A DNA stretch of 64,000 bases from NCBI RefSeq assembly GCF_013839515.1, contig NZ_JACDNQ010000005.1, positions 62,001 to 126,000 of the forward strand, read 5' to 3'. The notes under the pieces were generated by a model, which did not search any database, was not told the origin of the DNA, and saw only the letters and a program-made list of their open reading frames with translations. Position 1 is the stretch's first letter. The number at the start of each line of letters is the position of its first letter. Source of the stretch: Natronomonas salinimetallica. GTDB lineage: Archaea; Halobacteriota; Halobacteria; Halobacteriales; Haloarculaceae. A program made the translations under genes and the position numbers. Below, piece after piece: positions 1-64,000 of the stretch.

Positions 1-186
1 GTCGATCCCGAACCCGCGCAGGCGTTCGACGTACGCCGCGCGGGACTTCGTCGGGTTGTTCGAAAAAAACAGCGGCCCGATCCCAGCGGCCCGAATCCGT
101 TCGACCGCCTCGACCGATCCGGGGAGCAACCGCTCGCCCCGGTAGACGGTTCCGTCGAGGTCCAACACCGCGCCCTCGTAGTTCAT
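1..186 (-). CDS. HAD-superfamily class IIA phosphatase, 5' part only
   Basis: The first 62 codons of a HAD hydrolase run off the left edge. The aspartate nucleophile motif DLDGT lies at residues 9-13, followed by VYRGE and, near residue 43, SNNPTKS, the motif II Ser/Asn signature of the NagD/4-nitrophenylphosphatase (HAD-IIA) group. Members dephosphorylate small phosphate esters in the cytosol; the substrate cannot be predicted here. The ATG at 184-186 is chosen because a TATA-like sequence (210-217) lies about 28 nt upstream, which predicts a leaderless mRNA. That TATA box is the outer end of the palindromic repeat at 213-322, so the promoter may have been supplied by the element. The C-terminal cap and motif III are outside the window. 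Confidence 0.85.
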   Translation of the reverse strand, partial: MNYEGAVLDLDGTVYRGERLLPGSVEAVERIRAAGIGPLFFSNNPTKSRAAYVERLRGFGID

Positions 187-209
187 GTCCGACGTAGGCG
201 TCGAGGGTT

Positions 210-217
210 CTTATACT
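210..217 (-). promoter_or_regulatory. TATA-like box for the HAD gene, overlapping a repeat end
   Basis: On the minus strand the sequence reads AGTATAAG, centred about 28 nt from the ATG at 186. The first bases of this box are the CAGTAT terminus of the 110 bp repeat. Spacing fits a leaderless haloarchaeal promoter; no transcript data are available. Confidence 0.45.
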
Positions 218-322
218 GACGGACAAAAAAATGTACACACGACGCACGAGGATCCCGCCGTTCGCTCCGTCGAACGGCGGATCACTCGTGAGTCGGTTTC
301 ATTTGATTTCGTCCACCAGTAT
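213..322. repeat. 110 bp palindromic MITE-like element, left copy
   Basis: The element starts ATACTGACGGAC and ends GTCCACCAGTAT, so its ends form imperfect 12 bp terminal inverted repeats. A perfect hairpin (9 bp arms, 6 nt loop CTCCGT) lies at 256-279, flanked by GATC on both sides. A second copy of the same 110 bp length lies in inverted orientation at 9838-9947. The two differ by a few substitutions and by the orientation of the hairpin loop. It encodes no protein and has no transposase, which fits a MITE or a similar non-autonomous element. Confidence 0.75.
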
Positions 323-417
323 TAAGCGTCCGTCCGGTCGGTGGCCCACGGCTCGCCATCGGGGTCGCCGACCGACGTCCCGGTCGGAAGCGTCGGACGC
401 GGCTCGTATGCGGGTGC

Positions 418-1947
418 TTACGCCCCCCGTCGATCACGGCGGTCCGTGGCCGGATCCGGGAGGTCGGGGAGGTCGGCCTCGATCGAACGAAGCCGCTCGC
501 GGTGTCGTTTCGTCCGACGGCGCTGGACCGCCTGCTGAAGCCGGTCGGCGACCGTCTCGCGGAGTTCGGCGGCCCGCGCTTCGTCCACATCGAGCGCCCG
601 TGGCTGTCTGCTCGTCAGCCCACTCGATCCGGCGGTATCGACGATGAGCGAGGCGAGTCGCCGCCGCCGCTGGAAGACCGTCTGTACGTCCATTACGGTC
701 TGGACCCGGTAGTACGGTATGACCGTCGTCGTCCGGGTCCAAAAGCCCTGCCGGAGCACGACGTACTCCGATTGGACGTCGTAGCCGAGGTTTAGCCACT
801 TGAGATGAGCCCCAACGGCAGCGACCGGCAACAACACGAGCGTCACGTACCACGCGAACGTGAGCCCGGAGTAGCGGTCGGCGGCGAAGGCGGCGGCGAT
901 GGCGACCGCCGCGACGATGCTGTAGCGGACGACGTATCGCTCTCTGGCACGTCTCGGCGGCCGATCGAAGTCGATGTCGTCGAATCCCTCGATCGACCGC
1001 GCCAGATCGACGACGCGGTGTTTGTCGGCCAGCGGAACCGCGGACTGCGATCCGGCGTCGTTCGGCGCGTAGCCGGCCGTCTCGACCGCCAGCGAGGCGT
1101 ATCCGAGCCGACGGGCGATAACGTTCTCCGAGATGGTCAGCGTCTGTACCTTCTCCAGGGGGATGGTTCCGCTGAAGCGCTGGAGTAGGCCGCGCTCATA
1201 GAGGAGTTCGTCGTTCTGTCTGGCGAGACGGAACCCATAATAACTGGTCAACGCGAGCGCACCGCTTATCAACGCCGCGACCGCGACGACGGCGACGGCC
1301 GCAAGCGGTGCCGTCACGGCGAGTCCCACGAGCGGATCCGCGAACCGCTCGCGGAGCGACGGCGCGACGACGGGCAATACGACGGTGACGATCGACAACA
1401 ACCGGAGGTCGATTCCGACGATCCCCAAAAGGACGAGCTCCTTTCGCGTCACCGCGAACAGCTCCCGCTCGGGGTCGGCATCGACCGACCCCGAGCGGGT
1501 CGAGTTCCCGCTCTGACGACCGCGTTTCAGCCGGCCGATCTCCGATTGGAGCCGTTTTGCCTCCTCGAAGCTCACGTATCGCAGCGAGGCTTCCGTCGAG
1601 GATCCGCCCGCGGTTTCGAGGTTGATCTGGGCGATCCCGAGCGCGCGCTGGACGACGTTCCGGCTGATGTCGACGTTCTGGACCCGGCCGACCGGGATCT
1701 CCCGGTTGCGCCGGGAGACGACGCCCGAGGCGATATCGAGCGTGTCACCCGAGAGTTCGTACTCGAAGCGCTGATAGTAGACGAGCTGGTATGCGAGCGC
1801 GACCACGAACCATCCGACGACGGCCAGGCCGATCCCGGAGGCTCCGCCGATCGCCGGCGATCCGACGAGGGCGAAGACGAGAAGCCACGCGAGCCTGACG
1901 ACGGACTCGCCGGCGCGAAACGGGATCGACAGCGGATCGAGCTTCAT
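418..1947 (-). CDS. Membrane protein with three bacterial-PH (DUF304/YdbT-like) domains
   Basis: The 509-residue protein has the layout of the YdbT family: pairs of transmembrane helices (about residues 18-58, 170-230 and 340-380), each followed by a bPH2 domain of beta-rich sequence. The diagnostic pattern, an arginine/valine strand followed by a sentence like IPxxxVQxxxxxxxxxxRxxGxxxxxxxTAG, is seen three times (near residues 85-115, 265-295 and 410-445). The family is widespread, membrane-anchored and of unknown biochemical role; in Bacillus the ydbS-ydbT pair has been linked to resistance to competitor peptides. Its ATG overlaps the stop codon of the upstream bPH2 gene in an ATGA arrangement, so the two are translationally coupled. 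Confidence 0.85.
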   Translation of the reverse strand: MKLDPLSIPFRAGESVVRLAWLLVFALVGSPAIGGASGIGLAVVGWFVVALAYQLVYYQRFEYELSGDTLDIASGVVSRRNREIPVGRVQNVDISRNVVQRALGIAQINLETAGGSSTEASLRYVSFEEAKRLQSEIGRLKRGRQSGNSTRSGSVDADPERELFAVTRKELVLLGIVGIDLRLLSIVTVVLPVVAPSLRERFADPLVGLAVTAPLAAVAVVAVAALISGALALTSYYGFRLARQNDELLYERGLLQRFSGTIPLEKVQTLTISENVIARRLGYASLAVETAGYAPNDAGSQSAVPLADKHRVVDLARSIEGFDDIDFDRPPRRARERYVVRYSIVAAVAIAAAFAADRYSGLTFAWYVTLVLLPVAAVGAHLKWLNLGYDVQSEYVVLRQGFWTRTTTVIPYYRVQTVMDVQTVFQRRRRLASLIVDTAGSSGLTSRQPRALDVDEARAAELRETVADRLQQAVQRRRTKRHRERLRSIEADLPDLPDPATDRRDRRGA

Positions 1948-2546
1948 CAGACTGCGTCTTCACCCTCCGCGGCGATCGCGAGGTGTTTCAGCCGGGCCTG
2001 GAGGTCGTCGGCCCGCTCGGGCGTCAGCCCGGGAATCGATACGTCCGCGCCGCGCGAGCCGGCCGTGTAGACGACCGTCGTCGCGAGCCCGAAGACGCGC
2101 TCGACGGGGCCACGACGGGTGTCGACGTGTTGGATCCGGACGTACGGCGCGACCGTATTGACTCGGGTCAGGACGCCGCGTCTGAGATACAGCGAGTCCT
2201 CGCGCACCTGGTACATCCAGATCCGGTATCTGAGGAGTGAAAACACGACTCCGATGACGAATACCAGGCCGAACACGACGCCGCCGATCCAGGCCCCGCC
2301 CGGCGAGACGACCGAGAAGGCGACCGCCGCGACGACGCCGAGGACGGCCGCCGAGATCGCCGACTGGATCACCCACACACCCCGTATAGCCGGCTCGAGC
2401 GTTTGGGGTTCTCCGGTCAACGCCTCGACGTCCGGGACCGTGGACTCGGCGTCGGATCCGTCCCCGACACGCCGGATCGCCGGCGTAGTCTCCTCGCCGA
2501 ACGGGCTCGCTGCCGTCGTCCGCTCGCCGTCCGTGTCGTCCATCAC
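1947..2546 (-). CDS. Membrane protein with one bacterial-PH domain (YdbS-like)
   Basis: This 199-residue protein has an acidic, Thr/Asp-rich N-terminal tail (about 55 residues), two transmembrane helices (about 58-105) and one bPH2 domain (about 110-195) with the VAPYVRIQHVD...FGLATTVVYTAG signature. It is the YdbS-like partner of the three-domain protein that follows in the same operon. A TATA-like TTCTAAATA about 25 nt upstream of the ATG at 2546 supports this start and a leaderless mRNA. The single-domain plus triple-domain pairing is the normal arrangement in bacteria and haloarchaea, which suggests a membrane complex. No catalytic residues are known for the family. Confidence 0.82.
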   Translation of the reverse strand: MMDDTDGERTTAASPFGEETTPAIRRVGDGSDAESTVPDVEALTGEPQTLEPAIRGVWVIQSAISAAVLGVVAAVAFSVVSPGGAWIGGVVFGLVFVIGVVFSLLRYRIWMYQVREDSLYLRRGVLTRVNTVAPYVRIQHVDTRRGPVERVFGLATTVVYTAGSRGADVSIPGLTPERADDLQARLKHLAIAAEGEDAV

Positions 2547-2597
2547 TAGCCGATGAGAGCGCGACGTATTTAGAAGGACGTGTCGAGTGCGTGTGTG

Positions 2598-3320
2598 TCA
2601 CCGAGAACCACACGACGTGCCCCCGTCGAACCGTCGGAGCCGGCCCGCGGAGACGTCGATGGGCGCGGCGAAGTGCAGCGTCGGCCCCGATTCGGGGCGA
2701 TCGAATCCGTTGGCGTCGAACAGCGTGTTCTCGTGGAGTTCCGCCCACGCTGACGCGAGTCGCCACGGTTCGTGATCGATGTCGCCGTGGTAGATTCGCC
2801 CGTCGTCGGTAGCGGTGTAGAACCGATAACGCTCGGTGAGAAACGCCTCGATCGACCCCGGATCCGGCTTCGAGAACGGTTCGTCGGGGCCGTACACGCC
2901 ATCGAACCGCGCCGGCGGCGCGTTCCGCGTCAGCCGTCGGCTCCGAAACGAGACCTCGCGGGAGCGACCCTCTCCCCGCGTTTCGACGGCCATCGACGCG
3001 CGGTAGTACGGGAGCCGAAACAGCCGTCGGGCGAGGCCGACCCCGACCCGGTCGTCGGCGTCGAGGGCGAAAAAGTAGACGCCCGGGCGTCCCTCGACCG
3101 TGACGTAGGTCCGGAGGTTCAACTCGTCGAATTCGAGGCCGATCGGCGACCCCGTCGGTCTGATGTCGGCCATGACGAACGGGACGACCCCGAGGTAGGC
3201 ATCGCCGCCGTGGGTGTCGACCGAGAGGCCGTCGGGGAGCGCCCGGTCGACCGTTTCCGGATCGACGGCCCAGTGGGCGAAAAGCAGGTCCCGCCACCGC
3301 ATCGACAGGAGCGAGTACAT
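2598..3320 (-). CDS. YqjF/DUF2071 family protein
   Basis: The 240-residue protein begins MYSLLSMRWRDLLFAHW and matches the DUF2071 (COG3361, YqjF) family throughout, including the WxVDP and LPxGLxVDTxxGxAYLGVVPF segments near the N terminus and the YxPRYRAS-like strand in the middle (LPYYRASM). The family has an acetoacetate-decarboxylase-like fold and unknown function. The frame stays open upstream to 3644, but that extension overlaps the macro-domain gene and is encoded by a tandem repeat, so I take the ATG at 3320; the ATG at 3302 is a possible alternative. The gene is divergent from the macro-domain gene. Confidence 0.8.
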   Translation of the reverse strand: MYSLLSMRWRDLLFAHWAVDPETVDRALPDGLSVDTHGGDAYLGVVPFVMADIRPTGSPIGLEFDELNLRTYVTVEGRPGVYFFALDADDRVGVGLARRLFRLPYYRASMAVETRGEGRSREVSFRSRRLTRNAPPARFDGVYGPDEPFSKPDPGSIEAFLTERYRFYTATDDGRIYHGDIDHEPWRLASAWAELHENTLFDANGFDRPESGPTLHFAAPIDVSAGRLRRFDGGTSCGSR

Positions 3321-3360
3321 GCCCGCGTTTGGGCCCGACGTGTAGTCGACGTGTCGGTTC

Positions 3361-3458
3361 CGGACGCGACAGCCGCGAGGTGGCGTCGGACGCGACAGCC
3401 GCGAGGTGGCGTCGGACGCGACAACCAGGGGGTGATGTCGGACGCGACCGCGGTGGCT
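3361..3458. repeat. 26 bp tandem repeat, about 3.8 copies
   Basis: Units starting CGGACGCGAC begin at 3361, 3387, 3413 and 3439. The first two are identical and the later ones diverge. The array lies in the intergenic region upstream of the DUF2071 start and just before the macro-gene promoter. There are no unique spacers, so it is not a CRISPR. Confidence 0.85.
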
Positions 3459-3471
3459 CGAACGAGCCATA

Positions 3472-3485
3472 GCCGGCAGTATTAG
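3472..3485 (+). promoter_or_regulatory. Half palindromic element end acting as probable macro-gene TATA box
   Basis: The sequence GCCGGCAGTATTAG matches the inner-to-outer end of the elements at 14083-14157 and 17841-17918. AGTATTAG is centred about 29 nt upstream of the ATG at 3511, the usual distance for a leaderless haloarchaeal promoter. Confidence 0.4.
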
Positions 3486-3510
3486 GTGACTCGGTGGACG
3501 ATACCAGGGC

Positions 3511-4023
3511 ATGGATTTCAGCGTCATCCAAGGCGACATCGCGGCACAGTCCGCCGACGCGCTCGTCAACGCCGCCGGGACGAGTCTCCGGATGGGATCG
3601 GGTGTCGCCGGAGCACTCAGCCAGGCTGCCGGCCCCGGCCTCAACGAGGCCGCCGTCTCGAAGGGACCGGTCGACCTCGGCGAGGTCGCCGTTACCGACG
3701 CCTACGACCTCGACGCCGAGTACGTCATCCACGCGGCCGCGATGCCACACTACGGCGACGGTAGGGCGACCGAGGAGAGCATCCGGGATGCGACCCGAAA
3801 CGCCCTCGATGCCGCCGACAAACACGGCTGTCGCTCGCTCGTGATCCCGGCGCTCGGCTGTGGCGTCGCCGGATTCGACCTCGAGGTCGGGGCGCGAATC
3901 ATCGGCGAGACGATCGCCGGATACATACCCGGGACGCTCTCTGACGTTCGCTTCATCGCCTACGACGACGCGGAGTTCGAGACGGTTCGGGACGCGACCA
4001 CCGCGTTCCGGTCCGGAACGTGA
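3511..4023 (+). CDS. Macro-domain protein, probable ADP-ribose/O-acetyl-ADP-ribose hydrolase
   Basis: The 170-residue protein is a single macro domain. The ADP-ribose-binding segments are visible: GDIAAQSADALVNAAG (residues 8-23), the glycine-rich loop GSGVAGAL (about 30-37), and VIPALGCGVAGF (about 111-122). Macro domains of this kind remove ADP-ribose from proteins or deacetylate O-acetyl-ADP-ribose in the cytosol. Family length is normal (about 170-180). The gene stands alone between a divergent DUF2071 gene and a convergent PPOX-like gene, with no ADP-ribosyltransferase beside it, so a housekeeping role is as likely as one in a toxin-antitoxin or phage context. Confidence 0.88.
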   Translation: MDFSVIQGDIAAQSADALVNAAGTSLRMGSGVAGALSQAAGPGLNEAAVSKGPVDLGEVAVTDAYDLDAEYVIHAAAMPHYGDGRATEESIRDATRNALDAADKHGCRSLVIPALGCGVAGFDLEVGARIIGETIAGYIPGTLSDVRFIAYDDAEFETVRDATTAFRSGT

Positions 4024-4060
4024 GGTGGATCCGCTGCGATATCACTTCGTGGTACGTCCC

Positions 4061-4181
4061 CCGTCACTTCCGCGTTTCCCCGTCGTCTCCGCGTTTCCCC
4101 GTCGTCTCCGCGTTCCCCCGTCGTCTCCGCGTTTCCCCGTCACTTCCGCGTTTCCCCGTCACTTCCGCGTTTCCCCGTCAC
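4061..4181. repeat. 18 bp tandem repeat, 6.7 copies, covering the PPOX-like stop codon
   Basis: Units of 18 bp of the type CCGTC(ACT/GTC)TCCGCGTTTC run from 4061 to 4181. The array fills the gap between two convergent genes and enters the 3' end of the minus-strand gene: its last residues (GETRK) and its stop codon (4159-4161) are made by repeat units. Confidence 0.9.
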
Positions 4182-4641
4182 CTTCGAAGCCGGGCGGAAG
4201 GCCGAGGTGTTCGATCCCCGATCGGTCCTCGATCTCGAAGCGGTACAGTTCCGTATGCTCGGAAGCGATCGCCCGTTCGAACAGGTTCGGTCGCCTCGTC
4301 TCTATCACCTCGTCCAGCTCGTCCGCCTCGCCCTCCGGAACCCGGCTGATCGTCCCCGTGAGCAGGACGCTCCGCCAGTTGAACGCCGTCTCCATGCGAT
4401 ATACGAGTAGCCGGGCGGCGTCCGCCCGCTCGCTCAGTTCGGCCTTGCGGCTCTCCTCGCCGAGCACGTATACAAAATAGAGCCCCGACTCGCCGTCGAA
4501 ATGAAACGACAGCGGGCGCATGCTGGGTGCGCCGTCCGTCGGGAGCGCCAGGACGGCCATGCTCTCGTTCGAGAGGAGGCGGTCGATCTCCGCCCCGTCC
4601 ATCCGCTCCGTGCCGTAGGCTTCGAGTTCATCCACCGTCAT
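4159..4641 (-). CDS. Pyridoxamine 5'-phosphate oxidase-like flavin-binding protein
   Basis: The 160-residue protein belongs to the split-barrel PPOX-like family: an N-terminal GTERMDGAEIDRLLS helix, MAVLAL...APSMRPLSFHFDGESGLYFVY strands and the RLLVYRMETAFNWRSVLLTGTISRV core. Such proteins bind FMN, F420 or heme and reduce or bind small ligands; a PdxH role in vitamin B6 synthesis is unlikely at this length. It is monocistronic and convergent with the macro gene. Its C-terminal five or six residues come from the 18 bp tandem repeat, so the natural end may have been changed by repeat expansion. Confidence 0.78.
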   Translation of the reverse strand: MTVDELEAYGTERMDGAEIDRLLSNESMAVLALPTDGAPSMRPLSFHFDGESGLYFVYVLGEESRKAELSERADAARLLVYRMETAFNWRSVLLTGTISRVPEGEADELDEVIETRRPNLFERAIASEHTELYRFEIEDRSGIEHLGLPPGFEGDGETRK

Positions 4642-4774
4642 ATACTGACGTCACTAGCGGAGCCGCATAGTCGGCCCGTCCGTTCTCAGCCGATGGGACT
4701 CCGCGGCCGGTGAACGGGACGCCCGGCGGATTCGGGGCCGTCCGATCGTCGATCACCCCTTTATGTACCGGCCG

Positions 4775-5749
4775 TCACTCGTGGCCCGACACCGGGACCG
4801 GTTCGTAGGGCTCTTCGAGGTAGGCGAGGTCGCTCTCCGAGAGGGCGATCTCCAGGGCTTCGACGGCCTCTTCGAGGTGTTCGATCCTCGATGCTCCGAC
4901 GATCGGCGCATCGACCCACTCCTTGTGGAGCAGCCACGCCAGCGCGATCTGGGCCATCGAGACGCCCCGGTCGGCCGCCAGTTCCCCGACGCGCTCGTTG
5001 ATCTCTCTGCCCCCGTTGTCCGCGTAGGGGTGCTCTTGGGCGTAGTCGTCCGTCTCGGCGCGCTTCGTCGACATGTACTCCTCGTGGGGGCGGGTGAGAT
5101 ACCCACGCGCCATCGGGCTCCAGGGGACGACACCGAGGCCCTCGCGTTCACACAGCGGCAGCGTCTCGCGTTCTTCTTCCCGGTAGGCGAGGTTGTAGTG
5201 ATTCTGCATCGTCGCGAACCGTTCGAGGCCGAGTCGGTCGCTCGTAGCGAGCGCCTCGGCGAGCTGGTGGGCCCACATCGACGAGGCACCGACGTGTCGG
5301 ACCCGCCCGCGGCGGACGGCGTCCGAAAGCGCCCGGAGCGTCTGCTCGATCGGCGTGTCGTAGTCCCACCGGTGGGTCTGGTATAGATCGACGGTGTCGA
5401 CGCCGAGTCGATCGAGCGAGGCCGACAGCTCCTGTTCTATCGTCTTCCGGGAGAGCCCCCCGGAGTTCGGATCGTCCTCGCGCATCGGGAAGTATACTTT
5501 CGTCGCGATCACGGACTCCTCGCGGTGGCCCTCCAGCGCCTCGCCGAGGACCCGCTCGCTCTCGCCGCGGGAGTACATGTTCGCGGTGTCGAAGAAGTTG
5601 ATGCCCAACTCGCGGGCACGTTCGACGAGTTCGTGACCGAATTCCTCGCCTTTGACCCATTCGCGCCACTCCGGATCGCCGAAGCTCATACAGCCCAGAC
5701 AGAGCCGGGAGACCTCGATGCCGGTCGAACCGAGCGTCGTGTACTCCAT
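4775..5749 (-). CDS. Aldo/keto reductase
   Basis: The 324-residue protein is a full-length NADP(H)-dependent aldo/keto reductase. The catalytic tetrad is visible as Asp and Tyr in FFDTANMYSRGESE (about residues 50-63), Lys in VIATKVYF (about 83) and His in YQTHRWD (about 126). The NADP-binding C-terminal stretch GASRIEHLEEAVEAL matches the family. These (alpha/beta)8 barrel enzymes reduce aldehydes and ketones in the cytosol; the substrate is unknown. It is transcribed on its own, downstream of the ABC exporter operon on the same strand with about 30 nt between them, so it may be read through from that operon. Confidence 0.9.
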   Translation of the reverse strand: MEYTTLGSTGIEVSRLCLGCMSFGDPEWREWVKGEEFGHELVERARELGINFFDTANMYSRGESERVLGEALEGHREESVIATKVYFPMREDDPNSGGLSRKTIEQELSASLDRLGVDTVDLYQTHRWDYDTPIEQTLRALSDAVRRGRVRHVGASSMWAHQLAEALATSDRLGLERFATMQNHYNLAYREEERETLPLCEREGLGVVPWSPMARGYLTRPHEEYMSTKRAETDDYAQEHPYADNGGREINERVGELAADRGVSMAQIALAWLLHKEWVDAPIVGASRIEHLEEAVEALEIALSESDLAYLEEPYEPVPVSGHE

Positions 5750-5779
5750 ACCGAATCGAGCGCCGGCGAGATGAAAAAG

Positions 5780-6823
5780 CTATCCGAGCGCTTCGGCGTC
5801 GACCCCCCGGATCCACCGACGGAGCGCGACAACGGCCGCGACCGAGGCGGCGACGTACCCGGCGAGGTGGGCGTACGTGACGAGCGTCGGGCTGTCGATC
5901 GCAAAGCGTGCGACCGTGGTCGCCGGGTGTTCGGGCAACAGCGCCGCGGCGGTGAAGGCGGCCAACATCCCGAGGGAGTAGCTCAACTGTGCCCGCTGGC
6001 GGACGGGGACGGCAATGGCGAGTCCGGCGGCGACGGCGACCGCGAGCGCGCCCAGCGCCGTCGTGATCGCCAGGATCGGTGCGACGTTGGCCACGGCGAT
6101 GTCGTTTATCGATAACAGCACGAGCCACAGCGCGACCTGTATCGGGGTCAACGCGGCCATCACGCCCGCCTTGCCGTCGACGACGTCGAGGAGCGACGCC
6201 GGCGTCACACGGAGCAGCGTCAGGGTCCCACGCTCGACCTCCTCGGTCAGCGAGTCGACGACGACCGCCCCGGCGATGAAAACGGGCAAAAAGACCAACA
6301 GGGGTACGAGCACCGTATAGGAGAACCCGAAGTAGGGGCTGGCGTCGACGGAGGGCGGAATCGAGAGCGGATCGGTCGAGCGGAACGCCGCACGGTCGGC
6401 CCGCTCGCTCCGTTCGAGGGCTTCGAGGACGGCCCGTACCTGGACGACGATGAACGTCTTCCGGACGCTCGCCTGCGGGGCCTCGACGTCGACCGTCGTT
6501 CGCTCGCCGACGCGTTCGGCGTGGGCGGTGGCCTGCACCCGGTTGGCGTCGAAGGCGGCCCGCGCCGCGTCGCGGTCGTCGTACCGTCTGACCTCGAGTC
6601 CCTCGACGTCGCCGGCCGCCGCCGACAGCGCCTCGGCTTCCTCGCCGGTGACACCGACGACGATATCGTCCGCCGCGGCCCCCGGTTCGTACAGCGACGT
6701 GAGCCCGACGACCAGAAACGACGAGAAGCCGGCGATGACGACCTGGATGAGCAACGCGAGAACGATCGTCTTCTCGCGGGAGAGCGACCGGACCTCACGG
6801 CCGGCGATCGTCGTCTTAGACAA
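5780..6823 (-). CDS. ABC-2 type exporter permease (NatB-like)
   Basis: The 347-residue protein has an N-terminal helix (about 20-43), an outer domain of about 120 residues and about five further helices. EVERGTLTLLRVTP (about residues 212-225) is the coupling-helix signature of ABC-2 permeases of the NatB/YhaP group. It would form the membrane channel with the ATPase encoded at 8714-9619. Its start overlaps the end of the permease-protease fusion gene by 8 nt, showing tight coupling in the operon ATPase, fusion, permease. Substrates of this family include Na+ and small toxic molecules, and nothing in the sequence decides between them. Confidence 0.82.
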   Translation of the reverse strand: MSKTTIAGREVRSLSREKTIVLALLIQVVIAGFSSFLVVGLTSLYEPGAAADDIVVGVTGEEAEALSAAAGDVEGLEVRRYDDRDAARAAFDANRVQATAHAERVGERTTVDVEAPQASVRKTFIVVQVRAVLEALERSERADRAAFRSTDPLSIPPSVDASPYFGFSYTVLVPLLVFLPVFIAGAVVVDSLTEEVERGTLTLLRVTPASLLDVVDGKAGVMAALTPIQVALWLVLLSINDIAVANVAPILAITTALGALAVAVAAGLAIAVPVRQRAQLSYSLGMLAAFTAAALLPEHPATTVARFAIDSPTLVTYAHLAGYVAASVAAVVALRRWIRGVDAEALG

Positions 6824-8717
6824 CGGTACTCACCACCGCGACGTTGTACGCGAGATGGACCAGTATCGCAGCACCGAGACCGATCCCGAAGAGCCGCCGG
6901 CCGCGCGACGCGCCGATTGCCGTCAACGTTGCCGTGACGACATGCAACGCGAGCGGTGCGAGAACCAACAGCGCGACGATCGCGGGATCACCGGCTCCGA
7001 GGCCGGTCTGAAAGGCGGCGTCGGCGACAGCGAGACCGGGCAGGCCGACGAACTGGATCGCGAGGGTCATCTTTTCGGCGAGGAAAAAGCCGATCCCGGA
7101 CGCCGACCCGACGGCGGCAGCCACGGCGAGGGTCCGCCCGTATCGGGCGTGTACGTAGCCGGCATAGATCGGGATCCCCTTCGCGAGTTCTTCGATGACC
7201 GCGATCGTACCGAATATCAGGGGGATCGAAAACGTCACCGGCAACGCGAACAGGACGGCGACCGCGAGCAGTTCCGCGACGAAGACGAACGGGACCAAAA
7301 GCGCCACCACGAGGGCGACGCTCCGCGGGCGATGGATCCGACTCGCGAGCGCATCCAGTGTCTTCAGGTGAACCGGCCGCTGGGTGAAGAGGTCCTCCTC
7401 GCGGTAGATTCCGAAGCCGAGCGAAAAACAGATCACGGCGACGAGCGTCGCCGGCCCGAGCGAAAACGCGATCTCGCCGGCGGAGACCTCGGCGTGCGTG
7501 AGATCCATGATAACGAGCGTTAGCGGCGACACGAACGCCACCTGGCTGGTCTCGGCGAAGATGGCGGGAACGAACGCGTACGTGGTCAACAGCGTGCTGA
7601 TCGTCACCGTGAGAAACGTCAACTCCTTGAACGACCGGGCGAACATCGCCGCGAGGAACGTGGTACCGAAAAACAAGAGCGCGAGCGGGACGACCGCCAG
7701 TACCGAGAGCGGGCCGCCGCCGCTTCCGAGCAGCCACAGCCCACCGACGATGGCCGCAGTGATCCCGAGCGCGGCCGCGAGATACGGAAGCGTCTTGCCC
7801 ACGACGATCTCGCCGCGGCCGACCGGTGCGACGAGCAACAGTTCGCCGCGGCGGTTGAGCCGCTCCGAGAGCATCGAACTCCCGTAGGCCTGGATGAGGA
7901 AGTTCAGCGGCAACACGAACAGGAACGCGAGGACGAGAGACTGGAACGGAAACGGAGGCCGAATGTCCGAGGGAGATCCGGTCGTCGACGACGTCCCGAA
8001 GAGATCGAACGCGCCGAACGACGCCGCATCGACCGCCGTGTCGCCGCCCATGCCGCCGCTTTCGCCGGTCCCTGTGGCCCCATCGCCGATCCCCCCGGCG
8101 GCGTCGGCTCCGCCGTTACCGCCGTCGACGGCGGATCCGGAACGGCCGCCACCGCCGTCCCCGGGCGTTTCGGCGGCGACCGTTCCGCTCCGATCGAGAA
8201 ACCGAATCGACACCGTCACCGGAAACGCGGCGGTCCGGTTGTCCTCCGCTCGCATGAGTGCGTCGTTGTATCGGCCCACCGACGTCCGGAGCGCGGCCAA
8301 CGCTGCGAGACCTTTTTCCGTCGGTTCGCCGTCGAAAAAGGCGACGTAGATCTCGGTCCGACCCGCCCGCTCCTCGACGTAGAGGTCGATCCGGCCGTCC
8401 CCCCTGAACCCCCCGATCGCAACTCCTCCGTCCCCGGCCGGGGTCGGCGGCCCCGTATCAACGTTTCGGCCGTCGGTGTCGACGGCCGCGAACGTCGGGT
8501 CGGCAGCGACGGGGTCGTGATAGGCCGCGTCCTCGGAGACGCCGACGCGATAGATACCGTCCTCGAGGGCGACACCGCCGGTGACCGCGACTGCCCCGAC
8601 CGCGAGAACGAACGCGACGGCGGCGACGGCGACGGCGACCGCGCCCCGGTCGATCCCACCGAGACCCTTCGTCGACTCCCAGCGCGCGATCCGCAGAAGT
8701 GTTCTCGGCCGCATCAC
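6816..8717 (-). CDS. ABC-2 permease fused to PrsW-type intramembrane protease
   Basis: This 633-residue protein joins two membrane modules. Residues 1-440 form an ABC-2 permease: one helix (about 25-50), a large extracytoplasmic domain with a Gly/Asp-rich linker (about 184-226), then about six helices starting at 258, with RLNRRGELLLVAPV (about 286-299) as coupling helix. Residues about 460-633 form a PrsW-like glutamic protease: EELAK (509-513), FFLAEK with Glu548, His592 and HLAYN (621-625), the conserved motifs of that family. All candidate catalytic residues are present. It overlaps the ATPase gene by 4 nt and the next permease by 8 nt. PrsW in Bacillus cleaves an anti-sigma factor; the target here is unknown. 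Confidence 0.83.
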   Translation of the reverse strand: MMRPRTLLRIARWESTKGLGGIDRGAVAVAVAAVAFVLAVGAVAVTGGVALEDGIYRVGVSEDAAYHDPVAADPTFAAVDTDGRNVDTGPPTPAGDGGVAIGGFRGDGRIDLYVEERAGRTEIYVAFFDGEPTEKGLAALAALRTSVGRYNDALMRAEDNRTAAFPVTVSIRFLDRSGTVAAETPGDGGGGRSGSAVDGGNGGADAAGGIGDGATGTGESGGMGGDTAVDAASFGAFDLFGTSSTTGSPSDIRPPFPFQSLVLAFLFVLPLNFLIQAYGSSMLSERLNRRGELLLVAPVGRGEIVVGKTLPYLAAALGITAAIVGGLWLLGSGGGPLSVLAVVPLALLFFGTTFLAAMFARSFKELTFLTVTISTLLTTYAFVPAIFAETSQVAFVSPLTLVIMDLTHAEVSAGEIAFSLGPATLVAVICFSLGFGIYREEDLFTQRPVHLKTLDALASRIHRPRSVALVVALLVPFVFVAELLAVAVLFALPVTFSIPLIFGTIAVIEELAKGIPIYAGYVHARYGRTLAVAAAVGSASGIGFFLAEKMTLAIQFVGLPGLAVADAAFQTGLGAGDPAIVALLVLAPLALHVVTATLTAIGASRGRRLFGIGLGAAILVHLAYNVAVVSTVV

Positions 8718-9619
8718 CCCTCCGTCGCCCCCGGCGGTTTCTCCCCGCCCGGTCGCTCCGGTGATGCGACGTCGAGAAAGAGCCCTTCGAGGCTGGGTTC
8801 GACCGTCCGGACGTCCTCGAGACGCCCGCCACGATCGATCGCCGCCTCCCGGACGGCATCGAGTTCGTCCATGTCCTCGACAGTGCGCCGATAACGATCG
8901 CCCTCGGCGGTGGCATCGGGAACCTCGACGGTGGTAAACACGTGGTACACCGTCTCACCGTGGGTGGATTTGAGCTCCGGGAGCGAGCCTTCCGTGACGA
9001 TCCGTCCCTCGTTCATGATCGCGATGCGGTCACAGACCTCCTCGACGTGATATAGGTTGTGCGCCGAGAAGACGATCGTTCGCCCCTCCGCGGCGAGTTC
9101 TCTCGTGAACTCGATGATGTACTTCGTCGTCAACGGGTCCAGCCCGGAGGCCGGTTCGTCGTAGATCAACACGTCCGGATCGTTGACGAGCGACCTCGCG
9201 ATCGCGACCTTCCGTTTCATTCCCTTGGACATGTCCCCCAGCGCGCGGTCTCTGTGGGCCAACTCCAGCCGATCGAGCGTCCGTCCGATACGGTCGTCGG
9301 CGACGTCACGGGGGACGTCATAGAGGTCCGCGAAAAACCGGAGATACGACCGCGGTGACATCTCCTCGTACAACGGCGACTCCTCGGGGAGAAATCCCAG
9401 GAGGCGACGCGTCTCCCGGCTGTCTGCGCGTTTTCCGTCGATCGTGATCGTCCCGCTCGTCGGCTCGAGCAGCCCCGCGAGCGCTTTCAGGGTCGTTGTC
9501 TTGCCCGCCCCGTTCGGGCCGATGATACCGAACACCTCACCGCGGTCGACGCGAAAGCTGCTCCCTTCGACGGCGACGAACCCGCCGTACTCCTTGCGGA
9601 GGTCACATACCTCTATCAC
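8714..9619 (-). CDS. ABC transporter ATP-binding protein (NatA-like)
   Basis: The 301-residue ATPase shows Walker A GPNGAGKTT (residues 34-42), an ABC signature in the form MSKGMKRK and Walker B VLIYDEPASGLDP, followed by the H-loop SAHNLYHVEE. The C-terminal 80 residues form an accessory domain seen in CcmA/NatA-type exporters. It is the first gene of the operon with the permease-protease fusion and the second permease. Energising export of an ion, lipid or toxic compound is the usual role. TTTTAGT upstream of the ATG at 9619 is a weak TATA candidate. Confidence 0.9.
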   Translation of the reverse strand: MIEVCDLRKEYGGFVAVEGSSFRVDRGEVFGIIGPNGAGKTTTLKALAGLLEPTSGTITIDGKRADSRETRRLLGFLPEESPLYEEMSPRSYLRFFADLYDVPRDVADDRIGRTLDRLELAHRDRALGDMSKGMKRKVAIARSLVNDPDVLIYDEPASGLDPLTTKYIIEFTRELAAEGRTIVFSAHNLYHVEEVCDRIAIMNEGRIVTEGSLPELKSTHGETVYHVFTTVEVPDATAEGDRYRRTVEDMDELDAVREAAIDRGGRLEDVRTVEPSLEGLFLDVASPERPGGEKPPGATEG

Positions 9620-9837
9620 GCCCGGCCCGAGGAGTTGCAGTCACTAAAACCCGCGCCGGGAATCGGCAGCCGTGGGGTGGCGCGGCTGCCCAACCCTCCC
9701 TCAGCGTGCCGTTGATCCGACCGCAGCCTCCGGATCGAAATTTCGGACGGGCGGATCGAAAGCGAGCCGTCGCTTCCCGACCGACAGACGCCGACCGCGG
9801 CGGGGACGGATCCGTCGGGGGCATCCGGCTCTGACTG
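9620..9837. other. Intergenic stretch with an 8 bp-stem hairpin
   Basis: No gene is supported between the ABC ATPase start and the right 110 bp element. A perfect inverted repeat GGCAGCCG/CGGCTGCC at 9665-9690 (10 nt loop) lies about 45 nt upstream of the ATPase start and could be an operator or a terminator of antisense transcription. The rest of 9620-10041 is the repeat at 9838-9947 and plain spacer. Confidence 0.4.
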
Positions 9838-9947
9838 ATACTGGTGGACGAAATCAAATGAAACCGACTCACGAGTGATCCGCCGTTCGCTCCGTCGAAC
9901 GGCGTGATCCTCGTGCGTCGTGTGTACATTCTTTTGTTCGTCAGTAT
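9838..9947. repeat. 110 bp palindromic MITE-like element, right copy (inverted)
   Basis: This is the reverse complement of the 213-322 element apart from a few substitutions, with the same length and ends (ATACTGGTGGAC...CAGTAT on the plus strand). The central hairpin at 9881-9904 reads the same on the plus strand as the hairpin of the left copy, although the flanks are inverted. The 6 nt loop is therefore in the opposite orientation relative to its element. The two copies enclose about 9.5 kb. Confidence 0.75.
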
Positions 9948-10041
9948 GATAGGCGTCGCTGGGCGGACACTGGAAGGATAACGGACGAGACCAACGGACG
10001 GGTCGACTCCCGACGGGACGGCTTCGACCGCCGGTGTCGGC

Positions 10042-10764
10042 TTACTCGACGGCGTCGACGATCCGTCCCTGATCCATCCGTCCGAGGACGACCCGGTCGA
10101 TCCGCGGCGAGGAACACAGCGCCGTCGCGATCGGCTGGGCCGTCGCCTCGAGGTCGTCGTCGTCGACCATGTTTATAAGCGGAACGGCGCGTGCTTCCTC
10201 CGGCAGCCGTTTTAATCCGCCGCGGTCGTGTGAGAGCACCGTCACGACGTCTCCGGCTTCGATGCGGTCGCCGAGCGACAGGCCGGTGAGCGCTGCGACC
10301 CGTTCGGGGCGGTGGACGTACGCCGCATCGAGCGGCTTTCCGACGGCCTGGACGCTTGCGACCGGGACGAGCAGATCCGTCGATTCCGGGACCTGTGGCT
10401 CGTCGTCGTTCGGCGCCTTGAGAAGCCGGGTCCGGGCCCCGTCGGCCTTTAACAGTATCGGGACGTCGGTCGTCGCCGAAAGCGCGTCTATCGCTTCGGG
10501 ATCGTACCCGAGATACCGGGGGCGATCCCCGTCTCGTCCGGGGACGACGCCCAGTGGCCAACCGTCGGTCTCCCGAACGGCCTCCCGTGGAGCGTCCGTT
10601 ATCCGCAACGCCGAAACCCGGTCCTCGAAGAACGGGATCCGAACCGTCGCGGTCACGACGGCCCGTTCGAGCGCCGACGCGAGCGCGTACAGCGTCGATT
10701 TCTTGCCGCCCGCTCCGACGACCGAAACGACGCCCTCCGGCCCGAAGGCCTCACGGAGGTTCAT
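10042..10764 (-). CDS. yqeC: YqeC-like protein (putative selenium-cofactor/molybdenum hydroxylase accessory)
   Basis: The 240-residue protein matches the YqeC family: P-loop-like VVGAGGKKSTLYALA at the N terminus (about residues 15-29), VPILLKADGARTRLLKAP (about 103-120) and VVLGRMDQGRIVDAVE at the end. In bacteria yqeC occurs with selenium-dependent molybdenum hydroxylase genes and is thought to act in cofactor maturation. Here no hydroxylase, yqeB, selD or mocA neighbour is present, so the role is open. A clear TATA box (GCATATAAAC, 10787-10796) 28 nt upstream supports the ATG at 10764 and a leaderless mRNA. It is a single-gene unit. Confidence 0.75.
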   Translation of the reverse strand: MNLREAFGPEGVVSVVGAGGKKSTLYALASALERAVVTATVRIPFFEDRVSALRITDAPREAVRETDGWPLGVVPGRDGDRPRYLGYDPEAIDALSATTDVPILLKADGARTRLLKAPNDDEPQVPESTDLLVPVASVQAVGKPLDAAYVHRPERVAALTGLSLGDRIEAGDVVTVLSHDRGGLKRLPEEARAVPLINMVDDDDLEATAQPIATALCSSPRIDRVVLGRMDQGRIVDAVE

Positions 10765-10786
10765 ACCCCGAGGATTCAGACAACAG

Positions 10787-10796
10787 CATATAAACG
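10787..10796 (-). promoter_or_regulatory. TATA box of the yqeC-like gene
   Basis: GTTTATATGC on the minus strand is centred about 28 nt from the start codon at 10764. This is the expected position for a leaderless haloarchaeal promoter. Confidence 0.6.
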
Positions 10797-10873
10797 TTGC
10801 TGCCCGAGGCTCCGGTCTCCGGCGATCGAAACCGGTGACTTAAATCGGATGAGGCCGTTACTGGAGACTGCGT

Positions 10874-10957
10874 GCGAGGGTAGCCAAGCCCGGAAACGGC
10901 GGCGGACTCAAGATCCGCTCCTGTAGAGGTCCGTGGGTTCAAATCCCTCCCCTCGCA
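10874..10957 (+). tRNA. tRNA-Leu (anticodon CAA)
   Basis: The acceptor arms GCGAGGG (10874-10880) and CCCTCGC (10950-10956) pair perfectly, with discriminator A at 10957. The anticodon stem GCGGA/TCCGC encloses loop CTCAAGA, giving anticodon CAA. A long variable arm, as expected for Leu, follows. The T-stem GTGGG/CCCTC has one T-T mismatch, which is unusual; it may have arisen when an integrating element replaced the 3' end. There is no intron, and no CCA is encoded. A TTAAA box lies about 35 nt upstream. Confidence 0.9.
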
Positions 10958-11576
10958 TGAGCGAAGCGGCGCTCACCGCGCCGCGAGCGAATGCAGGAGG
11001 GATTCGAATCAGGGACGAGCGTTGCTCTGACCGTGGTTCAAATCCCTCCCCTCGCATCGTCGGGGGTTTCCCCGTGATGCGGAAGACCGCTCTCGGAGCG
11101 GCCTTCCCTCGCAATCTCTGTCCACTCCGTCCGAGTGACGACGCCGTGAAACCGCGCGGGGAGTCACGGTCGACGGCCACTGGTGACCGGACGGTCCCCA
11201 GACCGGGAGCGTCCGGCGTGCTGTCTCCGAGTCGCCCAGCGAGGCCGTCGAACCGACGGGAGCGCGTACGTTCGCGTCCGTCCGTGGCCGTTTCGTTGTA
11301 CGTGTAGCCCCCGCCGTCGATGTCGAGAACCGCGCCCTCGTAGCGACCGCCGTTCGGAACGATCGACGGATCGACGACGCGCTGTTCGGCGATTTCACCG
11401 TCCGCCTCCACGAGCAACACGGCATAGTCGTCGCCGAGGCGGTCGACAACCGCGGTTCGATCGGGCGGAGACTTCCCGATGACAGGAGCCGAGAGCACGG
11501 CGAGGCCGACAGCGGCGAGCACGAGAGGGCCGACGACGAGGGTAGCGACGCCCTCGGGAGCGAGCAGGTCACGCAT
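10908..11576 (-). CDS. DUF3006-domain protein with read-through C-terminus
   Basis: The 222-residue frame starts with a transmembrane helix (about residues 10-33), followed by a DUF3006 domain (TAVVDRLGDDYAVLLVE...GGRYEGAVLDIDGG, about 41-92) and the Arg-rich tail typical of the family to about residue 120. The remainder has no family character, and its end (two MRGEGFEP stretches) is the antisense of the duplicated tRNA 3' end. I infer that the natural stop was lost and that the frame now runs through the integration scar into the tRNA gene. The function of DUF3006 is unknown; the real product probably ends near residue 120. Confidence 0.55.
   Translation of the reverse strand: MRDLLAPEGVATLVVGPLVLAAVGLAVLSAPVIGKSPPDRTAVVDRLGDDYAVLLVEADGEIAEQRVVDPSIVPNGGRYEGAVLDIDGGGYTYNETATDGRERTRSRRFDGLAGRLGDSTPDAPGLGTVRSPVAVDRDSPRGFTASSLGRSGQRLRGKAAPRAVFRITGKPPTMRGEGFEPRSEQRSSLIRIPPAFARGAVSAASLMRGEGFEPTDLYRSGS
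10936..11057. repeat. Direct repeat of the tRNA 3' end (att-like scar)
   Basis: The 23 bp sequence from GGTTCAAAT to CTCGCAT occurs at 10936-10958 inside the tRNA gene and again at 11035-11057. Between them lies a reversed T-arm-like piece (GGAGGGATTCGAAT near 10997-11010). A duplicated tRNA 3' end is the classic mark of integrase-mediated insertion. Only about 77 bp remain between the copies, so the element itself is gone. Confidence 0.7.
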
Positions 11577-11648
11577 TGAGACGGGATGGTCCCGTCAAGG
11601 TATATGAACTGTCGGACCGCGGTGTCGACAGTACCGATCCGATGACCG

Positions 11649-11912
11649 CTACTCCGCGGCCGGCTCGACGTCGTCGACGATCCCGGCGGTCGCCCATCCG
11701 TCGTCAGCCTCCCTTCCGGCGACGAGCGGGTCGTCCTCCCCGTCGGTCACGAGCCGGTAGGTCGTGCCCTCGGAATCGCTCCCTTCGGCCTGGAACGCTT
11801 CCTGGAAGAACTCCGCCGAACGCATCTCCAGGACGACCGTCGAGCCGTCCTCGAAGGTGAGTCGGACGTCCTTCGGCGTGATGTTGTGGATACGCTTTGC
11901 GAGCGTGTGCAT
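11649..11912 (-). CDS. Small conserved haloarchaeal protein, function unknown
   Basis: The 87-residue acidic protein starts MHTLAKRIHNITPKDVRLTFEDG and has an alternating strand pattern suggesting a small beta barrel. The frame continues upstream, but that part lies antisense to the inositol-phosphatase gene and has no protein-like character, so the ATG at 11912 is preferred. It is divergent from the phosphatase gene at 12009, with under 100 nt between them. I do not recognise catalytic or metal-binding residues. Composition (D/E-rich, no Cys) is ordinary for a cytosolic haloarchaeal protein. Confidence 0.65.
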   Translation of the reverse strand: MHTLAKRIHNITPKDVRLTFEDGSTVVLEMRSAEFFQEAFQAEGSDSEGTTYRLVTDGEDDPLVAGREADDGWATAGIVDDVEPAAE

Positions 11913-12008
11913 GGATGTACTCGCGTCCGGGCGGACAAATCGGTGGTGTTTCGAGCGCCGATGTCGGCGAACCGATGGCGCTTTCAGCGTCGGCGTTCCG
12001 GAACCGGT

Positions 12009-12803
12009 ATGCAGACACGCGCCGAGTGTGCCCTCCGGGGAGCGAAAGCCGGGGCGGCAGTCGCGGCCGAGTCGTTCCGGGAGGACGTCCGCGTCGAGAC
12101 GAAATCGGAGAAAACCGACGTCGTGACACAGGCCGACCGGGACGCACAACGGCGGGTCGCCGAGGCGATCCACGAGTCGTTCGACGGCGAGCCGATCGTC
12201 GGCGAGGAGGACGGTACGCCGGATTCGGTCCCCGAGGACGGCCCGGCGTGGATCGTCGATCCGATCGACGGGACGGCGAACTTCGTCCGGGAAATCCCGA
12301 CGTGGGCGACGAGCGTCGCGGCGACGGTTGACGGTGAGGCGGTCGCGGGGGCGACGGTCGCGCCGGCGCTGGACGATACGTTCGTACTCGGGGACGGAGA
12401 GGCGTACGTGAACGGGGAGCCGGCCGCCGTGAGCGACCGGACCGATCCCGAGACGTTCACCGTCGTGCCGACGATCTGGTGGGGGTTCGACCGCCGCGAG
12501 GAGTACGCCGCCGCCTGCCGGGCGATCGTCGAGCGATTCGGGGACATGCGCCGGATCGGCTCCGCACAACTCGAGTTACCGCTGTGTGCGACCGGTGCCG
12601 TCGACGCCGTCGTGACGAACGTCGAAGCGAATCCCTGGGATACGGTCGTCGGAGCCGGCCTCGTCGAGGCCGCGGGCGGGACCGTTACCGACGTTCACGG
12701 CGAGCCGTGGCGATACGATAGCCGTGGACTGGTCGCCTCGAACGGGGCCGCACACGACCTCGTTCTCGACGCCGCCCGAGTGCCCGAGCGGGTCCGCCGA
12801 TAG
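12009..12803 (+). CDS. Inositol monophosphatase family protein
   Basis: The 264-residue protein carries the Mg2+-binding motifs of the IMPase/FBPase superfamily: the Glu of GEEDG (about residues 65-69), DPIDGTANF (about 84-92) and WDTVVGAGLVEAAGG (about 213-227). Archaeal members hydrolyse inositol-1-phosphate and often fructose-1,6-bisphosphate in the cytosol; residues alone do not decide. The ATG at 12009 gives the standard N terminus (AxxCALRGAKAGAAVA). It appears monocistronic. Its stop codon falls inside an imperfect 32 bp duplication (12798-12861). Confidence 0.88.
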   Translation: MQTRAECALRGAKAGAAVAAESFREDVRVETKSEKTDVVTQADRDAQRRVAEAIHESFDGEPIVGEEDGTPDSVPEDGPAWIVDPIDGTANFVREIPTWATSVAATVDGEAVAGATVAPALDDTFVLGDGEAYVNGEPAAVSDRTDPETFTVVPTIWWGFDRREEYAAACRAIVERFGDMRRIGSAQLELPLCATGAVDAVVTNVEANPWDTVVGAGLVEAAGGTVTDVHGEPWRYDSRGLVASNGAAHDLVLDAARVPERVRR

Positions 12804-12861
12804 TACCCGCGGTCGCCGTCGATCCCTCTCGATACTACCCGTGGCCACCGTCGACCGGAGC
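12798..12861. repeat. Imperfect 32 bp tandem duplication over the phosphatase stop codon
   Basis: CGATAGTACCCGCGGTCGCC (12798-) is repeated, with substitutions, as CGATACTACCCGTGGCCACC (12830-). The first unit contains the TAG stop of the upstream gene. Confidence 0.65.
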
Positions 12862-12941
12862 CGCGGGTCAGGGGAGGAGTCCCGACCGGAACGTCACAGG
12901 AGACCGGAACCCTGAAATCACGGTAGGCCGGGGATGTCCGT

Positions 12942-14075
12942 ATGCAGCTACCCGATGGCGTCGACCCCGCCCGTGCGTGGCTCGCCGCGTTCTTCGGTGG
13001 GATCGTCGTGGTCGCCGCCGGTGCGATCGCGTTCCCCAGACGGGTGTACGACGGCTTCCTGTGGCGATACTTTTGGGGTCCGGTCGATGCCGACGCCCAC
13101 GGTGCGACGTGTGCGGTCCGGGCCGACGGTACGACCGAACGATACTTCGACCAACTCGCCTGCTCGGGTGCCGACGGTGTCGTTGCGACGCCCGGATACA
13201 CGACCGTCTCGACCGTCAGTTACGCGATCGTCTTGGTCTTTATGCTCATCGGCGTGTTGTTGTTGCTCCGCAGGCTGGACGTGGAGATGACGTCGCGGTT
13301 CTACGTCGCGCTGTTCCCGTTCATGCTGTTCGGCGGCGCGCTCCGCGTCGTCGAGGACGTAAACGTCACCTTCCTCCGGGCGGACGTCGGAACTCTGATT
13401 CCGTACCCCCCCGTCGCGCTCATCATCAGCCCGTTCATTTATTTCGTGATGTTCGCGTTCACGCTCGGCGCGGTCGTGTTCTGGATCCTCCTCTCGCGAC
13501 GGGGGATCATCGGGGAGTACGAGCCGTATCTCGCCGGGACCGGCGTGCTCGCCGCGTCGGGGGCCATCGGGTGGCTCTTTTATATATCCGCGAACGCCGA
13601 GATCATCGGCTTTTTCCCCACGGTCGCGGCCATCACGCTCGGCGGCGCGACGCTCGTCACCGCGATCTTTTGGTGGACGAGCCAACGGTACGCCCCGTTT
13701 ATAAACGACGGCACGGGATACGTCGGCGCGCTGATCGTGTGGGGCCACACGGTCGATGGCGTAGCGAACGTGTTGAGCCTCGATTGGGCCGGGGCACTGG
13801 GACTCGGCGTGACCTACGGATCGAAACACGTCGTCAACGAGGCGACAGTCCGGATTACGGAGAGCGTCCAACCGGCGTGGCTCTCGGAGGCCGTCGGCAC
13901 CGCCTGGCCGTTTCTCCTCATCAAGATCGCTGCCGCCGTCTTCGTCGTCTGGGTGTTCAACGACGAGATATTCGAGGAGAGCCCCCGGTACGCCTACTTG
14001 CTTCTCGTTGCTATCCTCGCGGTCGGTCTCGGTCCAGGGACTCGGGACATGCTACGGGCGACGCTGGCGATCTGA
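12942..14075 (+). CDS. DUF63 family integral membrane protein
   Basis: The 377-residue protein is a polytopic membrane protein of the archaea-specific DUF63 family. Family segments seen are the N-terminal FPRRVYDGFLWRYFWGPVDAD stretch (in two parts), GGALRVVEDVN (about 125-135), PPVALIISPFIYF (about 150-162) and INDGTGYVGALIVWGHTVDGVANV (about 250-273). About nine helices are predicted by eye. Its role is unknown. Conserved Asp, Glu, Arg and His residues inside or beside helices suggest transport or an intramembrane reaction, but this is inference. It is a single gene on the plus strand, followed by a palindromic element. Confidence 0.85.
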   Translation: MQLPDGVDPARAWLAAFFGGIVVVAAGAIAFPRRVYDGFLWRYFWGPVDADAHGATCAVRADGTTERYFDQLACSGADGVVATPGYTTVSTVSYAIVLVFMLIGVLLLLRRLDVEMTSRFYVALFPFMLFGGALRVVEDVNVTFLRADVGTLIPYPPVALIISPFIYFVMFAFTLGAVVFWILLSRRGIIGEYEPYLAGTGVLAASGAIGWLFYISANAEIIGFFPTVAAITLGGATLVTAIFWWTSQRYAPFINDGTGYVGALIVWGHTVDGVANVLSLDWAGALGLGVTYGSKHVVNEATVRITESVQPAWLSEAVGTAWPFLLIKIAAAVFVVWVFNDEIFEESPRYAYLLLVAILAVGLGPGTRDMLRATLAI

Positions 14076-14082
14076 TTCATTG

Positions 14083-14157
14083 ATACTGCCGGTCGTACGT
14101 TCGTGACGCGATCGCGGCACCACGCGAATGGCGTGCCATCGGGATCGCCGGCAGTAT
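14083..14157. repeat. 75 bp ATACTGCCGG-ended palindromic element
   Basis: The ends are ATACTGCCGGTC and GATCGCCGGCAGTAT (about 12 of 15 positions pair). An inner hairpin with arms around GGCAC..GCGTGCC lies at 14117-14137. It sits between the DUF63 gene and the AIR-synthase-like gene. It shares its termini with the elements at 17841-17918 and 22187-22272. Confidence 0.65.
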
Positions 14158-14270
14158 ACGAAAACTCTATTTGAAAAAACGTGTAACACCGATACCATAA
14201 TGTATGTTATGCGACGGCTCGATACGTGGTGGAATCCGGTGTTTTCCGATGGATCATTGGGTGGACGATA

Positions 14271-15272
14271 ATGGCTGGAACGATCGGTAAGATCGACGCG
14301 GATTTTTTTGAAGAACACATCTCTGCTACCCTCGGCGCTGATCGGGATTCGGTCACTGTTGGTCCTCAACACGGGATCGACTTCGGCGTTCTTGCGGTTG
14401 GGGATCAACGTATCGTCGTCGCCACCGATCCTGTCTCCGTTCTCCCCCAGCTCGGGTTCGCACGAGCGGGAACGTTAGCGCTGCACAGTGTTCTTTCGGA
14501 CGTCGCGGTCAGCGGTCTCTCGCCGTCTTTCCTCTCTATCAACTTCACACTACCATCCGAGATGACCGATGCCGAGTTCGCGGAGCTTTGGGAGGCGATG
14601 ACCGCCGAATGCGAACGGCTCGGGGTGAGCGTCGTAACCGGACATACTTCCCGGCAGGACGTGTCCTTCCCGTGGATCGGTGGCGCAACGGCAATGGGCG
14701 TTGGAAGCCCAGAACACGTTATCCGACCCGACGGTGCACAGCCGGGGGACAGGATCGTCCTCACGGACGGTCCCGGTATCGAGGTAGCTGGGCTGTTCGC
14801 GGCGCTCGCCGGCGACCGACTCGGTGTCGGTGCGGACGTTCTCGACCGGGCGGAAGCGCGACTCGAGGAGACAACGCTCGTTCGTGATGCACTCACCGCT
14901 GCGAGCGCAGGGCCCGTGACGGCAATGCACGACGCAACCGAATGTGGGCTACAGGGTGCGCTCGTCGAAATGGCAGACGTGAACGGTCTCCATCTCGCTG
15001 TTTCGAGGGACAGTCTTCCCGTTCAGAGAGATGTCGCCCGTGTCTGTGAGGCGGTGGATCTCGATCCGTGGAAAGTCTCTTCGCGGGGGACGCTCCTCAT
15101 CACGGTACCGGAGACACACGTCCGTTCAGTTGTGAATGCCCTCGAAGACCGGGACACTCCCGTGAATGTCATCGGAGAGGTATCCGAGGGGAACGGTGTC
15201 ACCGTCGATGGTGATCGGATCGCACATCCCGGCACGGATCCCGCCTGGGAGGCCTTTCGATCCCTCCAGTAG
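14271..15272 (+). CDS. AIR synthase-like (HypE/PurM-fold) protein
   Basis: The 333-residue protein has the two-domain AIRS fold: an N-terminal ATP-binding half (GPQHGIDFGVLAVGDQRIVVATDPVS, about 33-58; LSDVAVSGLSPSF) and a C-terminal half from about residue 155 (PGDRIVLTDGPGIE, MHDATECGLQGALVEMA). It resembles HypE-type proteins but lacks the C-terminal Cys tail of true HypE, and it lacks the Sec/Cys motif of SelD. No hydrogenase or other hyp genes are nearby. The ATG at 14271 is preferred over the upstream in-frame codon at 14226. Codon use is visibly less GC-biased (GAT, TTT, GTT, GAA) than in its neighbours, which suggests acquisition. Confidence 0.7.
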   Translation: MAGTIGKIDADFFEEHISATLGADRDSVTVGPQHGIDFGVLAVGDQRIVVATDPVSVLPQLGFARAGTLALHSVLSDVAVSGLSPSFLSINFTLPSEMTDAEFAELWEAMTAECERLGVSVVTGHTSRQDVSFPWIGGATAMGVGSPEHVIRPDGAQPGDRIVLTDGPGIEVAGLFAALAGDRLGVGADVLDRAEARLEETTLVRDALTAASAGPVTAMHDATECGLQGALVEMADVNGLHLAVSRDSLPVQRDVARVCEAVDLDPWKVSSRGTLLITVPETHVRSVVNALEDRDTPVNVIGEVSEGNGVTVDGDRIAHPGTDPAWEAFRSLQ

Positions 15273-15372
15273 ACCGGACCGATTGATCGAGCGACATCGA
15301 CTGTGGACGCGTGATCGGCCACGTACGGCCATCCGTCGGCTATCTGGAGCCGTTCTCGGGTCTCGAAGTATA

Positions 15373-15720
15373 TCAACTAGCCGGGAGTCGCATCGTCACG
15401 ATGGTTCCGCGCGGATCGTTCTCGGTAACGGCCAGCGTTCCACCGGAGTGGTGTACGAGCACGTTGACGAGCCACAACCCGAAGCCGCTCCCATGGTATA
15501 GCGGCTGGATATCCTCGCCCTCGACCAGTACGTGACGCTCCATATCCGGGATGCCGGGGCCGTCATCCGCAATCCGGATCGCGACCATCTCACCGTCGGT
15601 ATCGAGACCGACCGTCACGGATGGGACGTCTCGATCCGAGAACGTGATCGCGTTCTCGATGAGTTCGATAACAGAGAAGGTCGCACCCGAGACCGTTGAA
15701 TCGGTGAACGAGGGGCTTGA
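15373..15720 (-). pseudogene. Histidine kinase C-terminal ATPase domain, N-terminally truncated
   Basis: The last roughly 110 codons encode a GHKL ATPase domain: N box ELIENAITFSD, G1 box IADDGPGIPD, G2 box HGSGFGLWLV and a standard C-terminal strand pair. Upstream of the N box the frame is open but turns into Ser/Arg-rich, non-kinase sequence running antisense into the FlaD/E-like gene. No phosphoacceptor His, HAMP or PAS region is found and no credible start codon exists. I read this as the relic of a larger sensor kinase, deleted or frameshifted upstream of about 15720. Confidence 0.65.
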
Positions 15721-15835
15721 GGACGGTGCACTCACGGAGCACGATGGCACCGAGCGACTCGTTCGTAATGATGCCGATGCGTTCGACAGTGGCCCCCTCA
15801 GGGGCGAGTAGAGACGGACCCCGCTCGCAGGGCGT

Positions 15836-16582
15836 TCACCGGTTCCGTCGGTGGGCCAACCGCGCGATGTACCGGAGGCTCTCGCGGTGGTCGTCGATCC
15901 CGAGCGACGGGGCGGCGGCCCCCGGTCCGGGTGCTGAGAGCCCCGACACGACGTCTTCGAGTTCCTCGCGGCTCCGCTCGGAGAGCCACCCGATCGATTC
16001 GTAGTACGCGAGCGCCGACGTCGTCGCGTCGGGGCCGCCCGCCGTGAGCAGCCCTTCGAGCCACTCGAATACCTCCAGTTGGGCGGTGTACGCGTCCGGG
16101 AGTCGGTCGAGATACGGCCTCGAGACCTCCGGACCCGAGAGCTCCGCCAGGAAGGCGGCCGGAGTTGGTGCCGAACCGGTGGCTTGGGGCGGGGCCGGCT
16201 CATCGTGGGGGGGCGACGGTCTCTGCCCCGCCCTCTCTCTTTCGCCGCTGTGTTCCCACCGGTGAGTCGGCCGCTCCCCGCCGTGATCGCGGCGTCGATG
16301 CCGCGACTGCAGATACGACTCGACGTCGTCCGCCGGCGGTTCGGTGGACTCGGCGGTCCCCGCCAGTGTGTCGGCCGGGTCGGGATCGACGCCGGCACCT
16401 CGCCCCGGAGCCGACGTGTCGCTCGTCGCTTCGACCGGAACCGACCGGTTCCCGTCGGGGGGATTCGCCCCGTCCCGCCGCTCGCTTGTGGCTTCCCCGG
16501 AGCCGGGCCGGTGTGGCGGCTCCCGGACCGTCCCGTGTGACTCGCCTGGATCGTCGCCGCGAGGATTCAGCCGGCCCGTCAT
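15836..16582 (-). CDS. Orphan FlaD/FlaE (archaellum accessory) domain protein
   Basis: The 248-residue protein has a disordered, Pro/Arg/Asp-rich N-terminal part (about 1-145) and a C-terminal Arch_fla_DE domain (about 148-248): RPYLDRLPDAYTAQLEVFEWL, then ALAYYESIGWLSERSREEL and a final LRYIARL helix. FlaD/E proteins form part of the cytoplasmic archaellum motor-switch complex. No fla, che or pil genes lie in this window, so this is an orphan copy, perhaps acting in taxis or another rotary or adhesion system. A strong TATA box (16607-16618) 30 nt upstream supports the ATG at 16582. It is divergent from the Cys-pair protein at 16718. Confidence 0.75.
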   Translation of the reverse strand: MTGRLNPRGDDPGESHGTVREPPHRPGSGEATSERRDGANPPDGNRSVPVEATSDTSAPGRGAGVDPDPADTLAGTAESTEPPADDVESYLQSRHRRRDHGGERPTHRWEHSGERERAGQRPSPPHDEPAPPQATGSAPTPAAFLAELSGPEVSRPYLDRLPDAYTAQLEVFEWLEGLLTAGGPDATTSALAYYESIGWLSERSREELEDVVSGLSAPGPGAAAPSLGIDDHRESLRYIARLAHRRNR

Positions 16583-16606
16583 GCTTCCTGTCCGTTCGCC
16601 CGTCCT

Positions 16607-16618
16607 GTATTTAAATAC
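16607..16618 (-). promoter_or_regulatory. TATA box of the FlaD/E-like gene
   Basis: The palindromic GTATTTAAATAC is centred 30 nt upstream of the ATG at 16582. It is one half of a divergent promoter pair with 16691-16698. Confidence 0.6.
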
Positions 16619-16690
16619 GGGTCGGGTTTCGAGCGGTGTATTCGCCCCGTTTCGGCGCTCGAAACAGACGCGCACACCGGGCGCACGGTT

Positions 16691-16698
16691 TTTAAATA
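16691..16698 (+). promoter_or_regulatory. TATA box of the Cys-pair protein gene
   Basis: TTTAAATA lies about 24 nt upstream of the ATG at 16718 and implies a leaderless mRNA. The two TATA boxes of the divergent pair are about 80 bp apart. Confidence 0.6.
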
Positions 16699-16717
16699 GG
16701 GTTCCGAACGCGTCGGC

Positions 16718-17752
16718 ATGGCAACCCAGGATGCCCGGTCGACGACGCTTCGGGACTTCGACGTGGACCCGAACGTCGCCGCTCGTGACCACATCCCCTC
16801 GCTGCACCCACGTGATCGGTTCCTCCGATGTCACTCCTGTGGGGTCACCGTCCCGTACTCGGTCACCGCGGAGGGACCGGTCCGGCGGGCGCTGGAGGAA
16901 CTCGCATCGGTCCCGTGTGGACGATACGAACTCCCCGACGTTCCCGTCGGCGATCACGTCCCGACGGTGACGCCCGAACACCCGACCGGGGGACGAAGCG
17001 TCGTCTGTGAGTCCTGCGGTCGGAGCGCCCGACTCGACGGCGACCGCGAACGGGTCCTGCGGGATCTCGCGGCGGTTCCGTGTACGACGCGGCTGAGCCG
17101 GACCGAGTTGGTCCATCTCGTCTTTTCGCCGACGGCGTTCACCCCGCCGCTGTCGGATCTGGGCGTCGAACGGTGGTACGGCCGACTCGGCAACAGCCAC
17201 GCCGACGACGTCGTCAGACAGTTCCGACACGACCGGTTTCAGTACACGGTTTACATACGAGAGCGCCCGGACGGAGCCTACACCGCCTCCCTCTCGTCGA
17301 CGCCGAACACGGCGGTCGCTCCGGTCGACGAACTCCGGTTCCCGAGCGCCGACGCCGACGACCCACCGACGAGCGAGGCCGCGCTCACGTTCGTGACGTT
17401 CCTCTCGGCGACCGACCCGCTCACGGCGGCGGAGTTCTCAAAGCTGCACGCCGTATACGAGGACGCCTACGGGACACATCGAAAGGAGTGGCTCACGACC
17501 GCCTACACGGACGCGAAGGACACCTTCGAGGACCGCTTTGGCGGTCCGGCGACGGCGTTTACCGACGCCTTCTCGGACAGTTCGGCGGACGTAGAGGAGG
17601 TGTTACGACGGACAGTCGGGTCCGGCGGGTTCGCCGACATGCCCGAACCCGAGTTCGCAATCGAGGTGCTCGGCCACGACCACGAGTTCCCGGGATTTAT
17701 CTCCTACGTCGCGGACCGACACGGCTGGTCGCCACCCGTGAGAGAACGATAA
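16718..17752 (+). CDS. Unrecognised haloarchaeal protein with two CxxC motifs
   Basis: The 344-residue protein has two similar N-terminal modules, each with a CxxC pair and a further Cys about 25 residues on: CHSC (about 38-41) with Cys67, and CESC (about 98-101) with Cys122. This looks like an internal duplication of a zinc-ribbon-like unit. The rest (about 125-344) is acidic, mostly helical and lacks known motifs; there are no membrane segments. It is divergent from the orphan FlaD/E-like gene and shares the intergenic promoter region with it, which suggests linked expression. I do not recognise a function. Confidence 0.7.
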   Translation: MATQDARSTTLRDFDVDPNVAARDHIPSLHPRDRFLRCHSCGVTVPYSVTAEGPVRRALEELASVPCGRYELPDVPVGDHVPTVTPEHPTGGRSVVCESCGRSARLDGDRERVLRDLAAVPCTTRLSRTELVHLVFSPTAFTPPLSDLGVERWYGRLGNSHADDVVRQFRHDRFQYTVYIRERPDGAYTASLSSTPNTAVAPVDELRFPSADADDPPTSEAALTFVTFLSATDPLTAAEFSKLHAVYEDAYGTHRKEWLTTAYTDAKDTFEDRFGGPATAFTDAFSDSSADVEEVLRRTVGSGGFADMPEPEFAIEVLGHDHEFPGFISYVADRHGWSPPVRER

Positions 17753-17840
17753 CGATCCGTACCGACGGTCTACGTCCGGCGGCCGTCGGCGCTGTCTCGG
17801 TTCGCCCGGTGTGACGTACCGAGCGCGTCCGCCCCGGTCG

Positions 17841-17918
17841 TACTGCCGGCTGTCCGTCGCGACCGCCTGTCGCACCCTGGGGTCGCAACTCGCGTGTACC
17901 GGGGACAGCCGGCAGTAT
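17841..17918. repeat. 78 bp TACTGCCGGC-ended palindromic element between convergent genes
   Basis: The ends TACTGCCGGCTGTCC and GGACAGCCGGCAGTA are perfect 15 bp inverted repeats. The element lies between the convergent 16718-17752 and HEWD genes, and its last base is the first base of the HEWD stop codon (17918-17920 on the minus strand). It could fold into a bidirectional terminator. It shares ends with the elements at 14083-14157 and 22187-22272. Confidence 0.7.
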
Positions 17919-18118
17919 CAGCCCTCCCGATCCAGTTCCCCCGTGATGGGATTGTACTGGCCGTTGATGTCCCACTCGTGGATACAGTGTCTGTCGCCGG
18001 TCTTTCGTTCGCCGTCCTCCTCGACGATGACCCAGTTATCGGCGTCGGCGTCCCAGACGTCGGTTCGGCCGCAGCGTTCACAGATCCGTCGCGTCGGCGG
18101 TACGATTTCTACGCTCAT
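17918..18118 (-). CDS. HEWD family small zinc-finger-like protein
   Basis: The 66-residue protein starts MSVEIVPPTRRICERCGRTDVW and ends with HCIHEWDINGQYNP, the HEWD signature of a conserved haloarchaeal family. CERC plus a distant Cys/His pair (HCIH) could bind one zinc. The function is unknown; its small size and zinc site suggest a nucleic-acid or protein adaptor. The ATG at 18118 is chosen over an upstream in-frame start because it gives the family N terminus. It is convergent with the gene to the left, and its stop codon touches the palindromic element. Confidence 0.8.
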   Translation of the reverse strand: MSVEIVPPTRRICERCGRTDVWDADADNWVIVEEDGERKTGDRHCIHEWDINGQYNPITGELDREG

Positions 18119-18226
18119 ATTCGGGGGATCGTTCTCGACCGTAATCAACTATCCGCCGTCGGGTCGCCCGGGCGAGTCGGGGTCCGATTGCGATGCGGTC
18201 TTGAGTTCGGAGGCCTTACGACGGCC

Positions 18227-18805
18227 ATGCGACGACGCGAGCTGGTCGCGGCTCTCCCGGCCGCCCTGTCGGCTGGCTGTACCATCGGTGGCGATCCGCC
18301 GGTTCCGGCCGGTGATGAATTTCGCCTCACTCTGCCCGGCCACGGGGACAGAACCGTCCCGGAACGGTACACCTGCGATGGGGCGGGCGACTCCCCGCCG
18401 CTTCGGATCGAGGGGGTGCCCGAGCGGGCCGAATCGGTTGCGATCGTCGGCGAGTGGCTCCGCGGGTACACCCCACAGACGATCTGGCTGCTCTGGGGGC
18501 TCCCGGCGGCCGATCCGTTCGAACTCCCGGCCGGCCTTCCGAGCGAGGGGCGACTCGATTCGCCGGCCGGCGCGAGACAGGGAACGAACGGCGAGGGTAC
18601 GATCGGATACCGTTCGCCCTGTCACGAGACCGCCGACAACCAAGGGTACCGTTTCATCGCGTTCGCGCTCCCCGATCGGCTCGGTCTCGACCCCGGTAGC
18701 GACCGCGACGCGTTCGACGACACGCTCAACGTGGAGCGTTCGACCGTCTCGAGTACGACCCTCTCGGTCCGATACGAACGCTTCCCGGAGGAGCGAACGG
18801 CGTAG
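18227..18805 (+). CDS. YbhB/YbcL-like phosphatidylethanolamine-binding (PEBP) lipoprotein
   Basis: The 192-residue protein has a short signal with lipobox LSAGC (Cys at about residue 18), predicting a lipid-anchored extracellular protein. The PEBP fold is marked by VPERYTCDGAGDSPPLRIEGVP (about 44-65), LLWGLPA and the GYRSPCHETADNQGYRFIAFALP segment (in two parts, about 127-150). Prokaryotic PEBP proteins (YbhB/YbcL) bind phosphate-containing ligands; the physiological ligand is unknown. The family's usual DPDAP motif is replaced by a WLRGYTPQTIWLLW segment, so the ligand pocket may be altered. It is a single gene. Confidence 0.8.
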   Translation: MRRRELVAALPAALSAGCTIGGDPPVPAGDEFRLTLPGHGDRTVPERYTCDGAGDSPPLRIEGVPERAESVAIVGEWLRGYTPQTIWLLWGLPAADPFELPAGLPSEGRLDSPAGARQGTNGEGTIGYRSPCHETADNQGYRFIAFALPDRLGLDPGSDRDAFDDTLNVERSTVSSTTLSVRYERFPEERTA

Positions 18806-18937
18806 GGCCACGTCGGGTATCGAAGTACCATCGGATCCGGCCCGAGTATCGGAGCGCCCTCCGGATATACCGAGCGCTGGCCCGCCGTCGGGGGCCGCGA
18901 CACTACGCTTATGGGTCGCGTGGACGTATCCGACGGT

Positions 18938-19393
18938 ATGACCCTAGACGTCGACCGCCCAGACCCGCCCGAACTGGAGGAGACGGATCCGAACGACTAC
19001 GACGACGCCGAAGTAGTCGGGGATACGGATTACAAACGCGAGGAGCTGGAGTCGCTGCTGCGGGAGGGCGCGTGGGAGCAGGCGTTCGAGGAGTGGACCG
19101 AGGACACGGACTTAGACGAACGGGAGTTCGCGATCGTCGCCGAGTTGGATATGATACAGCATTTCGATTTCTTCTGGGACGCGTTCGCGGATCGGGTCGG
19201 CTACCACGCCCCCGGAATCCCCGAGGACTGGAAGGAGCGTGCCCTTCACCCCGGACTGTCCTCCTGGGAGACGGTCTCGGGGATCAACGCCGCGATGGCC
19301 GAACTCGGCGAGACGATCAGCCGGACGTTGAAACGGGACTACATCGACTGGGAGACCGAGTACGAGGCTCCGGAGGACCTCCCGGATTTCTGA
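18938..19393 (+). CDS. Conserved acidic haloarchaeal protein, function unknown
   Basis: The 151-residue acidic protein starts MTLDVDRPDPPELEETDPND. Its N-terminal 40 residues look disordered, and the rest is helical and Trp-rich, with a WEQAFEEWTEDTDLDEREF segment and a DFFWDAFADRVGYH segment. No known domain, metal site or membrane segment is seen. The in-frame ATG at 18911 is part of a TATGGG element that fits a promoter position about 28 nt upstream, so I chose the ATG at 18938. It is convergent with the GCS2-family gene, only 1 nt separating the stop codons. Confidence 0.65.
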   Translation: MTLDVDRPDPPELEETDPNDYDDAEVVGDTDYKREELESLLREGAWEQAFEEWTEDTDLDEREFAIVAELDMIQHFDFFWDAFADRVGYHAPGIPEDWKERALHPGLSSWETVSGINAAMAELGETISRTLKRDYIDWETEYEAPEDLPDF

Positions 19394-19394
19394 C

Positions 19395-20993
19395 TCACAG
19401 CCAGGAGACGAACGCGTCACCGTCGAGGCTGCGGCGGACGTACTCGCGTTGCATCGTGGCGATGGCGTCCGCCAGATCGGCCCCCTCGGCCAGCGCCTCG
19501 CGAACGCGAGCCTTCTTCCAGGCACTCGGGGTCGTCCGAGCCGTCCAGCGGCCCTCGATGGGCGAGAGATACCGGTCGACCGCATCACTCGGTACGCCCG
19601 CGGTCCTGAGTCCCTCGCGTGCGTGCGAGAAGACCTCTCCGAAGATGATCGCCCGGTCGGTCGTGTGCTCGCCCTCGGCGGTCACCCACTCAAGGTCGGC
19701 GTCGAGTCCCTCCTCGACGGCGTCGTAGAAGCTCGACTCGGCGGCCGCCCACGGTAGCGTCGTGATCGGGTGATCGGCCTCGCACAGTCCACGGATCAAT
19801 CCGGCGACGAGCGCTTGCATCCCGACGACGTCGGTGACGGTCGGCTGGGTCGGGATCGGGCGGTACTCGATGCGTAACGATCGCTCGTCGTTGGCCGCGT
19901 CGACGCGGTCGCCGCCGATCACACAGCGCAGCCACCGCCAGTAGGTCCCGCGTTTGTGGTCGAACTCCCAGACGCGCTCCGAGAGGCTCTCGCGATCCGT
20001 TTCGCTGTCGATCCACTCCCGGAGAAACGGGGCGTATCGGTCGTCCCCGAGCACGCGGTCGACGACGTCGGTGGCGGTCTCGATGTCGTGCGGAACCCTG
20101 ACTTTCGCGTTCGGCGTGCGGTTGACCGACTGCTCGAAGACGTCGATACGGAGTTCGTGTGGGGTCGCCTCGACGAGTGCCTCGGGATCGTCGACGCCGT
20201 CGTACAGTTCCGCCGGGAGGAACGGTGCGTTCGCCGACAGCGCGAGGACGGGGCCGAGCGTCCGGATCGCCGCGTTGTAGTACGCCGGGAACGAGTCGGC
20301 GCTCGGTATCTGGAGGTGGGGCTGAATCGACGTGGCGAGCGACTCGAAGAGGATCGTCGGGAAAGTGGTGTCGACCCCCGGAACCGATAGCGGAATCCGT
20401 CCGCCGTCGGTGTACTCGAGGACGTGATTGTCGATGGCGACGTACCGCGGATCCTGACGCATGTTCTCCGCGAGGACGACGCCGTCGCGTTCCGCGGTCG
20501 AGGAGAGATACGGCCGCGTGCCCTCCTCCGGCGGAAGCGTCCACATCGCATCGAGAACGAGTTCGCGGCCGTGGTCGCGGGCGGCCGCCCGAGCCGATCG
20601 GGTCCGTTCGCGGATCCCCTCGGCTTGGGCCGCCAGGCCGTCCTCGCCGAGCACCGTCGGCTCGGTGTTGATTTCGACGTTGTGTCGCCCGAGTTCTTTG
20701 TTCGCCGCCGGCGTCTCGAAGACGCCCTCCGGCAGGCGAGCCAGACGCGGAACAGCGGCCCCATCCGTGCCGGCCGCATGGTCGGCCGGACTGGACGCAT
20801 CGCCGCTCTCCACCGCATAGATTTCCATCTCCAGGCCGACCGCAAAGTCAGCGTTGTCCATCGTCCCCTCCTCGATGGCCTCACGGAGCCACGCGGCCTG
20901 CTCGTCGAGGCGGTCCTCGAACACGGTCGCGGTCTCCGGATCGAGCGAGCGCTCGACCAGTTCGACCGTCCGATCCGTCCCGTGTCTCGTCAT
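19395..20993 (-). CDS. Glutamate-cysteine ligase (GCS2) family protein
   Basis: The 532-residue protein shows GCS2-family features: the Mg2+-binding FAVGLEMEIYAV (about residues 46-57), ELGRHNVEINTEP (about 97-109), SSIQPHLQIP-type segment (ATSIQPHLQIPSADSFPAYYNAA) and an ANAPFL active-site stretch. The family joins glutamate to cysteine or to amines; haloarchaea use gamma-glutamylcysteine as their main thiol, but this protein is longer than the GshA proteins known there, so a related ATP-grasp-like ligase acting on another amine is possible. It stands alone. The start codon lies in the first unit of a 22 bp triplicated sequence. Confidence 0.7.
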   Translation of the reverse strand: MTRHGTDRTVELVERSLDPETATVFEDRLDEQAAWLREAIEEGTMDNADFAVGLEMEIYAVESGDASSPADHAAGTDGAAVPRLARLPEGVFETPAANKELGRHNVEINTEPTVLGEDGLAAQAEGIRERTRSARAAARDHGRELVLDAMWTLPPEEGTRPYLSSTAERDGVVLAENMRQDPRYVAIDNHVLEYTDGGRIPLSVPGVDTTFPTILFESLATSIQPHLQIPSADSFPAYYNAAIRTLGPVLALSANAPFLPAELYDGVDDPEALVEATPHELRIDVFEQSVNRTPNAKVRVPHDIETATDVVDRVLGDDRYAPFLREWIDSETDRESLSERVWEFDHKRGTYWRWLRCVIGGDRVDAANDERSLRIEYRPIPTQPTVTDVVGMQALVAGLIRGLCEADHPITTLPWAAAESSFYDAVEEGLDADLEWVTAEGEHTTDRAIIFGEVFSHAREGLRTAGVPSDAVDRYLSPIEGRWTARTTPSAWKKARVREALAEGADLADAIATMQREYVRRSLDGDAFVSWL

Positions 20994-21045
20994 CGGTACC
21001 TCCGTGTCTCGTTTTCGGTACCTCCGTGTCTCGTTTTCGGTACCC
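20980..21045. repeat. 22 bp tandem triplication including the GCS2-family start codon
   Basis: CCGTGTCTCGT(CAT/TTT)CGGTACC occurs at 20980, 21002 and 21024. In the first unit CAT is the start codon (minus strand); in the other two units it is TTT. The 5' leader has therefore been built from copies of the gene's own start region, or the reverse. Confidence 0.9.
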
Positions 21046-21265
21046 CTTCTCCCTCAGGGCTCGTCCGTCCCGAGCGATCTCTGTCCGGATCGACGGGCGG
21101 GCCGGCGGTCTCGGTCTCCATACCGGCCCCTCGGCGCCCCGGTCAAAAACACTTGTATCATCCGGGCGAATGGCGGTGACGGTGCTCACGGGGCATCGCG
21201 GCCGTCTCCCGGCGAGTACCCGGCCGGGGGCGGCGATCGCCGGTCGCGTGTGACGTCGATCCGTA

Positions 21266-22108
21266 TCACGTCGCCCGATCGAACCACGCCGGGCGGTCGA
21301 CGTCGGTCGTCCCGACGTCAACATAGGAGATCCGCCGGGTGACGGCCACGGAGCTCCCGTCGATCCGACCGCTGTACTCGAGTTCGAGGTGCCGTACGAG
21401 TCCGGTCCGGTCGACCTCCGCCAGGAGGGTGACGTTCCGTGCCGGATCGGCCTCCGGGAACGGGAGTTCGGTATCAGGCCCCTCGGCGTCGACCAGCCGG
21501 TAGCGTTCGACGCCGCCGACGGATCGACTCGTCTCGGTCCGGGTCGGGACCGCCTCGAAACTCCGCTCGATCACCCGGGTCGGGGTGGCAAAGACGTCGA
21601 ACGCCCCCGTCGACGCCCAGAACCGCCAGGTTCCGACCCCGGAATCGGTGGGCGAGAACTGGTTGTAGATCGGGTCCGACTCGCCGAACGCCCGAACGTA
21701 GGTCTCCCCATCGGACCAAAACGCCGAGACTGCGGGCGGTTCGCCCAACAGCTTCGGCCCCTCCGGACCGCCGGTCCGAACGGTCGAGGCGTAGGTCCGG
21801 TTTCGTGCGAGGCGAAGTTCCATTCGGTAGCGCGAGCGAACGCTCCCGTTTTCGTATCGCACGGTCTGGTTCGACACCAGCGTGTACGAGCGATTCTCGA
21901 GTCGCTCGTCGTGTGCGGACGCGAGCGCTGTCGGATCGGAAACCCCGCTGTCGTCGATACCCGACGTCCGAGCCACGTCGGAATCTGCCTCCGGAACCGG
22001 CACCGGGGTCACCGTTTCCGTGGGGGTCGACCCCCGATCGACGGCGTCGCCGCCGAGCCCGGAACAGCCCGCAAGCACCACGAGACAGACGACGCACAGT
22101 CTGTACAC
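21266..22108 (-). CDS. Haloarchaeal lipoprotein, DUF7537-like
   Basis: The 280-residue protein has a very short signal ending in lipobox VLAGC (Cys15), followed by a Thr/Pro-rich linker and a soluble domain from about residue 55. The domain has the layout of a common haloarchaeal lipoprotein family: ASAHDERLENRSYTL, an RYRMELRLAR strand, YVRAFGES and a final LEYSGRIDGSSVAVTRRISY stretch, like LolA/LppX-type barrels. It would sit on the outer face of the membrane and bind a lipid or hydrophobic ligand (inference). It is a single gene, divergent from Usp across a palindromic element. Confidence 0.7.
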   Translation of the reverse strand: MYRLCVVCLVVLAGCSGLGGDAVDRGSTPTETVTPVPVPEADSDVARTSGIDDSGVSDPTALASAHDERLENRSYTLVSNQTVRYENGSVRSRYRMELRLARNRTYASTVRTGGPEGPKLLGEPPAVSAFWSDGETYVRAFGESDPIYNQFSPTDSGVGTWRFWASTGAFDVFATPTRVIERSFEAVPTRTETSRSVGGVERYRLVDAEGPDTELPFPEADPARNVTLLAEVDRTGLVRHLELEYSGRIDGSSVAVTRRISYVDVGTTDVDRPAWFDRAT

Positions 22109-22186
22109 ACCGCTCTCTATCGCGTGATCATATATAAACCCGCCTGGTCAGATACGTTCGCCCAGCCAACACCCCCGACCGCAGAG

Positions 22187-22272
22187 ACTCATACCGCCGG
22201 CGATCCCGACGTCGAGCCGTTCGCGCGCCGGTGTCGCGATCGCATCAGGAACGGCTCGCCGGCAGTGTGAGT
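22187..22272. repeat. 86 bp palindromic element with CCGGCGA ends
   Basis: The ends ACTCATACCGCCGGCGA and TCGCCGGCAGTGTGAGT are imperfect 17 bp inverted repeats. They are related to the TACTGCCGG termini of the other elements. It lies between divergent genes; nothing else is seen in 22109-22377. Confidence 0.6.
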
Positions 22273-22377
22273 ATCCACCTCGATCGTCGGTGAAGCGGCC
22301 CCGACGACGGTCCGCACGAGGGCGGGGGAGTGACACCCCATCGCCACCGCTAAGTCGACGGCGGGATAGCACCTGAT

Positions 22378-22797
22378 ATGAGAGTGCTGGTTCCATATGA
22401 TGGGTCCGAGCAGGCCGAGGCGGCCGTCGAGTACGTCAACGCCGAACACGGGGACGACGACGTCGTGTTGTTGCACGTACTCGATTTCGTCGAGGCGGGC
22501 TACGGGGCCGCGCCGGAAGCGGCGATGGCCGGGTACTGGGACGAGTGGTACGAGCAGGCCGAAGAATCGAGCGAAGAGCTACTGGAGGGGGCGGCGAACG
22601 CGGTTGACGCCGATGTCGAGACCGAGACGGTCGTCGGATCACCCGCCCGCGCGATCATCGAATACGTCGACGAGAACGGGATCGACGCCGTCGTCATCGG
22701 GAGCCACGGACGCGACGGCATCTCACGGATCCTGCTCGGCAGTGTCGCGGAGACGGTCGTCCGTCGCTCCCCCGTCCCGGTGACGGTCGTCCGATAG
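22378..22797 (+). CDS. Universal stress protein (UspA family)
   Basis: The 139-residue protein is a single Usp domain: MRVLVPYDGSEQAEAAVEY at the N terminus and the ATP-binding GSHGRDGISRILLGSVAE (about residues 108-125) near the end, matching G-x2-G-x9-G(S/T). Such proteins bind ATP in the cytosol and help cells under stress. A purine-rich stretch and TATA-poor leader precede it, so regulation is unclear. The stop codon lies within a 31 bp tandem duplication. It is one of three Usp genes in the window; the others are at 29258 and 36570. Confidence 0.9.
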   Translation: MRVLVPYDGSEQAEAAVEYVNAEHGDDDVVLLHVLDFVEAGYGAAPEAAMAGYWDEWYEQAEESSEELLEGAANAVDADVETETVVGSPARAIIEYVDENGIDAVVIGSHGRDGISRILLGSVAETVVRRSPVPVTVVR

Positions 22798-22841
22798 AGC
22801 GTCCGTCCTGGTGACGGTCGTCCGATAGAGCGTCCGTCCCG
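22780..22841. repeat. 31 bp tandem duplication over the Usp stop codon
   Basis: GTGACGGTCGTCCGATAGAG and its next 11 nt occur at 22780-22810 and 22811-22841 with no mismatch across most of the unit. The first copy contains the last codons and TAG stop of the Usp gene. The second copy is non-coding. Confidence 0.88.
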
Positions 22842-22956
22842 ACGACACCGGCATCGGCTTCGCACGATCATTTCGCGTGGGACCGCCGCCGCCAATCGGG
22901 CCCTCCGGTTTCTCTGTCCCGATACACGTAAACCGCTCGCCCGACAGGTTCCGACA

Positions 22957-24462
22957 ATGAGTAGGGACGCCGAAGCGGGGTCGGTACGGGTCGTCGGGAC
23001 GGCCCACGTCTCGGAGGCCAGCGTCGAGGAGGTCGAGTCGGTTATCGACGAGGAGCGACCCGACGTCGTCGCCGTCGAACTCGACGAAGGCCGGTATCGG
23101 CAACTACGCGGTGAGGCACCGGAAGACCTCGACGCAAGCGACCTCCTGAAGGGGAATACGGTCTATCAGTTCCTCGCCTACTGGATGCTCTCGTACGTGC
23201 AGGCACGCCTCGGCGACCGGTTCGACATCGAACCGGGGGCGGACATGAAGGCCGCAGTCGAGCGAGCGGAAGCCGCGGGGATCGACGTCGCACTCGTCGA
23301 TCGGGACATCCAGGTCACGATACAGCGGTTCTGGGCCCGGCTGTCATTCCCCGAAAAGCTAAGACTCGGCGGCAGCCTCGCCGTCGGCCTCGGCGATCCC
23401 CGAGAGATCGGAATGGGCGTCGGTATCGGTATCGGCTTGGTATTCTCGATCCTCGCCGGTGCCGTCGCGGGGCCGTTTGTCGTCCCGGAGTCGCTCGCTC
23501 CGAGTGTCCTCGTCGGGCTCCTCGATACGGTCATCGTCGCGCTCGGTCTCGGGCTGTGTATCGGGGTCGCCGTCATTCTCGCACTGGAGGGGCTCGCCCC
23601 CGAGGACGACGACCTCCAGGAGATCGACATCGACCGGATGACCGACACCGACGTCGTCGGTGCGATGATGGAGGAGTTCCGCCGGTTCTCCCCGGGCGGC
23701 GCGGAGGCGCTCATCGACGAACGCGACGCCTACATCGCCCACCAGCTCGTCACGCTGCGAAAGAAGGGATACGACGTCATCGCGGTCGTCGGCGCGGGAC
23801 ATCGAGAGGGGATCGAGCGCTACCTCGAAACGCCGTCGTTGCTGCCGCCGATGGAGTCGATCACCGGGCGGACTTCCGGGGGCCGGATCTCGTTGTACAA
23901 GGTGTTCGGCTACGTCTTTACGCTCGGCTTTCTCGTCTTCTTCGTGCTGTTGGCGATCGCGACGTATACCGGCGTCGAGGGTGCCTCCAGCGGGCTGTTG
24001 TTCCGGCTATTTGTGGCGTGGTTCATGATCAACGGGATCCTCGCGTTCGGCCTCGCCAAACTCGCCGGTGCCCACTGGCGTTCGGCGGGAGTCGGCGGCG
24101 CGATCGCGTGGCTGACGAGCGTCAACCCGCTTCTCGCCCCCGGATGGTTCGCGGGATACGTCGAGTTGCGGTATCTCGACGTCAATGTCGGCGATATCTC
24201 GACGCTCAACGAGATCATGTCCGACGAGGAGGCACCGCTCCGGCAGCTATGGAACGATCTCACGTCCGTACCGTTGTTCAAGCTCATCATGATCGTCGCG
24301 CTGACGAACGTGGGAAGCTTCGTCGGGAGCGTCGTCTTCGCGACGGTACTGTTGCCGTATCTGTTCGCAGGCTCGGGAATCGAGGGTGCCGGCGGCGTCG
24401 CGAGGCTGATGATCGAGGCCGCACGCAACAGCTTGGAGATCCTGACCGGGGGACTCACATGA
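22957..24462 (+). CDS. TraB family membrane protein
   Basis: The 501-residue protein belongs to the TraB/GumN family. The N-terminal half carries the Tiki-like motifs GTAHVSEAS (about residues 14-22), VAVELDEGRYRQL (about 39-51) and a later GAGHREGIERYL (about 278-289), the set proposed to bind metal in TraB/TIKI proteases. Two helices lie near residues 155-210, and a C-terminal membrane region of about five helices follows (about 310-495). TraB in Enterococcus lowers pheromone activity; the archaeal role is unknown. The stop codon overlaps the start of an M50 protease gene (ATGA), so the two products are probably made together. Confidence 0.85.
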   Translation: MSRDAEAGSVRVVGTAHVSEASVEEVESVIDEERPDVVAVELDEGRYRQLRGEAPEDLDASDLLKGNTVYQFLAYWMLSYVQARLGDRFDIEPGADMKAAVERAEAAGIDVALVDRDIQVTIQRFWARLSFPEKLRLGGSLAVGLGDPREIGMGVGIGIGLVFSILAGAVAGPFVVPESLAPSVLVGLLDTVIVALGLGLCIGVAVILALEGLAPEDDDLQEIDIDRMTDTDVVGAMMEEFRRFSPGGAEALIDERDAYIAHQLVTLRKKGYDVIAVVGAGHREGIERYLETPSLLPPMESITGRTSGGRISLYKVFGYVFTLGFLVFFVLLAIATYTGVEGASSGLLFRLFVAWFMINGILAFGLAKLAGAHWRSAGVGGAIAWLTSVNPLLAPGWFAGYVELRYLDVNVGDISTLNEIMSDEEAPLRQLWNDLTSVPLFKLIMIVALTNVGSFVGSVVFATVLLPYLFAGSGIEGAGGVARLMIEAARNSLEILTGGLT

Positions 24463-25109
24463 GTGCCGTTCGTATCAGCGGTGTTCGGTTTTACTCCGAC
24501 GAGATACGTGATCTCCTCGTCGCGTGGGCCGCACTCGGCGTCGCGTTCAGCGTCTTCATCCTCGTCGCTACCGGGCGAGCGGTGTTTCCCGATATCGCCA
24601 ACGCGGTGTTCTCTCCGACCTTTGCTCGGGTGTTCACCGCCAGCATGTTGACCGTCGGCGTCGGCTTTCTCCTCCACGAGATTGCCCACAAAGTCGTCGC
24701 GGTCCGGTTCGGACAGACCGCATCGTTCAAGGCCGATTACAGGATGTTAGCGCTGTGTGTCGGTGCCGCGTTCGCGGGCTTTCTGTTCGCCGCACCCGGC
24801 GCGGTGTATCACCGCGGCCGGATCACACGGCGACAGGGTGGGCTGGTCTCCGTCGCCGGGCCGTTGACCAACGTCGGACTAGTGGCGCTTTTCCTCCCGC
24901 TCGTCTTCGTCGGCGGTTTTCTCGGCGAGGTCGGCGGGCTCGGCGTCCTGATCAACGCCTTCCTCGCGGCGTTCAACATGCTCCCGTTCGGACCGCTCGA
25001 CGGGAAATCAGTCCTCTCGTGGAGCAAACCGGCGTTCGCGGTCGTCTTCGCCGGCTCGGTGCTGTTGGCGGTCGGGGCGTTCCTCCTCGTTGGCTTTCCG
25101 AGGTTCTGA
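24459..25109 (+). CDS. Site-2 protease-like M50 metallopeptidase
   Basis: The 216-residue membrane protein has the zinc motif HEIAH (about residues 67-71) in a helix and the second motif NMLPFGPLDGK (about 167-177) with the third ligand Asp, as in M50 site-2 proteases. About six transmembrane helices are visible. It lacks PDZ and CBS domains, so it is a minimal S2P. These enzymes cut transmembrane segments. The ATG at 24459 overlaps the TraB stop codon by 4 nt, giving a coupled TraB-S2P pair. The substrate is not encoded nearby in an obvious way. Confidence 0.85.
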   Translation: MSAVRISGVRFYSDEIRDLLVAWAALGVAFSVFILVATGRAVFPDIANAVFSPTFARVFTASMLTVGVGFLLHEIAHKVVAVRFGQTASFKADYRMLALCVGAAFAGFLFAAPGAVYHRGRITRRQGGLVSVAGPLTNVGLVALFLPLVFVGGFLGEVGGLGVLINAFLAAFNMLPFGPLDGKSVLSWSKPAFAVVFAGSVLLAVGAFLLVGFPRF

Positions 25110-25163
25110 TCGCCGACGAGGCCAACCGACGCGTTTTTGCCCCGTTCGGTCAGCCATTGTGGT

Positions 25164-26144
25164 ATGAGCGACGACGACCCCGATAAGGGGCTCACGTACG
25201 CCGAGACGGGCGTCGACATCGACGAGAGCGAGGCGGCGACCGCCGCACTTCTCGGCGCGATCGGCGAGTTCGATGGCGACTTCGCCGGACTCGTCGACAT
25301 CGGTGATCGCTACCTGGCACTCGCGACCGACGGCGTCGGGACGAAACTGCTTGTCGCCGAGGCGCTCTCCGACTACTCGACGATCGGCATCGACTGCATC
25401 GCGATGAACGCGAACGATCTCATCGCGGCGGGCGTGACGCCGGTCGCCTTCGTCGACTACCTCGCCGTCGAAACACCGGACGACGAGACGGCCGAGCGGG
25501 TCGGAGACGGCCTTGCCGCCGGCGCAGAGCGCGCAGATATCGCACTCGTCGGCGGCGAGACCGCGGTGATGCCCGAGGTTATACGAGGGCTGGACCTCGC
25601 CGGGGCGTGTGCCGGCTTGGCGACCGAGGCGGAGCTATTCGACGGCGATGCGCGGATCGGTGATCGCCTCGTGGGCATCCCCTCCTCCGGGATTCACTCG
25701 AACGGGCTGACACTCGCGCGGGAAGCGGTTACCCGAAACCACGACTACACCGACCCGTTCCCACACGACGGGGATCGGACGATCGGCCAGGTGTTGCTCG
25801 AACCGACGCGCATCTATCGGGAGGTCCTCGAGCCACTGCACGCCGTCGACACGCATGCGACGGCCCACATCACCGGCGGCGGGTGGACGAACCTCGAACG
25901 GATGGGGGAGAACCGTTACGTGATCGAGGATGCCTTCGATCCGCAGGCGGTCTTCGAGTTCATCCAGACCGAGGGGGAGATCACCGACGAGGAGATGCAT
26001 CGGACGTTCAACATGGGCACGGGATTCGTCGCGGCGCTTCCAGAGGCGGATGCGGAAGCGGTCGCTGCCGACCTCGACGACGCACGGATCATCGGTCGCG
26101 TCGAGTCGGGTAATGGGGTCTCGATCCGCGGGCTAGAACTGTAG
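25164..26144 (+). CDS. purM: Phosphoribosylformylglycinamidine cyclo-ligase
   Basis: The 326-residue protein is a complete AIR synthetase, which closes the imidazole ring of FGAM to AIR with ATP in purine synthesis. Diagnostic segments are LTYAETGVDIDE at the N terminus, ATDGVGTKL (about residues 54-62), DCIAMNANDLIAAGVTPVAFVDY (in two parts, about 76-98), GGETAVMPEV, SSGIHSNGLTLAR and HITGGGWTNLERM. Length is that of the haloarchaeal family. The ATG at 25164 is preferred over an upstream in-frame codon at 25137. It is downstream of the TraB-M50 pair by 54 nt and is probably transcribed separately. Confidence 0.95.
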   Translation: MSDDDPDKGLTYAETGVDIDESEAATAALLGAIGEFDGDFAGLVDIGDRYLALATDGVGTKLLVAEALSDYSTIGIDCIAMNANDLIAAGVTPVAFVDYLAVETPDDETAERVGDGLAAGAERADIALVGGETAVMPEVIRGLDLAGACAGLATEAELFDGDARIGDRLVGIPSSGIHSNGLTLAREAVTRNHDYTDPFPHDGDRTIGQVLLEPTRIYREVLEPLHAVDTHATAHITGGGWTNLERMGENRYVIEDAFDPQAVFEFIQTEGEITDEEMHRTFNMGTGFVAALPEADAEAVAADLDDARIIGRVESGNGVSIRGLEL

Positions 26145-26304
26145 CGAACAGACGGGGCGAGCGGATGGGGCCGACCCGTCCCCGTACTCCCGCCCAGGGG
26201 GTCGGCCACGACGTATCAGCGCACACGCCGTCTGGCAACCGTCTAGTATATAAACCATCGTGCCGAGGGGAAGATTTTTGTATAACTCAAAGTAATTGCT
26301 CGGC

Positions 26305-26853
26305 ATGACGATGGACCTGCCGACGAACGCCGATTTAAAAAAGCGTCGGACGGAGTTGGAGCTGACACAGAGTGAGCTCGCCGACCGGGCCGACGTCTCC
26401 CAGCCGTTGATCGCGCGCATCGAAGGCGGGGACGTAGACCCACGGCTCTCGACGCTCCGACGCATCGTCAACGCGCTCGACGAGGCCGAAAGCGCCGTGA
26501 TGCATGCCGCCGACATCATGCACGAGGGTGTCGTCGACGTCGCCCCGGACGACAGCGTCCGGGAGGCGATCGACGTGATGGTCAAGGAAGGATACTCCCA
26601 GCTTCCGGTCGTCCGGGACGGGCGTCCGCAAGGGATCATCTCGAACTCCGATATCCGTCGACTCGATCCGGACAGCGCGGGCGAACGTCCGGTCGCCGAC
26701 GCGATGCGGGAGGCGATCACGACCGTCGAGCCGGACGCGACGCTGGACGAAGTAAACGCTCATCTCAATCACCAAGACGCGGTGATGGTCGTCGAGGACG
26801 GTCAGCTATGCGGCATAATCACGGAGGCCGACGTCGCGGCGCACGTCTCCTGA
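26305..26853 (+). CDS. HTH (XRE) plus CBS-pair regulator
   Basis: The 182-residue protein joins an XRE-type helix-turn-helix (about residues 8-60: KKRRTELELTQSELADRADVSQPLIARIEGG, in two parts) with two CBS domains (about 68-122 and 126-180; IMHEGVVDVAPDDSVREAIDVM and MREAITTVEPDATLDEVN). CBS pairs bind adenine nucleotides or SAM, so this looks like a DNA-binding regulator responding to cell energy or a nucleotide, a design common in archaea. TATA-like boxes GTATATAAAC (26251-) and TGTATAAC (26279-) precede it. A regulon cannot be assigned. Confidence 0.88.
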   Translation: MTMDLPTNADLKKRRTELELTQSELADRADVSQPLIARIEGGDVDPRLSTLRRIVNALDEAESAVMHAADIMHEGVVDVAPDDSVREAIDVMVKEGYSQLPVVRDGRPQGIISNSDIRRLDPDSAGERPVADAMREAITTVEPDATLDEVNAHLNHQDAVMVVEDGQLCGIITEADVAAHVS

Positions 26854-26951
26854 CGCGGGTGTGTTCTTCACATTGTCGGACGTCCCTCCCGGAAGCGCAG
26901 CGTTCCGCGTCCCGGTGTACGGTCGGCGGCGGGGAAATCCGTCCGGCAGCA

Positions 26952-28007
26952 TCAGCGCGCATCGACCCCGACCTCACGGAACAACTCGACGTAGCTGCCG
27001 GTGACTGCGGCGTGGTCGAACCCCTGGAACGCCGTGTCGAGGTCGCGGAAGCCGAGCGTCCAGGACGCCTCGATCGCCTCGTCGAGGTCGTCCAGATCCG
27101 TCACCCTGATTCCTCGCTCGCGGCGCTCGACGAGTTCGTGGGCACTCGAATCGCTCTGTAGTTCGACGACGCCGACGCAGCCGCAGGCCAGCGCCCACAG
27201 CAACTCCCGGGCGAAGGACTGGTGGCGGGCCGTCTGGACGAAGGTGTGTGCCCCGCGGTAGACGGCGATCCGCTCCTCGCGGGGGATGTCGCCGACGAAC
27301 TCGATGCGATCGCCGAGCTGGAGGTCCCGCGTCTGCGTCTCGAAGGCGGTCCGTTCGGGACCGTCGCCGATCACCGTGGCCTCCCATCCTTCGATCTCCC
27401 GGAGCTCCGCGAGCGCGAGCAGGAGGTCCTCGAGGTTCGAGTCGGCATCGAGGCGGGCCGCGTAGGCGATATCGATTCGCTCGGCGGGGTCGGTCGCCGG
27501 TATCCTCGGGAAATCGATCCCGTCGGGAACGACAGTCGTATTCGTCTCGCTCGCCCCGTACTCACGGACGCGCGTCCGCTGGAGTTCCGAAGGGGTGACG
27601 ATCCGTGTCGGCAGACTCGCCGCCTGTCCGAGCCACTGCGACTCCGTCACGCGGGGTTCATCGCCGTACCAGTCGACAAACAGCGGCACCCGAGCCAGCC
27701 GCGCGCCGAGCCACGCCGAGAGGACCGCCCCCGACGGGGCGGCCGAGGCAACGACGAGGTCCGGATCGTGGCGCACGAGGAGTCCCGGTATCCGGCTGTA
27801 GTATAGCGCCGGGTGCTCGAAGGTGACTCCCTCGTGACCGAGGCCGTCGATCTCGATCCGGCGACCCGACGTCTCCCACCACGGCAGACAGTAGATCGTG
27901 ACCTCGTGGCCGCGGTCGTCCAGTGCCGTCGCGAGCCGTCGGAGCCGACGCGCGCCGGCACGCTCCGATTGGGGCGGTGGATCCCTGAAGACGACCGCAA
28001 TTCGCAT
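26952..28007 (-). CDS. GT4-like glycosyltransferase
   Basis: The 351-residue protein has a GT-B layout: MRIAVVFRDPPPQSERAGARRL at the N terminus (glycine/serine loop), WYGDEPRVTESQ, TPSELQRTRVREYGA, VVPDGIDF (about 170-177) and the C-terminal donor-binding half with VIGDGPER and ARHQSFARELLWALACGCV (about 285-303). Such enzymes move a sugar from a nucleotide donor to a lipid or glycan at the cytosolic membrane face. The ATG at 28007 gives the normal GT4 start. No other glycan genes are nearby, so the acceptor is unknown. It is monocistronic. Confidence 0.85.
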   Translation of the reverse strand: MRIAVVFRDPPPQSERAGARRLRRLATALDDRGHEVTIYCLPWWETSGRRIEIDGLGHEGVTFEHPALYYSRIPGLLVRHDPDLVVASAAPSGAVLSAWLGARLARVPLFVDWYGDEPRVTESQWLGQAASLPTRIVTPSELQRTRVREYGASETNTTVVPDGIDFPRIPATDPAERIDIAYAARLDADSNLEDLLLALAELREIEGWEATVIGDGPERTAFETQTRDLQLGDRIEFVGDIPREERIAVYRGAHTFVQTARHQSFARELLWALACGCVGVVELQSDSSAHELVERRERGIRVTDLDDLDEAIEASWTLGFRDLDTAFQGFDHAAVTGSYVELFREVGVDAR

Positions 28008-28154
28008 ACGACAGCCGACGGCGGCCGCTGTCAAAAAGGGCTCGGAACACGTGGGAGGAACGATGTCCGCCCCCGTTCCGCACGATCCACCGGAACGGCG
28101 CTTACGTTTATAAACGAGACCCGGATCGTAGCGGGGACTGTGAGGGGAAACGAT

Positions 28155-28384
28155 ATGACTCGTGACCCCTGCAGATCCGGTGTGTACGAGTACGACATCG
28201 AGCGCTACCTGAACGTCCGCAGCGCCTTCGGGGCGTCGTTCCGTTCCGACGGGACGCTCTCATTTCGGATGAACACCACCGGCACGCCGCAGGCTTCGAG
28301 GACGAGGGCCACGGCATAGCGAAGCGCGACAACCGAATCGAGGCCTACACCGCCATCGTCGAGTTCCTCGACGAGTACGTATAG
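28155..28384 (+). pseudogene. Internally deleted S9 (prolyl oligopeptidase-like) peptidase relic
   Basis: From the ATG at 28155 the frame reads YEYDIERYLNVRSAFGASF and LSFRMNTTGTPQ, the N terminus of haloarchaeal S9 peptidases. Directly after the TPQ codons, in a shifted frame, it reads GFEDEGHGIAKRDNRIEAY and VEFLDEYV, the extreme C terminus of the same family including the catalytic-His region, and stops at 28382-28384. The whole beta-propeller and most of the hydrolase domain are missing. A TATA box (TTTATAAAC near 28107) still precedes it. This is a clear scar of one large internal deletion in a formerly normal gene of about 600 codons. Confidence 0.8.
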
Positions 28385-28417
28385 GGGAAACATATAGGGA
28401 AAACGTGTAGGGGGGAC
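28379..28417. repeat. 13 bp tandem triplication over the relic's stop codon
   Basis: GTATAGGGGAAAC, ATATAGGGAAAAC and GTGTAGGGGGGAC follow one another. The first contains the stop codon of the S9 relic. Confidence 0.6.
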
Positions 28418-28510
28418 TGGCTCCCCGTCCGTGTGGGTGTGCGGAGCAGGAGACGGCCCCGACCGTCCCGAGGGGGAACGGTTTTGAATCGGCATCTCCT
28501 ATGACGTGTC

Positions 28511-29119
28511 ATGTACGTCCGGGACGCGAAGAACCGCGATGAGGCCTGGCTATTGGAGCACATCGAGGCGATGGACCTGGACGAGACGGCGTTTCGGTCC
28601 CGCGATTACGTCATCGCCGTCGACGAAGAGTCGAACACCCGTGCCGGGTTCGGCCGGATTCGCCTCCACAAGATCGGTGACGGCGGGGAGACGGGGGCCG
28701 AGTCGGGAACCGAGCTCTGTGAGCTGACGAGCATCGGCGTCCTGGACGGCTGGGAGGGCCAGGGTGTCGGCGCACACGTCATCGAACGTCTCGTCGATGG
28801 GGCTGACACCGAGGGGTTCGACCGCGTCTACTCGCTTTCGAGTGCCCACGAGTATCTCGCCCAGTTCGGCTTCGAGGCCGTCCCCGAATCCGAACTCCCC
28901 CGGACCCTCGCCGAACGACTCGAGGCCAAACGCGAACAGCTCGACCCCGATGCCGTCCCGATGGTGATCGACCCCGATGACTTCGTGATGCCGGAGCGGC
29001 TCCGCGAGCGGTTCAAAGCCGCGGCCGAGGCCGACGCCGACTCGGAGCCCGAGGAGACGGCCGAGGACTTCGGGATCGATCCCGAGGAGGCGACGTACAA
29101 ATACGACACCGGGAGCTGA
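28511..29119 (+). CDS. GNAT family N-acetyltransferase
   Basis: The 202-residue protein has a GNAT fold in its first 135 residues: CELTSIGVLDGWEGQGVGAHVIERL (in two parts, about residues 74-98) contains the acetyl-CoA pyrophosphate-binding Q/R-x-x-G-x-G/A signature as GQGVGA. A later AHEYLAQFGF segment is the typical C-terminal strand. The last 65 residues are an acidic helical tail rich in Glu/Asp. GNATs acetylate small molecules or protein amino groups; the substrate is unknown. It begins just 3' of the S9 relic and ends before a Usp gene. Confidence 0.82.
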   Translation: MYVRDAKNRDEAWLLEHIEAMDLDETAFRSRDYVIAVDEESNTRAGFGRIRLHKIGDGGETGAESGTELCELTSIGVLDGWEGQGVGAHVIERLVDGADTEGFDRVYSLSSAHEYLAQFGFEAVPESELPRTLAERLEAKREQLDPDAVPMVIDPDDFVMPERLRERFKAAAEADADSEPEETAEDFGIDPEEATYKYDTGS

Positions 29120-29257
29120 TACGCACCGTCTCCGGATTCTCCGAGCGCGCCACCGGCTGGGTTCTCTGGTACCACGTACCATACGAACGGTGCACAAGAA
29201 CTTAGTTCCACCCTGCCGAAGGTCACCCGGTTGCAGTGCCTGGGGAGAACGTTCACA

Positions 29258-29773
29258 ATGTATACAGATATCCTGTATCCGACCGACGGAAGCGACGGTG
29301 CGGAGGCAGCGCTCGACAATTGCCGTGACCTGGCGGAGACGTACGATGCGACCGTCCACGTTCTCTACGTGGCCGAGCGCTCGGAGCCTCACGGCCTCGC
29401 CAGTGACACGGAAGTGATGGGACGCGGCGGGATGGTCGGCGACCCGGAAGGCAGTGGACAGGGAATGGTCGGCGACCGGACGAAAGACGAGGAGATCCGA
29501 GCGGCAGTCGAAGCGCACGGGACAACACTCGTCGAGGAGGCGGCTGACCGACTCGGCGGCGTCGAAACCCAGACTGCGGTGCGGGAGGGGAACCCCTTCG
29601 AAGTCATTCTCGACTACGCCGACGCACACGACGTCGATGTGATTATCATGGGAACACACGGCAGAACCGGCCTGGATCGGTACCTGCTCGGGAGCGTCGC
29701 CGAGAAAGTCGTCCGGATGTCTGACGTTCCCGTGCTAACGGTTCGAGAAGAGACAGCGGAGACAAGCGAGTAG
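29258..29773 (+). CDS. Universal stress protein (UspA family)
   Basis: The 171-residue Usp domain starts MYTDILYPTDGSDGAEAAL and ends with the ATP-binding GTHGRTGLDRYLLGSVAEKV (about residues 136-155). It differs from the short Usp at 22378 by a Gly/Met-rich insert (DTEVMGRGGMVGDPEG, about 47-65). The start at 29258 is the ATG that gives the family N terminus. It is read alone on the plus strand; an ACTTAGT sequence about 60 nt upstream is a possible TATA region. The role is stress survival, with ATP binding as the only likely biochemical activity. Confidence 0.9.
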   Translation: MYTDILYPTDGSDGAEAALDNCRDLAETYDATVHVLYVAERSEPHGLASDTEVMGRGGMVGDPEGSGQGMVGDRTKDEEIRAAVEAHGTTLVEEAADRLGGVETQTAVREGNPFEVILDYADAHDVDVIIMGTHGRTGLDRYLLGSVAEKVVRMSDVPVLTVREETAETSE

Positions 29774-29868
29774 CGCAGTGGCCGGCGCATGCCGGTCCCA
29801 TGGCGTATTTTTCTCACGCCATCGGAATTATTTGAAATCAGCAAAGACGTATCAACGGTAAGCACAGT

Positions 29869-30395
29869 CTAGTTCAGCACCTCGTCGACTGGCGCTCGTC
29901 CATCGAGCGATTGACGCGGTCGTTGGCGGTTATAGTAGTGCGCGAACCGTTCAAACCATTCGCGTGCGCTTGACCGACTGCCGACCCACGAGGTACGGAA
30001 GCGGTCGACCCGCCTATTGAGTGTGTAAAACCACTTTTCGATGAGGTTTCGGTCGACGTAGTCGAGCCGACTGCTCGTCCTGATCGAGCAAGGGCAGTCT
30101 GATAGCCATAGCCATCGACGAGAAATACGGCGTTCACAAGAGCGAAGCTCTTGTGCAGCCTATCAGAAACGCAGCCGCCGGACCGGTGCTATGTCGCCCA
30201 AACAACTGTACGCCGACGATCAACTTTATCCCGATCTTTATTGCAGTATACACCCAAGACCACTCTCCATTGATTTTGATAGCGGTCTCGTCGACGGCGA
30301 CCCGCGTCGGCTGCGCCGACGGCGGGTCAGGAACGCTGTCAGTAATCCGATGTATATAGCCATAGACCGCTTCATGAGAACGTTCTACGCATAAA
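29869..30395 (-). pseudogene. Broken IS6-type (DDE) transposase
   Basis: The pieces of a haloarchaeal IS6-family transposase occur in order on the minus strand but in different frames: SHEAVYGYIHRITDSVPDPP, VAVDETAIKINGEWSWVYTAI, GVQLFGRHSTGPAAAFLI (frame 1), AVFLVDGYGYQTALA (frame 2), then DYVDRNLIEKWFYTLNRRVD and REWFERFAHYYNRQRPRQSL (frame 3), ending with VDEVLN and a TAG at 29869-29871. The N-terminal 60-70 residues are absent. At least two frameshifts disable it. No intact terminal inverted repeats were found. It abuts the 3' end of bioB. Confidence 0.82.
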
Positions 30396-30410
30396 CCATC
30401 AGGGAGTTTA

Positions 30411-31574
30411 TCAACCGCCGGAGCCGCCCGTGGATTCGCCCACGGTCGCCGTTGGTTCTGTTCCGGTATCGGCTCCGTCTGGTCCGGTGTCGGCTCCGTC
30501 TGGTCCGGTGTCGGCTCCGTCTGGTCCGTGATACCGCGAGCGCACATCGTCCGGGGCGAACGCGTTGACCGAGCGGTTCGGCTCCAGGCCGGCCCGCTCT
30601 ATGATTTCGAGGTCGTCGGCCGGCGTCTGTCCCTCGGTCGTGAGGTAGTCTCCGGTCAGGATGCCGTCGGCACCGGCTTCGAAGGGCAGATGTTGTTCGT
30701 CCGGTTCGAGGTTGACCTCCCGGCCGCCCGTCAGCCGCACTCTGGCCTCGGGATGGAGGAACCGATAGACTGCGACGGTTTTGACGATCTCGGCCGTCGA
30801 GATGGCGGCGCGCTCGCGCTCGCCGAGTGGCGTCCCCTCGACCGGGTTGAGGACGTTCACCGGAAGCGACGAGACGCCGATTTCCTGCAGTTCGATCGCC
30901 GCATCGATTCGGTCTGCCGGGGATTCACCCATCCCGAGGATGACGCCCGAACAGAGGTCCATCCCGGCGCGTTTCGCCCGACGAAGCGTCTTCAGGCGGT
31001 CCTCGAAGTCGTGTGTCGAGACGATTTCGGGGAAGTACCGCCGCGACGTCTCGACGTTGTGGTTGTAGTGATTGAGTCCCTCGGCGACGAGCTCCTCCGC
31101 TTCGGCCCGCGTCAGTAGGCCGAGGGACGCGTCGATCTCGATCGACGTCTCCTCGCGGACCAACCGGATCGCCTCGATCACGTCCGCCCACTCCTCGGGT
31201 CGGCGCTTCTTCGAGACGCCTTTTTCGGCGACGACGATCCCGAAACGCTGTGTCCCGTCGGCTTCGGCCCGCTTTGCGGCCCCGAGGATGTCCTCGGGGT
31301 CGAGAAAGCCGTGCGTGTCAGTCTCCGTCTCGAAGTGCGCCGACTGCGCGCAGAATCCACAGTCCTCCGCGCAGTTGCCGGCCTTCGCGTTGACGATGCC
31401 ACAGGAGTCGACGGTCCCGTCCGAGAAGTGCCGTCGGACGAGGTCCGCCCCGGCGGCGAGCGCGTCGACCGGCTGGGCGAGAAGTGCGAGTCCGTCGGTC
31501 CGATCCAACCGTTCGCCGTCGAGGACGCGCCGAACGGCTCCGTCGACCGTCCGGTTGCCCATCTCGTAAACCAT
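30411..31574 (-). CDS. bioB: Biotin synthase
   Basis: The 387-residue protein is a radical-SAM biotin synthase that inserts sulfur into dethiobiotin. The 4Fe-4S motif is CAEDCGFC (CxxxCxxC, about residues 68-75) followed by AQSAHF, and the later DLCSGVILGMGE, GVSSLPVNVLNPVEGTPL and RLTGGREVNLEPDEQ segments match BioB. The C-terminal 40 residues are an extra tail of tandem GPDGADT repeats, coded by a 21 bp minisatellite. The ATG at 31574 fits a TATA box 27 nt upstream (leaderless). A BirA-like palindrome covers this promoter. No other bio genes are in the window; biotin is needed by the carboxylase genes at 45.7-49.3 kb. Confidence 0.93.
   Translation of the reverse strand: MVYEMGNRTVDGAVRRVLDGERLDRTDGLALLAQPVDALAAGADLVRRHFSDGTVDSCGIVNAKAGNCAEDCGFCAQSAHFETETDTHGFLDPEDILGAAKRAEADGTQRFGIVVAEKGVSKKRRPEEWADVIEAIRLVREETSIEIDASLGLLTRAEAEELVAEGLNHYNHNVETSRRYFPEIVSTHDFEDRLKTLRRAKRAGMDLCSGVILGMGESPADRIDAAIELQEIGVSSLPVNVLNPVEGTPLGERERAAISTAEIVKTVAVYRFLHPEARVRLTGGREVNLEPDEQHLPFEAGADGILTGDYLTTEGQTPADDLEIIERAGLEPNRSVNAFAPDDVRSRYHGPDGADTGPDGADTGPDGADTGTEPTATVGESTGGSGG
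30463..30529. repeat. 21 bp in-frame minisatellite in the bioB 3' end
   Basis: GGCTCCGTCTGGTCCGGTGTC occurs three times (30471, 30492, 30513), the last unit cut short, preceded by a diverged unit. It encodes GPDGADT repeats in the dispensable BioB tail. Confidence 0.88.
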
Positions 31575-31595
31575 ACTGTACTAGGCAGTTTACGA
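31564..31595. promoter_or_regulatory. BirA-like operator at the bioB promoter/start
   Basis: TCGTAAAC (31564-31571) and GTTTACGA (31588-31595) are perfect 8 bp inverted repeats with a 16 nt spacer. This closely matches the known BirA consensus of a TTGTAAAC half-site, a 15-16 nt spacer and GTTTACAA. The left half starts inside bioB and the site covers the predicted transcription start; the TATA region (around 31597-31604) lies next to the right half. Binding would block initiation when biotin is plentiful. Confidence 0.65.
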
Positions 31596-31637
31596 TATCA
31601 TAAACCCACCGATCACCCTCGTGGTCGCCCACCTAAT

Positions 31638-31710
31638 GAACGGATCGGTGTCCCGACGTGGCAGTCACCGCCGGAACGGTGCGGACGGTGACCGCGCTCC
31701 GACGGGAACG
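31638..31710. repeat. Dispersed repeat, related to the reverse complement of 35094-35163
   Basis: About 65 bp starting near ACGGATCGGTGTCCCGACG align with the reverse complement of the sequence between the convergent genes at 35.1 kb, with roughly one mismatch in four or five. It lies in the bioB/acyl-CoA synthetase divergent spacer. Confidence 0.5.
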
Positions 31711-31773
31711 GCCCGTAGCGGCCACCGGTAGAATAAAGAACGCTCGAAGAAAATCGCCGGACAATCACGAACC

Positions 31774-33792
31774 ATGACAAAAGATATCGAAGCCCTTCGC
31801 GACGAGGTCGTCCACGAACCCACGGATTCGTTCGTCGAGGACACTAATCTCGCCGCCTTCATGCGCGAGTACGGCATCTCCGACTACGACGCCCTCATCC
31901 AGCGTACCACCACCGAGACCGGCCACGAACACTCCGGTCTCGAGTGGTTCTGGGGTGACCTCCCCGACTATCTCGGCGTCGAGTTCTATCGGGACTACGA
32001 TGCCGTCCGAGACGATACCGACGGCCCACAGTTCACCCGCTGGTATCCCGGTGCCGAACTCAACGTCGCACACAACACCGTCGACCGCCACGGTGCCCTC
32101 GACGCCGAGACCCGCAACAAACTCGCCTGCATCTGGGAGGGCGAAGACGGCCACGTCCGCCAACTCACCTACCACGAACTCCGTCGACAGTCCAATCAGG
32201 TCGCGAACTACCTCGACTCCGTCGGCATCGATACCGGCGACACCGTCGGGCTGTACATGCCCATGGTCCCCGAGGTCATTCCCATCCTCTATGGGTGTTT
32301 CAAGATCGGTGCCATCGTCGTCCCCATCTTCTCCGGGTTCGGTGTCGACGCCACCGCCACCCGCATCGAGGACGCCGAGTGCTCCGTCCTCTTTACCGGC
32401 GACGGCTTCTATCGCCGCGGCTCCGAGATCACTCTCAAGGACGCTGCCGACGACGCCATCGCCGAGGCCGGCCACGTCGAACACACCGTCGTCTTCGATC
32501 GCCTCGGGGCCAGTGACGACGGCTCCGACCTCGACGTCCCCTGGCAGGACGGCCGCGACCAGTGGTGGCACGACGCTATCGAGCCGCGAGACGACGACTA
32601 CGACACCAAATCACTGCCCGCAGATCAAGAGTGTATGCTCCTCTACTCGTCGGGGACGACCGGCAAACCGAAGGGCATCGTCCACACCCACGCCGGCGCA
32701 CAGATGCAACCCGCCAAGGAACTGCATTTCGGCTTCGATCTCAAGCCGTCGGATCGGTTCTTTTGGGTCTCCGATATCGGCTGGATGATGGGCCCCTGGA
32801 CGCTCATCGGTACCCACACCTTCGGTGCCACCATGGTCATGTACGAGGGCGCGCCCGACTACCCAAAGCCGGATCGGTTCTGGGAACTGATCGACCGCCA
32901 CGGCGTCACCCAGTTCGGCATCTCTCCGACCGCCATCCGCGCGCTCCGCAAGCAGGGCGACGAGTGGGTCGAGGGCTACGACCTCTCCTCGCTGCGGCTG
33001 TTGGGTTCGACCGGCGAGCCCTGGGATCCCGAGTCGTGGCTGTGGTTCTACGACCACGTCGGCGGCGGCGATACCCCGATTATCAACATCTCCGGCGGCA
33101 CCGAAATCTTCGGCTGTTTCTTGATGCCGATGCCGACCCAGCCGCTGAAACCCTGTACGCTCGGCGGGCCGGGACTGGGGATGGACGTCGACGTCGTCGA
33201 CGAGACCGGCGAGTCGATCACGGACGATCACGAGCGCGGCTATCTGGTCGCGCGGGATTCGAACCCGGCGATGACGAAATCGCTGTGGGGCGGCGACGAC
33301 CGGTATCTCCACGAGTACTGGTCGACGTTCGAGGACCCGCCGATGTGGAACCACGGCGACTGGGCTCAAAAGGACGAGGACGGCTTCTGGTTCTTACACG
33401 GGCGCGCGGACGACGCGTTGAACGTGGCGGGACGGAAGGTAGGTCCCGCCGAGATCGAGGGGGCGGCGATGGAACACGACGACGTCAATCAGGCGGCGGC
33501 CGTCGGCGTCCCGGACGAGACGACGGGGACGGCGGTCGTCCTCTACGCGATCGTCGAATCGGGCGTCGAGGAGACCGACGAGTTGCGCGGGGACGTCCGC
33601 GAGCTAGTGGGCGAAGAACAAGGAAAGCCCTTCCGGCCGCGGGAGGTGCTGTTCGTCGACGAGTTCCCGAAAACACAGTCGGGGAAGATCATCCGCCGGG
33701 CGGTGGAGGCGACCTACACGGGCGAAGACCTCGGCGACATGAGCAGTATCGAAAACCCCGACGCGCTCGAAGACCTCGAGGATCCGCGGTAA
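31774..33792 (+). CDS. Acetyl/acyl-CoA synthetase (AMP-forming)
   Basis: The 672-residue protein is a full-length ANL-superfamily acyl-CoA synthetase of the acetyl/propionyl type: A3 motif LLYSSGTTGKPKGIVHTH (about residues 289-306), GWMMGPW, TEIFGC (A5 region), a GDWAQKDEDGFWFLHGRADD (A7-A8) stretch and the catalytic Lys in TQSGKIIRRAVE near the C terminus. It makes acyl-CoA from a short carboxylate, ATP and CoA. GAATAAAG about 35 nt upstream is a possible TATA box. It opens the acyl-CoA region of the window and is followed on the same strand by a PaaK-like gene. Confidence 0.88.
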   Translation: MTKDIEALRDEVVHEPTDSFVEDTNLAAFMREYGISDYDALIQRTTTETGHEHSGLEWFWGDLPDYLGVEFYRDYDAVRDDTDGPQFTRWYPGAELNVAHNTVDRHGALDAETRNKLACIWEGEDGHVRQLTYHELRRQSNQVANYLDSVGIDTGDTVGLYMPMVPEVIPILYGCFKIGAIVVPIFSGFGVDATATRIEDAECSVLFTGDGFYRRGSEITLKDAADDAIAEAGHVEHTVVFDRLGASDDGSDLDVPWQDGRDQWWHDAIEPRDDDYDTKSLPADQECMLLYSSGTTGKPKGIVHTHAGAQMQPAKELHFGFDLKPSDRFFWVSDIGWMMGPWTLIGTHTFGATMVMYEGAPDYPKPDRFWELIDRHGVTQFGISPTAIRALRKQGDEWVEGYDLSSLRLLGSTGEPWDPESWLWFYDHVGGGDTPIINISGGTEIFGCFLMPMPTQPLKPCTLGGPGLGMDVDVVDETGESITDDHERGYLVARDSNPAMTKSLWGGDDRYLHEYWSTFEDPPMWNHGDWAQKDEDGFWFLHGRADDALNVAGRKVGPAEIEGAAMEHDDVNQAAAVGVPDETTGTAVVLYAIVESGVEETDELRGDVRELVGEEQGKPFRPREVLFVDEFPKTQSGKIIRRAVEATYTGEDLGDMSSIENPDALEDLEDPR

Positions 33793-33919
33793 GGCCTTTC
33801 GCCGCGGCGTCCGGTGTTCCCGTCCCTCTGATCCCCGCGATCTTGGGCACGGGAGGGGATCGACCCGCGTGGCCGCCCCTGGGAAATTCCTTTGTAGGTG
33901 TGGCGAGCATACCCACCGT

Positions 33920-35083
33920 ATGTACGACAGCACGGTGCTCGAAGACCTCGAAGACCAGCTGGCGCGGGCGGCCGAACACGATCTCTACGCCGAGGCGTTC
34001 GAGGACGCGAACGTCGATCCGGCCGACGTCGACTCCTGGGAAGCGTTCCAGTCGATCCCGCTTACCGACCCCGACGACCTGAAAACCGACTTCGAAGACC
34101 ACGGTCCGGAGGGATCGCTGTACACGCCGGGAGCGATGATCTCGTTTTCGCCGCTGGGCGAGGACCTCGCACCGATGTTCGATACCCGTGCGGACCTCGA
34201 CTACGAGGCGAGCGTCAACGCCGACGTCTTCGAGGCCGCGGGGATCGACCCCGGCGACCGCGTCCTCAATACGTTCGGCTACACCCTCTTCGGGACGGGG
34301 CTGCTCCTCCAGCGGGGCTTCGAGGAACTGGGAGCCGAGGTGTTTCCGGTCGGTCCGGGCGACTCCGAGCAGGCCGCGGGATTCATCTCGGAATTCGACG
34401 TCGACGTCCTCGTCGGCAACCCGTCCTTCGCGATGAAGATCGCCGAGGCGGGCGCGTCCGTGGACACGTTCGTCGGCGGTGGCGAGCCGTTCACCTCGAT
34501 TCCCGGCTACCGCGAGAGGCTCAAGGCGGCGCTGGGCTGTGAGACGGCGATCGATTACTTCGGTACCCGACACGTCATGCCGGTCGCCGCCGAGACGGCC
34601 GAGGAGGACGGCCTCTACGTGGCGGACGACTACGCGATCGTCGAGATCGTCGATCCCGACAGCGGCGATCCCTTGCCGATCGGCGAGCGCGGCGAAGTCG
34701 TCGTCACGCACCGCCGCAAGGAGGGCTTCCCGTTGGTCCGGTTTCGCACCGGGGACCTGGCGGAACTGGAACGCCGTGGCGGCGATCTCGTCCTCCCGGA
34801 CGGCGTCGTCGGGCGGACCGACGACCGGCTGAAAGTCAAAGGCGTCAAGCTGTATCCGGAGGCCATCCCCGCGGTGCTCGCCGCCTTCGGGGGGCTGTCC
34901 GGCGAGTACGCGGTCCGAGTGACGCGGCCGGACTCGGTCGACCACCTCGAAATCGTCTGTGAGGGAACCGCCGACGAGTCCGCCCTCGCCGAGGCACTCG
35001 CCGAACGGCTCGTGGTCTCACCCGACGAGATCACGCTCGTCGAGGATCTCGAGGAGCCGGGCGTCTTCGACGAACGGTACTGA
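33920..35083 (+). CDS. PaaK-like (phenylacetate-CoA ligase family) protein, atypical
   Basis: The 387-residue protein follows the PaaK family layout (TFGYTLFGTGLLLQRGFEELG, in parts; GGGEPFT; YFGTRHVMPVAAE; FPLVRFRTGDLAELE near residue 275; KVKGVKLYPEAI) but it is short. The segment that should hold the Ser/Thr/Gly-rich phosphate loop (SSGTTGxP) reads ISFSPLGEDLAPMF (about residues 74-87). The RTGD and KVKGVKLYP motifs are intact. Possible explanations are altered adenylation or loss of it. The ATG at 33920 is preferred to an upstream in-frame one. It is 127 nt downstream of the synthetase gene on the same strand. Confidence 0.72.
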   Translation: MYDSTVLEDLEDQLARAAEHDLYAEAFEDANVDPADVDSWEAFQSIPLTDPDDLKTDFEDHGPEGSLYTPGAMISFSPLGEDLAPMFDTRADLDYEASVNADVFEAAGIDPGDRVLNTFGYTLFGTGLLLQRGFEELGAEVFPVGPGDSEQAAGFISEFDVDVLVGNPSFAMKIAEAGASVDTFVGGGEPFTSIPGYRERLKAALGCETAIDYFGTRHVMPVAAETAEEDGLYVADDYAIVEIVDPDSGDPLPIGERGEVVVTHRRKEGFPLVRFRTGDLAELERRGGDLVLPDGVVGRTDDRLKVKGVKLYPEAIPAVLAAFGGLSGEYAVRVTRPDSVDHLEIVCEGTADESALAEALAERLVVSPDEITLVEDLEEPGVFDERY

Positions 35084-35168
35084 TACGGACTGTTGTCGTC
35101 TGGGAGCGATCACCGCCGGCACGGCGCGGGCAGTGACCGCCGCGTCGGGACACCGGTCCGTGTGATAC
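35081..35168. repeat. 88 bp palindromic element with GATACGGAC-type ends between convergent genes
   Basis: The left end TGATACGGAC and the right end GGTCCGTGTGATAC are imperfect inverted repeats. The element lies between the convergent PaaK-like and TrkA-like genes and contains the stop codon TGA of the former (35081-35083). Its inner part resembles 31638-31710 in inverted orientation. Confidence 0.55.
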
Positions 35169-35187
35169 CGTCGAATGGATCCCCGTA

Positions 35188-35595
35188 TCACGTTCCGGTG
35201 ATCTGATCGACGGCGACCGCCGCGCCCGCCGCTGCCGGATAGACGGTGTGGTCGACGAACGACCGGTATCCGTAGTCCTGCTCGCCGTCCCGGGCAATCC
35301 GGAGGATCGTCCGCGCGTCCGGGGCCTGCTCTCTCGCCATCTCACAGACGGCGAGGTTGATCTCGGTGTCGTCCGCGAGGGCGGCGACGACGTCGGCAGC
35401 AGCCAGATCAGCCCGTTCCATCGTATCGGGATCCGTTCCGTCCCCTCGGATCACGCGGTCGTGATTCGTCGACAGCTGTTCGCACGTCTCGGCGTCCGGT
35501 TCGACGACCGTGATCGAGTGCCGTCCCGAATCCAGATGCTCTACGACACGACGGCCGACACGTCCTGCGCCGACGACGACGATGTTCTTTTGCAT
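35188..35595 (-). CDS. TrkA-N (RCK) domain NAD-binding protein
   Basis: The 135-residue protein is a lone RCK/TrkA-N domain: the Rossmann start NIVVVGAGRVGRRVVEHL (residues 4-21), a VVEPDAETCEQL acidic strand end for ribose binding, GDGTDPDTMERADLAAADVV and a final TVYPAAAGA stretch. Such subunits bind NAD(H) or ATP and gate K+ channels or transporters (TrkH/KtrB), but no TrkA-C domain and no channel gene are present here. A TATA-like CATATTTGTG about 31 nt upstream supports the ATG at 35595. It is divergent from nothing close and convergent with the PaaK-like gene. Confidence 0.85.
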   Translation of the reverse strand: MQKNIVVVGAGRVGRRVVEHLDSGRHSITVVEPDAETCEQLSTNHDRVIRGDGTDPDTMERADLAAADVVAALADDTEINLAVCEMAREQAPDARTILRIARDGEQDYGYRSFVDHTVYPAAAGAAVAVDQITGT

Positions 35596-35686
35596 GTGTA
35601 TGACGTATGTTACCACAAAACACAAATATGTACCGGAAGGGGGTCGGTTCGCCTCGAATTCGTCTCAAATCCGCCTCAAATCACGA

Positions 35687-36565
35687 TCATCCGAGAAACG
35701 TCGTCGCCGTCCGATAAAAGAGGTCCCGGTACGTCTCCGGCGGAAGCCCCCGTTCGAGCAGTCCCGCCCGCTCGGCCCGATACGGATAGGGAATGTTCGG
35801 GAAGTCGCTCCCGTACATGATCGACTCGGAGAGTTCGATAAACGTTTCGTCGGCGATCGTCGACGGATCGAAATCCATCGTCCGTTCGGCCTCCGTCGAC
35901 ATCGCGAACGTCGTGTCGAGATAGACGCTGTCGTGTTCGCGGGCCATCTCGACGAACGCCGACACCTCGTAGGTTCCCATGTGGGCGCAGTTGACCCGGA
36001 GATCCGGATAGGACTCGACCGCCTCGGCGAACAACTCGGCACCGACGTAGGGGCTGTCCTCGTACATCGGCGCGGTCCCGCCGTGGTAGGTGACCGGCCG
36101 GTCGTACTCGGCGGCGGCCTCCAGGGCCGGTTCGATCCGGGGGTCGGCCGGCGCACACCCTTGGACCGGACAGTGGAACTTCAGTCCACGGGCCCCCGCC
36201 TCGAACGCCTCCCGGACGATCCCTCCGACGTCCTCGTCGTCCGGATGGACGCTCGCGAACGGAATCAGCCGGTCTGACTCGGCGGCTTGCTCCGCGAGCC
36301 AGGCGTTGAGCGATCGCGCGCCGCCGGGTTCGTGGACGTACGGCAACGCGACGTATCGCTCGACGCCGGCATCGTCGAGGGCCGCCTCGATCGTCTCACG
36401 GGCCGGTGGATGGGGGAACGCCCAGCCGGCCTCCTCGCGGAGGGCCCGCTGGATGGCGTTCGCGAGCCGTTCGGGGAAGAGGTGGACGTGTGCGTCGATC
36501 GCCGGCGCGAACGGGGGCTCCGCCTCGGCCACGGGGGTGCGTTCGGTGTTCGTACTGTTCGACAT
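35687..36565 (-). CDS. Amidohydrolase_2 family metal-dependent hydrolase
   Basis: The 292-residue protein is a TIM-barrel amidohydrolase of the ACMSD/amidohydrolase_2 group. Metal ligands are visible: HxH in IDAHVHLFPE (about residues 24-33), FHCPVQGCAPADPR (about 153-166), the His of VTYHGGTAPM (about 178-187), CAHMGTYE and the Asp of MYGSDFPNIPYP (about 254-265). Members decarboxylate or hydrolyse aromatic or cyclic acids and lactones. It begins 4 nt after a Usp gene, forming a two-gene unit, downstream of the Liv operon. A role in degrading the acid that the operon imports is possible but not shown. Confidence 0.85.
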   Translation of the reverse strand: MSNSTNTERTPVAEAEPPFAPAIDAHVHLFPERLANAIQRALREEAGWAFPHPPARETIEAALDDAGVERYVALPYVHEPGGARSLNAWLAEQAAESDRLIPFASVHPDDEDVGGIVREAFEAGARGLKFHCPVQGCAPADPRIEPALEAAAEYDRPVTYHGGTAPMYEDSPYVGAELFAEAVESYPDLRVNCAHMGTYEVSAFVEMAREHDSVYLDTTFAMSTEAERTMDFDPSTIADETFIELSESIMYGSDFPNIPYPYRAERAGLLERGLPPETYRDLFYRTATTFLG

Positions 36566-36569
36566 CCGA

Positions 36570-36953
36570 TCAGTTTCCGCAGACGAGGACGGGTCGGTGG
36601 GTGTTGAGAATCACTTCCTGGGTCACGCTGCCGAAGACCGCCTTGCCGGCGGGGCTCCGTTCGCGTCCGGCGACACACACCAGATCCGCGTCGTACTCGT
36701 CGGCGACGGAGATGATCCCCGTCGCCGAGTCGCCGCTTCGCTCCTCGAAGGTCACCTCGACGTCGTGTGAATCGAGGATGTCACGCGCCTCGCGGGCGGA
36801 TCCGATCTGGTCGATCGATGCCCCCTCGGGGTTTTTTCCGAACGAGTGTGCGAGGATGACGTCCATCCCGTCGATCGGGAGGCCGGCGATCTCTTCGGCG
36901 ATCCGCGTCGCGCGGTCGGCGTCGGTATCGATTCCCGCGACGATCGTGTACAT
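36570..36953 (-). CDS. Universal stress protein (UspA family)
   Basis: The 127-residue protein has one Usp domain: MYTIVAGIDTDADRATRIAEE at the start (split motif) and the ATP-binding loop GRERSPAGKAVFGSVTQ (about residues 95-111) with the G-x2-...-G-S pattern partly relaxed (GRERSP instead of GxxGxxx). It is followed after 4 nt by the amidohydrolase gene and preceded by its own TATA-like CATATATTTG about 30 nt upstream, so it is a separate transcript from livM (115 nt gap). A stress-linked helper for the following hydrolase is possible. Confidence 0.85.
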   Translation of the reverse strand: MYTIVAGIDTDADRATRIAEEIAGLPIDGMDVILAHSFGKNPEGASIDQIGSAREARDILDSHDVEVTFEERSGDSATGIISVADEYDADLVCVAGRERSPAGKAVFGSVTQEVILNTHRPVLVCGN

Positions 36954-37068
36954 ACACGGGTATGCTCCCCCCTCACAAATATATGTATCGGGGACCTCGG
37001 AAAATATCGGCGAACACCCGAGCGGCGTCGGCGCGCGCCGGGATACACAGAGGACCCGTACGATCGCG

Positions 37069-38277
37069 TCAGTAGGCGTAGGGCCACTTCCGCAGGTAGT
37101 CCTTTATCTGTCCCAGTCCCGCCAACAGCCCCTTGGGCTCGACTGCGAGGACGACGATGATGAGCACGCCGAAAAACAGCGGTTCGAGCGCGGTCGCGTC
37201 GGCGGCGTAAGTCAACAGGAGCTCGCGGATCTCGTCTTGGACGATCGTCACGAGACTGACGCCGAGGACGACGCCCCAGACGCGTCCCATCCCGCCGAGC
37301 AACAACATCACGTAGTGTTCGAGGGTGAGCTCGATCGTGAAGTAATCGGGGCTGATAAAGCCGATATACAGCGAATACAGCGAGCCCGCGACCCCGATCA
37401 TGAACCCGCCGATCGCGTACGCGAGCAGTTTGTTCCGGAAGACGTCGATCCCGAGCACCGCCGAGGAGAGGTCGTTCTCGTGGATCCCCCGGAAGATCCG
37501 GGCGATCCCCGTCCGGCTGAGGTTCAACGTCAAGAGCACGAACAGGGCCATGACCGCGAACACGAAAAAGTACTGTTCGGTCGCGGAGCTAATCGTGACG
37601 TACTCGCCGACGAGTCCGACGTCCCGAGGGATGTTCTGTTGGGAGCCGCCGTGGATGAAGGCCAACTCGTTGTTCTCGAAGAACCAAAGCGCGATGAACT
37701 GCAACGCGAGCGTCGAGATGGCGATGTAAAATCCCTTGACGCGCCACGACGGCAGCCCGAACAGGACCGCCACGGCGGCGGTCAACAGCCCGCCGACGAG
37801 CATCCCCGGGATGAGCCCGGCCCCCGTCTCGGCGACGATCCGCGTCGAAGCGTATGCCCCGATCGCCATGAACGCGCCCTGTGCGAGGACGATCTCGCCG
37901 GCGTACCCCAGGATGACGTGTAACCCCAACACGGCGATGATGAAGATGAAGATCCGCGTGACCATCGAGAGCGCGCCACCGCCCAACAGCAACGGGAGGA
38001 GAAGCGGGATCGGTATCGCGAGCACGAGGGCGACCTTCTCGATGCGCCAGCGGACGAGCCCCATTCGGTCCGCATAGGAGGTGAAATACTCGCCACAGGG
38101 CATCAGACGGCCCCCCCCGGCCGGTTCGGCATCGGCCGGCTCGGCGTCGGTCGGTTCGGCGTCGGCCGGTTCGGCATCGGCCGGCTCGGCGTCGGTCGGT
38201 TCGGCGTCGGCCGGTTCGGCATCGGCCGGCTCGGCGTCGGTCGGTTCGTCTCGGTCGGATCGTTCGTTGGGTAACAT
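37069..38277 (-). CDS. livM: Branched-chain amino-acid-type ABC permease (LivM)
   Basis: The 402-residue membrane protein belongs to the LivM family: ILGYAGEIVLAQGAFMAIGAYA (about residues 120-141), an EAA-like loop near GIARIFRGIHENDLSSAVLGID and a final GMGRVWGVVLGVSLV stretch. About nine helices form one half of the membrane channel. The N-terminal 58 residues are unusual: nine tandem copies of a (A/T)DAEP pentapeptide coded by a 15/45 bp minisatellite, before MPCGEYFTSYADRMGL, which could be an alternative start (38103). It is the last gene of the Liv operon, 2 nt after livH. Confidence 0.88.
   Translation of the reverse strand: MLPNERSDRDEPTDAEPADAEPADAEPTDAEPADAEPADAEPTDAEPADAEPAGGGRLMPCGEYFTSYADRMGLVRWRIEKVALVLAIPIPLLLPLLLGGGALSMVTRIFIFIIAVLGLHVILGYAGEIVLAQGAFMAIGAYASTRIVAETGAGLIPGMLVGGLLTAAVAVLFGLPSWRVKGFYIAISTLALQFIALWFFENNELAFIHGGSQQNIPRDVGLVGEYVTISSATEQYFFVFAVMALFVLLTLNLSRTGIARIFRGIHENDLSSAVLGIDVFRNKLLAYAIGGFMIGVAGSLYSLYIGFISPDYFTIELTLEHYVMLLLGGMGRVWGVVLGVSLVTIVQDEIRELLLTYAADATALEPLFFGVLIIVVLAVEPKGLLAGLGQIKDYLRKWPYAY
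38122..38248. repeat. 45 bp minisatellite (15 bp sub-units) in the 5' end of livM
   Basis: A 45 bp unit (three 15 bp sub-units) repeats at 38122, 38167 and 38212 with almost no change and codes for ADAEP/TDAEP pentapeptides. Such high identity suggests recent expansion by slippage. Confidence 0.92.
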
Positions 38278-38279
38278 CG

Positions 38280-39194
38280 TTAGAGCCTCTCTATTCGTTC
38301 GGTTCCGAACAGCCCGTACGGCTTGACCAGGATCACGACGAGCAAGAACGCCATCGGCAGCACCTGCCCGACGCCGGGGCCGAGGATCGGTTCGGCGTAG
38401 AACGCGCCCAGCTGTTGTAACAGCCCGACGACGAGTGCGCCGATGAACGCCCCCGGAATGCTGTCGAGGCCGCCGAAGACGACGGCGGCGAAGATCAAGA
38501 TTCCGACGGCCTCGATCGTAAACCCCGCTCCCCCGGCCGACATCGCAAAGAGCAGCCCGCCGATCGAGGTGATCGAGATCGAGAGCGCCCACGCGAGCAG
38601 GATCGTTCGCTCGATCGAGATGCCGAGGACCATCGCCGCCTGCTGGTCGCTCGCGCCCGCTCGGAGTATCGATCCGATGACGGTATATCGGAAAAAGAGC
38701 ATGAGTGCGGTCACGACGACGAGCGAGAGGATCACGCCGAGCGTAAACGAGGCACTAAGGTCGACGCCGAAGGGGAGCGACAGGCTCCAGTCCGGCCGCA
38801 ACGCCTCCGGGTACGCCCGATACTGGGGGCCGATCAGGAACCGAATCCCGCCCGTGATGATCCCGCCGAGCGCGAGCGTGACGATGATGACCGACAGCAC
38901 GGGTTCGCCGATGAAGTGTCGGAAGATGACGCGTTCGAGGACGACACCGAGCACCAACCCGAAAAGCAGCGTCACCACAATCGCGACCGACGCCGGCAGC
39001 TCGAGGCTGATCAAAAGCGGCGTCGAGAGCACGACGACGAGGTACGCGCCGAGCAACGCGAGTTGCCCCTGTGCGAAGTTGAGCACGCCGGTCACCTTAT
39101 AAATGAGCGAGAAGCCGATGGCGACGAGCGCGTACACCGCGCCGAGGCCGATGCCCGTTACCGTGACCTCGAAGAGGGTCGCGATTTCAACCAT
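38280..39194 (-). CDS. livH: Branched-chain amino-acid-type ABC permease (LivH)
   Basis: The 304-residue protein is a LivH-type permease with about eight helices: GLGAVYALVAIGFSLIYKVTGVLNFAQG (about residues 16-43, in parts) is the family N-terminal signature, and VLGISIERTILLAWALSI near residue 190 is the cytoplasmic coupling loop. It pairs with LivM to form the channel. The GTG at 39203 is a possible earlier start; the ATG at 39194 already overlaps the acyl-CoA synthetase stop by 8 nt, so the genes are translationally coupled. Confidence 0.92.
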   Translation of the reverse strand: MVEIATLFEVTVTGIGLGAVYALVAIGFSLIYKVTGVLNFAQGQLALLGAYLVVVLSTPLLISLELPASVAIVVTLLFGLVLGVVLERVIFRHFIGEPVLSVIIVTLALGGIITGGIRFLIGPQYRAYPEALRPDWSLSLPFGVDLSASFTLGVILSLVVVTALMLFFRYTVIGSILRAGASDQQAAMVLGISIERTILLAWALSISITSIGGLLFAMSAGGAGFTIEAVGILIFAAVVFGGLDSIPGAFIGALVVGLLQQLGAFYAEPILGPGVGQVLPMAFLLVVILVKPYGLFGTERIERL

Positions 39195-41232
39195 CGATCT
39201 CACCCCCGAGGGGTGTGTCCGGCGCGTCCGTCTCGACCACCGTCATCTCCCCGTGTTCGCGCGATTCCCGACCGTCTTGATACGTTATCGTTACGTCCAT
39301 CTCCACGGTTTCCGCGCCGCTGTAGATCCCCTCGATCAGTTCCTGATATCGGCCAGTCACGACCTCGCGTCTGATCTTGCCGGTCCGGGTCAACTCGCCG
39401 TCGTCGGCGTCGAACTCCTTGAACAGGATCACGAACCGGTCGATGCTCGGGCCTTCGAGTCGCTCGTTGGTGTCCTCGACGACGCCGCGGATCAACTCCA
39501 AGACTGGTTCCTTCTGTGTGAGGTCCTTATAGCCCGCATACTGGATGTCGCGCTGGTCGGCCCACTCGGCGACGTTGTCGAAGCGGACGTTCAGTATGCC
39601 GGCCAGTGATTCCCGGCCGTCGCCGACGATGAGCGCCTCCTTTATGTAGGGGTTGAACTTGAGTTTCGTCTCGACGCTGATCGGCGCAACGGCGGTGCCG
39701 TCGGACAGTTCCATCACGTCGTCCATCCGGTCGAAGACCTTGATGTGTCCGTCCTCCGTGATCGCGCCGAAGTCGTCGGTGTGGAGCCACTCGCCCTCCA
39801 GGGCCTCCTCGGTCTTTTCGGGTTGGTTGTAGTATCCCGAAGTGACGACCGGCCCGCGGACGACAAGTTCCCCCTCGGGGGTGATCCCGACGCGGACGTT
39901 CGGGAACACTTCGCCGACGGTCTCGACCTGGATGTCGTCACCGCGGTGCATCGTCACGAACCCGCACACCTCGGATTGGCCCCAGATCTGTTTCAACGGT
40001 AGCCCGAGCGCGTGGTAGTACTGGAAGTGGTCCTCACCGAGGGGGCCACCACCGGTATAGACGTTCTTGGCCCGCTTGAGGCCGATCTTGTCGAGGATCG
40101 GTCGGTAGGCACTCCAGTAGGCGACCCAGTGTTTGAACCGGAGCGTCGCCGGGGGCTCTCGGTCCCGTTTGTCGCCGGTGACGTACTCCGCGTACTGCTC
40201 GCCGATATCCATCGCCTTCTCGTAGACCCACCGCTTCAGGCGCGTGGTGTTTTCGATCTTGGCTTTGACGTCGGCGACCCAGCTCTCGTAGGTCTGTGGC
40301 GACGAGAAGATGATCTCGGGGCCGATCTCGCGGAGGTCCTCGCTTTCGGTCTCGGGCTGTTCGGGGAAGTTCGCCGTCCAGCCGCCGACGAACGCCGCCG
40401 CGACGAGGATCATCTGCTCGCCGACCCACGCCATCGGGAGATACGAGAAGTAATCCGACTCCTTCGGCAGCGGATCGATCTCGATCGCCGCCTTCGCCAG
40501 GTTGAGAAAGTTGAAGTGCGTCAGCTTCACCCGCTTCGGCATCCCGGTCGTCCCCGACGTCGGCGACAACATCGCGGGGGTCTCCGCGTCGACGTCCCTG
40601 ATCCGCGCTTCGAGGTCCGCGTTCGTCACCTCGCCGTCCTCGAAGCGCTTCCTGCCGCGGGCTTCGATCTCCTCGTAGCTCACGACGGGGACCGCGGTAT
40701 CGTCGTATCGGAACATCCCCTTCTCGTCTCGGTAGATGATCGTCTCGAGGGAGGGCGACCTGTCGGCGACCTCGAGGAGTTTGTCGACCATCTCTTGATC
40801 CTCGGCGTAGGCGACCTTCGGCGAGAGGAGTTCGAGTTGGTTGCCGATGGCCTCCGGCAGCATGTCCTCGTAGTTCGGCGCGGCCATTCCGCCGAGCGTC
40901 TGTGCGCCCATCCAGGTCCACAGTTGGTGGGGGCGGTTGTACCCGATGGTGAACGCGATGTCGCCCTCGCCGAAGCCGAGCGTTTCGAGCCCCATCGCGA
41001 CGTGTTTGACCCGGTCGTAGTACTCCCGCCAGGTGAACTCCTGCCAGACACCGTAGCGTTTCCACCGCAGCGCAACGTCCTCGCCGTTCTCCTGGACGTG
41101 ATCGAGCAGGATCTCCGGAAGCGCGGTATCCTCGATGGTGTCGACGTCGCCCTCGGGGGGTTCGGCGATCCGCTCTACCGTCGGCCCTCCGTCGGCGTCG
41201 GCGTCGGCGAAGCCCTCTTCGGCGTTCGCCAT
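39187..41232 (-). CDS. Long-chain-type acyl-CoA synthetase inside the Liv operon
   Basis: The 681-residue protein is an ANL-family acyl-CoA synthetase of the FadD15-like group. The A3 loop is SPTSGTTGMPKRVKLTH (about residues 225-241; the usual G after PK is R), with GWTANFPE, YTGGGPLGEDHFQYYHALG, IWGQSEVCGFVT and WLHTDDFGAITEDGHIKVFDR following, and LTRTGKIRRE at the C terminus. It activates a carboxylate to acyl-CoA. The gene sits between livG (1 nt) and livH (8 nt overlap), so its product is made with the transporter. That suggests the imported ligand is a carboxylic acid that is trapped as its CoA ester. Confidence 0.9.
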   Translation of the reverse strand: MANAEEGFADADADGGPTVERIAEPPEGDVDTIEDTALPEILLDHVQENGEDVALRWKRYGVWQEFTWREYYDRVKHVAMGLETLGFGEGDIAFTIGYNRPHQLWTWMGAQTLGGMAAPNYEDMLPEAIGNQLELLSPKVAYAEDQEMVDKLLEVADRSPSLETIIYRDEKGMFRYDDTAVPVVSYEEIEARGRKRFEDGEVTNADLEARIRDVDAETPAMLSPTSGTTGMPKRVKLTHFNFLNLAKAAIEIDPLPKESDYFSYLPMAWVGEQMILVAAAFVGGWTANFPEQPETESEDLREIGPEIIFSSPQTYESWVADVKAKIENTTRLKRWVYEKAMDIGEQYAEYVTGDKRDREPPATLRFKHWVAYWSAYRPILDKIGLKRAKNVYTGGGPLGEDHFQYYHALGLPLKQIWGQSEVCGFVTMHRGDDIQVETVGEVFPNVRVGITPEGELVVRGPVVTSGYYNQPEKTEEALEGEWLHTDDFGAITEDGHIKVFDRMDDVMELSDGTAVAPISVETKLKFNPYIKEALIVGDGRESLAGILNVRFDNVAEWADQRDIQYAGYKDLTQKEPVLELIRGVVEDTNERLEGPSIDRFVILFKEFDADDGELTRTGKIRREVVTGRYQELIEGIYSGAETVEMDVTITYQDGRESREHGEMTVVETDAPDTPLGGEIDG

Positions 41233-41233
41233 C

Positions 41234-42055
41234 TCAGTCGACCCCCGTGTAGATGTTCTGTACCTCCGGATCGGCGGTCACGTCCTCGGGTGTGCCACGG
41301 GCGATGACGCCGCCCTTGTTGAGGACGATCATCCGTCCCGAGACGTCCGTAACGACCTCGAGATCGTGTTCGATCATCACGAGCGTCAGGTCCTCCGCCT
41401 CGTTGAGGTCCGCCAGAAACCGGACCATATCGTACTTTTCATCGAAGGTCAGCCCGCTCATCGCCTCGTCGAGCAACAGGACGTCGGGGTCCAACGCGAG
41501 CGTCCGAGCGAGGTCGACCCGCCGCTGGATGCCGAGCGGGAGGCTCGAAACCGTGCTGTGTCGGTACTCCCACAGCTCGAGGTAGTCGATGATCTCCTCG
41601 ACGCGGCGCATGTTCTCGGCTTCGATGCCGCGGCCGGCACCGTAGAACACGAGCGCCGAGAGGAGGCTCGGCCGCTCTTTGACCGCCTGCACGGTCATGA
41701 CGTTCTCGAGGACGTCCTCCTCCTCGAACAGTTCGAGCCCCTGAAACGTCCGCCCAAGCCCCTTTCGCGCCCGGCGGTGGGCGGGGTCCGTGGTGACGTC
41801 CTCGCCATCGAAGAAGATCTCGCCGCCGGTGTCGGGGTCGTAGAACCCGTTGAGGACGTTCAAAAGCGTCGTCTTGCCGGCCCCGTTCGGGCCGACGATC
41901 GAGACCCACTCGCCCTCGTCGATACCGATCGAGACGTCGTCGCAGGCGGTGATCGCGCCGAAGGTCTTGGTTACGTTGCGGCACCCGAGCATGGCCTCTT
42001 CGGGGGGGACGTAGGGGCCGGCCCGTAGCCGCGTCTGTGGCTCCTTCGTGCTCAT
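41234..42055 (-). CDS. livG: ABC transporter ATPase LivG
   Basis: The 273-residue ATPase has Walker A GPNGAGKTT (about residues 56-64), the LivG-specific long insert FQGLELFEEEDVLENVM, signature SLPLGIQRRVDLARTLA, Walker B VLLLDEAMSGL and the H-loop VMIEHDLEVV. The first about 20 residues are an extra acidic/Arg tail. It is the first of two ATPases of the Liv-type importer. The intergenic space to livF is made almost entirely of a 31 bp tandem array that includes this start codon (42053-42055). Confidence 0.92.
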   Translation of the reverse strand: MSTKEPQTRLRAGPYVPPEEAMLGCRNVTKTFGAITACDDVSIGIDEGEWVSIVGPNGAGKTTLLNVLNGFYDPDTGGEIFFDGEDVTTDPAHRRARKGLGRTFQGLELFEEEDVLENVMTVQAVKERPSLLSALVFYGAGRGIEAENMRRVEEIIDYLELWEYRHSTVSSLPLGIQRRVDLARTLALDPDVLLLDEAMSGLTFDEKYDMVRFLADLNEAEDLTLVMIEHDLEVVTDVSGRMIVLNKGGVIARGTPEDVTADPEVQNIYTGVD

Positions 42056-42189
42056 GGATTCAGGTACATGGATTTAATGCGCTCATGGATTCAGGTACAT
42101 GGATTTAATGCGCTCATGGATTCAGGTACATGGATTTGGTACGCTCATAGGTTCAGGTACATGGATTTGGTACGCTCATGGATTCAGGT
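42051..42189. repeat. 31 bp tandem array, 4.5 copies, joining livF stop and livG start
   Basis: Units starting CTCATGGATTCAGGTACATG begin at 42051, 42082, 42113 and 42144, with a partial one at 42175. The first holds the livG start codon and the last the livF stop codon (42184-42186). The ancestral spacing was probably one unit; array growth has pushed the two coupled genes apart. There are no spacers, so it is not a CRISPR. Confidence 0.92.
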
Positions 42190-43023
42190 GTATCGCTTGC
42201 GGATCTTGTAGTGTCGGATATCCGAGTACCGGCTTTCCTCGCTGGACGTGCCGAGATAGAACTCCTTGATCTCCTCGCGGTCGACCAACACGTCCGCGGG
42301 ATCGTTGAGTTCGATCTGCCCGTTCTCGAGGACGTAGCCGTAGTCGGCGATCTCCAGGGTCCGTTTGGCGTTCTGGTCGGCGATGATCATCGTGATGTCC
42401 TCCTTGCGGTTGATCTCCCGGAGCGTCTCGTAGATGTCCTGGACCAACTTCGGTGCGAGTCCGAGCGAGGGCTCATCGAGCAACAGCAGGTTCGGTCGAT
42501 GAATGAGCGCGCGGGCGATGACGAGCATCTGCTGTTCGCCCCCGCTCGTATAGCCCGCCTGTACGTCGAGGAGCCCTTCGAGTTGTGGGAAGTACTCGAA
42601 CGCGAGTTCGTAATCGGATGTATCGTAACGGATCCGCCGACCCTCCCGATAGAGCCCACAGCGGAGGTTCTCCTCGACGGTCAGGTCCGGAAAGACCCGT
42701 CGCCCCTCGAGAATGTGTGTGATACCCCGGTCGACCATCTCCTTCGTCTGGAAGTTCGTGACCCGCTCGCCCTCGTAGTAGACGTCACCCCGGGTCACTT
42801 CGCCGCGTTCGCTGCGCCCGATGCCGGAGATCATCTTCAGGATCGTCGACTTGCCGGCTCCGTTCGGCCCGAGCAACGCGACGATGTCGCCGCGGTTCGC
42901 CTCCATCGAGACACCCTGGACGGCCAGGAAGTTCCGGTCGTAGACGATTTCGGCGTTGTCGAGTTCGACGACCGGGTGGTCCTCGCCACCCGCCGCCTCC
43001 GATCGGGATCCAGTCTCGCTCAT
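42184..43023 (-). CDS. livF: ABC transporter ATPase LivF
   Basis: The 279-residue ATPase shows Walker A GPNGAGKST (about residues 53-61), the LivF feature RGITHILEGRRVFPDLTVEENL (in parts), signature YTSGGEQQMLVIARALI, Walker B LLLLDEPSLGLAP and the following ADQNAKRTLEIADYGYVLENG. It heterodimerises with LivG on LivHM. Its start lies 1 nt after the substrate-binding-protein gene's stop. The C-terminal YKIRKRYT end lies in the first copy of the 31 bp array. Confidence 0.93.
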   Translation of the reverse strand: MSETGSRSEAAGGEDHPVVELDNAEIVYDRNFLAVQGVSMEANRGDIVALLGPNGAGKSTILKMISGIGRSERGEVTRGDVYYEGERVTNFQTKEMVDRGITHILEGRRVFPDLTVEENLRCGLYREGRRIRYDTSDYELAFEYFPQLEGLLDVQAGYTSGGEQQMLVIARALIHRPNLLLLDEPSLGLAPKLVQDIYETLREINRKEDITMIIADQNAKRTLEIADYGYVLENGQIELNDPADVLVDREEIKEFYLGTSSEESRYSDIRHYKIRKRYT

Positions 43024-43024
43024 C

Positions 43025-44290
43025 TCAGGGAAGCCAGTCCTCCCGGCGTTCGAGTTCGATCATCTTGTCGGGCACCATCTCGCCGTCCTCGATCACGTAC
43101 GTCTGCCCGCTCATCGTCGGTCGGCGGTCGCCCTCCTGGTAGTCGTAGGTCTCGGGCAACAGCCCCCAGGCATCGAAATCGTCCATCTCGAAGAGCGCCT
43201 CGCGGACGTTCGCCCCCTCGTTGGGATCCAGCCCCATCTCCTGGGCCTGCTGGATCGCCTCGACGGCCAAGAGCGCGTGGACGACGCCGCGGACGTAATT
43301 GATGTTGGCGATCTCGGGGTCGTCCATCTCGTGGCCCTCCCGCTCGAAGGAGTCCTCGATGATCTCCCACCCGCGGGCGTCGGAGTCTCTCGCCTGCGCG
43401 AACGAGACGTTCGAGTTGACGTATCTGACCCCCTCGAACAGCTCCGGGGCGGTCTGTGCCCGGAACTCGTCGACGGTCCAGGTCAGCCCCATCACCGTGA
43501 TGTCGGACTCGCGCTCCTGGATGGAACTCAAAAGCACCTGCATCGGCGCGGCGGTATTCTGGTGGATGAGGTAGTCGACGCCGTTGTCTTCGGCCCGCTG
43601 GACCTGCGTACCGGCGCTGTTGGCGTCGAGTTCGAGGGCGATGTTGTCGGCCACCTCCAGGCCGAGTTCCTCGGCGTAGGCCTCCCCGCCCTCGACCGGT
43701 GCCTCACCGAAGGGGGTCGTATTGTGGATGTACGCGATCGTCGCGTCCGGGTCGTTATTCGAGATCCACTGGAGGTGGGCGCGTCCCTGGCTCGTGTAAT
43801 CGAGATTGGCGAAGAAGTTGTACCCGGTCTCCGCCGCCAACAGACCGTCCGAGTACGACGCCGAGATATAGACGATCTCGTCGGCAGCTACGTCGCTTGC
43901 GAGCGCCTCGGTGTCCGCGGTTCCCCAGCCGATGATGATCGGCGGGTTCTCGTTGGAGGTATAGCTGTCGTAGCGCTGTTGGGCCTGGGGCACCTCGTAG
44001 GCGTAGTCCACCCAGTCGTGGACGATCGGCTCGTCGAGGACGTCGTTTTCGTTGATCCACGCCATCGCATCGCGTGACCCGACTCCCGTCGGACGACCGA
44101 CGTCCGCCGTTCCGCCACTCAGATCGTAGAGGGCTGGAACCCGGATCCCGTCCTCGCCGTCCCCATTGCCGCCGCCGGAGCAGCCGGCGACCGTGACCAT
44201 CGTCGCCGCGGCCACGGCACCACCGGCTCTGTCGAGGAACCGCCGTCGGCTGTGGACGGGAGATTCGGGGGCACTGTCGTCTACATTCAT
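43025..44290 (-). CDS. livK: Substrate-binding lipoprotein of the Liv-type importer
   Basis: The 421-residue periplasmic-binding protein belongs to the peptidase/Leu-Ile-Val-binding family (Peripla_BP_6). A Tat signal SRRRFLDRAG (residues 14-23) and a lipobox VAGC (Cys37) predict Tat export and lipid anchoring outside the cell, as usual in haloarchaea. Family segments are VPALYDLSGGTADVGRPTG, ENPPIIIGWGTADTEALAS and VMGLTWTVDEF. The ATG at 44290 is chosen over 44305 because the TATA box at 44321-44330 would place the transcript start between them. This gene opens the operon livK-livF-livG-acyl-CoA synthetase-livH-livM. Confidence 0.88.
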   Translation of the reverse strand: MNVDDSAPESPVHSRRRFLDRAGGAVAAATMVTVAGCSGGGNGDGEDGIRVPALYDLSGGTADVGRPTGVGSRDAMAWINENDVLDEPIVHDWVDYAYEVPQAQQRYDSYTSNENPPIIIGWGTADTEALASDVAADEIVYISASYSDGLLAAETGYNFFANLDYTSQGRAHLQWISNNDPDATIAYIHNTTPFGEAPVEGGEAYAEELGLEVADNIALELDANSAGTQVQRAEDNGVDYLIHQNTAAPMQVLLSSIQERESDITVMGLTWTVDEFRAQTAPELFEGVRYVNSNVSFAQARDSDARGWEIIEDSFEREGHEMDDPEIANINYVRGVVHALLAVEAIQQAQEMGLDPNEGANVREALFEMDDFDAWGLLPETYDYQEGDRRPTMSGQTYVIEDGEMVPDKMIELERREDWLP

Positions 44291-44320
44291 GCTATCACGG
44301 TCCATACATACATACCATAT

Positions 44321-44330
44321 TATTTAAATC
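44321..44330 (-). promoter_or_regulatory. TATA box of the Liv operon
   Basis: GATTTAAATA on the minus strand lies about 35 nt from the preferred livK ATG, in an AT-rich tract (44303-44337) that stands out in this GC-rich region. Confidence 0.6.
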
Positions 44331-44380
44331 ATTTGTTTGGGTGGGAGTACCCAACACGGCCACCGCGGCGGGACGGCGTA

Positions 44381-44451
44381 CCGACGTCGTCTCGGCCCTC
44401 GTCCGTCCGACGTCGTCTCGGCCCTCGTCCGTCCGACGTCGTCTCGCCCAC
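44381..44451. repeat. 26 bp tandem repeat, 2.7 copies, upstream of livK/acyl-CoA dehydrogenase
   Basis: CCGACGTCGTCTCGGCCCTC units start at 44381, 44407 and 44433 in the divergent spacer between livK and the acyl-CoA dehydrogenase gene. Regular spacing close to two to three DNA turns would allow a multi-site operator, but it may just be slippage. Confidence 0.85.
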
Positions 44452-44531
44452 GACCGGAACGCTCCGTCTCCCACCGTCCGGGGCACAAACTACTAATGTA
44501 ATGAACGACCGAATAGGGACGAGGAACGACT

Positions 44532-45698
44532 ATGACATTCGAGACGAGTGCCGAACACTCGATGATCTCCTCGACGGCGACGGAGATCGCGACCGAGTTC
44601 GGCCCGAAATACTGGCGAGAACGGGAAGAAAACGGGGAGTTCGCCGAGGACTTCTGGAACGAGCTCGGGGAGGCCGGCTTCCATGGCCTCCTCGTCCCCG
44701 AGGAGTACGGCGGAGCCGGCATGGGGATGGCCGAACTCGGCGTGGCGATGGAGACGCTGTGTTCGGAGGGCTGTGGGATGGCCGGCACGTGGTATCTCGT
44801 ATTGACGGCCGGGATGGCGACGGTCGGGTTGAACGAGCACGGAACGGACGAACAAAGAGAGCGGTATCTGACCGACATCGCCGTCGGGGACCGGAACTTC
44901 TCGATCGGAATCACGGAGCCCGAAGCCGGCACGAACACGCTCAACGTCGCGACCCGAGCCGAGAAAGACGGCGACGAGTACGTCCTCAACGGCCAGAAAG
45001 CCTGGATCACCTTCTCGGATCGCGCCGACGACATGATCCTCGTCACCCGAACCACGCCCCGCGAGTCGGCCGACCACGGGACTGACGGGATCACGCTGTT
45101 CGTCGTCGACATGGATTCGTCCGGGATCGACGTCTCCCCGATCGAGAAACACGCGATGAACTACTCGAAGTCCTGTGAGGTGTTTTTGAACGACGTCCGC
45201 GTTCCGGAGGAGAACGTCCTCGGCGAGCGCGACGACGGCTGGTGGGCGCTCGTCAGCATGCTCAATCCCGAGCGGATCGGCTTCGCCGCCGCGGCGACCG
45301 GGATCGGCAAACTCGCCGCCCACACGGCTATCGACTACGCGAACGACCGGGAGGTATTCGGCGAGCCGATCGGAACCCACCAGGCGGTCTCGTTCCCGGT
45401 CGCGAAACCGTACGCACGCATGGAGGCCGCAGCCCAGATGCGACGGAAGGCCGAGCGGCTCTACGATCAGGACAAGCCCTGTGGATACGAATCGAACGTC
45501 GCGAAGGCGACGGCCGTCGAGGCCGGCATCGAGACGGTCAAACAGTCGATGCAGGCCTTCGGCGGGTGGGGGTACGCCACCGAGTACGACGTCGAGCGCT
45601 GGTGGCGCGAGATCAATCTCACCCGGCTTGCCCCCGTCACCCAGCAGATGGCGTACAACCACATCAGCCAGGAGATCGGCTTCCCGAAGTCGTATTGA
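44532..45698 (+). CDS. Acyl-CoA dehydrogenase
   Basis: The 388-residue flavoenzyme introduces a double bond into acyl-CoA and passes electrons to ETF. Motifs are SIGITEPEAGTNTLNVATRAEKDG (in parts, about residues 117-140), ERIGFAAAATGIGK, and MQAFGGWGYATEYDVERWWRE (about 340-360). The catalytic Glu of the common IYEGTSEIQ motif is not found at the C terminus, where it reads TRLAPVTQQMAYNHI, so the base must lie elsewhere or the enzyme is atypical. The gene starts the cluster with biotin carboxylase (3 nt gap), carboxyltransferase and MaoC, all on one strand. Confidence 0.88.
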   Translation: MTFETSAEHSMISSTATEIATEFGPKYWREREENGEFAEDFWNELGEAGFHGLLVPEEYGGAGMGMAELGVAMETLCSEGCGMAGTWYLVLTAGMATVGLNEHGTDEQRERYLTDIAVGDRNFSIGITEPEAGTNTLNVATRAEKDGDEYVLNGQKAWITFSDRADDMILVTRTTPRESADHGTDGITLFVVDMDSSGIDVSPIEKHAMNYSKSCEVFLNDVRVPEENVLGERDDGWWALVSMLNPERIGFAAAATGIGKLAAHTAIDYANDREVFGEPIGTHQAVSFPVAKPYARMEAAAQMRRKAERLYDQDKPCGYESNVAKATAVEAGIETVKQSMQAFGGWGYATEYDVERWWREINLTRLAPVTQQMAYNHISQEIGFPKSY

Positions 45699-45701
45699 AC
45701 C

Positions 45702-47504
45702 ATGTTCGAGAAACTACTCGTCGCCAACCGCGGCGAGATCGCGGTCCGCGTGATGGCCGCCTGTGAGGAACTCGGCGTCGAGACCGTCGCCGTCTACAGC
45801 GATGCCGACCGCCACGCCGGCCACGTCGAATACGCCGACGAGGCGTACAACGTCGGCCCCGCCCCGGCGGCCGAATCGTATCTCGATGGCGAGGCGATTG
45901 TCGGGGCTGCCGAACGCGCGGGTGCGGACGCGATCCACCCCGGCTACGGGTTCCTCGCGGAGAACGCTGACTTCGCCCGGCGCGTCGAGGCGGCCGACGG
46001 GATCACCTGGGTCGGCCCCGAGAGCGGGACGATGGAGCGGCTGGGTGAAAAGACGAAAGCCCGGACGGTCATGTCCGAGGCCGGCGTCCCCGTCGTTCCG
46101 GGGACGAACGAACCGGTCGAGAGCGCCGATGCGGTCAGAGAGCTCGGCGAGGAGTACGGCTACCCGATCGCGATCAAAGCCGAGGGCGGCGGCGGCGGCC
46201 GCGGCATGAAGATCGTCCAGGAGGCCGGGGAGGTCGACGACGCGCTCGACGCCGCGAAACGGGAGGGCGAGGCGTACTTCGACAACGACGCCGTCTACGT
46301 CGAGAAGTATCTCGATTCGCCGAAACACATCGAGGTACAGGTGCTCGCGGACGAACACGGCACCGTCCGTCACCTCGGCGAGCGGGACTGTTCGCTCCAG
46401 CGCCGACACCAGAAGGTCATAGAGGAGGCACCGAGCCCGGCGCTGTCTGCGGAACTCCGCGAGGAGATCGGCGAGGCGGCCAGACGCGGCGTGGGCGAAG
46501 CCGGCTATACGAACGCCGGAACCGTCGAGTTCCTCGTCGAGGACGGCGGTGCGTCGGAGACGCACCGGGGAGGCGGCGGCGAAGCCGCCGGACCGCAGTT
46601 CTACTTTATGGAGGTCAACACCCGGATCCAGGTCGAACACACCGTCACGGAGGCGGTGACGGGGATCGACATCGTCGCCTGGCAGATCCGGGTCGCCGCC
46701 GGCGAGACGCTCGATTTCGAGCAGGACGACGTCGAGATCGACGGCCATGCGATCGAGTTCCGGATCAACGCCGAGAACCCGGCCGCGGAGTTCGCCCCGA
46801 CGCCCGGGCCGCTCGAGACGTACGATCCGCCGAGCAGCGTCGGCGTCCGACTGGACCACGCGGTCGCACAGGGTGACGAGATCGGCGGCGACTACGACTC
46901 GATGATCGGGAAGCTGATCGTCCACGCACCCGACCGCGAGCGCTGTGTCCGCCGCTCTGCGCGCGCGTTGAAACACTTCGACGTCGAGGGCGTCCACACG
47001 ACGATCCCGTTCCATCGGCTCATGCTCGCGGATGCGACGTTCCGCGGCGGCGACCACACGACGAAGTACCTCGACGAGGAGCTCGATCCCGAGCGATTGA
47101 GCGAGGCGGTCGATCGGTGGGGCTCCGACGGCGGGTCCCGAGCGCCGTCGACGACGTCGGCACAGACACTGACCGTCGAGGTCGATGGCCGGCGGTTCGA
47201 CGTGCTCGTCGAGGACGGCCTCGTCGAGGCGGCGTCAGGTGGCGACAGCGCGGATGGCGGTAGTGAGGGCAGCGGCGTCTCCGCCGCGGAGGCCGGCGCG
47301 ATCACCGCCGAGATGCAGGGAACGATCCTCTCGACCGAGGTCGAGGTCGGCGAGACGGTCTCCGCGGGCGACGTCGTCTGCGTGCTCGAAGCGATGAAGA
47401 TGGAAAACGACGTCATCGCGGCGTCGGGCGGTATCGTCGCCGAGATCGCGGTCTCGGAGGGCGACTCCGTCGATATGGGCGATACGTTGGTGCTCCTGGA
47501 GTGA
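45702..47504 (+). CDS. Acyl-CoA carboxylase alpha subunit (biotin carboxylase-BCCP)
   Basis: The 600-residue protein has biotin carboxylase domains (about 1-450: [18 protein letters not shown]-grasp loop [10 protein letters not shown] at about 164-173, [14 protein letters not shown] at about 303-316) and a C-terminal biotinyl domain with the attachment Lys in [10 protein letters not shown] (about 562-571). It carboxylates its own biotin with bicarbonate and ATP. An insert of about 16 Gly/Glu-rich residues lies between VEFLVEDG and [10 protein letters not shown] (about residues 284-300), where most homologues have none. It is co-transcribed with the carboxyltransferase gene. Confidence 0.92.
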
Positions 47505-47511
47505 TATACAG

Positions 47512-49320
47512 ATGAGAGTCAGCGTTTCGGACGATATGGCGGTAGCACAGGCCCGTGCGGTCGCCGAGGCACTCGCCTCGCGGTTCCGCGACGACGTGAC
47601 GGTCGTCTCGGGGGGCGACGAGCTCGCGCACGCGAACTACGAGGGCGACGGCGGTAGCGAGGGAGGCGAGCCCGGCGTCGGGACTGCCGAAGCCGGCGGC
47701 GGCACCGACACGGATGCCGGGGCGGCCTCCGATCTCGGCCCCACGGAGCGAGAAGAGCGGCTGATAGCGGAGATCGAGCGGATCGAATCCGGTGGCAAAC
47801 AAAAGTACAAACAGCAACTCCCCGAGCAGGGCAAGAAGTTCGTCCGCGATCGGATCGATCTCTGGTTCAATCCCGAAGGGGATCCGGCCGACGGCGACAC
47901 GGAGTCCGAAAGCGGTGACGGATTCCTCTTCGAGGACGGGAAGTTCGCCGAGTTCGACGCCGACGACGTCCTCCCGGCGGACGGCCTCATCACCGGCGGC
48001 GCGGAGTTCGAGGGCCGAAACGTCCATTTCATGGCCAACGATTACACGGTCAAGCGGGGAAGCATGGCCGCCAAGGGCGTCGAGAAGTTCCTCCGGATGC
48101 AACAGCGGGCGCTGAAGACCGGCCAGCCGGTGTTGTACCTGATGGACTCCTCGGGCGGCCGCATCGACCAACAGACCGGCTTCTTCGCCAACCGCGAGGG
48201 GATCGGCAAGTACTATTACAACCACTCGATGCTCTCGGGGCGGGTGCCACAGATCTGTGTCCTGTACGGCCCCTGTATCGCCGGGGCGGCCTACACGCCG
48301 GTGTTCGCGGACTTCACGGTGATGGTCCGGGGGATGAGTGCGATGGCGATCGCCAGCCCCCGAATGGTCGAGATGGTCACCGGCGAGGAGATCAGCCTGG
48401 AGGACCTCGGTGGCCCCGACGTCCACGCCAAACACTCCGGCAGCGCGGACCTGATCGCCGACGACGAGGAACACGCCCGCGAGCTGGTCGCCCAGCTCGT
48501 GAGCTACCTCCCGGACAACAGCGACGAGAAACCCCCAACGTCCGACCCGATCGATCCCGCAAAGCCACCCAAAGGCATCGATAGCATCATTCCGCAGGAG
48601 CCGAACCGCGGCTACGACATGACCGACCTGATCGATCGGATCGTCGACGCGGACTCGTGGTTCGAACTCCGCCCCGAGTACGGCAAGGAGATCCTGACCG
48701 GATTCGCCCGCATCGACGGCCGCCCGGTCGGGATCGTCGCCAACCAGCCCGCACACCGCGCCGGCGCGATCTTCCCGGACGCCGCGGAGAAGGCCGCCGG
48801 CTTCGTCTGGACGTGTGACGCCTACAACGTCCCCCTCCTGTATCTCGCGGACACGCCGGGCTTCATGGCCGGATCGGGAGTCGAAAAGGAGGGCATCTTA
48901 GAGCAGGGCAAAAAGATGATCTACGCGACCTCCGCGGCGACGGTGCCGAAACAGTGCGTCGTCGTTCGAAAAGCCTACGGAGCCGGGATCTACGCGATGA
49001 GCGGCCCGGCGTACGACCCCGAGTCGACGATCGCGCTCCCCTCGGGCGAGATCGCGATCATGGGTCCCGAAGCGGCGATCAACGCCGTCTACGCCAGAAA
49101 GCTCGACGAGATCGACGACGAGGCGGAACGAAAACGGACCGAACAGGAGCTCCGCGAGGAGTTCCGCGAGGACATCGACGCCCGACGGATGGCGAGCGAG
49201 GTCGTCATCGACGACGTCGTCCCGCCGTCGACGCTGCGCGAGGAGCTGACGAACCGCTTTTCGTTCTACGAGGGCATAGAGAAAGACAGACCCGACAAGA
49301 AACACGGGACGGTCCTATGA
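47512..49320 (+). CDS. Acyl-CoA carboxylase beta subunit (carboxyltransferase)
   Basis: The 602-residue protein moves CO2 from biotin to an acyl-CoA. The two crotonase-like halves are seen: GSMAAKGVEKFLRMQQRALK, DSSGGRIDQQTGFF, GPCIAGAAYTPVFADF and, in the second half, LADTPGFMAGSGVEKEGI and KAYGAGIYAMSGPAYDP (about residues 484-500). The last segment resembles methylcrotonyl/geranyl-CoA carboxylases (GAGNYGM-type) more than propionyl-CoA ones. The first about 95 residues (SDDMAVAQARAVAEALASRF, then a Gly/Asp/Glu linker) are an extra domain, perhaps an adaptor for the alpha subunit. It overlaps the MaoC gene by 4 nt. Confidence 0.88.
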   Translation: MRVSVSDDMAVAQARAVAEALASRFRDDVTVVSGGDELAHANYEGDGGSEGGEPGVGTAEAGGGTDTDAGAASDLGPTEREERLIAEIERIESGGKQKYKQQLPEQGKKFVRDRIDLWFNPEGDPADGDTESESGDGFLFEDGKFAEFDADDVLPADGLITGGAEFEGRNVHFMANDYTVKRGSMAAKGVEKFLRMQQRALKTGQPVLYLMDSSGGRIDQQTGFFANREGIGKYYYNHSMLSGRVPQICVLYGPCIAGAAYTPVFADFTVMVRGMSAMAIASPRMVEMVTGEEISLEDLGGPDVHAKHSGSADLIADDEEHARELVAQLVSYLPDNSDEKPPTSDPIDPAKPPKGIDSIIPQEPNRGYDMTDLIDRIVDADSWFELRPEYGKEILTGFARIDGRPVGIVANQPAHRAGAIFPDAAEKAAGFVWTCDAYNVPLLYLADTPGFMAGSGVEKEGILEQGKKMIYATSAATVPKQCVVVRKAYGAGIYAMSGPAYDPESTIALPSGEIAIMGPEAAINAVYARKLDEIDDEAERKRTEQELREEFREDIDARRMASEVVIDDVVPPSTLREELTNRFSFYEGIEKDRPDKKHGTVL

Positions 49321-49781
49321 CGGGGCGTTATTACGGGGACTTCGAAGTCGACGAGACTATCGAACACGACACGCGCCGGACGATCTCGGAGGCCGACAAC
49401 CAGGCGTTTTGCGACATGACGATGAACCAACAGCCGCTGCACCTCGATGCGGCCTTCGCCGCCGGCACTGACTTCGGCGAACGGCTGGTCAACGGGCTCT
49501 ACACGATGAGCCTCGCGGTCGGGCTGACGATCCCCGAGACGACCGACGGTACCATCGTCGCGAACCTCTCATACGACGACGTCGAACACCCCGAGCCGGT
49601 GTTTCACGGCGATACCGTCCGCGTCCAGTCGACGGTGACGGAAAAACGGGAGACGAGCGACGGCGAGCGGGGGATCGTACGGATGCGTGTCGAGGTGTTC
49701 AAAGTGAACGATCCCGAGGAGCCGCTGGTCTGTTCGTTCGACCGGACGGTACTGTCGTTGAAGCGGCCCGAAAGCCGCTGA
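49317..49781 (+). CDS. MaoC-like hot-dog hydratase
   Basis: The 154-residue protein is a MaoC/(R)-hydratase hot-dog domain: RTISEADNQAFCDMTMNQQPLHLDAAFAA (in parts, about residues 21-49) holds the Asp/Asn-His catalytic dyad in the hydratase-2 motif, followed by LVNGLYTMSLAVGL and EPVFHGDTVRVQSTV. It adds water to enoyl-CoA. The ATG overlaps the carboxyltransferase stop codon (ATGA), so it is coupled to it. ACAD, carboxylase and hydratase in this order are like the leucine/isoprenoid acid routes, where a carboxylated enoyl-CoA is hydrated. Confidence 0.88.
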   Translation: MTGRYYGDFEVDETIEHDTRRTISEADNQAFCDMTMNQQPLHLDAAFAAGTDFGERLVNGLYTMSLAVGLTIPETTDGTIVANLSYDDVEHPEPVFHGDTVRVQSTVTEKRETSDGERGIVRMRVEVFKVNDPEEPLVCSFDRTVLSLKRPESR

Positions 49782-49789
49782 CGCCCGCG

Positions 49790-51400
49790 CTATTGGCTGA
49801 ATTCGTATCCGGCCTCGCGGTCCCACGCGGTTTCGATCCCGCTCTCGCGGAGGCGTTTGCGTCTGATCTTCCCGGTCGGGTTCCGTGGCATCTCCTCGCG
49901 GATCTCGACGTATCGCGGCACTTTGAGGTACGGCAGCGACTGCTTGCAGTGGCGATACACGTCGATCGGGCTCAACTCGGCGTCCTCCTCGGGGACGACG
50001 ATGGCTTTGATCTCCTCCGTGCCGCTTCGGTCCTCGACGCCGACGACCGCGGATTCGCGAACGTTCGCTGCCGTGTCGATGACGCCCTCGATTTCCAGCG
50101 AGGAGACCCGCCCCGCGATCCGGCCTCGGTAGATGGAGTTGTCCTCGTTGGCGATGAAATAGACGAAGCCGTCCTCGTCCTTGTAGCCGATGTCCCCGCT
50201 GTGGATCCACTGGTTTCGGCAGACCTCGACGGTCCGTTCGGGTTCGCCGAGATACCCCTGTAGCATCGTGTTTGGCCGCTTCGGCCGGATGACGATCTCG
50301 CCCGACTCGCCGGTATCGACCGGCCAGTCATTTCCGTCTACGATCTCGACGTCGGCGTAGGGGACCGCCTTCCCGGAACTGCCGATCCGGCGGTCCTCCG
50401 GGGTATTGTACGTGGCTATCGTCGACGTCTGCGTGACGCCGTAGCCCTCGAGAACGGTGACGTCGAAGCGGTCCTCGAACTCCCGGATGAGCGTCTCGTC
50501 GGGGCCGAACCCGAAGCCGTGGCCGATCGCCAACGCCACCGAGTTCTCCATCGGTTCCGACCCCGAGTGCTGGCCGTGTAACACCGACAGCATCCGGCCG
50601 AGATAGAGCATGACCGTCGCCTCACAGTCCTCGATCTGCCGCCAGTAGGTGTCCGGATCGAAGGGGTCCGAGAGGACGAACTCCGCATCGGCAAAGAGCG
50701 CGCCGACGACGCCGAGTTGAAAAGTGAAGATGCTGTACAGCGGGAGTGTAGTGAATATGCGGTCGTCCTCGTCGAACCCGAACAGTTCGTTCGCGACCTC
50801 CCAGCCGGTGTTTATGTACGAGTATTGTGGGAGACACACCCCCTTCGGCTGTTCCGTCGGACGGCGTTGGACGAACGTCACCGAAACCGTCTCGGCCGGG
50901 CCGCGTTCGCCCTCCGGGGGGGCCTCGGCATCCCCGTCGGACAGTGAGTCGAACGGCCGGAAGGACCGATCCGCCGGTACGTCCCCGACGAAGTATTCGG
51001 CCGTAACGTTCGGGAGGTCCGCCCGAACCGCCTCGTAGGCCTCGCGTGTCCGTTCGTCGATGAAGACGGTCCCGGCGTCGGACTTCACGAGGGCGGCGGC
51101 GAGCGTCTCGCCGGTAAAGCGGGTGTCGATCGGCGCGACCACGGCACCGAGCTTCGCGAGCGCGAAGTACAACACGACGTACTCGATGGAGTTGTACATG
51201 AACAGACAGACCGTCTCGTCGGGGGCGATCCCCCGTCTGCGGAGGCCGTTCGCGGCGGCGTTGGCCCGCCGGTTGAGCTCCCCGTAGGTGACCCGCTCGT
51301 CCCGATACCGGAGGAACGGTTTGGCTTCGGACTCGGACGCCTTTCGTTCGAGCGCCGCGCCGAGGGTATCGACGCCCTCGGGTGGCCCACGGGCGACCAC
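49790..51400 (-). CDS. ANL-superfamily acyl-CoA synthetase homologue with degenerate core motifs
   Basis: The 536-residue protein has the overall ANL fold (VTYGELNRRANAAANGLRRRG, FTTLPLYSIFTFQL, SGEIVIRPKRPNTMLQGYLG, HSGDIGYKDEDGFVYFI, NPTGKIRRKRLRE with the C-terminal Lys). Two core motifs differ: the A3 phosphate loop reads VTFVQRRPTEQPKGVCL in place of a T-S-G-T-T-G-x-P-K-G pattern, and the A8 hinge reads ANEDNSIYRGRIAGRVSSLEI in place of a D-R-K-x-x-x-x-x-x-G-E-N-I pattern. A GTG at 51400 is the start, 1 nt after the IclR stop codon, so both are one unit. It may be a non-adenylating paralogue. Confidence 0.78.
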   Translation of the reverse strand: MVARGPPEGVDTLGAALERKASESEAKPFLRYRDERVTYGELNRRANAAANGLRRRGIAPDETVCLFMYNSIEYVVLYFALAKLGAVVAPIDTRFTGETLAAALVKSDAGTVFIDERTREAYEAVRADLPNVTAEYFVGDVPADRSFRPFDSLSDGDAEAPPEGERGPAETVSVTFVQRRPTEQPKGVCLPQYSYINTGWEVANELFGFDEDDRIFTTLPLYSIFTFQLGVVGALFADAEFVLSDPFDPDTYWRQIEDCEATVMLYLGRMLSVLHGQHSGSEPMENSVALAIGHGFGFGPDETLIREFEDRFDVTVLEGYGVTQTSTIATYNTPEDRRIGSSGKAVPYADVEIVDGNDWPVDTGESGEIVIRPKRPNTMLQGYLGEPERTVEVCRNQWIHSGDIGYKDEDGFVYFIANEDNSIYRGRIAGRVSSLEIEGVIDTAANVRESAVVGVEDRSGTEEIKAIVVPEEDAELSPIDVYRHCKQSLPYLKVPRYVEIREEMPRNPTGKIRRKRLRESGIETAWDREAGYEFSQ

Positions 51401-51401
51401 G

Positions 51402-52169
51402 CTAGGGACCCCCCGTCTCGGCGGCGGCTCGGATCCCGTCGACGGCCCGATCGAGTGCCGACGTGAGCTCGCGGTCGGGCGGCGTGGCGAGGTCGTGTGA
51501 GTAGCCGAAGACGCCGACCGCGTGATCGTTCCCCGCCGGGCCTTCGAAGGCCGCTCCCACCGACCGGATCCCGAGTGCGGCCTCGCCGTCCCCGACGGCG
51601 TATCCCCGATCGCGGATCCGGGCGAGTTCCTCGGCGAGCGTCCCACGGTCGGTGATCGTCCGCTTCGTGTGCGCCGGCAGGCCGTGATAGTCGACGATGT
51701 CGTCGACGTACGTCTCGGGAAGCGTCGCCAGAATCGCTTTTCCCGGCGCGTGCGTGTGGAGGTAGGATCGCTTGCCGACCCGTCCGTAAGCGGTTGTTCC
51801 GTCCTCCCGGACGGCGGACTCGACGAACAGTCCCCGTCCGTGTTCCTCCGTGATCCACCACGCGGGCTGGCCCGCCGTCGCGGCGAGCCCCGGTAGGGCG
51901 TCGTCGATGGCCGCCCGGATTCGGAGGCGGTTCTTGGCCGCCATCCCGTGTGTCAGAAACCGCAACCCGAGATGGTAGGTGCCGTCCTGTTCGACGACGT
52001 ATCCCATCGATTCGAGCGTGGCGAGGTAGTTGTGGACAGTGCTTTTCGCCAGGTCGAGTCGACGCTGCAGTTCGTCCAGCCCAGCGCCGTCGTGGTTCTG
52101 TAGAATACCGATAATTCTGAATCCGGTCCGGACCGACTTGACCTGTCTCGTCGACGATTCCCGAATCAT
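51402..52169 (-). CDS. IclR family transcriptional regulator
   Basis: The 255-residue protein has an N-terminal winged HTH (about residues 10-70: SVRTGFRIIGILQNHDGAGLDELQRRLDLAKSTVHNYLATL in parts) and a C-terminal IclR effector domain (about 85-250: SYLHTHAPGKAILATLP, TKRTITDRGTLAEELARIRDRGYA, GIRSVGAAF). IclR proteins bind an organic acid or acyl derivative and control catabolic genes. A TATA box 27 nt upstream fits a leaderless start at 52169. It is co-transcribed with the ANL homologue; targets may include the divergent VOC gene and the cluster next to it. Confidence 0.92.
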   Translation of the reverse strand: MIRESSTRQVKSVRTGFRIIGILQNHDGAGLDELQRRLDLAKSTVHNYLATLESMGYVVEQDGTYHLGLRFLTHGMAAKNRLRIRAAIDDALPGLAATAGQPAWWITEEHGRGLFVESAVREDGTTAYGRVGKRSYLHTHAPGKAILATLPETYVDDIVDYHGLPAHTKRTITDRGTLAEELARIRDRGYAVGDGEAALGIRSVGAAFEGPAGNDHAVGVFGYSHDLATPPDRELTSALDRAVDGIRAAAETGGP

Positions 52170-52190
52170 GTTCCGTCGTTGTCGCCCGTA

Positions 52191-52200
52191 TGTTTATATT
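52191..52200 (-). promoter_or_regulatory. TATA box of the IclR gene
   Basis: AATATAAACA on the minus strand is centred about 27 nt from the ATG at 52169, giving a leaderless IclR-ligase transcript. Confidence 0.6.
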
Positions 52201-52426
52201 TGTTCCTCAATCGTGCCGTTTCGGTCCGGTACCGACGTCGATTAGGGAGCCTCCCGTTCGCGTATGCTGAACAGTCGCATCGGAAGTGGAACTCCGCGAT
52301 CGGTATATGTAGACGCTCCCGTCACAGTCGCCTCGATACTCCAGTATGTAACAACCCTACCCGTGTTAGGGCCGTACCCCCGGCGTGGCACTACGTTTTT
52401 GTGCGACGGCGACGAAACGGGCGAAC

Positions 52427-53212
52427 ATGGATGGAACACTCGACCACACGATGATGCGGGTTTCGGACATGGCGGCGTCGATCGATTGGTACGGAACGCA
52501 CCTCGACTACGAGGAAAAAGACCGTCACGAGGGCGATGGGTTCACCATCGTGTATTTGGGTCCCGAGGATATGGGCGACGACGAGGCGATGTTGGAGTTG
52601 ACGAGCAACGAGGGCCAAGACGAGGTCGAGATCGGCGACGCGTGGGGGCACATCGCCGTGCGCGTCCGTGACCTGGAAGCCGCCTACGAGGGGCTGATGG
52701 AGGGCGGTGTCGACGACTACCGGGATCCCGAATCCTGCGGTGGCCGCTACGCCTTCGTCAAAGACCCCGACGGCCACGAAGTCGAGTTGGTGACGCGGGA
52801 TCACGGCTCGCCGTGGAGTCTCGACCACACGATGATCCGGGTCGAGGATGCCGACGAGGCCCTCGGCTACTGGGTCCGGAAGTTCGACTACGAGGAGGCG
52901 GGCCGCTGGGAGTCCGACACGTTCGCGAACTACTTCGTCGAACCGGGGAACGCCCCCGCGGAGGCGATGAGCGTCGAGTTGACCTACAACTACGATGGAC
53001 GCAGCTACACCGACGGCGACGGCTGGGGGCACCTCTGCGTCAGGCTCGACAACCTCCACGACGACTGGGAGCGGCTGATGCTCCGGGAAGCGTCCGACTA
53101 CCGCGACCCCGCGTCCTGTGAGGACATGTACGCGTTCACGCGGGACCCCGACGGCCACGAGATCGAACTGCTGGCCCGCGATCCCGACGCCGAGTCGCTG
53201 TTTCCGTTTTGA
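52427..53212 (+). CDS. Tandem VOC (glyoxalase/epimerase-like) metalloprotein
   Basis: The 261-residue protein is two copies of a VOC module: LDHTMMRVSDMAASIDWYG...WGHIAVRVRDLEAAYEGLM...HEVELV and LDHTMIRVEDADEALGYWV...WGHLCVRLDNLHDDWERLM...HEIELL. Each copy keeps its His, His and Glu metal ligands, so both sites may be active. VOC enzymes include glyoxalase I, methylmalonyl-CoA epimerase and extradiol dioxygenases. Beside the mutase gene an epimerase role is possible, but lactoylglutathione-lyase-like enzymes look like this too. The stop codon is followed by a repeat array between convergent genes. Confidence 0.82.
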   Translation: MDGTLDHTMMRVSDMAASIDWYGTHLDYEEKDRHEGDGFTIVYLGPEDMGDDEAMLELTSNEGQDEVEIGDAWGHIAVRVRDLEAAYEGLMEGGVDDYRDPESCGGRYAFVKDPDGHEVELVTRDHGSPWSLDHTMIRVEDADEALGYWVRKFDYEEAGRWESDTFANYFVEPGNAPAEAMSVELTYNYDGRSYTDGDGWGHLCVRLDNLHDDWERLMLREASDYRDPASCEDMYAFTRDPDGHEIELLARDPDAESLFPF

Positions 53213-53291
53213 TACTGCCGTCTCGGGGCGGGTCGAGGGCTCCCTCCCGCGGACGACCGGGAACGGGCATTCGACGCAGTCGAAACGCCGA

Positions 53292-53393
53292 CGCGAACCG
53301 ACGCCGAGGCCGACGCGAACCGACTCCGGGGTGATACGAACCGACGCCGAGGCCGACGCGAACCGACGCCGGGGTGATACGAACCGACGCCGG
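53292..53393. repeat. 43-44 bp tandem repeat, 2.3 copies, between convergent genes
   Basis: Units containing CGAACCGACGCCGAGGCCGA start at 53292 and 53336, with a third partial unit. Short inner repeats CGCGAACCGAC add periodicity. It fills the gap between the convergent VOC and mutase genes. Confidence 0.85.
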
Positions 53394-53407
53394 CGGCAGG
53401 GTCCGTC

Positions 53408-55105
53408 TCAGGCGGTGACGAGTGTCTCCTGATAGGAACCGTAGTGGTCCTCGAAGACGGCCATGATCTCGCCCATCGTCGCGTAGGCTTTCACCGCGTC
53501 CACGATCGGCGGCATGACGTTCTCGTCGCTTTCGATAGCCTCCCTGACGGCGTCGAGACACGCCTCGACGGTCTCGTCGTCGCGCTCCTCCTTGACCGAT
53601 TCGAGCCGATCGAGCTGTCGATCGCGGGTCTCGGGGTCGACGTGGAGGAGGTCCGGTTCGGTATCCTCTTCGATCTCGTATCGGTTCACGCCGACGACGA
53701 CCTCCTCGCCCTTGTCGACGCGTTTTTGATACTCGTAGGCGGCCTCCTGGATCTCACGGTGGAAGTAGCCGTCCGGGATCCCGGCCAGGACGCCGTCGCG
53801 CACGGAGCCGTCGCCCATCTCCTTGATCTCCTCGATGTATCCCATGATCTCCGCCTCCATCTCGTCGGTGAGTTTCTCGATGGCGAAGGAGCCGCCCATC
53901 GGGTCGACGATGTCCGCCGCACCCGACTCCTCGGCGATGATTTGTTGGGTCCGCAACGCCACGCGGACGGCCTCCTCGCTCGGCAGCGCGAGCGCCTCGT
54001 CGTAGCTGTTGGTGTGGAGGCTCTGGGTGCCGCCCATCACCCCGGCCAGCGCCTGGATCGTCACCCGGACGATGTTGTTGAGGGGCTGTTGGGCCGTCAG
54101 CGACTGACCGGCGGTCTGGGTGTGGAACTTCAGCCGTTTGGACTCGTCCGCCTCGGCACCGTACCACTCGTCCATCACGCGCGCGTAGATCCGACGGCAG
54201 GCCCGGAACTTCGCGATCTCCTCGAACATCGAGTTGTGGGAGTTGAAAAAGAACGACAGCAGGGGTGAGAACTCGTCGACGTCGAGGCCGCGCTCGAGGC
54301 AGTCCTCGACGTAGGCGAAGCCGTCGGCCAGCGTGAACGCGGCCTCCTGGGCGGCAGTCGATCCGGCCTCCCGGATGTGGTAGCCGGAAATCGAGACGGG
54401 GTGGAAGCGGGGGGTTTCCTCGACGGCGAACTCGATGGTGTCCGTGACGACGTCGAGGCTCGGCTCCGGCGGGATCACCCACTCCTTTTGGGCGATGAAC
54501 TCCTTGAGCATGTCGTTTTGGAGCGTCCCCCGGATCTCCTCGCGCGGGACGCCCTTTTTGTCCGCCAGGGCGATGTACATCGCGTAGATGACGGGCGCGG
54601 AGGGGTTGATCGTAAAGGAGGTCGAGACCTCCCCGATGTCGATCCCGTCGAAGAGGATCTCCATGTCCCGGAGCGTATCGACGGCGACGCCCTCCTTGCC
54701 GACCTCGCCCTCGCTCATGGGGTGATCGGAGTCGATACCCATGAGACTCGGCATGTCGAAGGCGGTCGAGAGACCGGTTTGGCCCTCGTCGATGAGGTAG
54801 TGGAACCGCTCGTTGGTCTCCTCGGCGGTGCCGAACCCGGCGAACTGCCGCATCGTCCACGTCCGTCCCCGGTACATCGTCGGGTACGGCCCGCGGGTGT
54901 AGGGCGGCTCCCCGGGGAAGCCGAGGTCCTCCTCGAAGTCCACGTCGGCGACGTCTTCGGGGGTGTAGAGCCGGTCGACCTCGTGGTTCGAGACGGTCGC
55001 GAACCGGTCTTTCCGCTCGCCGGCCTCGAGGAACGGTTCGAGGGTATCCTCCTCCCACTGGGCCCTGCGCTCGCGGATCGCCTCTAGATCGTCGTTTCCG
55101 AACAT
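53408..55105 (-). CDS. Methylmalonyl-CoA mutase large subunit (catalytic domain)
   Basis: The 565-residue protein is the catalytic barrel subunit: RFATVSNHEVDRLYTPEDV, GEPPYTRGPYPTMYRGRTWTMRQFAGFG (in parts; the R-G-x-Y-x-x-M-Y substrate loop), ETNERFHYLIDEGQTGLSTAFDMP, SFFFNSHNSMFEEIAKFRA and TQTAGQSLTAQQPLNNIVRV. It converts (R)-methylmalonyl-CoA to succinyl-CoA. There is no cobalamin-binding domain in this chain, as in other archaea, where it is a separate small subunit; that gene is not in the window. It is divergent from the 3-hydroxyacyl-CoA dehydrogenase gene. Confidence 0.94.
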   Translation of the reverse strand: MFGNDDLEAIRERRAQWEEDTLEPFLEAGERKDRFATVSNHEVDRLYTPEDVADVDFEEDLGFPGEPPYTRGPYPTMYRGRTWTMRQFAGFGTAEETNERFHYLIDEGQTGLSTAFDMPSLMGIDSDHPMSEGEVGKEGVAVDTLRDMEILFDGIDIGEVSTSFTINPSAPVIYAMYIALADKKGVPREEIRGTLQNDMLKEFIAQKEWVIPPEPSLDVVTDTIEFAVEETPRFHPVSISGYHIREAGSTAAQEAAFTLADGFAYVEDCLERGLDVDEFSPLLSFFFNSHNSMFEEIAKFRACRRIYARVMDEWYGAEADESKRLKFHTQTAGQSLTAQQPLNNIVRVTIQALAGVMGGTQSLHTNSYDEALALPSEEAVRVALRTQQIIAEESGAADIVDPMGGSFAIEKLTDEMEAEIMGYIEEIKEMGDGSVRDGVLAGIPDGYFHREIQEAAYEYQKRVDKGEEVVVGVNRYEIEEDTEPDLLHVDPETRDRQLDRLESVKEERDDETVEACLDAVREAIESDENVMPPIVDAVKAYATMGEIMAVFEDHYGSYQETLVTA

Positions 55106-55220
55106 TACTCATATACACTGCGCCGACTCGCAAAAACGTTGCCATACATGTTAAAAAATGAATATAATCGGCGAGGTGGGATCCGCAACGTTTAATCGAA
55201 ATCTCCCCGTGTGTTCTCCC

Positions 55221-56084
55221 ATGACACGAGAGATAGACGCGGTCGAACGCGTCGGCGTCGTGGGTGCCGGGACGATGGGCAGCGGGATCGCACAGGTAGC
55301 TGCCACGGCCGGCTACGACGTCGTCATGCGCGACATCGAGCCGGAGTACGTCGAGAGCGGCTTCGAGACCATCGCCGACAGCCTCGGGCGGCAGATCGAT
55401 AGCGGAACGATCACCGAGTCCGAGGCCGAAGCCGCCGAGGATCGGATCGAGGGCACGACGGACCTCGGGGGGCTCGCCGACTGTGACATCGTCGTCGAGG
55501 CCGCCCTCGAGGACGTCGACGTCAAACGCGACATCTTCGGGGAGCTCGATGAGGTCGTCGACGAGGACGCCGTGTTGGCGACGAACACGTCGACGCTGTC
55601 GATCACGACGATCGCGGCGGCGACCGAGCGCCCCGAATCCGTCGTCGGCCTCCACTTCATGAACCCGGTGCCGGTCATGAAGGGCGTCGAGGTCGTCGAC
55701 GGCGAAAAGACCGACGGCGACGTCCTGACGCTCGCCCACGACTTCGCGGAGGACCTCGGAAAGGAGACCTGGGAATCCGACGACAAGCCCGGCTTCGTCA
55801 CCAACCGCATCTTGATGCCGTGGATCAACGAGGGAATCCGGGCCTTCGACGAAGGAGTCGCCACCAAAGAGGACATCGACAGCGGAATGACGCTCGGGAC
55901 GAACGTCCCGATGGGCCCCCTCGAACTCGCCGACCACATCGGCCTCGATATCTGTCTGCACGCCACCGAGACGCTCCACGAGGAGTTGGGCGACCGATAC
56001 ACCCCGGCGTATCTCCTGAAGCGAAAAGTCGAGGCGGGCGACCTCGGCAAAAAGACCGGCGAAGGCTTCTATACCTACGACTGA
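55221..56084 (+). CDS. 3-Hydroxyacyl-CoA dehydrogenase
   Basis: The 287-residue NAD-dependent enzyme has the Rossmann start VGVVGAGTMGSGIAQVAA (about residues 10-27), ATNTSTLSIT (about 120-129), the catalytic His in LHFMNPVPVMKGVEVV (about 143-158) and the C-terminal FVTNRILMPWINEG and GTNVPMGPLELADHIGLD helices. It oxidises 3-hydroxyacyl-CoA in beta-oxidation. The length is that of a single-domain, monofunctional dehydrogenase. The ATG at 55221 is chosen over the open frame from 55158. AT-rich sequence (55150-55175 and GTTTAAT near 55192) holds the divergent promoters. Confidence 0.93.
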   Translation: MTREIDAVERVGVVGAGTMGSGIAQVAATAGYDVVMRDIEPEYVESGFETIADSLGRQIDSGTITESEAEAAEDRIEGTTDLGGLADCDIVVEAALEDVDVKRDIFGELDEVVDEDAVLATNTSTLSITTIAAATERPESVVGLHFMNPVPVMKGVEVVDGEKTDGDVLTLAHDFAEDLGKETWESDDKPGFVTNRILMPWINEGIRAFDEGVATKEDIDSGMTLGTNVPMGPLELADHIGLDICLHATETLHEELGDRYTPAYLLKRKVEAGDLGKKTGEGFYTYD

Positions 56085-56153
56085 GCCGGCCACGCCGCCT
56101 CGTACGGCCGGCCAAACCACACCAGCTTGAGGCGTCGGTCCCGCAACCGACGG

Positions 56154-57275
56154 TCACTCCCCGAGGTGTCGTGCGATGATCTCTTTTTGAATCTCGCTCG
56201 TCCCCTCGTAGATCGTCGTGATCTTCGCGTCCCGGTAGTAGCGTTCGACGTCGAAGTCCTTCGTGTAGCCGTAGCCGCCGTGGACCTGTACGGCCTCGCT
56301 TGCGACGTCGACGGCGGTTTCGCTGGCGAAGTACTTCGCCATGCTCGCGGCCATCGGGTCGACGCCCCCCTCGTTCTTCTCGGCGGCGTCCCGCGTCAAC
56401 AGCCGTGCGGCCCGGACGTCCGTCGCCATGTCGGCGAGTTTGTGCGCGATCGCCTGGTGGTCCGCGATGGGCTTGCCGAACTGCTCGCGCTCGTGGGCGT
56501 AGTCGACGGCGGCCCCGAGCGCGGCGTCTGCGACTCCGACCGCCTGGCTTGCGATGGCGATGCGGCCGCCGGTCAGGATCGAAAAGGCCGCCTTGAGCCC
56601 CTCGCCGACCTCCGTGAGCCGGTTGGACGCCGGGATCCGAGCACCGTCGAAAAGCAGCGACGTCGTGTCGCTGGCCCGGAGACCGAGTTTGTCCTCTTTT
56701 TTACCGACCTCGAGGCCGTCGACGTCCTTCGGGACCAGAAACTGCGTCACCGAGTCGGGGTCGTCGGGGTCCGTCTTCGCAAAGAGGATGACGACCCCCG
56801 AACGCGTCCCGTTCGTGATCCACTGTTTCTTGCCGTCGATGACGTACTCGTCGCCATCCGCCCGGGCGACGGTGGTCATCTCCGCGGGGTTCGACCCCGC
56901 GTCCGGTTCCGAGAGCGCGAACGCGCCGACCGGCCGTCCCCGTGCCATGTCGGGGAGCCAACGTTCCTTGTGGTCGTCGGTTCCGAACGTTTCGATGCAG
57001 GCGGTCGCCAGACAGTGAACGGAGAGTGCGGTCGCGACGGACAGATCGCCGCGAGCGAGCGTCTCGTTGACGACGCTGTAGGTCACTTGGTCGGCATTGA
57101 AACCGCCGTACTCCTCGGAGACGGTAAGCCCCGTCAGATCCAACTCGGCGAGGCCGTCCCAGACGTCCTCGGGGAACGTCTGCGTCGCATCGGCCTCGGC
57201 GGCGGCGGGCCGTACCTCTCGTTCGACGAACTCGGAAACAGTCTCCTCGATGAGCGCCCGTTCGGTCGTCGTCAT
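56154..57275 (-). CDS. Acyl-CoA dehydrogenase
   Basis: The 373-residue flavoenzyme is a typical short/medium-chain acyl-CoA dehydrogenase: FALSEPDAGSNPAEMTTVARADG (in parts, about residues 120-142), GKKQWITNGTRSGVVI, RIAIASQAVGVADAAL and QVHGGYGYTKDFDVERYYRDAKITTIYEGTSEIQ (in parts), in which the Glu of IYEGTSEIQ is the catalytic base. It passes electrons to ETF. Together with the dehydrogenase at 55221 it provides beta-oxidation steps. It lies downstream of and convergent with that gene, and next to a second IclR gene. Confidence 0.93.
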   Translation of the reverse strand: MTTTERALIEETVSEFVEREVRPAAAEADATQTFPEDVWDGLAELDLTGLTVSEEYGGFNADQVTYSVVNETLARGDLSVATALSVHCLATACIETFGTDDHKERWLPDMARGRPVGAFALSEPDAGSNPAEMTTVARADGDEYVIDGKKQWITNGTRSGVVILFAKTDPDDPDSVTQFLVPKDVDGLEVGKKEDKLGLRASDTTSLLFDGARIPASNRLTEVGEGLKAAFSILTGGRIAIASQAVGVADAALGAAVDYAHEREQFGKPIADHQAIAHKLADMATDVRAARLLTRDAAEKNEGGVDPMAASMAKYFASETAVDVASEAVQVHGGYGYTKDFDVERYYRDAKITTIYEGTSEIQKEIIARHLGE

Positions 57276-57313
57276 ACCACGCTGTTGTCGTCTACGGTCA
57301 TAATTCGTATGGA

Positions 57314-57377
57314 TTTGATGCGACGGCCCGTCCCGTTCACATGTATTTGATGCGACAGCCCGTCCCGTTCACACGTA
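57314..57377. repeat. 32 bp tandem duplication over the IclR stop codon
   Basis: TTTGATGCGACGGCCCGTCC and its next 12 nt occur at 57314 and 57346 with three differences. The second copy contains the IclR stop codon (57369-57371, minus strand). Confidence 0.85.
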
Positions 57378-58121
57378 ATCCATGTTCACCTGCGTGATAT
57401 TCGCCACCCGCCGGATCGTCATCAGGATCTCCCCGCGGCGGTCCTCGCTCATCCGGCTTTTCGGGCCACAGACGCAGATCGATCCGCGGACGGTGTCGCC
57501 CCGATCGAGAACGGGAACCGCGATGCAGACGAACCCCGCGATCCGTTCGCCCCGGTCGATCGCATAGCCCTGCTCCCGAACGGCCTCGAGTTGTTCACAC
57601 AATACCCCCCGGTCGGTGACGGTCCGTTTCGTGATGGGTTCGAAGGCCTGCTCGTCCAACAGCGCCTCGAGTCGTTCCGAAGTGGTGTGTGCGAGGATCG
57701 CCTTTCCCCCCGCGTTCGCATAGAGCGGTACCCGAGCGCCCGGGTAGGCGGGCAGATCGACGGCGCTTTCGCCCTCCGCGACCGCCAACAACACGCCGTC
57801 ACCGCCCTCCTCGACGATCAGCGTCGCCTGCTCGCCGGTTTCCTCGGCCGCGGCGGACAGTTCGTCGGCGACCGCCGTGTAGATCTCGCGCTGGCGGCGG
57901 TCCCGGTGACCGATCTCCAGGAACCGCGTCGACGTCCGGTATGCGGTCCCGTCTTTGCGGACGTGGCCGGTCGACCGAAGCGCCTGGAGGTAGTCGTGAA
58001 CCGTACTGACCGGCAGCCCTACGTCGTCGGCGAGTTCGGAGACGCCCATCCCGTCGGTTCCGGAGAGGGCGTCGACGATCCGGAACGCGCGCGTCACGGA
58101 TCGGTTTTTTTCTTCGGACAT
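57369..58121 (-). CDS. IclR family transcriptional regulator
   Basis: The 250-residue protein has an N-terminal winged HTH (about residues 8-65: RAFRIVDALSGTDGMGVSELADDVGLPVSTVHDYLQAL in parts) and a C-terminal effector domain (about 75-245: VPLYANAGGKAILAHTT, TKRTVTDRGVLCEQLEAVREQGYAID in parts, GFVCIAVPV). It is a paralogue of the IclR at 51402 and probably controls acyl-CoA genes nearby, such as the upstream-lying dehydrogenase it is co-oriented with. The ATG at 58121 is chosen since upstream sequence in frame is not protein-like. The last residues lie in a 32 bp duplication. Confidence 0.9.
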   Translation of the reverse strand: MSEEKNRSVTRAFRIVDALSGTDGMGVSELADDVGLPVSTVHDYLQALRSTGHVRKDGTAYRTSTRFLEIGHRDRRQREIYTAVADELSAAAEETGEQATLIVEEGGDGVLLAVAEGESAVDLPAYPGARVPLYANAGGKAILAHTTSERLEALLDEQAFEPITKRTVTDRGVLCEQLEAVREQGYAIDRGERIAGFVCIAVPVLDRGDTVRGSICVCGPKSRMSEDRRGEILMTIRRVANITQVNMDYV

Positions 58122-59072
58122 TGGACGATCCACGTCCCGGCTCGAATTAATGCTTTCGGCCTGGCCGAAGCTCTGTCCGGTTTGGTCGCATAACATATAT
58201 GCCGGGCGTATAGGACGTGTCCGTTGCGAAACGGCCCTCCGGCGCGCATCCACGGGGCGTCCTTCGCCGTCTCGACGGTGTGGACCTCGCCGTCTCGACG
58301 GTGTGAGTTCGGCGGGACCTCGCCGTCCCGACGACGTGAGTTCGGTCGGCTTTCGGGTGCATCGAACGATCGATCGGAGACGACGCACCGGAACGCCCGT
58401 CGGACGCCGACGGCGGCGTCCTCGAAGCCACCGAGCCCGTTTTCGGACTTCCAGTGTTCGACGCTGTCGAATACGCGGCCGTGCGGTCCTCACGGAAATA
58501 CCTAACAAAAATAACGTTGTTATTATTTTCTCCCCGTTCACCGGATCTGACCGGCGGTACTGTTTGATAATTTTTATGGCACTTCTTACCTTTTTTCAAT
58601 TAAAAATAGTTTCTGGCTGTTCGAGTAGCCGAGTGCGTATTGGGACGTATACATGGGGGTAGTCAGTTACACGTGTACTATGGCTATTCAGTCACGGATT
58701 CAATAGCCCCGAGAGAACGGTCTCAAACGCACATATACGCACGTACATAGACACCTCTCGGATACGCCGTACTACCGGTCGGTGACGGAGATCACGGCGT
58801 GATACCCGGAACACAAGGCGGCATATTATACAAAAAATGTTATGTAAATATATCTGTTATACTACGCGGAACCGTCACCGACCTGCGGCATCCTGAGACG
58901 TCTCGTATTCGGCCCCAGGGCACTCCCCTCGTATCCCCGTAGATCGGCTGTTAGTGGGCGAGGGCTTTCGGGTCTCTCGTGGCGGCCCGTGGCCCCCCGC
59001 TACCGCCCGAGCGTTTTCGCGGCGCCGGCCCGAAGCGAAAAACGATAAAGCGCTCGCCGTACTGCGTTCCGT
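58122..59072. other. 950 bp intergenic region with AT-rich blocks and a tandem repeat
   Basis: No gene is supported here. A 21 bp repeat (CCTCGCCGTCTCGACGGTGTG type, about 58264-58346) is followed by AT-rich blocks at 58495-58625 and 58835-58865, unusual for this genome. AATAACGTTGTTATT (58507-58521) is a perfect 15 bp palindrome. The block could hold regulatory sites or be a relic of foreign DNA. I find no tRNA and no protein-like small frame. Confidence 0.55.
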
Positions 59073-61604
59073 ATGGAGTACCACGAGGCGGCGAACTTCC
59101 TGTTCGATCTCCGCCGGTATCCGTCCCGAACAGGGGTCGCCCCGACCCGGCGGCTGCTCGACTACCTCGGCGGCTCGGGCGAGGACCTCCGAATCGTCCA
59201 GGTCGGGGGATCGAATGGGAAGGGAAGCACCGCCCGCATGGTCGAGTCCATCCTCCGGGAGGCGGGCTACGATGTCGGACTGTACACGTCTCCACATCTC
59301 GACGACGTCCGAGAGCGGATCCGAATCAACGGCCGCCCCGTCACGAAGCGGGCCGTATGTGAGTACGTCGCGGACGTCCGGCCGTACGTCCGCGATCAGG
59401 CTCCCGACGGCGAACCGCCGACGTTCTTCGAGGCGGTGACGGGGCTTGCGGTCCGGACGTTCGCCCGCGAAAACGTCGACGTCGCCGTCCTCGAGGTCGG
59501 TATCGGTGGCCGACACGACGCGACGAGCGCGCTTTCGCCGGACGCCGCCGCAGTCACAAACGTCACGCTCGAACACGCCGACCTCCTCGGCGATACGATC
59601 GAGGAGATCGCCCGCGACAAGGCCGCGATCGCTCCCGACGACCGAGCGCTCGTGACGGCTGCTGACGGGACGGCGCTCGAGGCGATCACCGGGGTCGCGG
59701 GCGAGACGCTCCGCGTCGGCACGATCGCGGAGGACGGCGATGGGAGTTCAACGACGGCCACCGAAACGGGAGCGGGCGACACCGTCGACGTGTCCGTCGA
59801 GACGGACGGCCGGGCCGGCGTCGAACAGGACGTCACTGTCGTCGGTGACGGGTGGCGTGTCGACACTAGACTCCCGCTTTTGGGCGAACACCAGTGTCGA
59901 AACGCCGGCGTCGCCGCGGCGCTCTGTCGGCAGATCACCGACGCGACGCCGGCCGATATCGAGCGAGGGCTCCGAAACGCCCACTGGCCGGGGCGTTTCG
60001 AGGTGATGGAACGCGCCCCGCTTGTCGTCCTCGATGGGGCGCACAACCCCGGAAGCTGTGCCGGCGTCACCGGGACGCTCTCGACGTTCGAGTACGACGA
60101 TCTGCATCTCGTCTTCGGCGCGATGGCGGATAAAGACCTCCCGGCGATGGTGGCCGAACTGCCGGCCGCCGACGTCGCTTACGCCTGTCGTCCCGAGATC
60201 GGTCGGGCCGAGACGGCCGACTCGGTCGCCGCCATCATGGAGGCCGATGGGCGGGCCGGCCGAATCGAGCGGGCCGGAAGCGTCACCGCCGCGGTCGAGT
60301 CCGCGCTCGCGGCCGCCGGCCCCGGCGATGCGGTCGTCGTCTGTGGTTCGTTGTTCGTCGTCGCCGAGGCCCGGCGGCGGTGGACCGGATCGGCTGTCAG
60401 GAGCGCTGTTCCGGACGCAGCGGCGGCGGGCGACGTCCTCGAACGGGCTGACGTCGCCACGCGGGTCGTCGAGCGCGTCCGGGCCGAAGGCGTCCACGAG
60501 GTCGTGACGGTCCGTGTGAGCCCCCACGGGGCCGACCGCATCGCCAGCGCGTTCCGCTCGATCGGCGGCGAGTGTGCGGTCTCGGCGGTCGAGGCGCTAC
60601 CGTACGAGCGCGTCGAGGCGGTTCTGATGGGGACACACGCGCAGTTCGATCGGCTGATCGACGTCCTCGCGGAGCGTTCGCCGGCGCTCTCGGCACTCGC
60701 CGACGGCATCGAAGGCGAACTCGCCGACGGCATCGAAGGCGAACGTGACACCGGGGACGATCCGGACGCCGGCCGAAACGAGCCAACGCAGCCGTGGGCG
60801 GATGGCACCGCCGTCATGGGAATCCTCAACGTGACACCGGATTCGTTCTACGATGGAGGCCGATACGAGGCACTCGAGGACGCCCTCGACCGTGCCGAAC
60901 GACTGGTCGAGGCGGGGGCCGACATCGTCGACGTCGGCGGGGAGTCGACGCGTCCGAACGCCGACCCCGTCTCGGTCGAGGCGGAACTGGGTCGGGTCGT
61001 CCCGGTCGTCGAAGCGCTCGCGGACGTCGACGTCGCCGTCTCCGTCGACACCCGGAAGGCGGCCGTCGCACGCGCGGCGCTCGACGCGGGTGCGGACGTC
61101 CTCAACGACGTCTCGGGGCTCGAAGATCCCGAGATGCGGCTCGTCGCCGCCGAATACGACGTTCCGGTCGTCGTGATGCACTCGATCAACACGCCGGTCG
61201 ACCCGGACGCCGATATCGCCTACGACGACGTCGTCTCGGACACGCTCGCCGCCCTCGAAGAGCGCGTCCTGCTCGCCGAGAAGGCGGGGTTGGACCGATC
61301 ACAGATCATCGTCGACCCCGGCCTCGGGTTCGGGAAATCCGCCGCCGAGAGCTTCGAGTTGCTCGGTCGCCTCGGGGAGTTCCGATCGCTCGGCTGTCCG
61401 GTATTGGTCGGCCACTCCAGGAAGTCGATGTTCGGACTCGTCGAGCAAGGCGATGTCGACGAGCGACTCGCCGCGACCGTCGCCGCGAGCGCGCTGGCGG
61501 CCGAACGCGGGGCCGACGTCGTCCGGGTACACGACGTCGCAGAGAACGTCGCGGCGGTGAAGACGGCGGCCGCGGCCGAGGAGCCGGGACGCTTCGGGGA
61601 GTAG
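59073..61604 (+). CDS. folCP: Fused folylpolyglutamate synthase / dihydropteroate synthase
   Basis: The 843-residue protein joins FolC (about 1-440: VGGSNGKGSTARMVESIL P-loop at 45-62, EVGIGGRHDATSAL at 139-152, LDGAHNPGSCAGV) and FolP (about 590-843: MGILNVTPDSFYDGGRY, DIVDVGGESTRPNA, VDPGLGFGKS, GHSRKSMFG). FolP condenses pterin diphosphate with p-aminobenzoate and FolC adds glutamates. The fusion is known from haloarchaea (Haloferax FolCP). Between them (about 450-585) is a middle segment VREVV..VSPHGADRIASAFRS and AQFDRLIDVLAER of unknown role, followed by a short tandem-repeat linker. It is a single gene. Confidence 0.93.
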   Translation: MEYHEAANFLFDLRRYPSRTGVAPTRRLLDYLGGSGEDLRIVQVGGSNGKGSTARMVESILREAGYDVGLYTSPHLDDVRERIRINGRPVTKRAVCEYVADVRPYVRDQAPDGEPPTFFEAVTGLAVRTFARENVDVAVLEVGIGGRHDATSALSPDAAAVTNVTLEHADLLGDTIEEIARDKAAIAPDDRALVTAADGTALEAITGVAGETLRVGTIAEDGDGSSTTATETGAGDTVDVSVETDGRAGVEQDVTVVGDGWRVDTRLPLLGEHQCRNAGVAAALCRQITDATPADIERGLRNAHWPGRFEVMERAPLVVLDGAHNPGSCAGVTGTLSTFEYDDLHLVFGAMADKDLPAMVAELPAADVAYACRPEIGRAETADSVAAIMEADGRAGRIERAGSVTAAVESALAAAGPGDAVVVCGSLFVVAEARRRWTGSAVRSAVPDAAAAGDVLERADVATRVVERVRAEGVHEVVTVRVSPHGADRIASAFRSIGGECAVSAVEALPYERVEAVLMGTHAQFDRLIDVLAERSPALSALADGIEGELADGIEGERDTGDDPDAGRNEPTQPWADGTAVMGILNVTPDSFYDGGRYEALEDALDRAERLVEAGADIVDVGGESTRPNADPVSVEAELGRVVPVVEALADVDVAVSVDTRKAAVARAALDAGADVLNDVSGLEDPEMRLVAAEYDVPVVVMHSINTPVDPDADIAYDDVVSDTLAALEERVLLAEKAGLDRSQIIVDPGLGFGKSAAESFELLGRLGEFRSLGCPVLVGHSRKSMFGLVEQGDVDERLAATVAASALAAERGADVVRVHDVAENVAAVKTAAAAEEPGRFGE
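60696..60743. repeat. 24 bp in-frame duplication in the folCP linker
   Basis: CTCGCCGACGGCATCGAAGG and its next 4 nt are repeated exactly (60696 and 60720), coding for ADGIEGEL twice just before the FolP domain. Confidence 0.9.
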
Positions 61605-61617
61605 TCCCGCCCGTCTC

Positions 61618-61687
61618 ATACGGACCGCGGTCGTCGGACGCCGACCCCGTCCCGCGCTCACCGACGGCGTGTGACGGCGGTCCGTAT
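61618..61687. repeat. 70 bp palindromic element with ATACGGACCG ends between convergent genes
   Basis: ATACGGACCG and CGGTCCGTAT are perfect 10 bp terminal inverted repeats. It lies between convergent folCP and DUF555, and its last base is the first base of the DUF555 stop codon (61687-61689), just like the element beside the HEWD gene. It could serve as a bidirectional terminator. Confidence 0.65.
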
Positions 61688-62049
61688 CACGCGTCTTCGT
61701 CTTCGTCCCCCGTGTCGAACGTGTCAATGATTTTCAACGGGACGTCCCGCAACGCGCCGCCGATCTCGCTTTTCGCGATCCGTGAGGCGTGCTGTTCGCT
61801 GTCGGCATTAAACACCTTCATTTCGAGACCCAACCCGACGAGGGCCGTATCGGCGGCGATAAACGCCGAGTCGAACGGTTCGCCACACGCCGGACACGGC
61901 GTCGATCCGACCTCGACTTCCACGTAGTCCATGTCGGCCTCGTTGAGTCGACGGCCGGCCTCGCTGACGGCGACGCCGATCGCATCGTCGATCTCTTCGA
62001 CGTCACGGACCAACCACGCGGCCTCCATCGCGACGAGATAGTTGCTCAT
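61687..62049 (-). CDS. DUF555 family protein
   Basis: The 120-residue protein belongs to the archaeal DUF555 (UPF0212) family: [25 protein letters not shown] at the N terminus (in parts), [20 protein letters not shown], a CPACGEPF motif (about residues 52-59) and [18 protein letters not shown]. The two-Cys motif suggests a metal site or a disulfide, but only one pair is seen, so zinc would need a dimer. The function is unknown. The length is normal for the family. It is convergent with folCP and touches the palindromic element at its stop codon. Confidence 0.9.
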
Positions 62050-62080
62050 GTGCGTTCGAAACGGGGCCCGACGGATATCC

Positions 62081-62269
62081 CTATTGTTTCCCGTGTGCCC
62101 ACGGCATCGGGGTCGTCCAGTCGTCCCGCGGACAGACGTCCGGGAGACGTACCGTACAGACGTACCGTACCCACGATGCGGGAGTCTCGTATCGGATCGT
62201 CGCGTCCGCGGCGATGACGACGGCCCCGTCGCAGCTGAACGCTGGTTCGCGGCCGCGCACGTGATTCAA
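62081..62269 (-). CDS. Possible small protein, uncertain
   Basis: The minus-strand frame of 62 residues reads [42 protein letters not shown] and a short C terminus. Its composition is protein-like and it is the only such frame in the 420 bp gap between DUF555 and the small membrane protein. It lacks an ATG (TTG or GTG only), so it may be a real small gene with a weak start, or a decayed remnant. No family is recognised. The remainder of the gap (62280-62472) holds an AT-rich promoter for the plus-strand gene, including a TATATATACT sequence near 62438. Confidence 0.3.
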
Positions 62270-62472
62270 AACGTACTGATAACGTATCTATAGCGTCTAT
62301 ACCACCACTCCCAGCTATCCACTTCGGTCCGGGTGTCCGGGGTGATATCCGTCTGGGCCCCCCTGGGTATCGAAGCGGGCAGTACTGGCCGGAACCAAGC
62401 GATACTGCGGCCAGTACCGGCCGATGGCGAACAGAAACTATATATACTGAACTCCGCACCCCTCGGAGTAGG

Positions 62473-62646
62473 ATGGCATCCCACCTGTACCGGTCGACAG
62501 TGTTCGTCCTGTACCAGTTCAGCATCGTCCTCGGTATCGTGCTCTGGCCGGTCGCACTCGTCGCGAACCGGGCCGGAATTCCCTTCCCCATCGATCGGCT
62601 CGTCGACCGGCTCGACTCGACGTACGGACGGCTGAGCGAGGATTGA
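62473..62646 (+). CDS. Small haloarchaeal membrane protein, 57 residues
   Basis: A short gene: from ATG 62473 to TGA 62644-62646 it encodes MASHLYRSTVFVLYQFSIVL and then GIVLWPVALVANRAGIPFP, one transmembrane helix followed by a charged tail IDRLVDRLDSTYGRLSED. A TATATATACT box (around 62438-62447) lies about 30 nt upstream. The amphipathic tail and single helix suggest an integral membrane peptide facing the cytosol. Its role is unknown. It is convergent with the sulfhydrylase gene. Confidence 0.65.
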   Translation: MASHLYRSTVFVLYQFSIVLGIVLWPVALVANRAGIPFPIDRLVDRLDSTYGRLSED

Positions 62647-62719
62647 GTGCTCCGCCGCGTCGAGCAGTGGCTGCCGAATCGATTCTCGCCCCCGAGACAG
62701 TATCGAACTCCGCTGCCCC

Positions 62720-62761
62720 CGACGGTGTGAGGAGTCCTTTCGACGGTGTGAGGAGTCCTAC
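62720..62761. repeat. 21 bp tandem duplication over the sulfhydrylase stop codon
   Basis: CGACGGTGTGAGGAGTCCTT(T) occurs twice in a row. The second copy contains the stop codon CTA (62758-62760, minus strand) of the downstream gene. Confidence 0.88.
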
Positions 62762-64000
62762 TTCGTCGCCGCTTCGATCGCCTGATCGAGGTCCTCGATG
62801 ATCGCGTCGACAGCCTCCAACCCGACCGAGAGGCGGACGAGGTCTCCCGTGACGCCACTCGCCTGCTGTTCTTCTTCGGTGAGCTGTTGATGCGTCGTAC
62901 TCGCTGGGTGGATAATCAGCGTTTTCGCGTCCCCGACGTTGGCGAGCAGGCTTGCGAGTTCGACCTCGTTGCCCAGTTGCCGACCGGCCTCATAGCCCTC
63001 GGCGAGTCCGAACGTGATCATGCCGCCGTAGCCACCGTCGAGGTATTTGCTCGCGTTGTCGTGCGTTTCGTGTGATTCGAGGCCCGGATAATTAACCCAC
63101 GACACCTCGGGGTGGCCCTCCAGGTATTCGGCGACGGCCATCGCGTTCTCGCTGTGTCGTTCCACCCGCAGCGGGAGCGTCTCGACTTTCTGGAGTGTCA
63201 CCCACGCATCGAAGGGGGACTGGTGGTTCCCCAGATCACGGAGCCCTCGGGCGCGGGCGGCGTACGTGAACGCGGCGTCCCCGAACCGCTCGGCGAAGTT
63301 GACGCCGTGGTAGGCCGGGTTCTCCTCGCTGATTTCCGAGTAGTCCCACTCGTCCCACGGGGAGTTTCCGGAGTCGACGAGCACGCCGCCGATGGTGGAG
63401 CCGCTTCCGTGGATCCACTTGGTGGTGGAGTGCCAGACGAGGTCCGCCCCGTACTCGAACGGCCGGCAGAGATACGGCGTCGCGAAGGTGTTGTCGACGA
63501 ACAACGGGATGTCGTTGTCGTGTGCGATGTCCGCGAGCCGTTCGAGATCCGGGGTGACGAGCGCCGGATTCCCGATCGTTTCGACGTGGAGTAGGGCGGT
63601 GTCCTCGTCGATCGCTTCCTCGTAGGCCTCGTAATCGAGCGTGTCGACGAACTTCGTCGAGACGCCGCGACGCTCGACGGTGTGGGTGAAATACGTGTAG
63701 GTTCCCCCGTACAGCGCAGAGGAGCTCACGATGTTATCGCCGTTTTCGGCCAACAGGAAGATCGCGAGGTCGAGTGCCGCCATGCCGCTCGAGGTCGTGA
63801 TTGCCCCGATTCCGCCTTCGAGTGTTGCCAGGCGGTTCTCGAGGGTCATCGTCGTCGGATTCTGAATCCGACTGTAGATGTTTTTGCCCGCATAGGCCGC
63901 GGCGTACGCTGCCGGTTCGGCGTCGAGCGCAAACAGCTCTGCTGCGTGTTCGTCGTCGTCGAATACGTACGACGTCGTCTGGTAGATCGGTGGTGCGCGT
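62758..64000 (-). CDS. O-acetylhomoserine sulfhydrylase-type PLP enzyme, 5' end outside window
   Basis: The 414 codons in the window encode a Cys/Met metabolism PLP-dependent enzyme. The frame is open to the right edge (reads PPIYQTTSYVFDDDEHAAEL, KNIYSRIQNPTTMTLENRLA), so the true start is outside. The PLP Lys lies in LVWHSTTKWIHGSGSTIGG; VDNTFATPYLCRPFEYGADL and TTSSGMAALDLAIFLL also match. The C-terminal LVRLSVGLEAVDAIIEDL is standard. It would make homocysteine from O-acetylhomoserine and sulfide. The stop codon lies in a 21 bp duplication. Confidence 0.93.
   Translation of the reverse strand, partial: RAPPIYQTTSYVFDDDEHAAELFALDAEPAAYAAAYAGKNIYSRIQNPTTMTLENRLATLEGGIGAITTSSGMAALDLAIFLLAENGDNIVSSSALYGGTYTYFTHTVERRGVSTKFVDTLDYEAYEEAIDEDTALLHVETIGNPALVTPDLERLADIAHDNDIPLFVDNTFATPYLCRPFEYGADLVWHSTTKWIHGSGSTIGGVLVDSGNSPWDEWDYSEISEENPAYHGVNFAERFGDAAFTYAARARGLRDLGNHQSPFDAWVTLQKVETLPLRVERHSENAMAVAEYLEGHPEVSWVNYPGLESHETHDNASKYLDGGYGGMITFGLAEGYEAGRQLGNEVELASLLANVGDAKTLIIHPASTTHQQLTEEEQQASGVTGDLVRLSVGLEAVDAIIEDLDQAIEAATK

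Follow-up and report, generated by a model that had tools for sequence, protein, structure and literature searches.

The closest described counterpart of the gene pair analyzed here is found in Enterococcus, where the M50 protease Eep and the TraB-family membrane protein PrgY/TraB both act on one peptide. In the available text of PMC7117660, Eep is described as a membrane metalloprotease that releases pheromone from the signal peptides of lipoproteins, and PrgY as a TraB homologue that is thought to degrade pheromone and to act outside the cell. The archaeal pair likewise combines a membrane metalloprotease with a TraB-family membrane protein. However, Eep is chromosomally encoded and PrgY plasmid-borne, whereas the archaeal TraB and M50 genes are chromosomal neighbors; moreover, a cytosolic location is predicted for the TraB domain in archaea. 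Tiki/TraB proteins also occur in peptide-maturation loci, as stated in the accessible part of PMC8939145. On the protease side, the archaeal MjS2P (MJ0392, 3B4R) and the archaeal site-2 proteases with CBS domains (CBS-S2Ps) share with the M50 protein studied here the M50 core, the HExxH motif and a second motif containing an aspartate; the CBS-S2Ps carry CBS domains, whereas this M50 protein has none, and its profile matches 3B4R weakly (E 5.7e-4). For Haloferax volcanii, the S2P homologues HVO_0285, HVO_1555, HVO_1862 and HVO_1870 are listed, two of them without extra domains, and the function of the four M50 proteases is given as unknown (PMC9263693, available sections). The reviews on Haloferax proteases cover S2Ps, and in their accessible sections the word TraB is absent (PMC9263693, PMC4343526). 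An earlier note on this locus had supposed that a module of TraB and M50 is not described in archaea; in line with this, neither a report of an archaeal TraB-S2P pairing nor an assigned function for archaeal TraB was found in the open-licence literature, among the matches listed.

The window, i.e., the whole stretch of 64,000 nucleotides from Natronomonas salinimetallica that was analyzed, carries the features described below on its forward (+) strand. The gene for the TraB/PrgY-family membrane protein (22957..24462) starts with ATG and encodes 501 amino acids. In profile searches, its product scored above the cut-offs of both TIGR00261 (267.3 bits; cut-off 178.35) and PF01963 (92.1 bits; cut-off 26.8). 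The gene for a minimal M50 site-2 protease (M50S; 24459..25109; ATG start, 216 amino acids) follows. As claimed in the earlier note, the two genes overlap by 4 nt: according to the ORF calls, the TraB stop and the M50 start share the ATGA at 24459..24462. Next lies purM (25164..26144; TIGR00878, 298 bits), a conserved neighbor of the M50 gene, which is presumed to have no role in the mechanism proposed below. The genome possesses one copy of TraB and, besides the TraB neighbor, M50 matches at four places, one of which is a CBS-S2P that is 44% identical to the CBS-S2P located upstream of TraB in other archaea. The named TraBs closest to that of the window stem from Natronomonas (83–84%).

In order to survey the adjacency of the two genes, 80 named haloarchaeal loci were kept of 158 confirmed TraB loci. 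Of these 80 loci, 79 had an M50 gene downstream of TraB and on its strand; in the 80th (L124), the contig ends within TraB. Among 60 genomes of the window's order, its own included, TraB was found in 58, a strong M50 match in 56 and both in 55, with weak M50 rows (E above 1e-30) left out of this count. The M50 gene lay directly downstream of TraB in 52 of the 55 genomes with both genes, and apart from it in G043, G045 and G058; separate contigs of fragmented genomes were scored as not adjacent, here and in the phylum count. Three genomes (G036, G049, G052) possess TraB and no strong M50 match, G006 possesses M50 without TraB, and G050 neither gene. The pairing is far above chance. Its restriction to one genome and lineage, named in the earlier note as the outcome that would speak against a module, is ruled out by these counts and by the phylum survey described below.

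Spacing could be evaluated in 70 of the 80 loci for TraB-M50 and in 72 for purM, with gene starts being mechanical calls. In the 70 loci with clean gene calls, the TraB-M50 gap was 0 nt or less in 45 and at most 30 nt in 67; a spacing of -4, as in the window, was observed in 35 loci, and of -1 in nine. The purM gene was located on the same strand as M50 in 71 of 72 loci, in all of which 38 nt or more separated the two. Its distance from M50 was at most 1.5 kb in 59 of the 72 loci with room and at most 4 kb in 70. Since TraB and M50 overlap or lie only a few nucleotides apart in most loci, whereas the gap between M50 and purM was never below 38 nt, the spacing makes TraB and M50 look co-translated and purM a separate unit. 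Of eight window neighbors tested, only M50, purM and an HTH-CBS gene (37/71 loci) recurred. The USP gene (within 1.5 kb in 4/79 loci with room), the DUF7537 gene (0/76), the GCS2-like gene (within 4 kb in 0/73; farther off in two), and the glycosyltransferase and GNAT genes (0/69 loci each) are not linked to the pair.

For the phylum-wide survey, 120 genomes were drawn evenly from the phylum. TIGR00261 (TraB) matched in 119, a CBS-domain S2P profile in 115 and the M50 profile in 71, of which the 67 strong ones were used. Adjacency was defined as same contig, same strand and less than 700 bp; the weaker M50 matches of four genomes of family f25 (G067, G076, G086, G095) were left out, and none of these lies beside TraB by coordinates. 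TraB adjoined a site-2 protease in 77 of the 119 TraB genomes, and always with a fixed polarity: an adjoining CBS-S2P lay upstream of TraB in 57/57 genomes, and an adjoining minimal M50 downstream in 36/36. Both proteases flanked TraB in 16 genomes. The draw included 19 genomes of the window's order, each of which showed TraB-M50; outside the order, 58 of 100 TraB genomes, from 11 of 20 families, had an S2P neighbor.

The regions fetched from four families (f18, f23, f28, f31) showed the gene order CBS-S2P, TraB, M50, aspartate kinase, purM, with PRC-barrel and Thg1-like genes in divergent orientation. Parts of this cluster are kept in f26 (S2P-TraB-M50, aspartate kinase nearby) and in f32 (L148), where purM and Thg1 were not seen. 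In other families, TraB was located directly behind CBS-S2P: in f19 (12/12), f21 (13/18) and f30 (2/2), which are without M50; in f25 (4/4), with the weaker M50 matches only; and in f33 (6/6), where a single genome has M50, elsewhere. Eight such CBS-S2P-TraB regions were fetched; the other cluster genes were not near in seven (L169–L174, L182), and L175 retains PRC and Thg1. In five CBS-S2P proteins that were scanned, an M50 part and two CBS stretches were found each time, and the CBS-S2P residues H68, E69, H72 and D167 were invariant in 12 rows. The window M50, by comparison, is a member of a different family, which is minimal and lacks CBS domains. The haloarchaeal arrangement TraB-M50-purM looks like a remnant of the cluster of CBS-S2P, TraB, M50, aspartate kinase and purM. 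As judged from sequence and gene order, the conserved TraB-M50 (S2P) gene module is almost certainly real and old.

A conserved gene order need not reflect a common task. TraB, M50, aspartate kinase and purM may have stood together in an ancestor and have been kept in order by descent, an explanation regarded as unlikely, if one of the two best alternatives. It can account for purM lying within 1.5 kb of M50 in most haloarchaea, and for the presence of unrelated genes (aspartate kinase, purM, PRC-barrel, Thg1) in the ancestral-like cluster. Furthermore, the basal haloarchaeal genomes G043, G045 and G058 kept M50 beside purM, with TraB elsewhere; thus, the M50-purM linkage outlasts TraB-M50 there. 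In 42 of 119 genomes, among them all those sampled from nine families, TraB was apart from both S2Ps; 28 of these 42 have M50 elsewhere in the genome. Outside the haloarchaea, TraB and a strong M50 match occurred together in 47 genomes; the two were not neighbors in 30 of these, in 28 of which TraB lay beside neither S2P. In a TraB tree of 47 rows, built by a short search, the paired haloarchaeal TraBs formed one group (support 99), with the TraBs of G043, G045 and G058 as sister, followed by a clade of seven unpaired TraBs. The simplest reading is that an old cluster was dispersed repeatedly rather than assembled repeatedly, and the fixed gene order may, therefore, partly reflect descent. Descent without a common task does not predict that TraB and M50 overlap or nearly do so whereas M50 and purM do not, that the S2P neighbor of TraB persists in regions from which the rest of the cluster is missing, or that TraB partners either of two S2P families, each on its fixed side. 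General synteny was rejected as a full account, though kept as an alternative, since the spacing of TraB-M50 differs from that of M50-purM and the TraB-S2P link outlasts the other neighbors in several families.

The active-site residues of both proteins were found to be intact. The TraB/PrgY family is defined by the GX2H motif, and the window TraB has both GX2H motifs as well as the conserved Glu and Arg of the family. N-terminally, the protein has a catalytic domain of the TIKI fold, which is split into two halves; it further contains a membrane insert of two helices and, at the C-terminus, a membrane tail. For the haloarchaeal alignment, 24 of 110 loci yielded no intact TraB and were left out: 18 had no plus-strand match, because those loci run in the opposite orientation, five had frame breaks and one was cut by the contig end. 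The first motif, GTAH (residues 14–17; 22996..23007), contains H17, which was present in 81 of 83 haloarchaeal rows, the remaining two having a gap and a P, and in all 41 rows of a phylum-wide alignment, and G14, present in 39/41 of the latter. Glu41 (23077..23079) was conserved in 82/83 and 41/41 rows, and Arg116 within LVDRDI (23302..23304) in 83/83 and 41/41. The second motif, GAGH (residues 279–282; 23791..23802), contains G279, G281 and H282, each likewise found in 83/83 and 41/41 rows. R46, D115, E240, E255, R256 and D257 were also present in 41/41 rows phylum-wide. The TraB motif residues, whose lack of conservation was the other refuting outcome named in the earlier note, are, thus, conserved.

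The window M50 protein scored 27.0 bits against PF02163, just below the gathering cut-off of 27.2, and the related M50 protein in L143 scored 43.8 bits. Neither a PDZ nor a CBS domain was found in the window M50. Its zinc-binding motif HEIAH (HExxH; residues 73–77) is encoded at 24675..24689, and the second motif N173..P176..LDG (residues 173–182), in which Asp181 is the expected third zinc ligand, at 24975..25004. H73, E74 and H77 as well as N173, P176, D181 and G182 were invariant in 64 haloarchaeal rows and in 20/20 phylum-wide rows, so that the conservation of the metal ligands H73, H77 and D181 that the earlier note had proposed to examine was confirmed.

An AlphaFold2 model of M50 (pLDDT 93, pTM 0.88) places the HExxH motif in helix 53–83, in keeping with its expected position within a transmembrane helix. 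Its best fold matches included SpoIVFB (Z 8.8), an RseP orthologue (8.4) and MjS2P (8.4). SpoIVFB and RseP are bacterial, carry extra CBS or PDZ domains and have known substrates. The top six rows of the match list were M50 entries, the sixth being a RasP-EcsA model. Foldseek returned no match for this model at E <= 0.001, the best being MjS2P (1.8e-3). The TraB model was less confident (pLDDT 79, pTM 0.67). Its top match was a Tetrahymena mitochondrial complex IV subunit (Z 13.0), also the sole Foldseek match at E <= 0.001. The next distinct match was ChaN (Z 8.8), and further matches were EreC (6.7), HopBA1 (6.5), BcR135 (6.4) and 6a7h (5.7), the last inferred from its residue numbers to be VvRRSP. 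Single TIKI values in this list are indecisive, because it also holds unrelated methyltransferases at Z 6.7–6.8. A Z below 8 alone is weak; with several known members near the top of the list, the TIKI fold predicted by the model is credible. A search of the TraB profile against the sequences of solved structures found no TIKI match. Overall, fold support for the two models is moderate. Like archaeal TraB, the members of the TIKI superfamily (EreC, HopBA1, VvRRSP, Tiki, ChaN) share the fold and the conserved GX2H/E residues. What sets archaeal TraB apart is the membrane hairpin that interrupts the domain in most haloarchaea, together with a membrane tail that is usually present at the C-terminus.

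Not all TIKI-fold proteins are proteases. The available text of PMC6254334 names ChaN, HopBA1 and BcR135 as TIKI relatives of VvRRSP and describes a metal-independent site of the 2His/2Glu type, EreC as an esterase and PMT as lacking the catalytic set; the title of the ChaN entry 2g5g says heme-binding. TraB could be a non-protease partner of the S2P in the membrane, with a role in regulating or positioning that enzyme, and the TIKI residues of TraB would bind a ligand, heme or metal. This alternative, rated about as improbable as descent without a common task, draws on the complex IV subunit and heme-binding ChaN as the first fold matches, on a report, available in part, that states the protease action of mitochondrial TRABD as an open question (PMC12329661), and on the inhibition of SpoIVFB by its partner proteins BofA and SpoIVFA (PMC9042235, available excerpt). 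However, the invariance of H17, E41 and H282 and of further acidic and Arg positions (41/41) is as expected of a hydrolytic TIKI site.

The side of the membrane on which TraB would act was predicted from its insert (residues 135–228; 23359..23640), which lies between the catalytic halves and contains a transmembrane hairpin (model helices 148–171 and 183–213). Its length differs by lineage: in 83 rows, it was below 40 aa in five, 80–120 aa in 41 and 140–190 aa in 37. These classes are read as zero, two or four helices, and an even number would place both catalytic halves on one membrane side. Hydropathy counts of three or five helices in 19 of 83 rows are at odds with an even number, and four helices were counted in the 104-aa insert of L095; since insert lengths form three classes, most of the odd counts and L095 are read as probable threshold noise. 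A membrane segment ahead of the insert was absent in 83/83 haloarchaeal rows. In 27 two-helix inserts, the mean K/R number was 0.07 in the hairpin loop versus 2.5 in the flanks. The TraBs of L151–L154, which M50 adjoins and of which L153 and L154 represent a short form from family f26, have no membrane segment, and the three checked begin directly with the TraB domain. Because of the membrane-free first half, the K/R pattern of the hairpin and the TraBs without membrane segments, the catalytic domain probably resides in the cytosol.

The sequence, thus, provides a gene pair, its wide conservation, a fixed order where the genes adjoin, intact active-site residues and fold matches of the models, on which a mechanism may be proposed. 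TraB and M50 would be the haloarchaeal remnant of an old archaeal membrane-proteolysis operon consisting of CBS-domain S2P, TraB and minimal M50. Both proteins would be active and would cooperate. M50 would cut substrates within the membrane, the likeliest being remnants of signal peptides or further short segments from the membrane, and the peptides would be freed on the cytosolic side. TraB, a cytosolic TIKI domain on a membrane anchor, would bind these peptides and hydrolyze or otherwise dispose of them. In other archaea, the CBS-domain S2P may bring an energy- or nucleotide-sensing input. Such a unit would be akin to enterococcal Eep and PrgY/TraB, by which pheromones are freed and removed, respectively; in archaea, the two genes would be expressed together as neighbors on the chromosome. 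Release and disposal of peptides are favored because of the Eep/PrgY precedent and the homology of the archaeal TraB of L143 to an enterococcal plasmid TraB (33% identity over 98% of the length, E 1e-41), and, given both, peptide processing by the pair is plausible. No annotated M50 was found within 5 kb on either side of the one Cytobacillus TraB region inspected. By analogy, membrane-peptide processing is the most likely role of the TraB-M50 pair, with a probability of roughly 0.4 for the specific division of labor between M50 and TraB. A TraB deletion of Methanococcus maripaludis was obtained and showed no transformation defect, according to the accessible part of PMC10133366; thus, TraB is dispensable there.

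Instead of clearing peptides, the S2P might free a regulator tethered to the membrane once this has been cut a first time; TraB would either make that first cut or serve as a gate. S2Ps act in signaling cascades of sequential intramembrane proteolysis (PMC9263693, available sections), and the CBS-S2P partner probably carries a domain for sensing. However, no evident tethered regulator was present among the eight window neighbors tested, and a predicted cytosolic TraB domain would be on an unexpected side for a site-1 protease, which renders regulated intramembrane proteolysis improbable. Of the two-protease membrane module suggested in the earlier note, the gene module is well supported, elsewhere with two S2Ps around TraB, while the pheromone part, a secreted peptide signal made by M50 and silenced by TraB, appears very improbable despite homology to Eep and PrgY and a parallel in function, as no evident precursor, exporter or receptor travels with the pair among the eight window neighbors tested, the near-universal presence of TraB (119/120 genomes) suggests housekeeping, and its domain is predicted to be cytosolic.

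A wider proposal, speculative and considered rather unlikely, is that archaea possess a dedicated and ancient unit of S2P, TraB and S2P. Its two proteases, cutting within the membrane, and its TIKI hydrolase, facing the cytosol, would jointly process and destroy membrane peptides. If true, S2P-TraB-S2P would be a general peptide-clearing or peptide-signaling system, with the Eep/PrgY pheromone control of Enterococcus as its specialized relative. The conserved gene partnership provides a concrete, testable hypothesis for the archaeal TraB and M50 families, one that would link enterococcal pheromone shutdown, animal Tiki proteins and archaeal membrane proteolysis.

The membrane insert of TraB, which lies between the two halves of the catalytic domain (window 23359-23640, plus strand), was compared across the haloarchaeal TraB proteins. 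Its length differed stepwise between lineages: Halorussus loci such as L127 have an insert of 28 aa, and the longest, 178 aa, was that of the haloarchaeal locus L099. These length steps were read as added helix hairpins.

In other archaea of the same phylum, four loci (L151, L152, L153 and L154) encode a TraB of about 229-243 aa with no predicted membrane segment, and in each of them the M50 gene directly adjoins this short TraB. The membrane tail is retained in TraB of L149 and L150, which are same-genus relatives of L151/L152. Divergent genes that we take, from the appearance of their proteins, to encode a PRC-barrel protein and a tRNA-His guanylyltransferase-like (Thg1) protein adjoin the cluster of CBS-domain site-2 protease, TraB and M50 in four families (L143-L147, L149-L152).

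Next to the pair in the window, purM is followed by a gene for an HTH and CBS-domain regulator (26311-26850), and of the 71 haloarchaeal loci whose fetched stretch reached far enough, 37 had such a regulator at most 4 kb downstream of TraB. Upstream of TraB, the minus strand (21266-22108) encodes a DUF7537 protein whose start is lipobox-like; no counterpart was found in the fetched stretch of the other loci with sufficient reach (0/76).

A Methanococcus transformation screen gave single hits beside TraB as well as in an M50 peptidase gene, MMJJ_13210, even though TraB deletion caused no defect (PMC10133366).

The solved structure that best matched the TraB model (window 22957-24462) was 8b6h_DQ (Z 13.0), a Tetrahymena mitochondrial complex IV subunit and apparently a TIKI-like protein within a respiratory complex.
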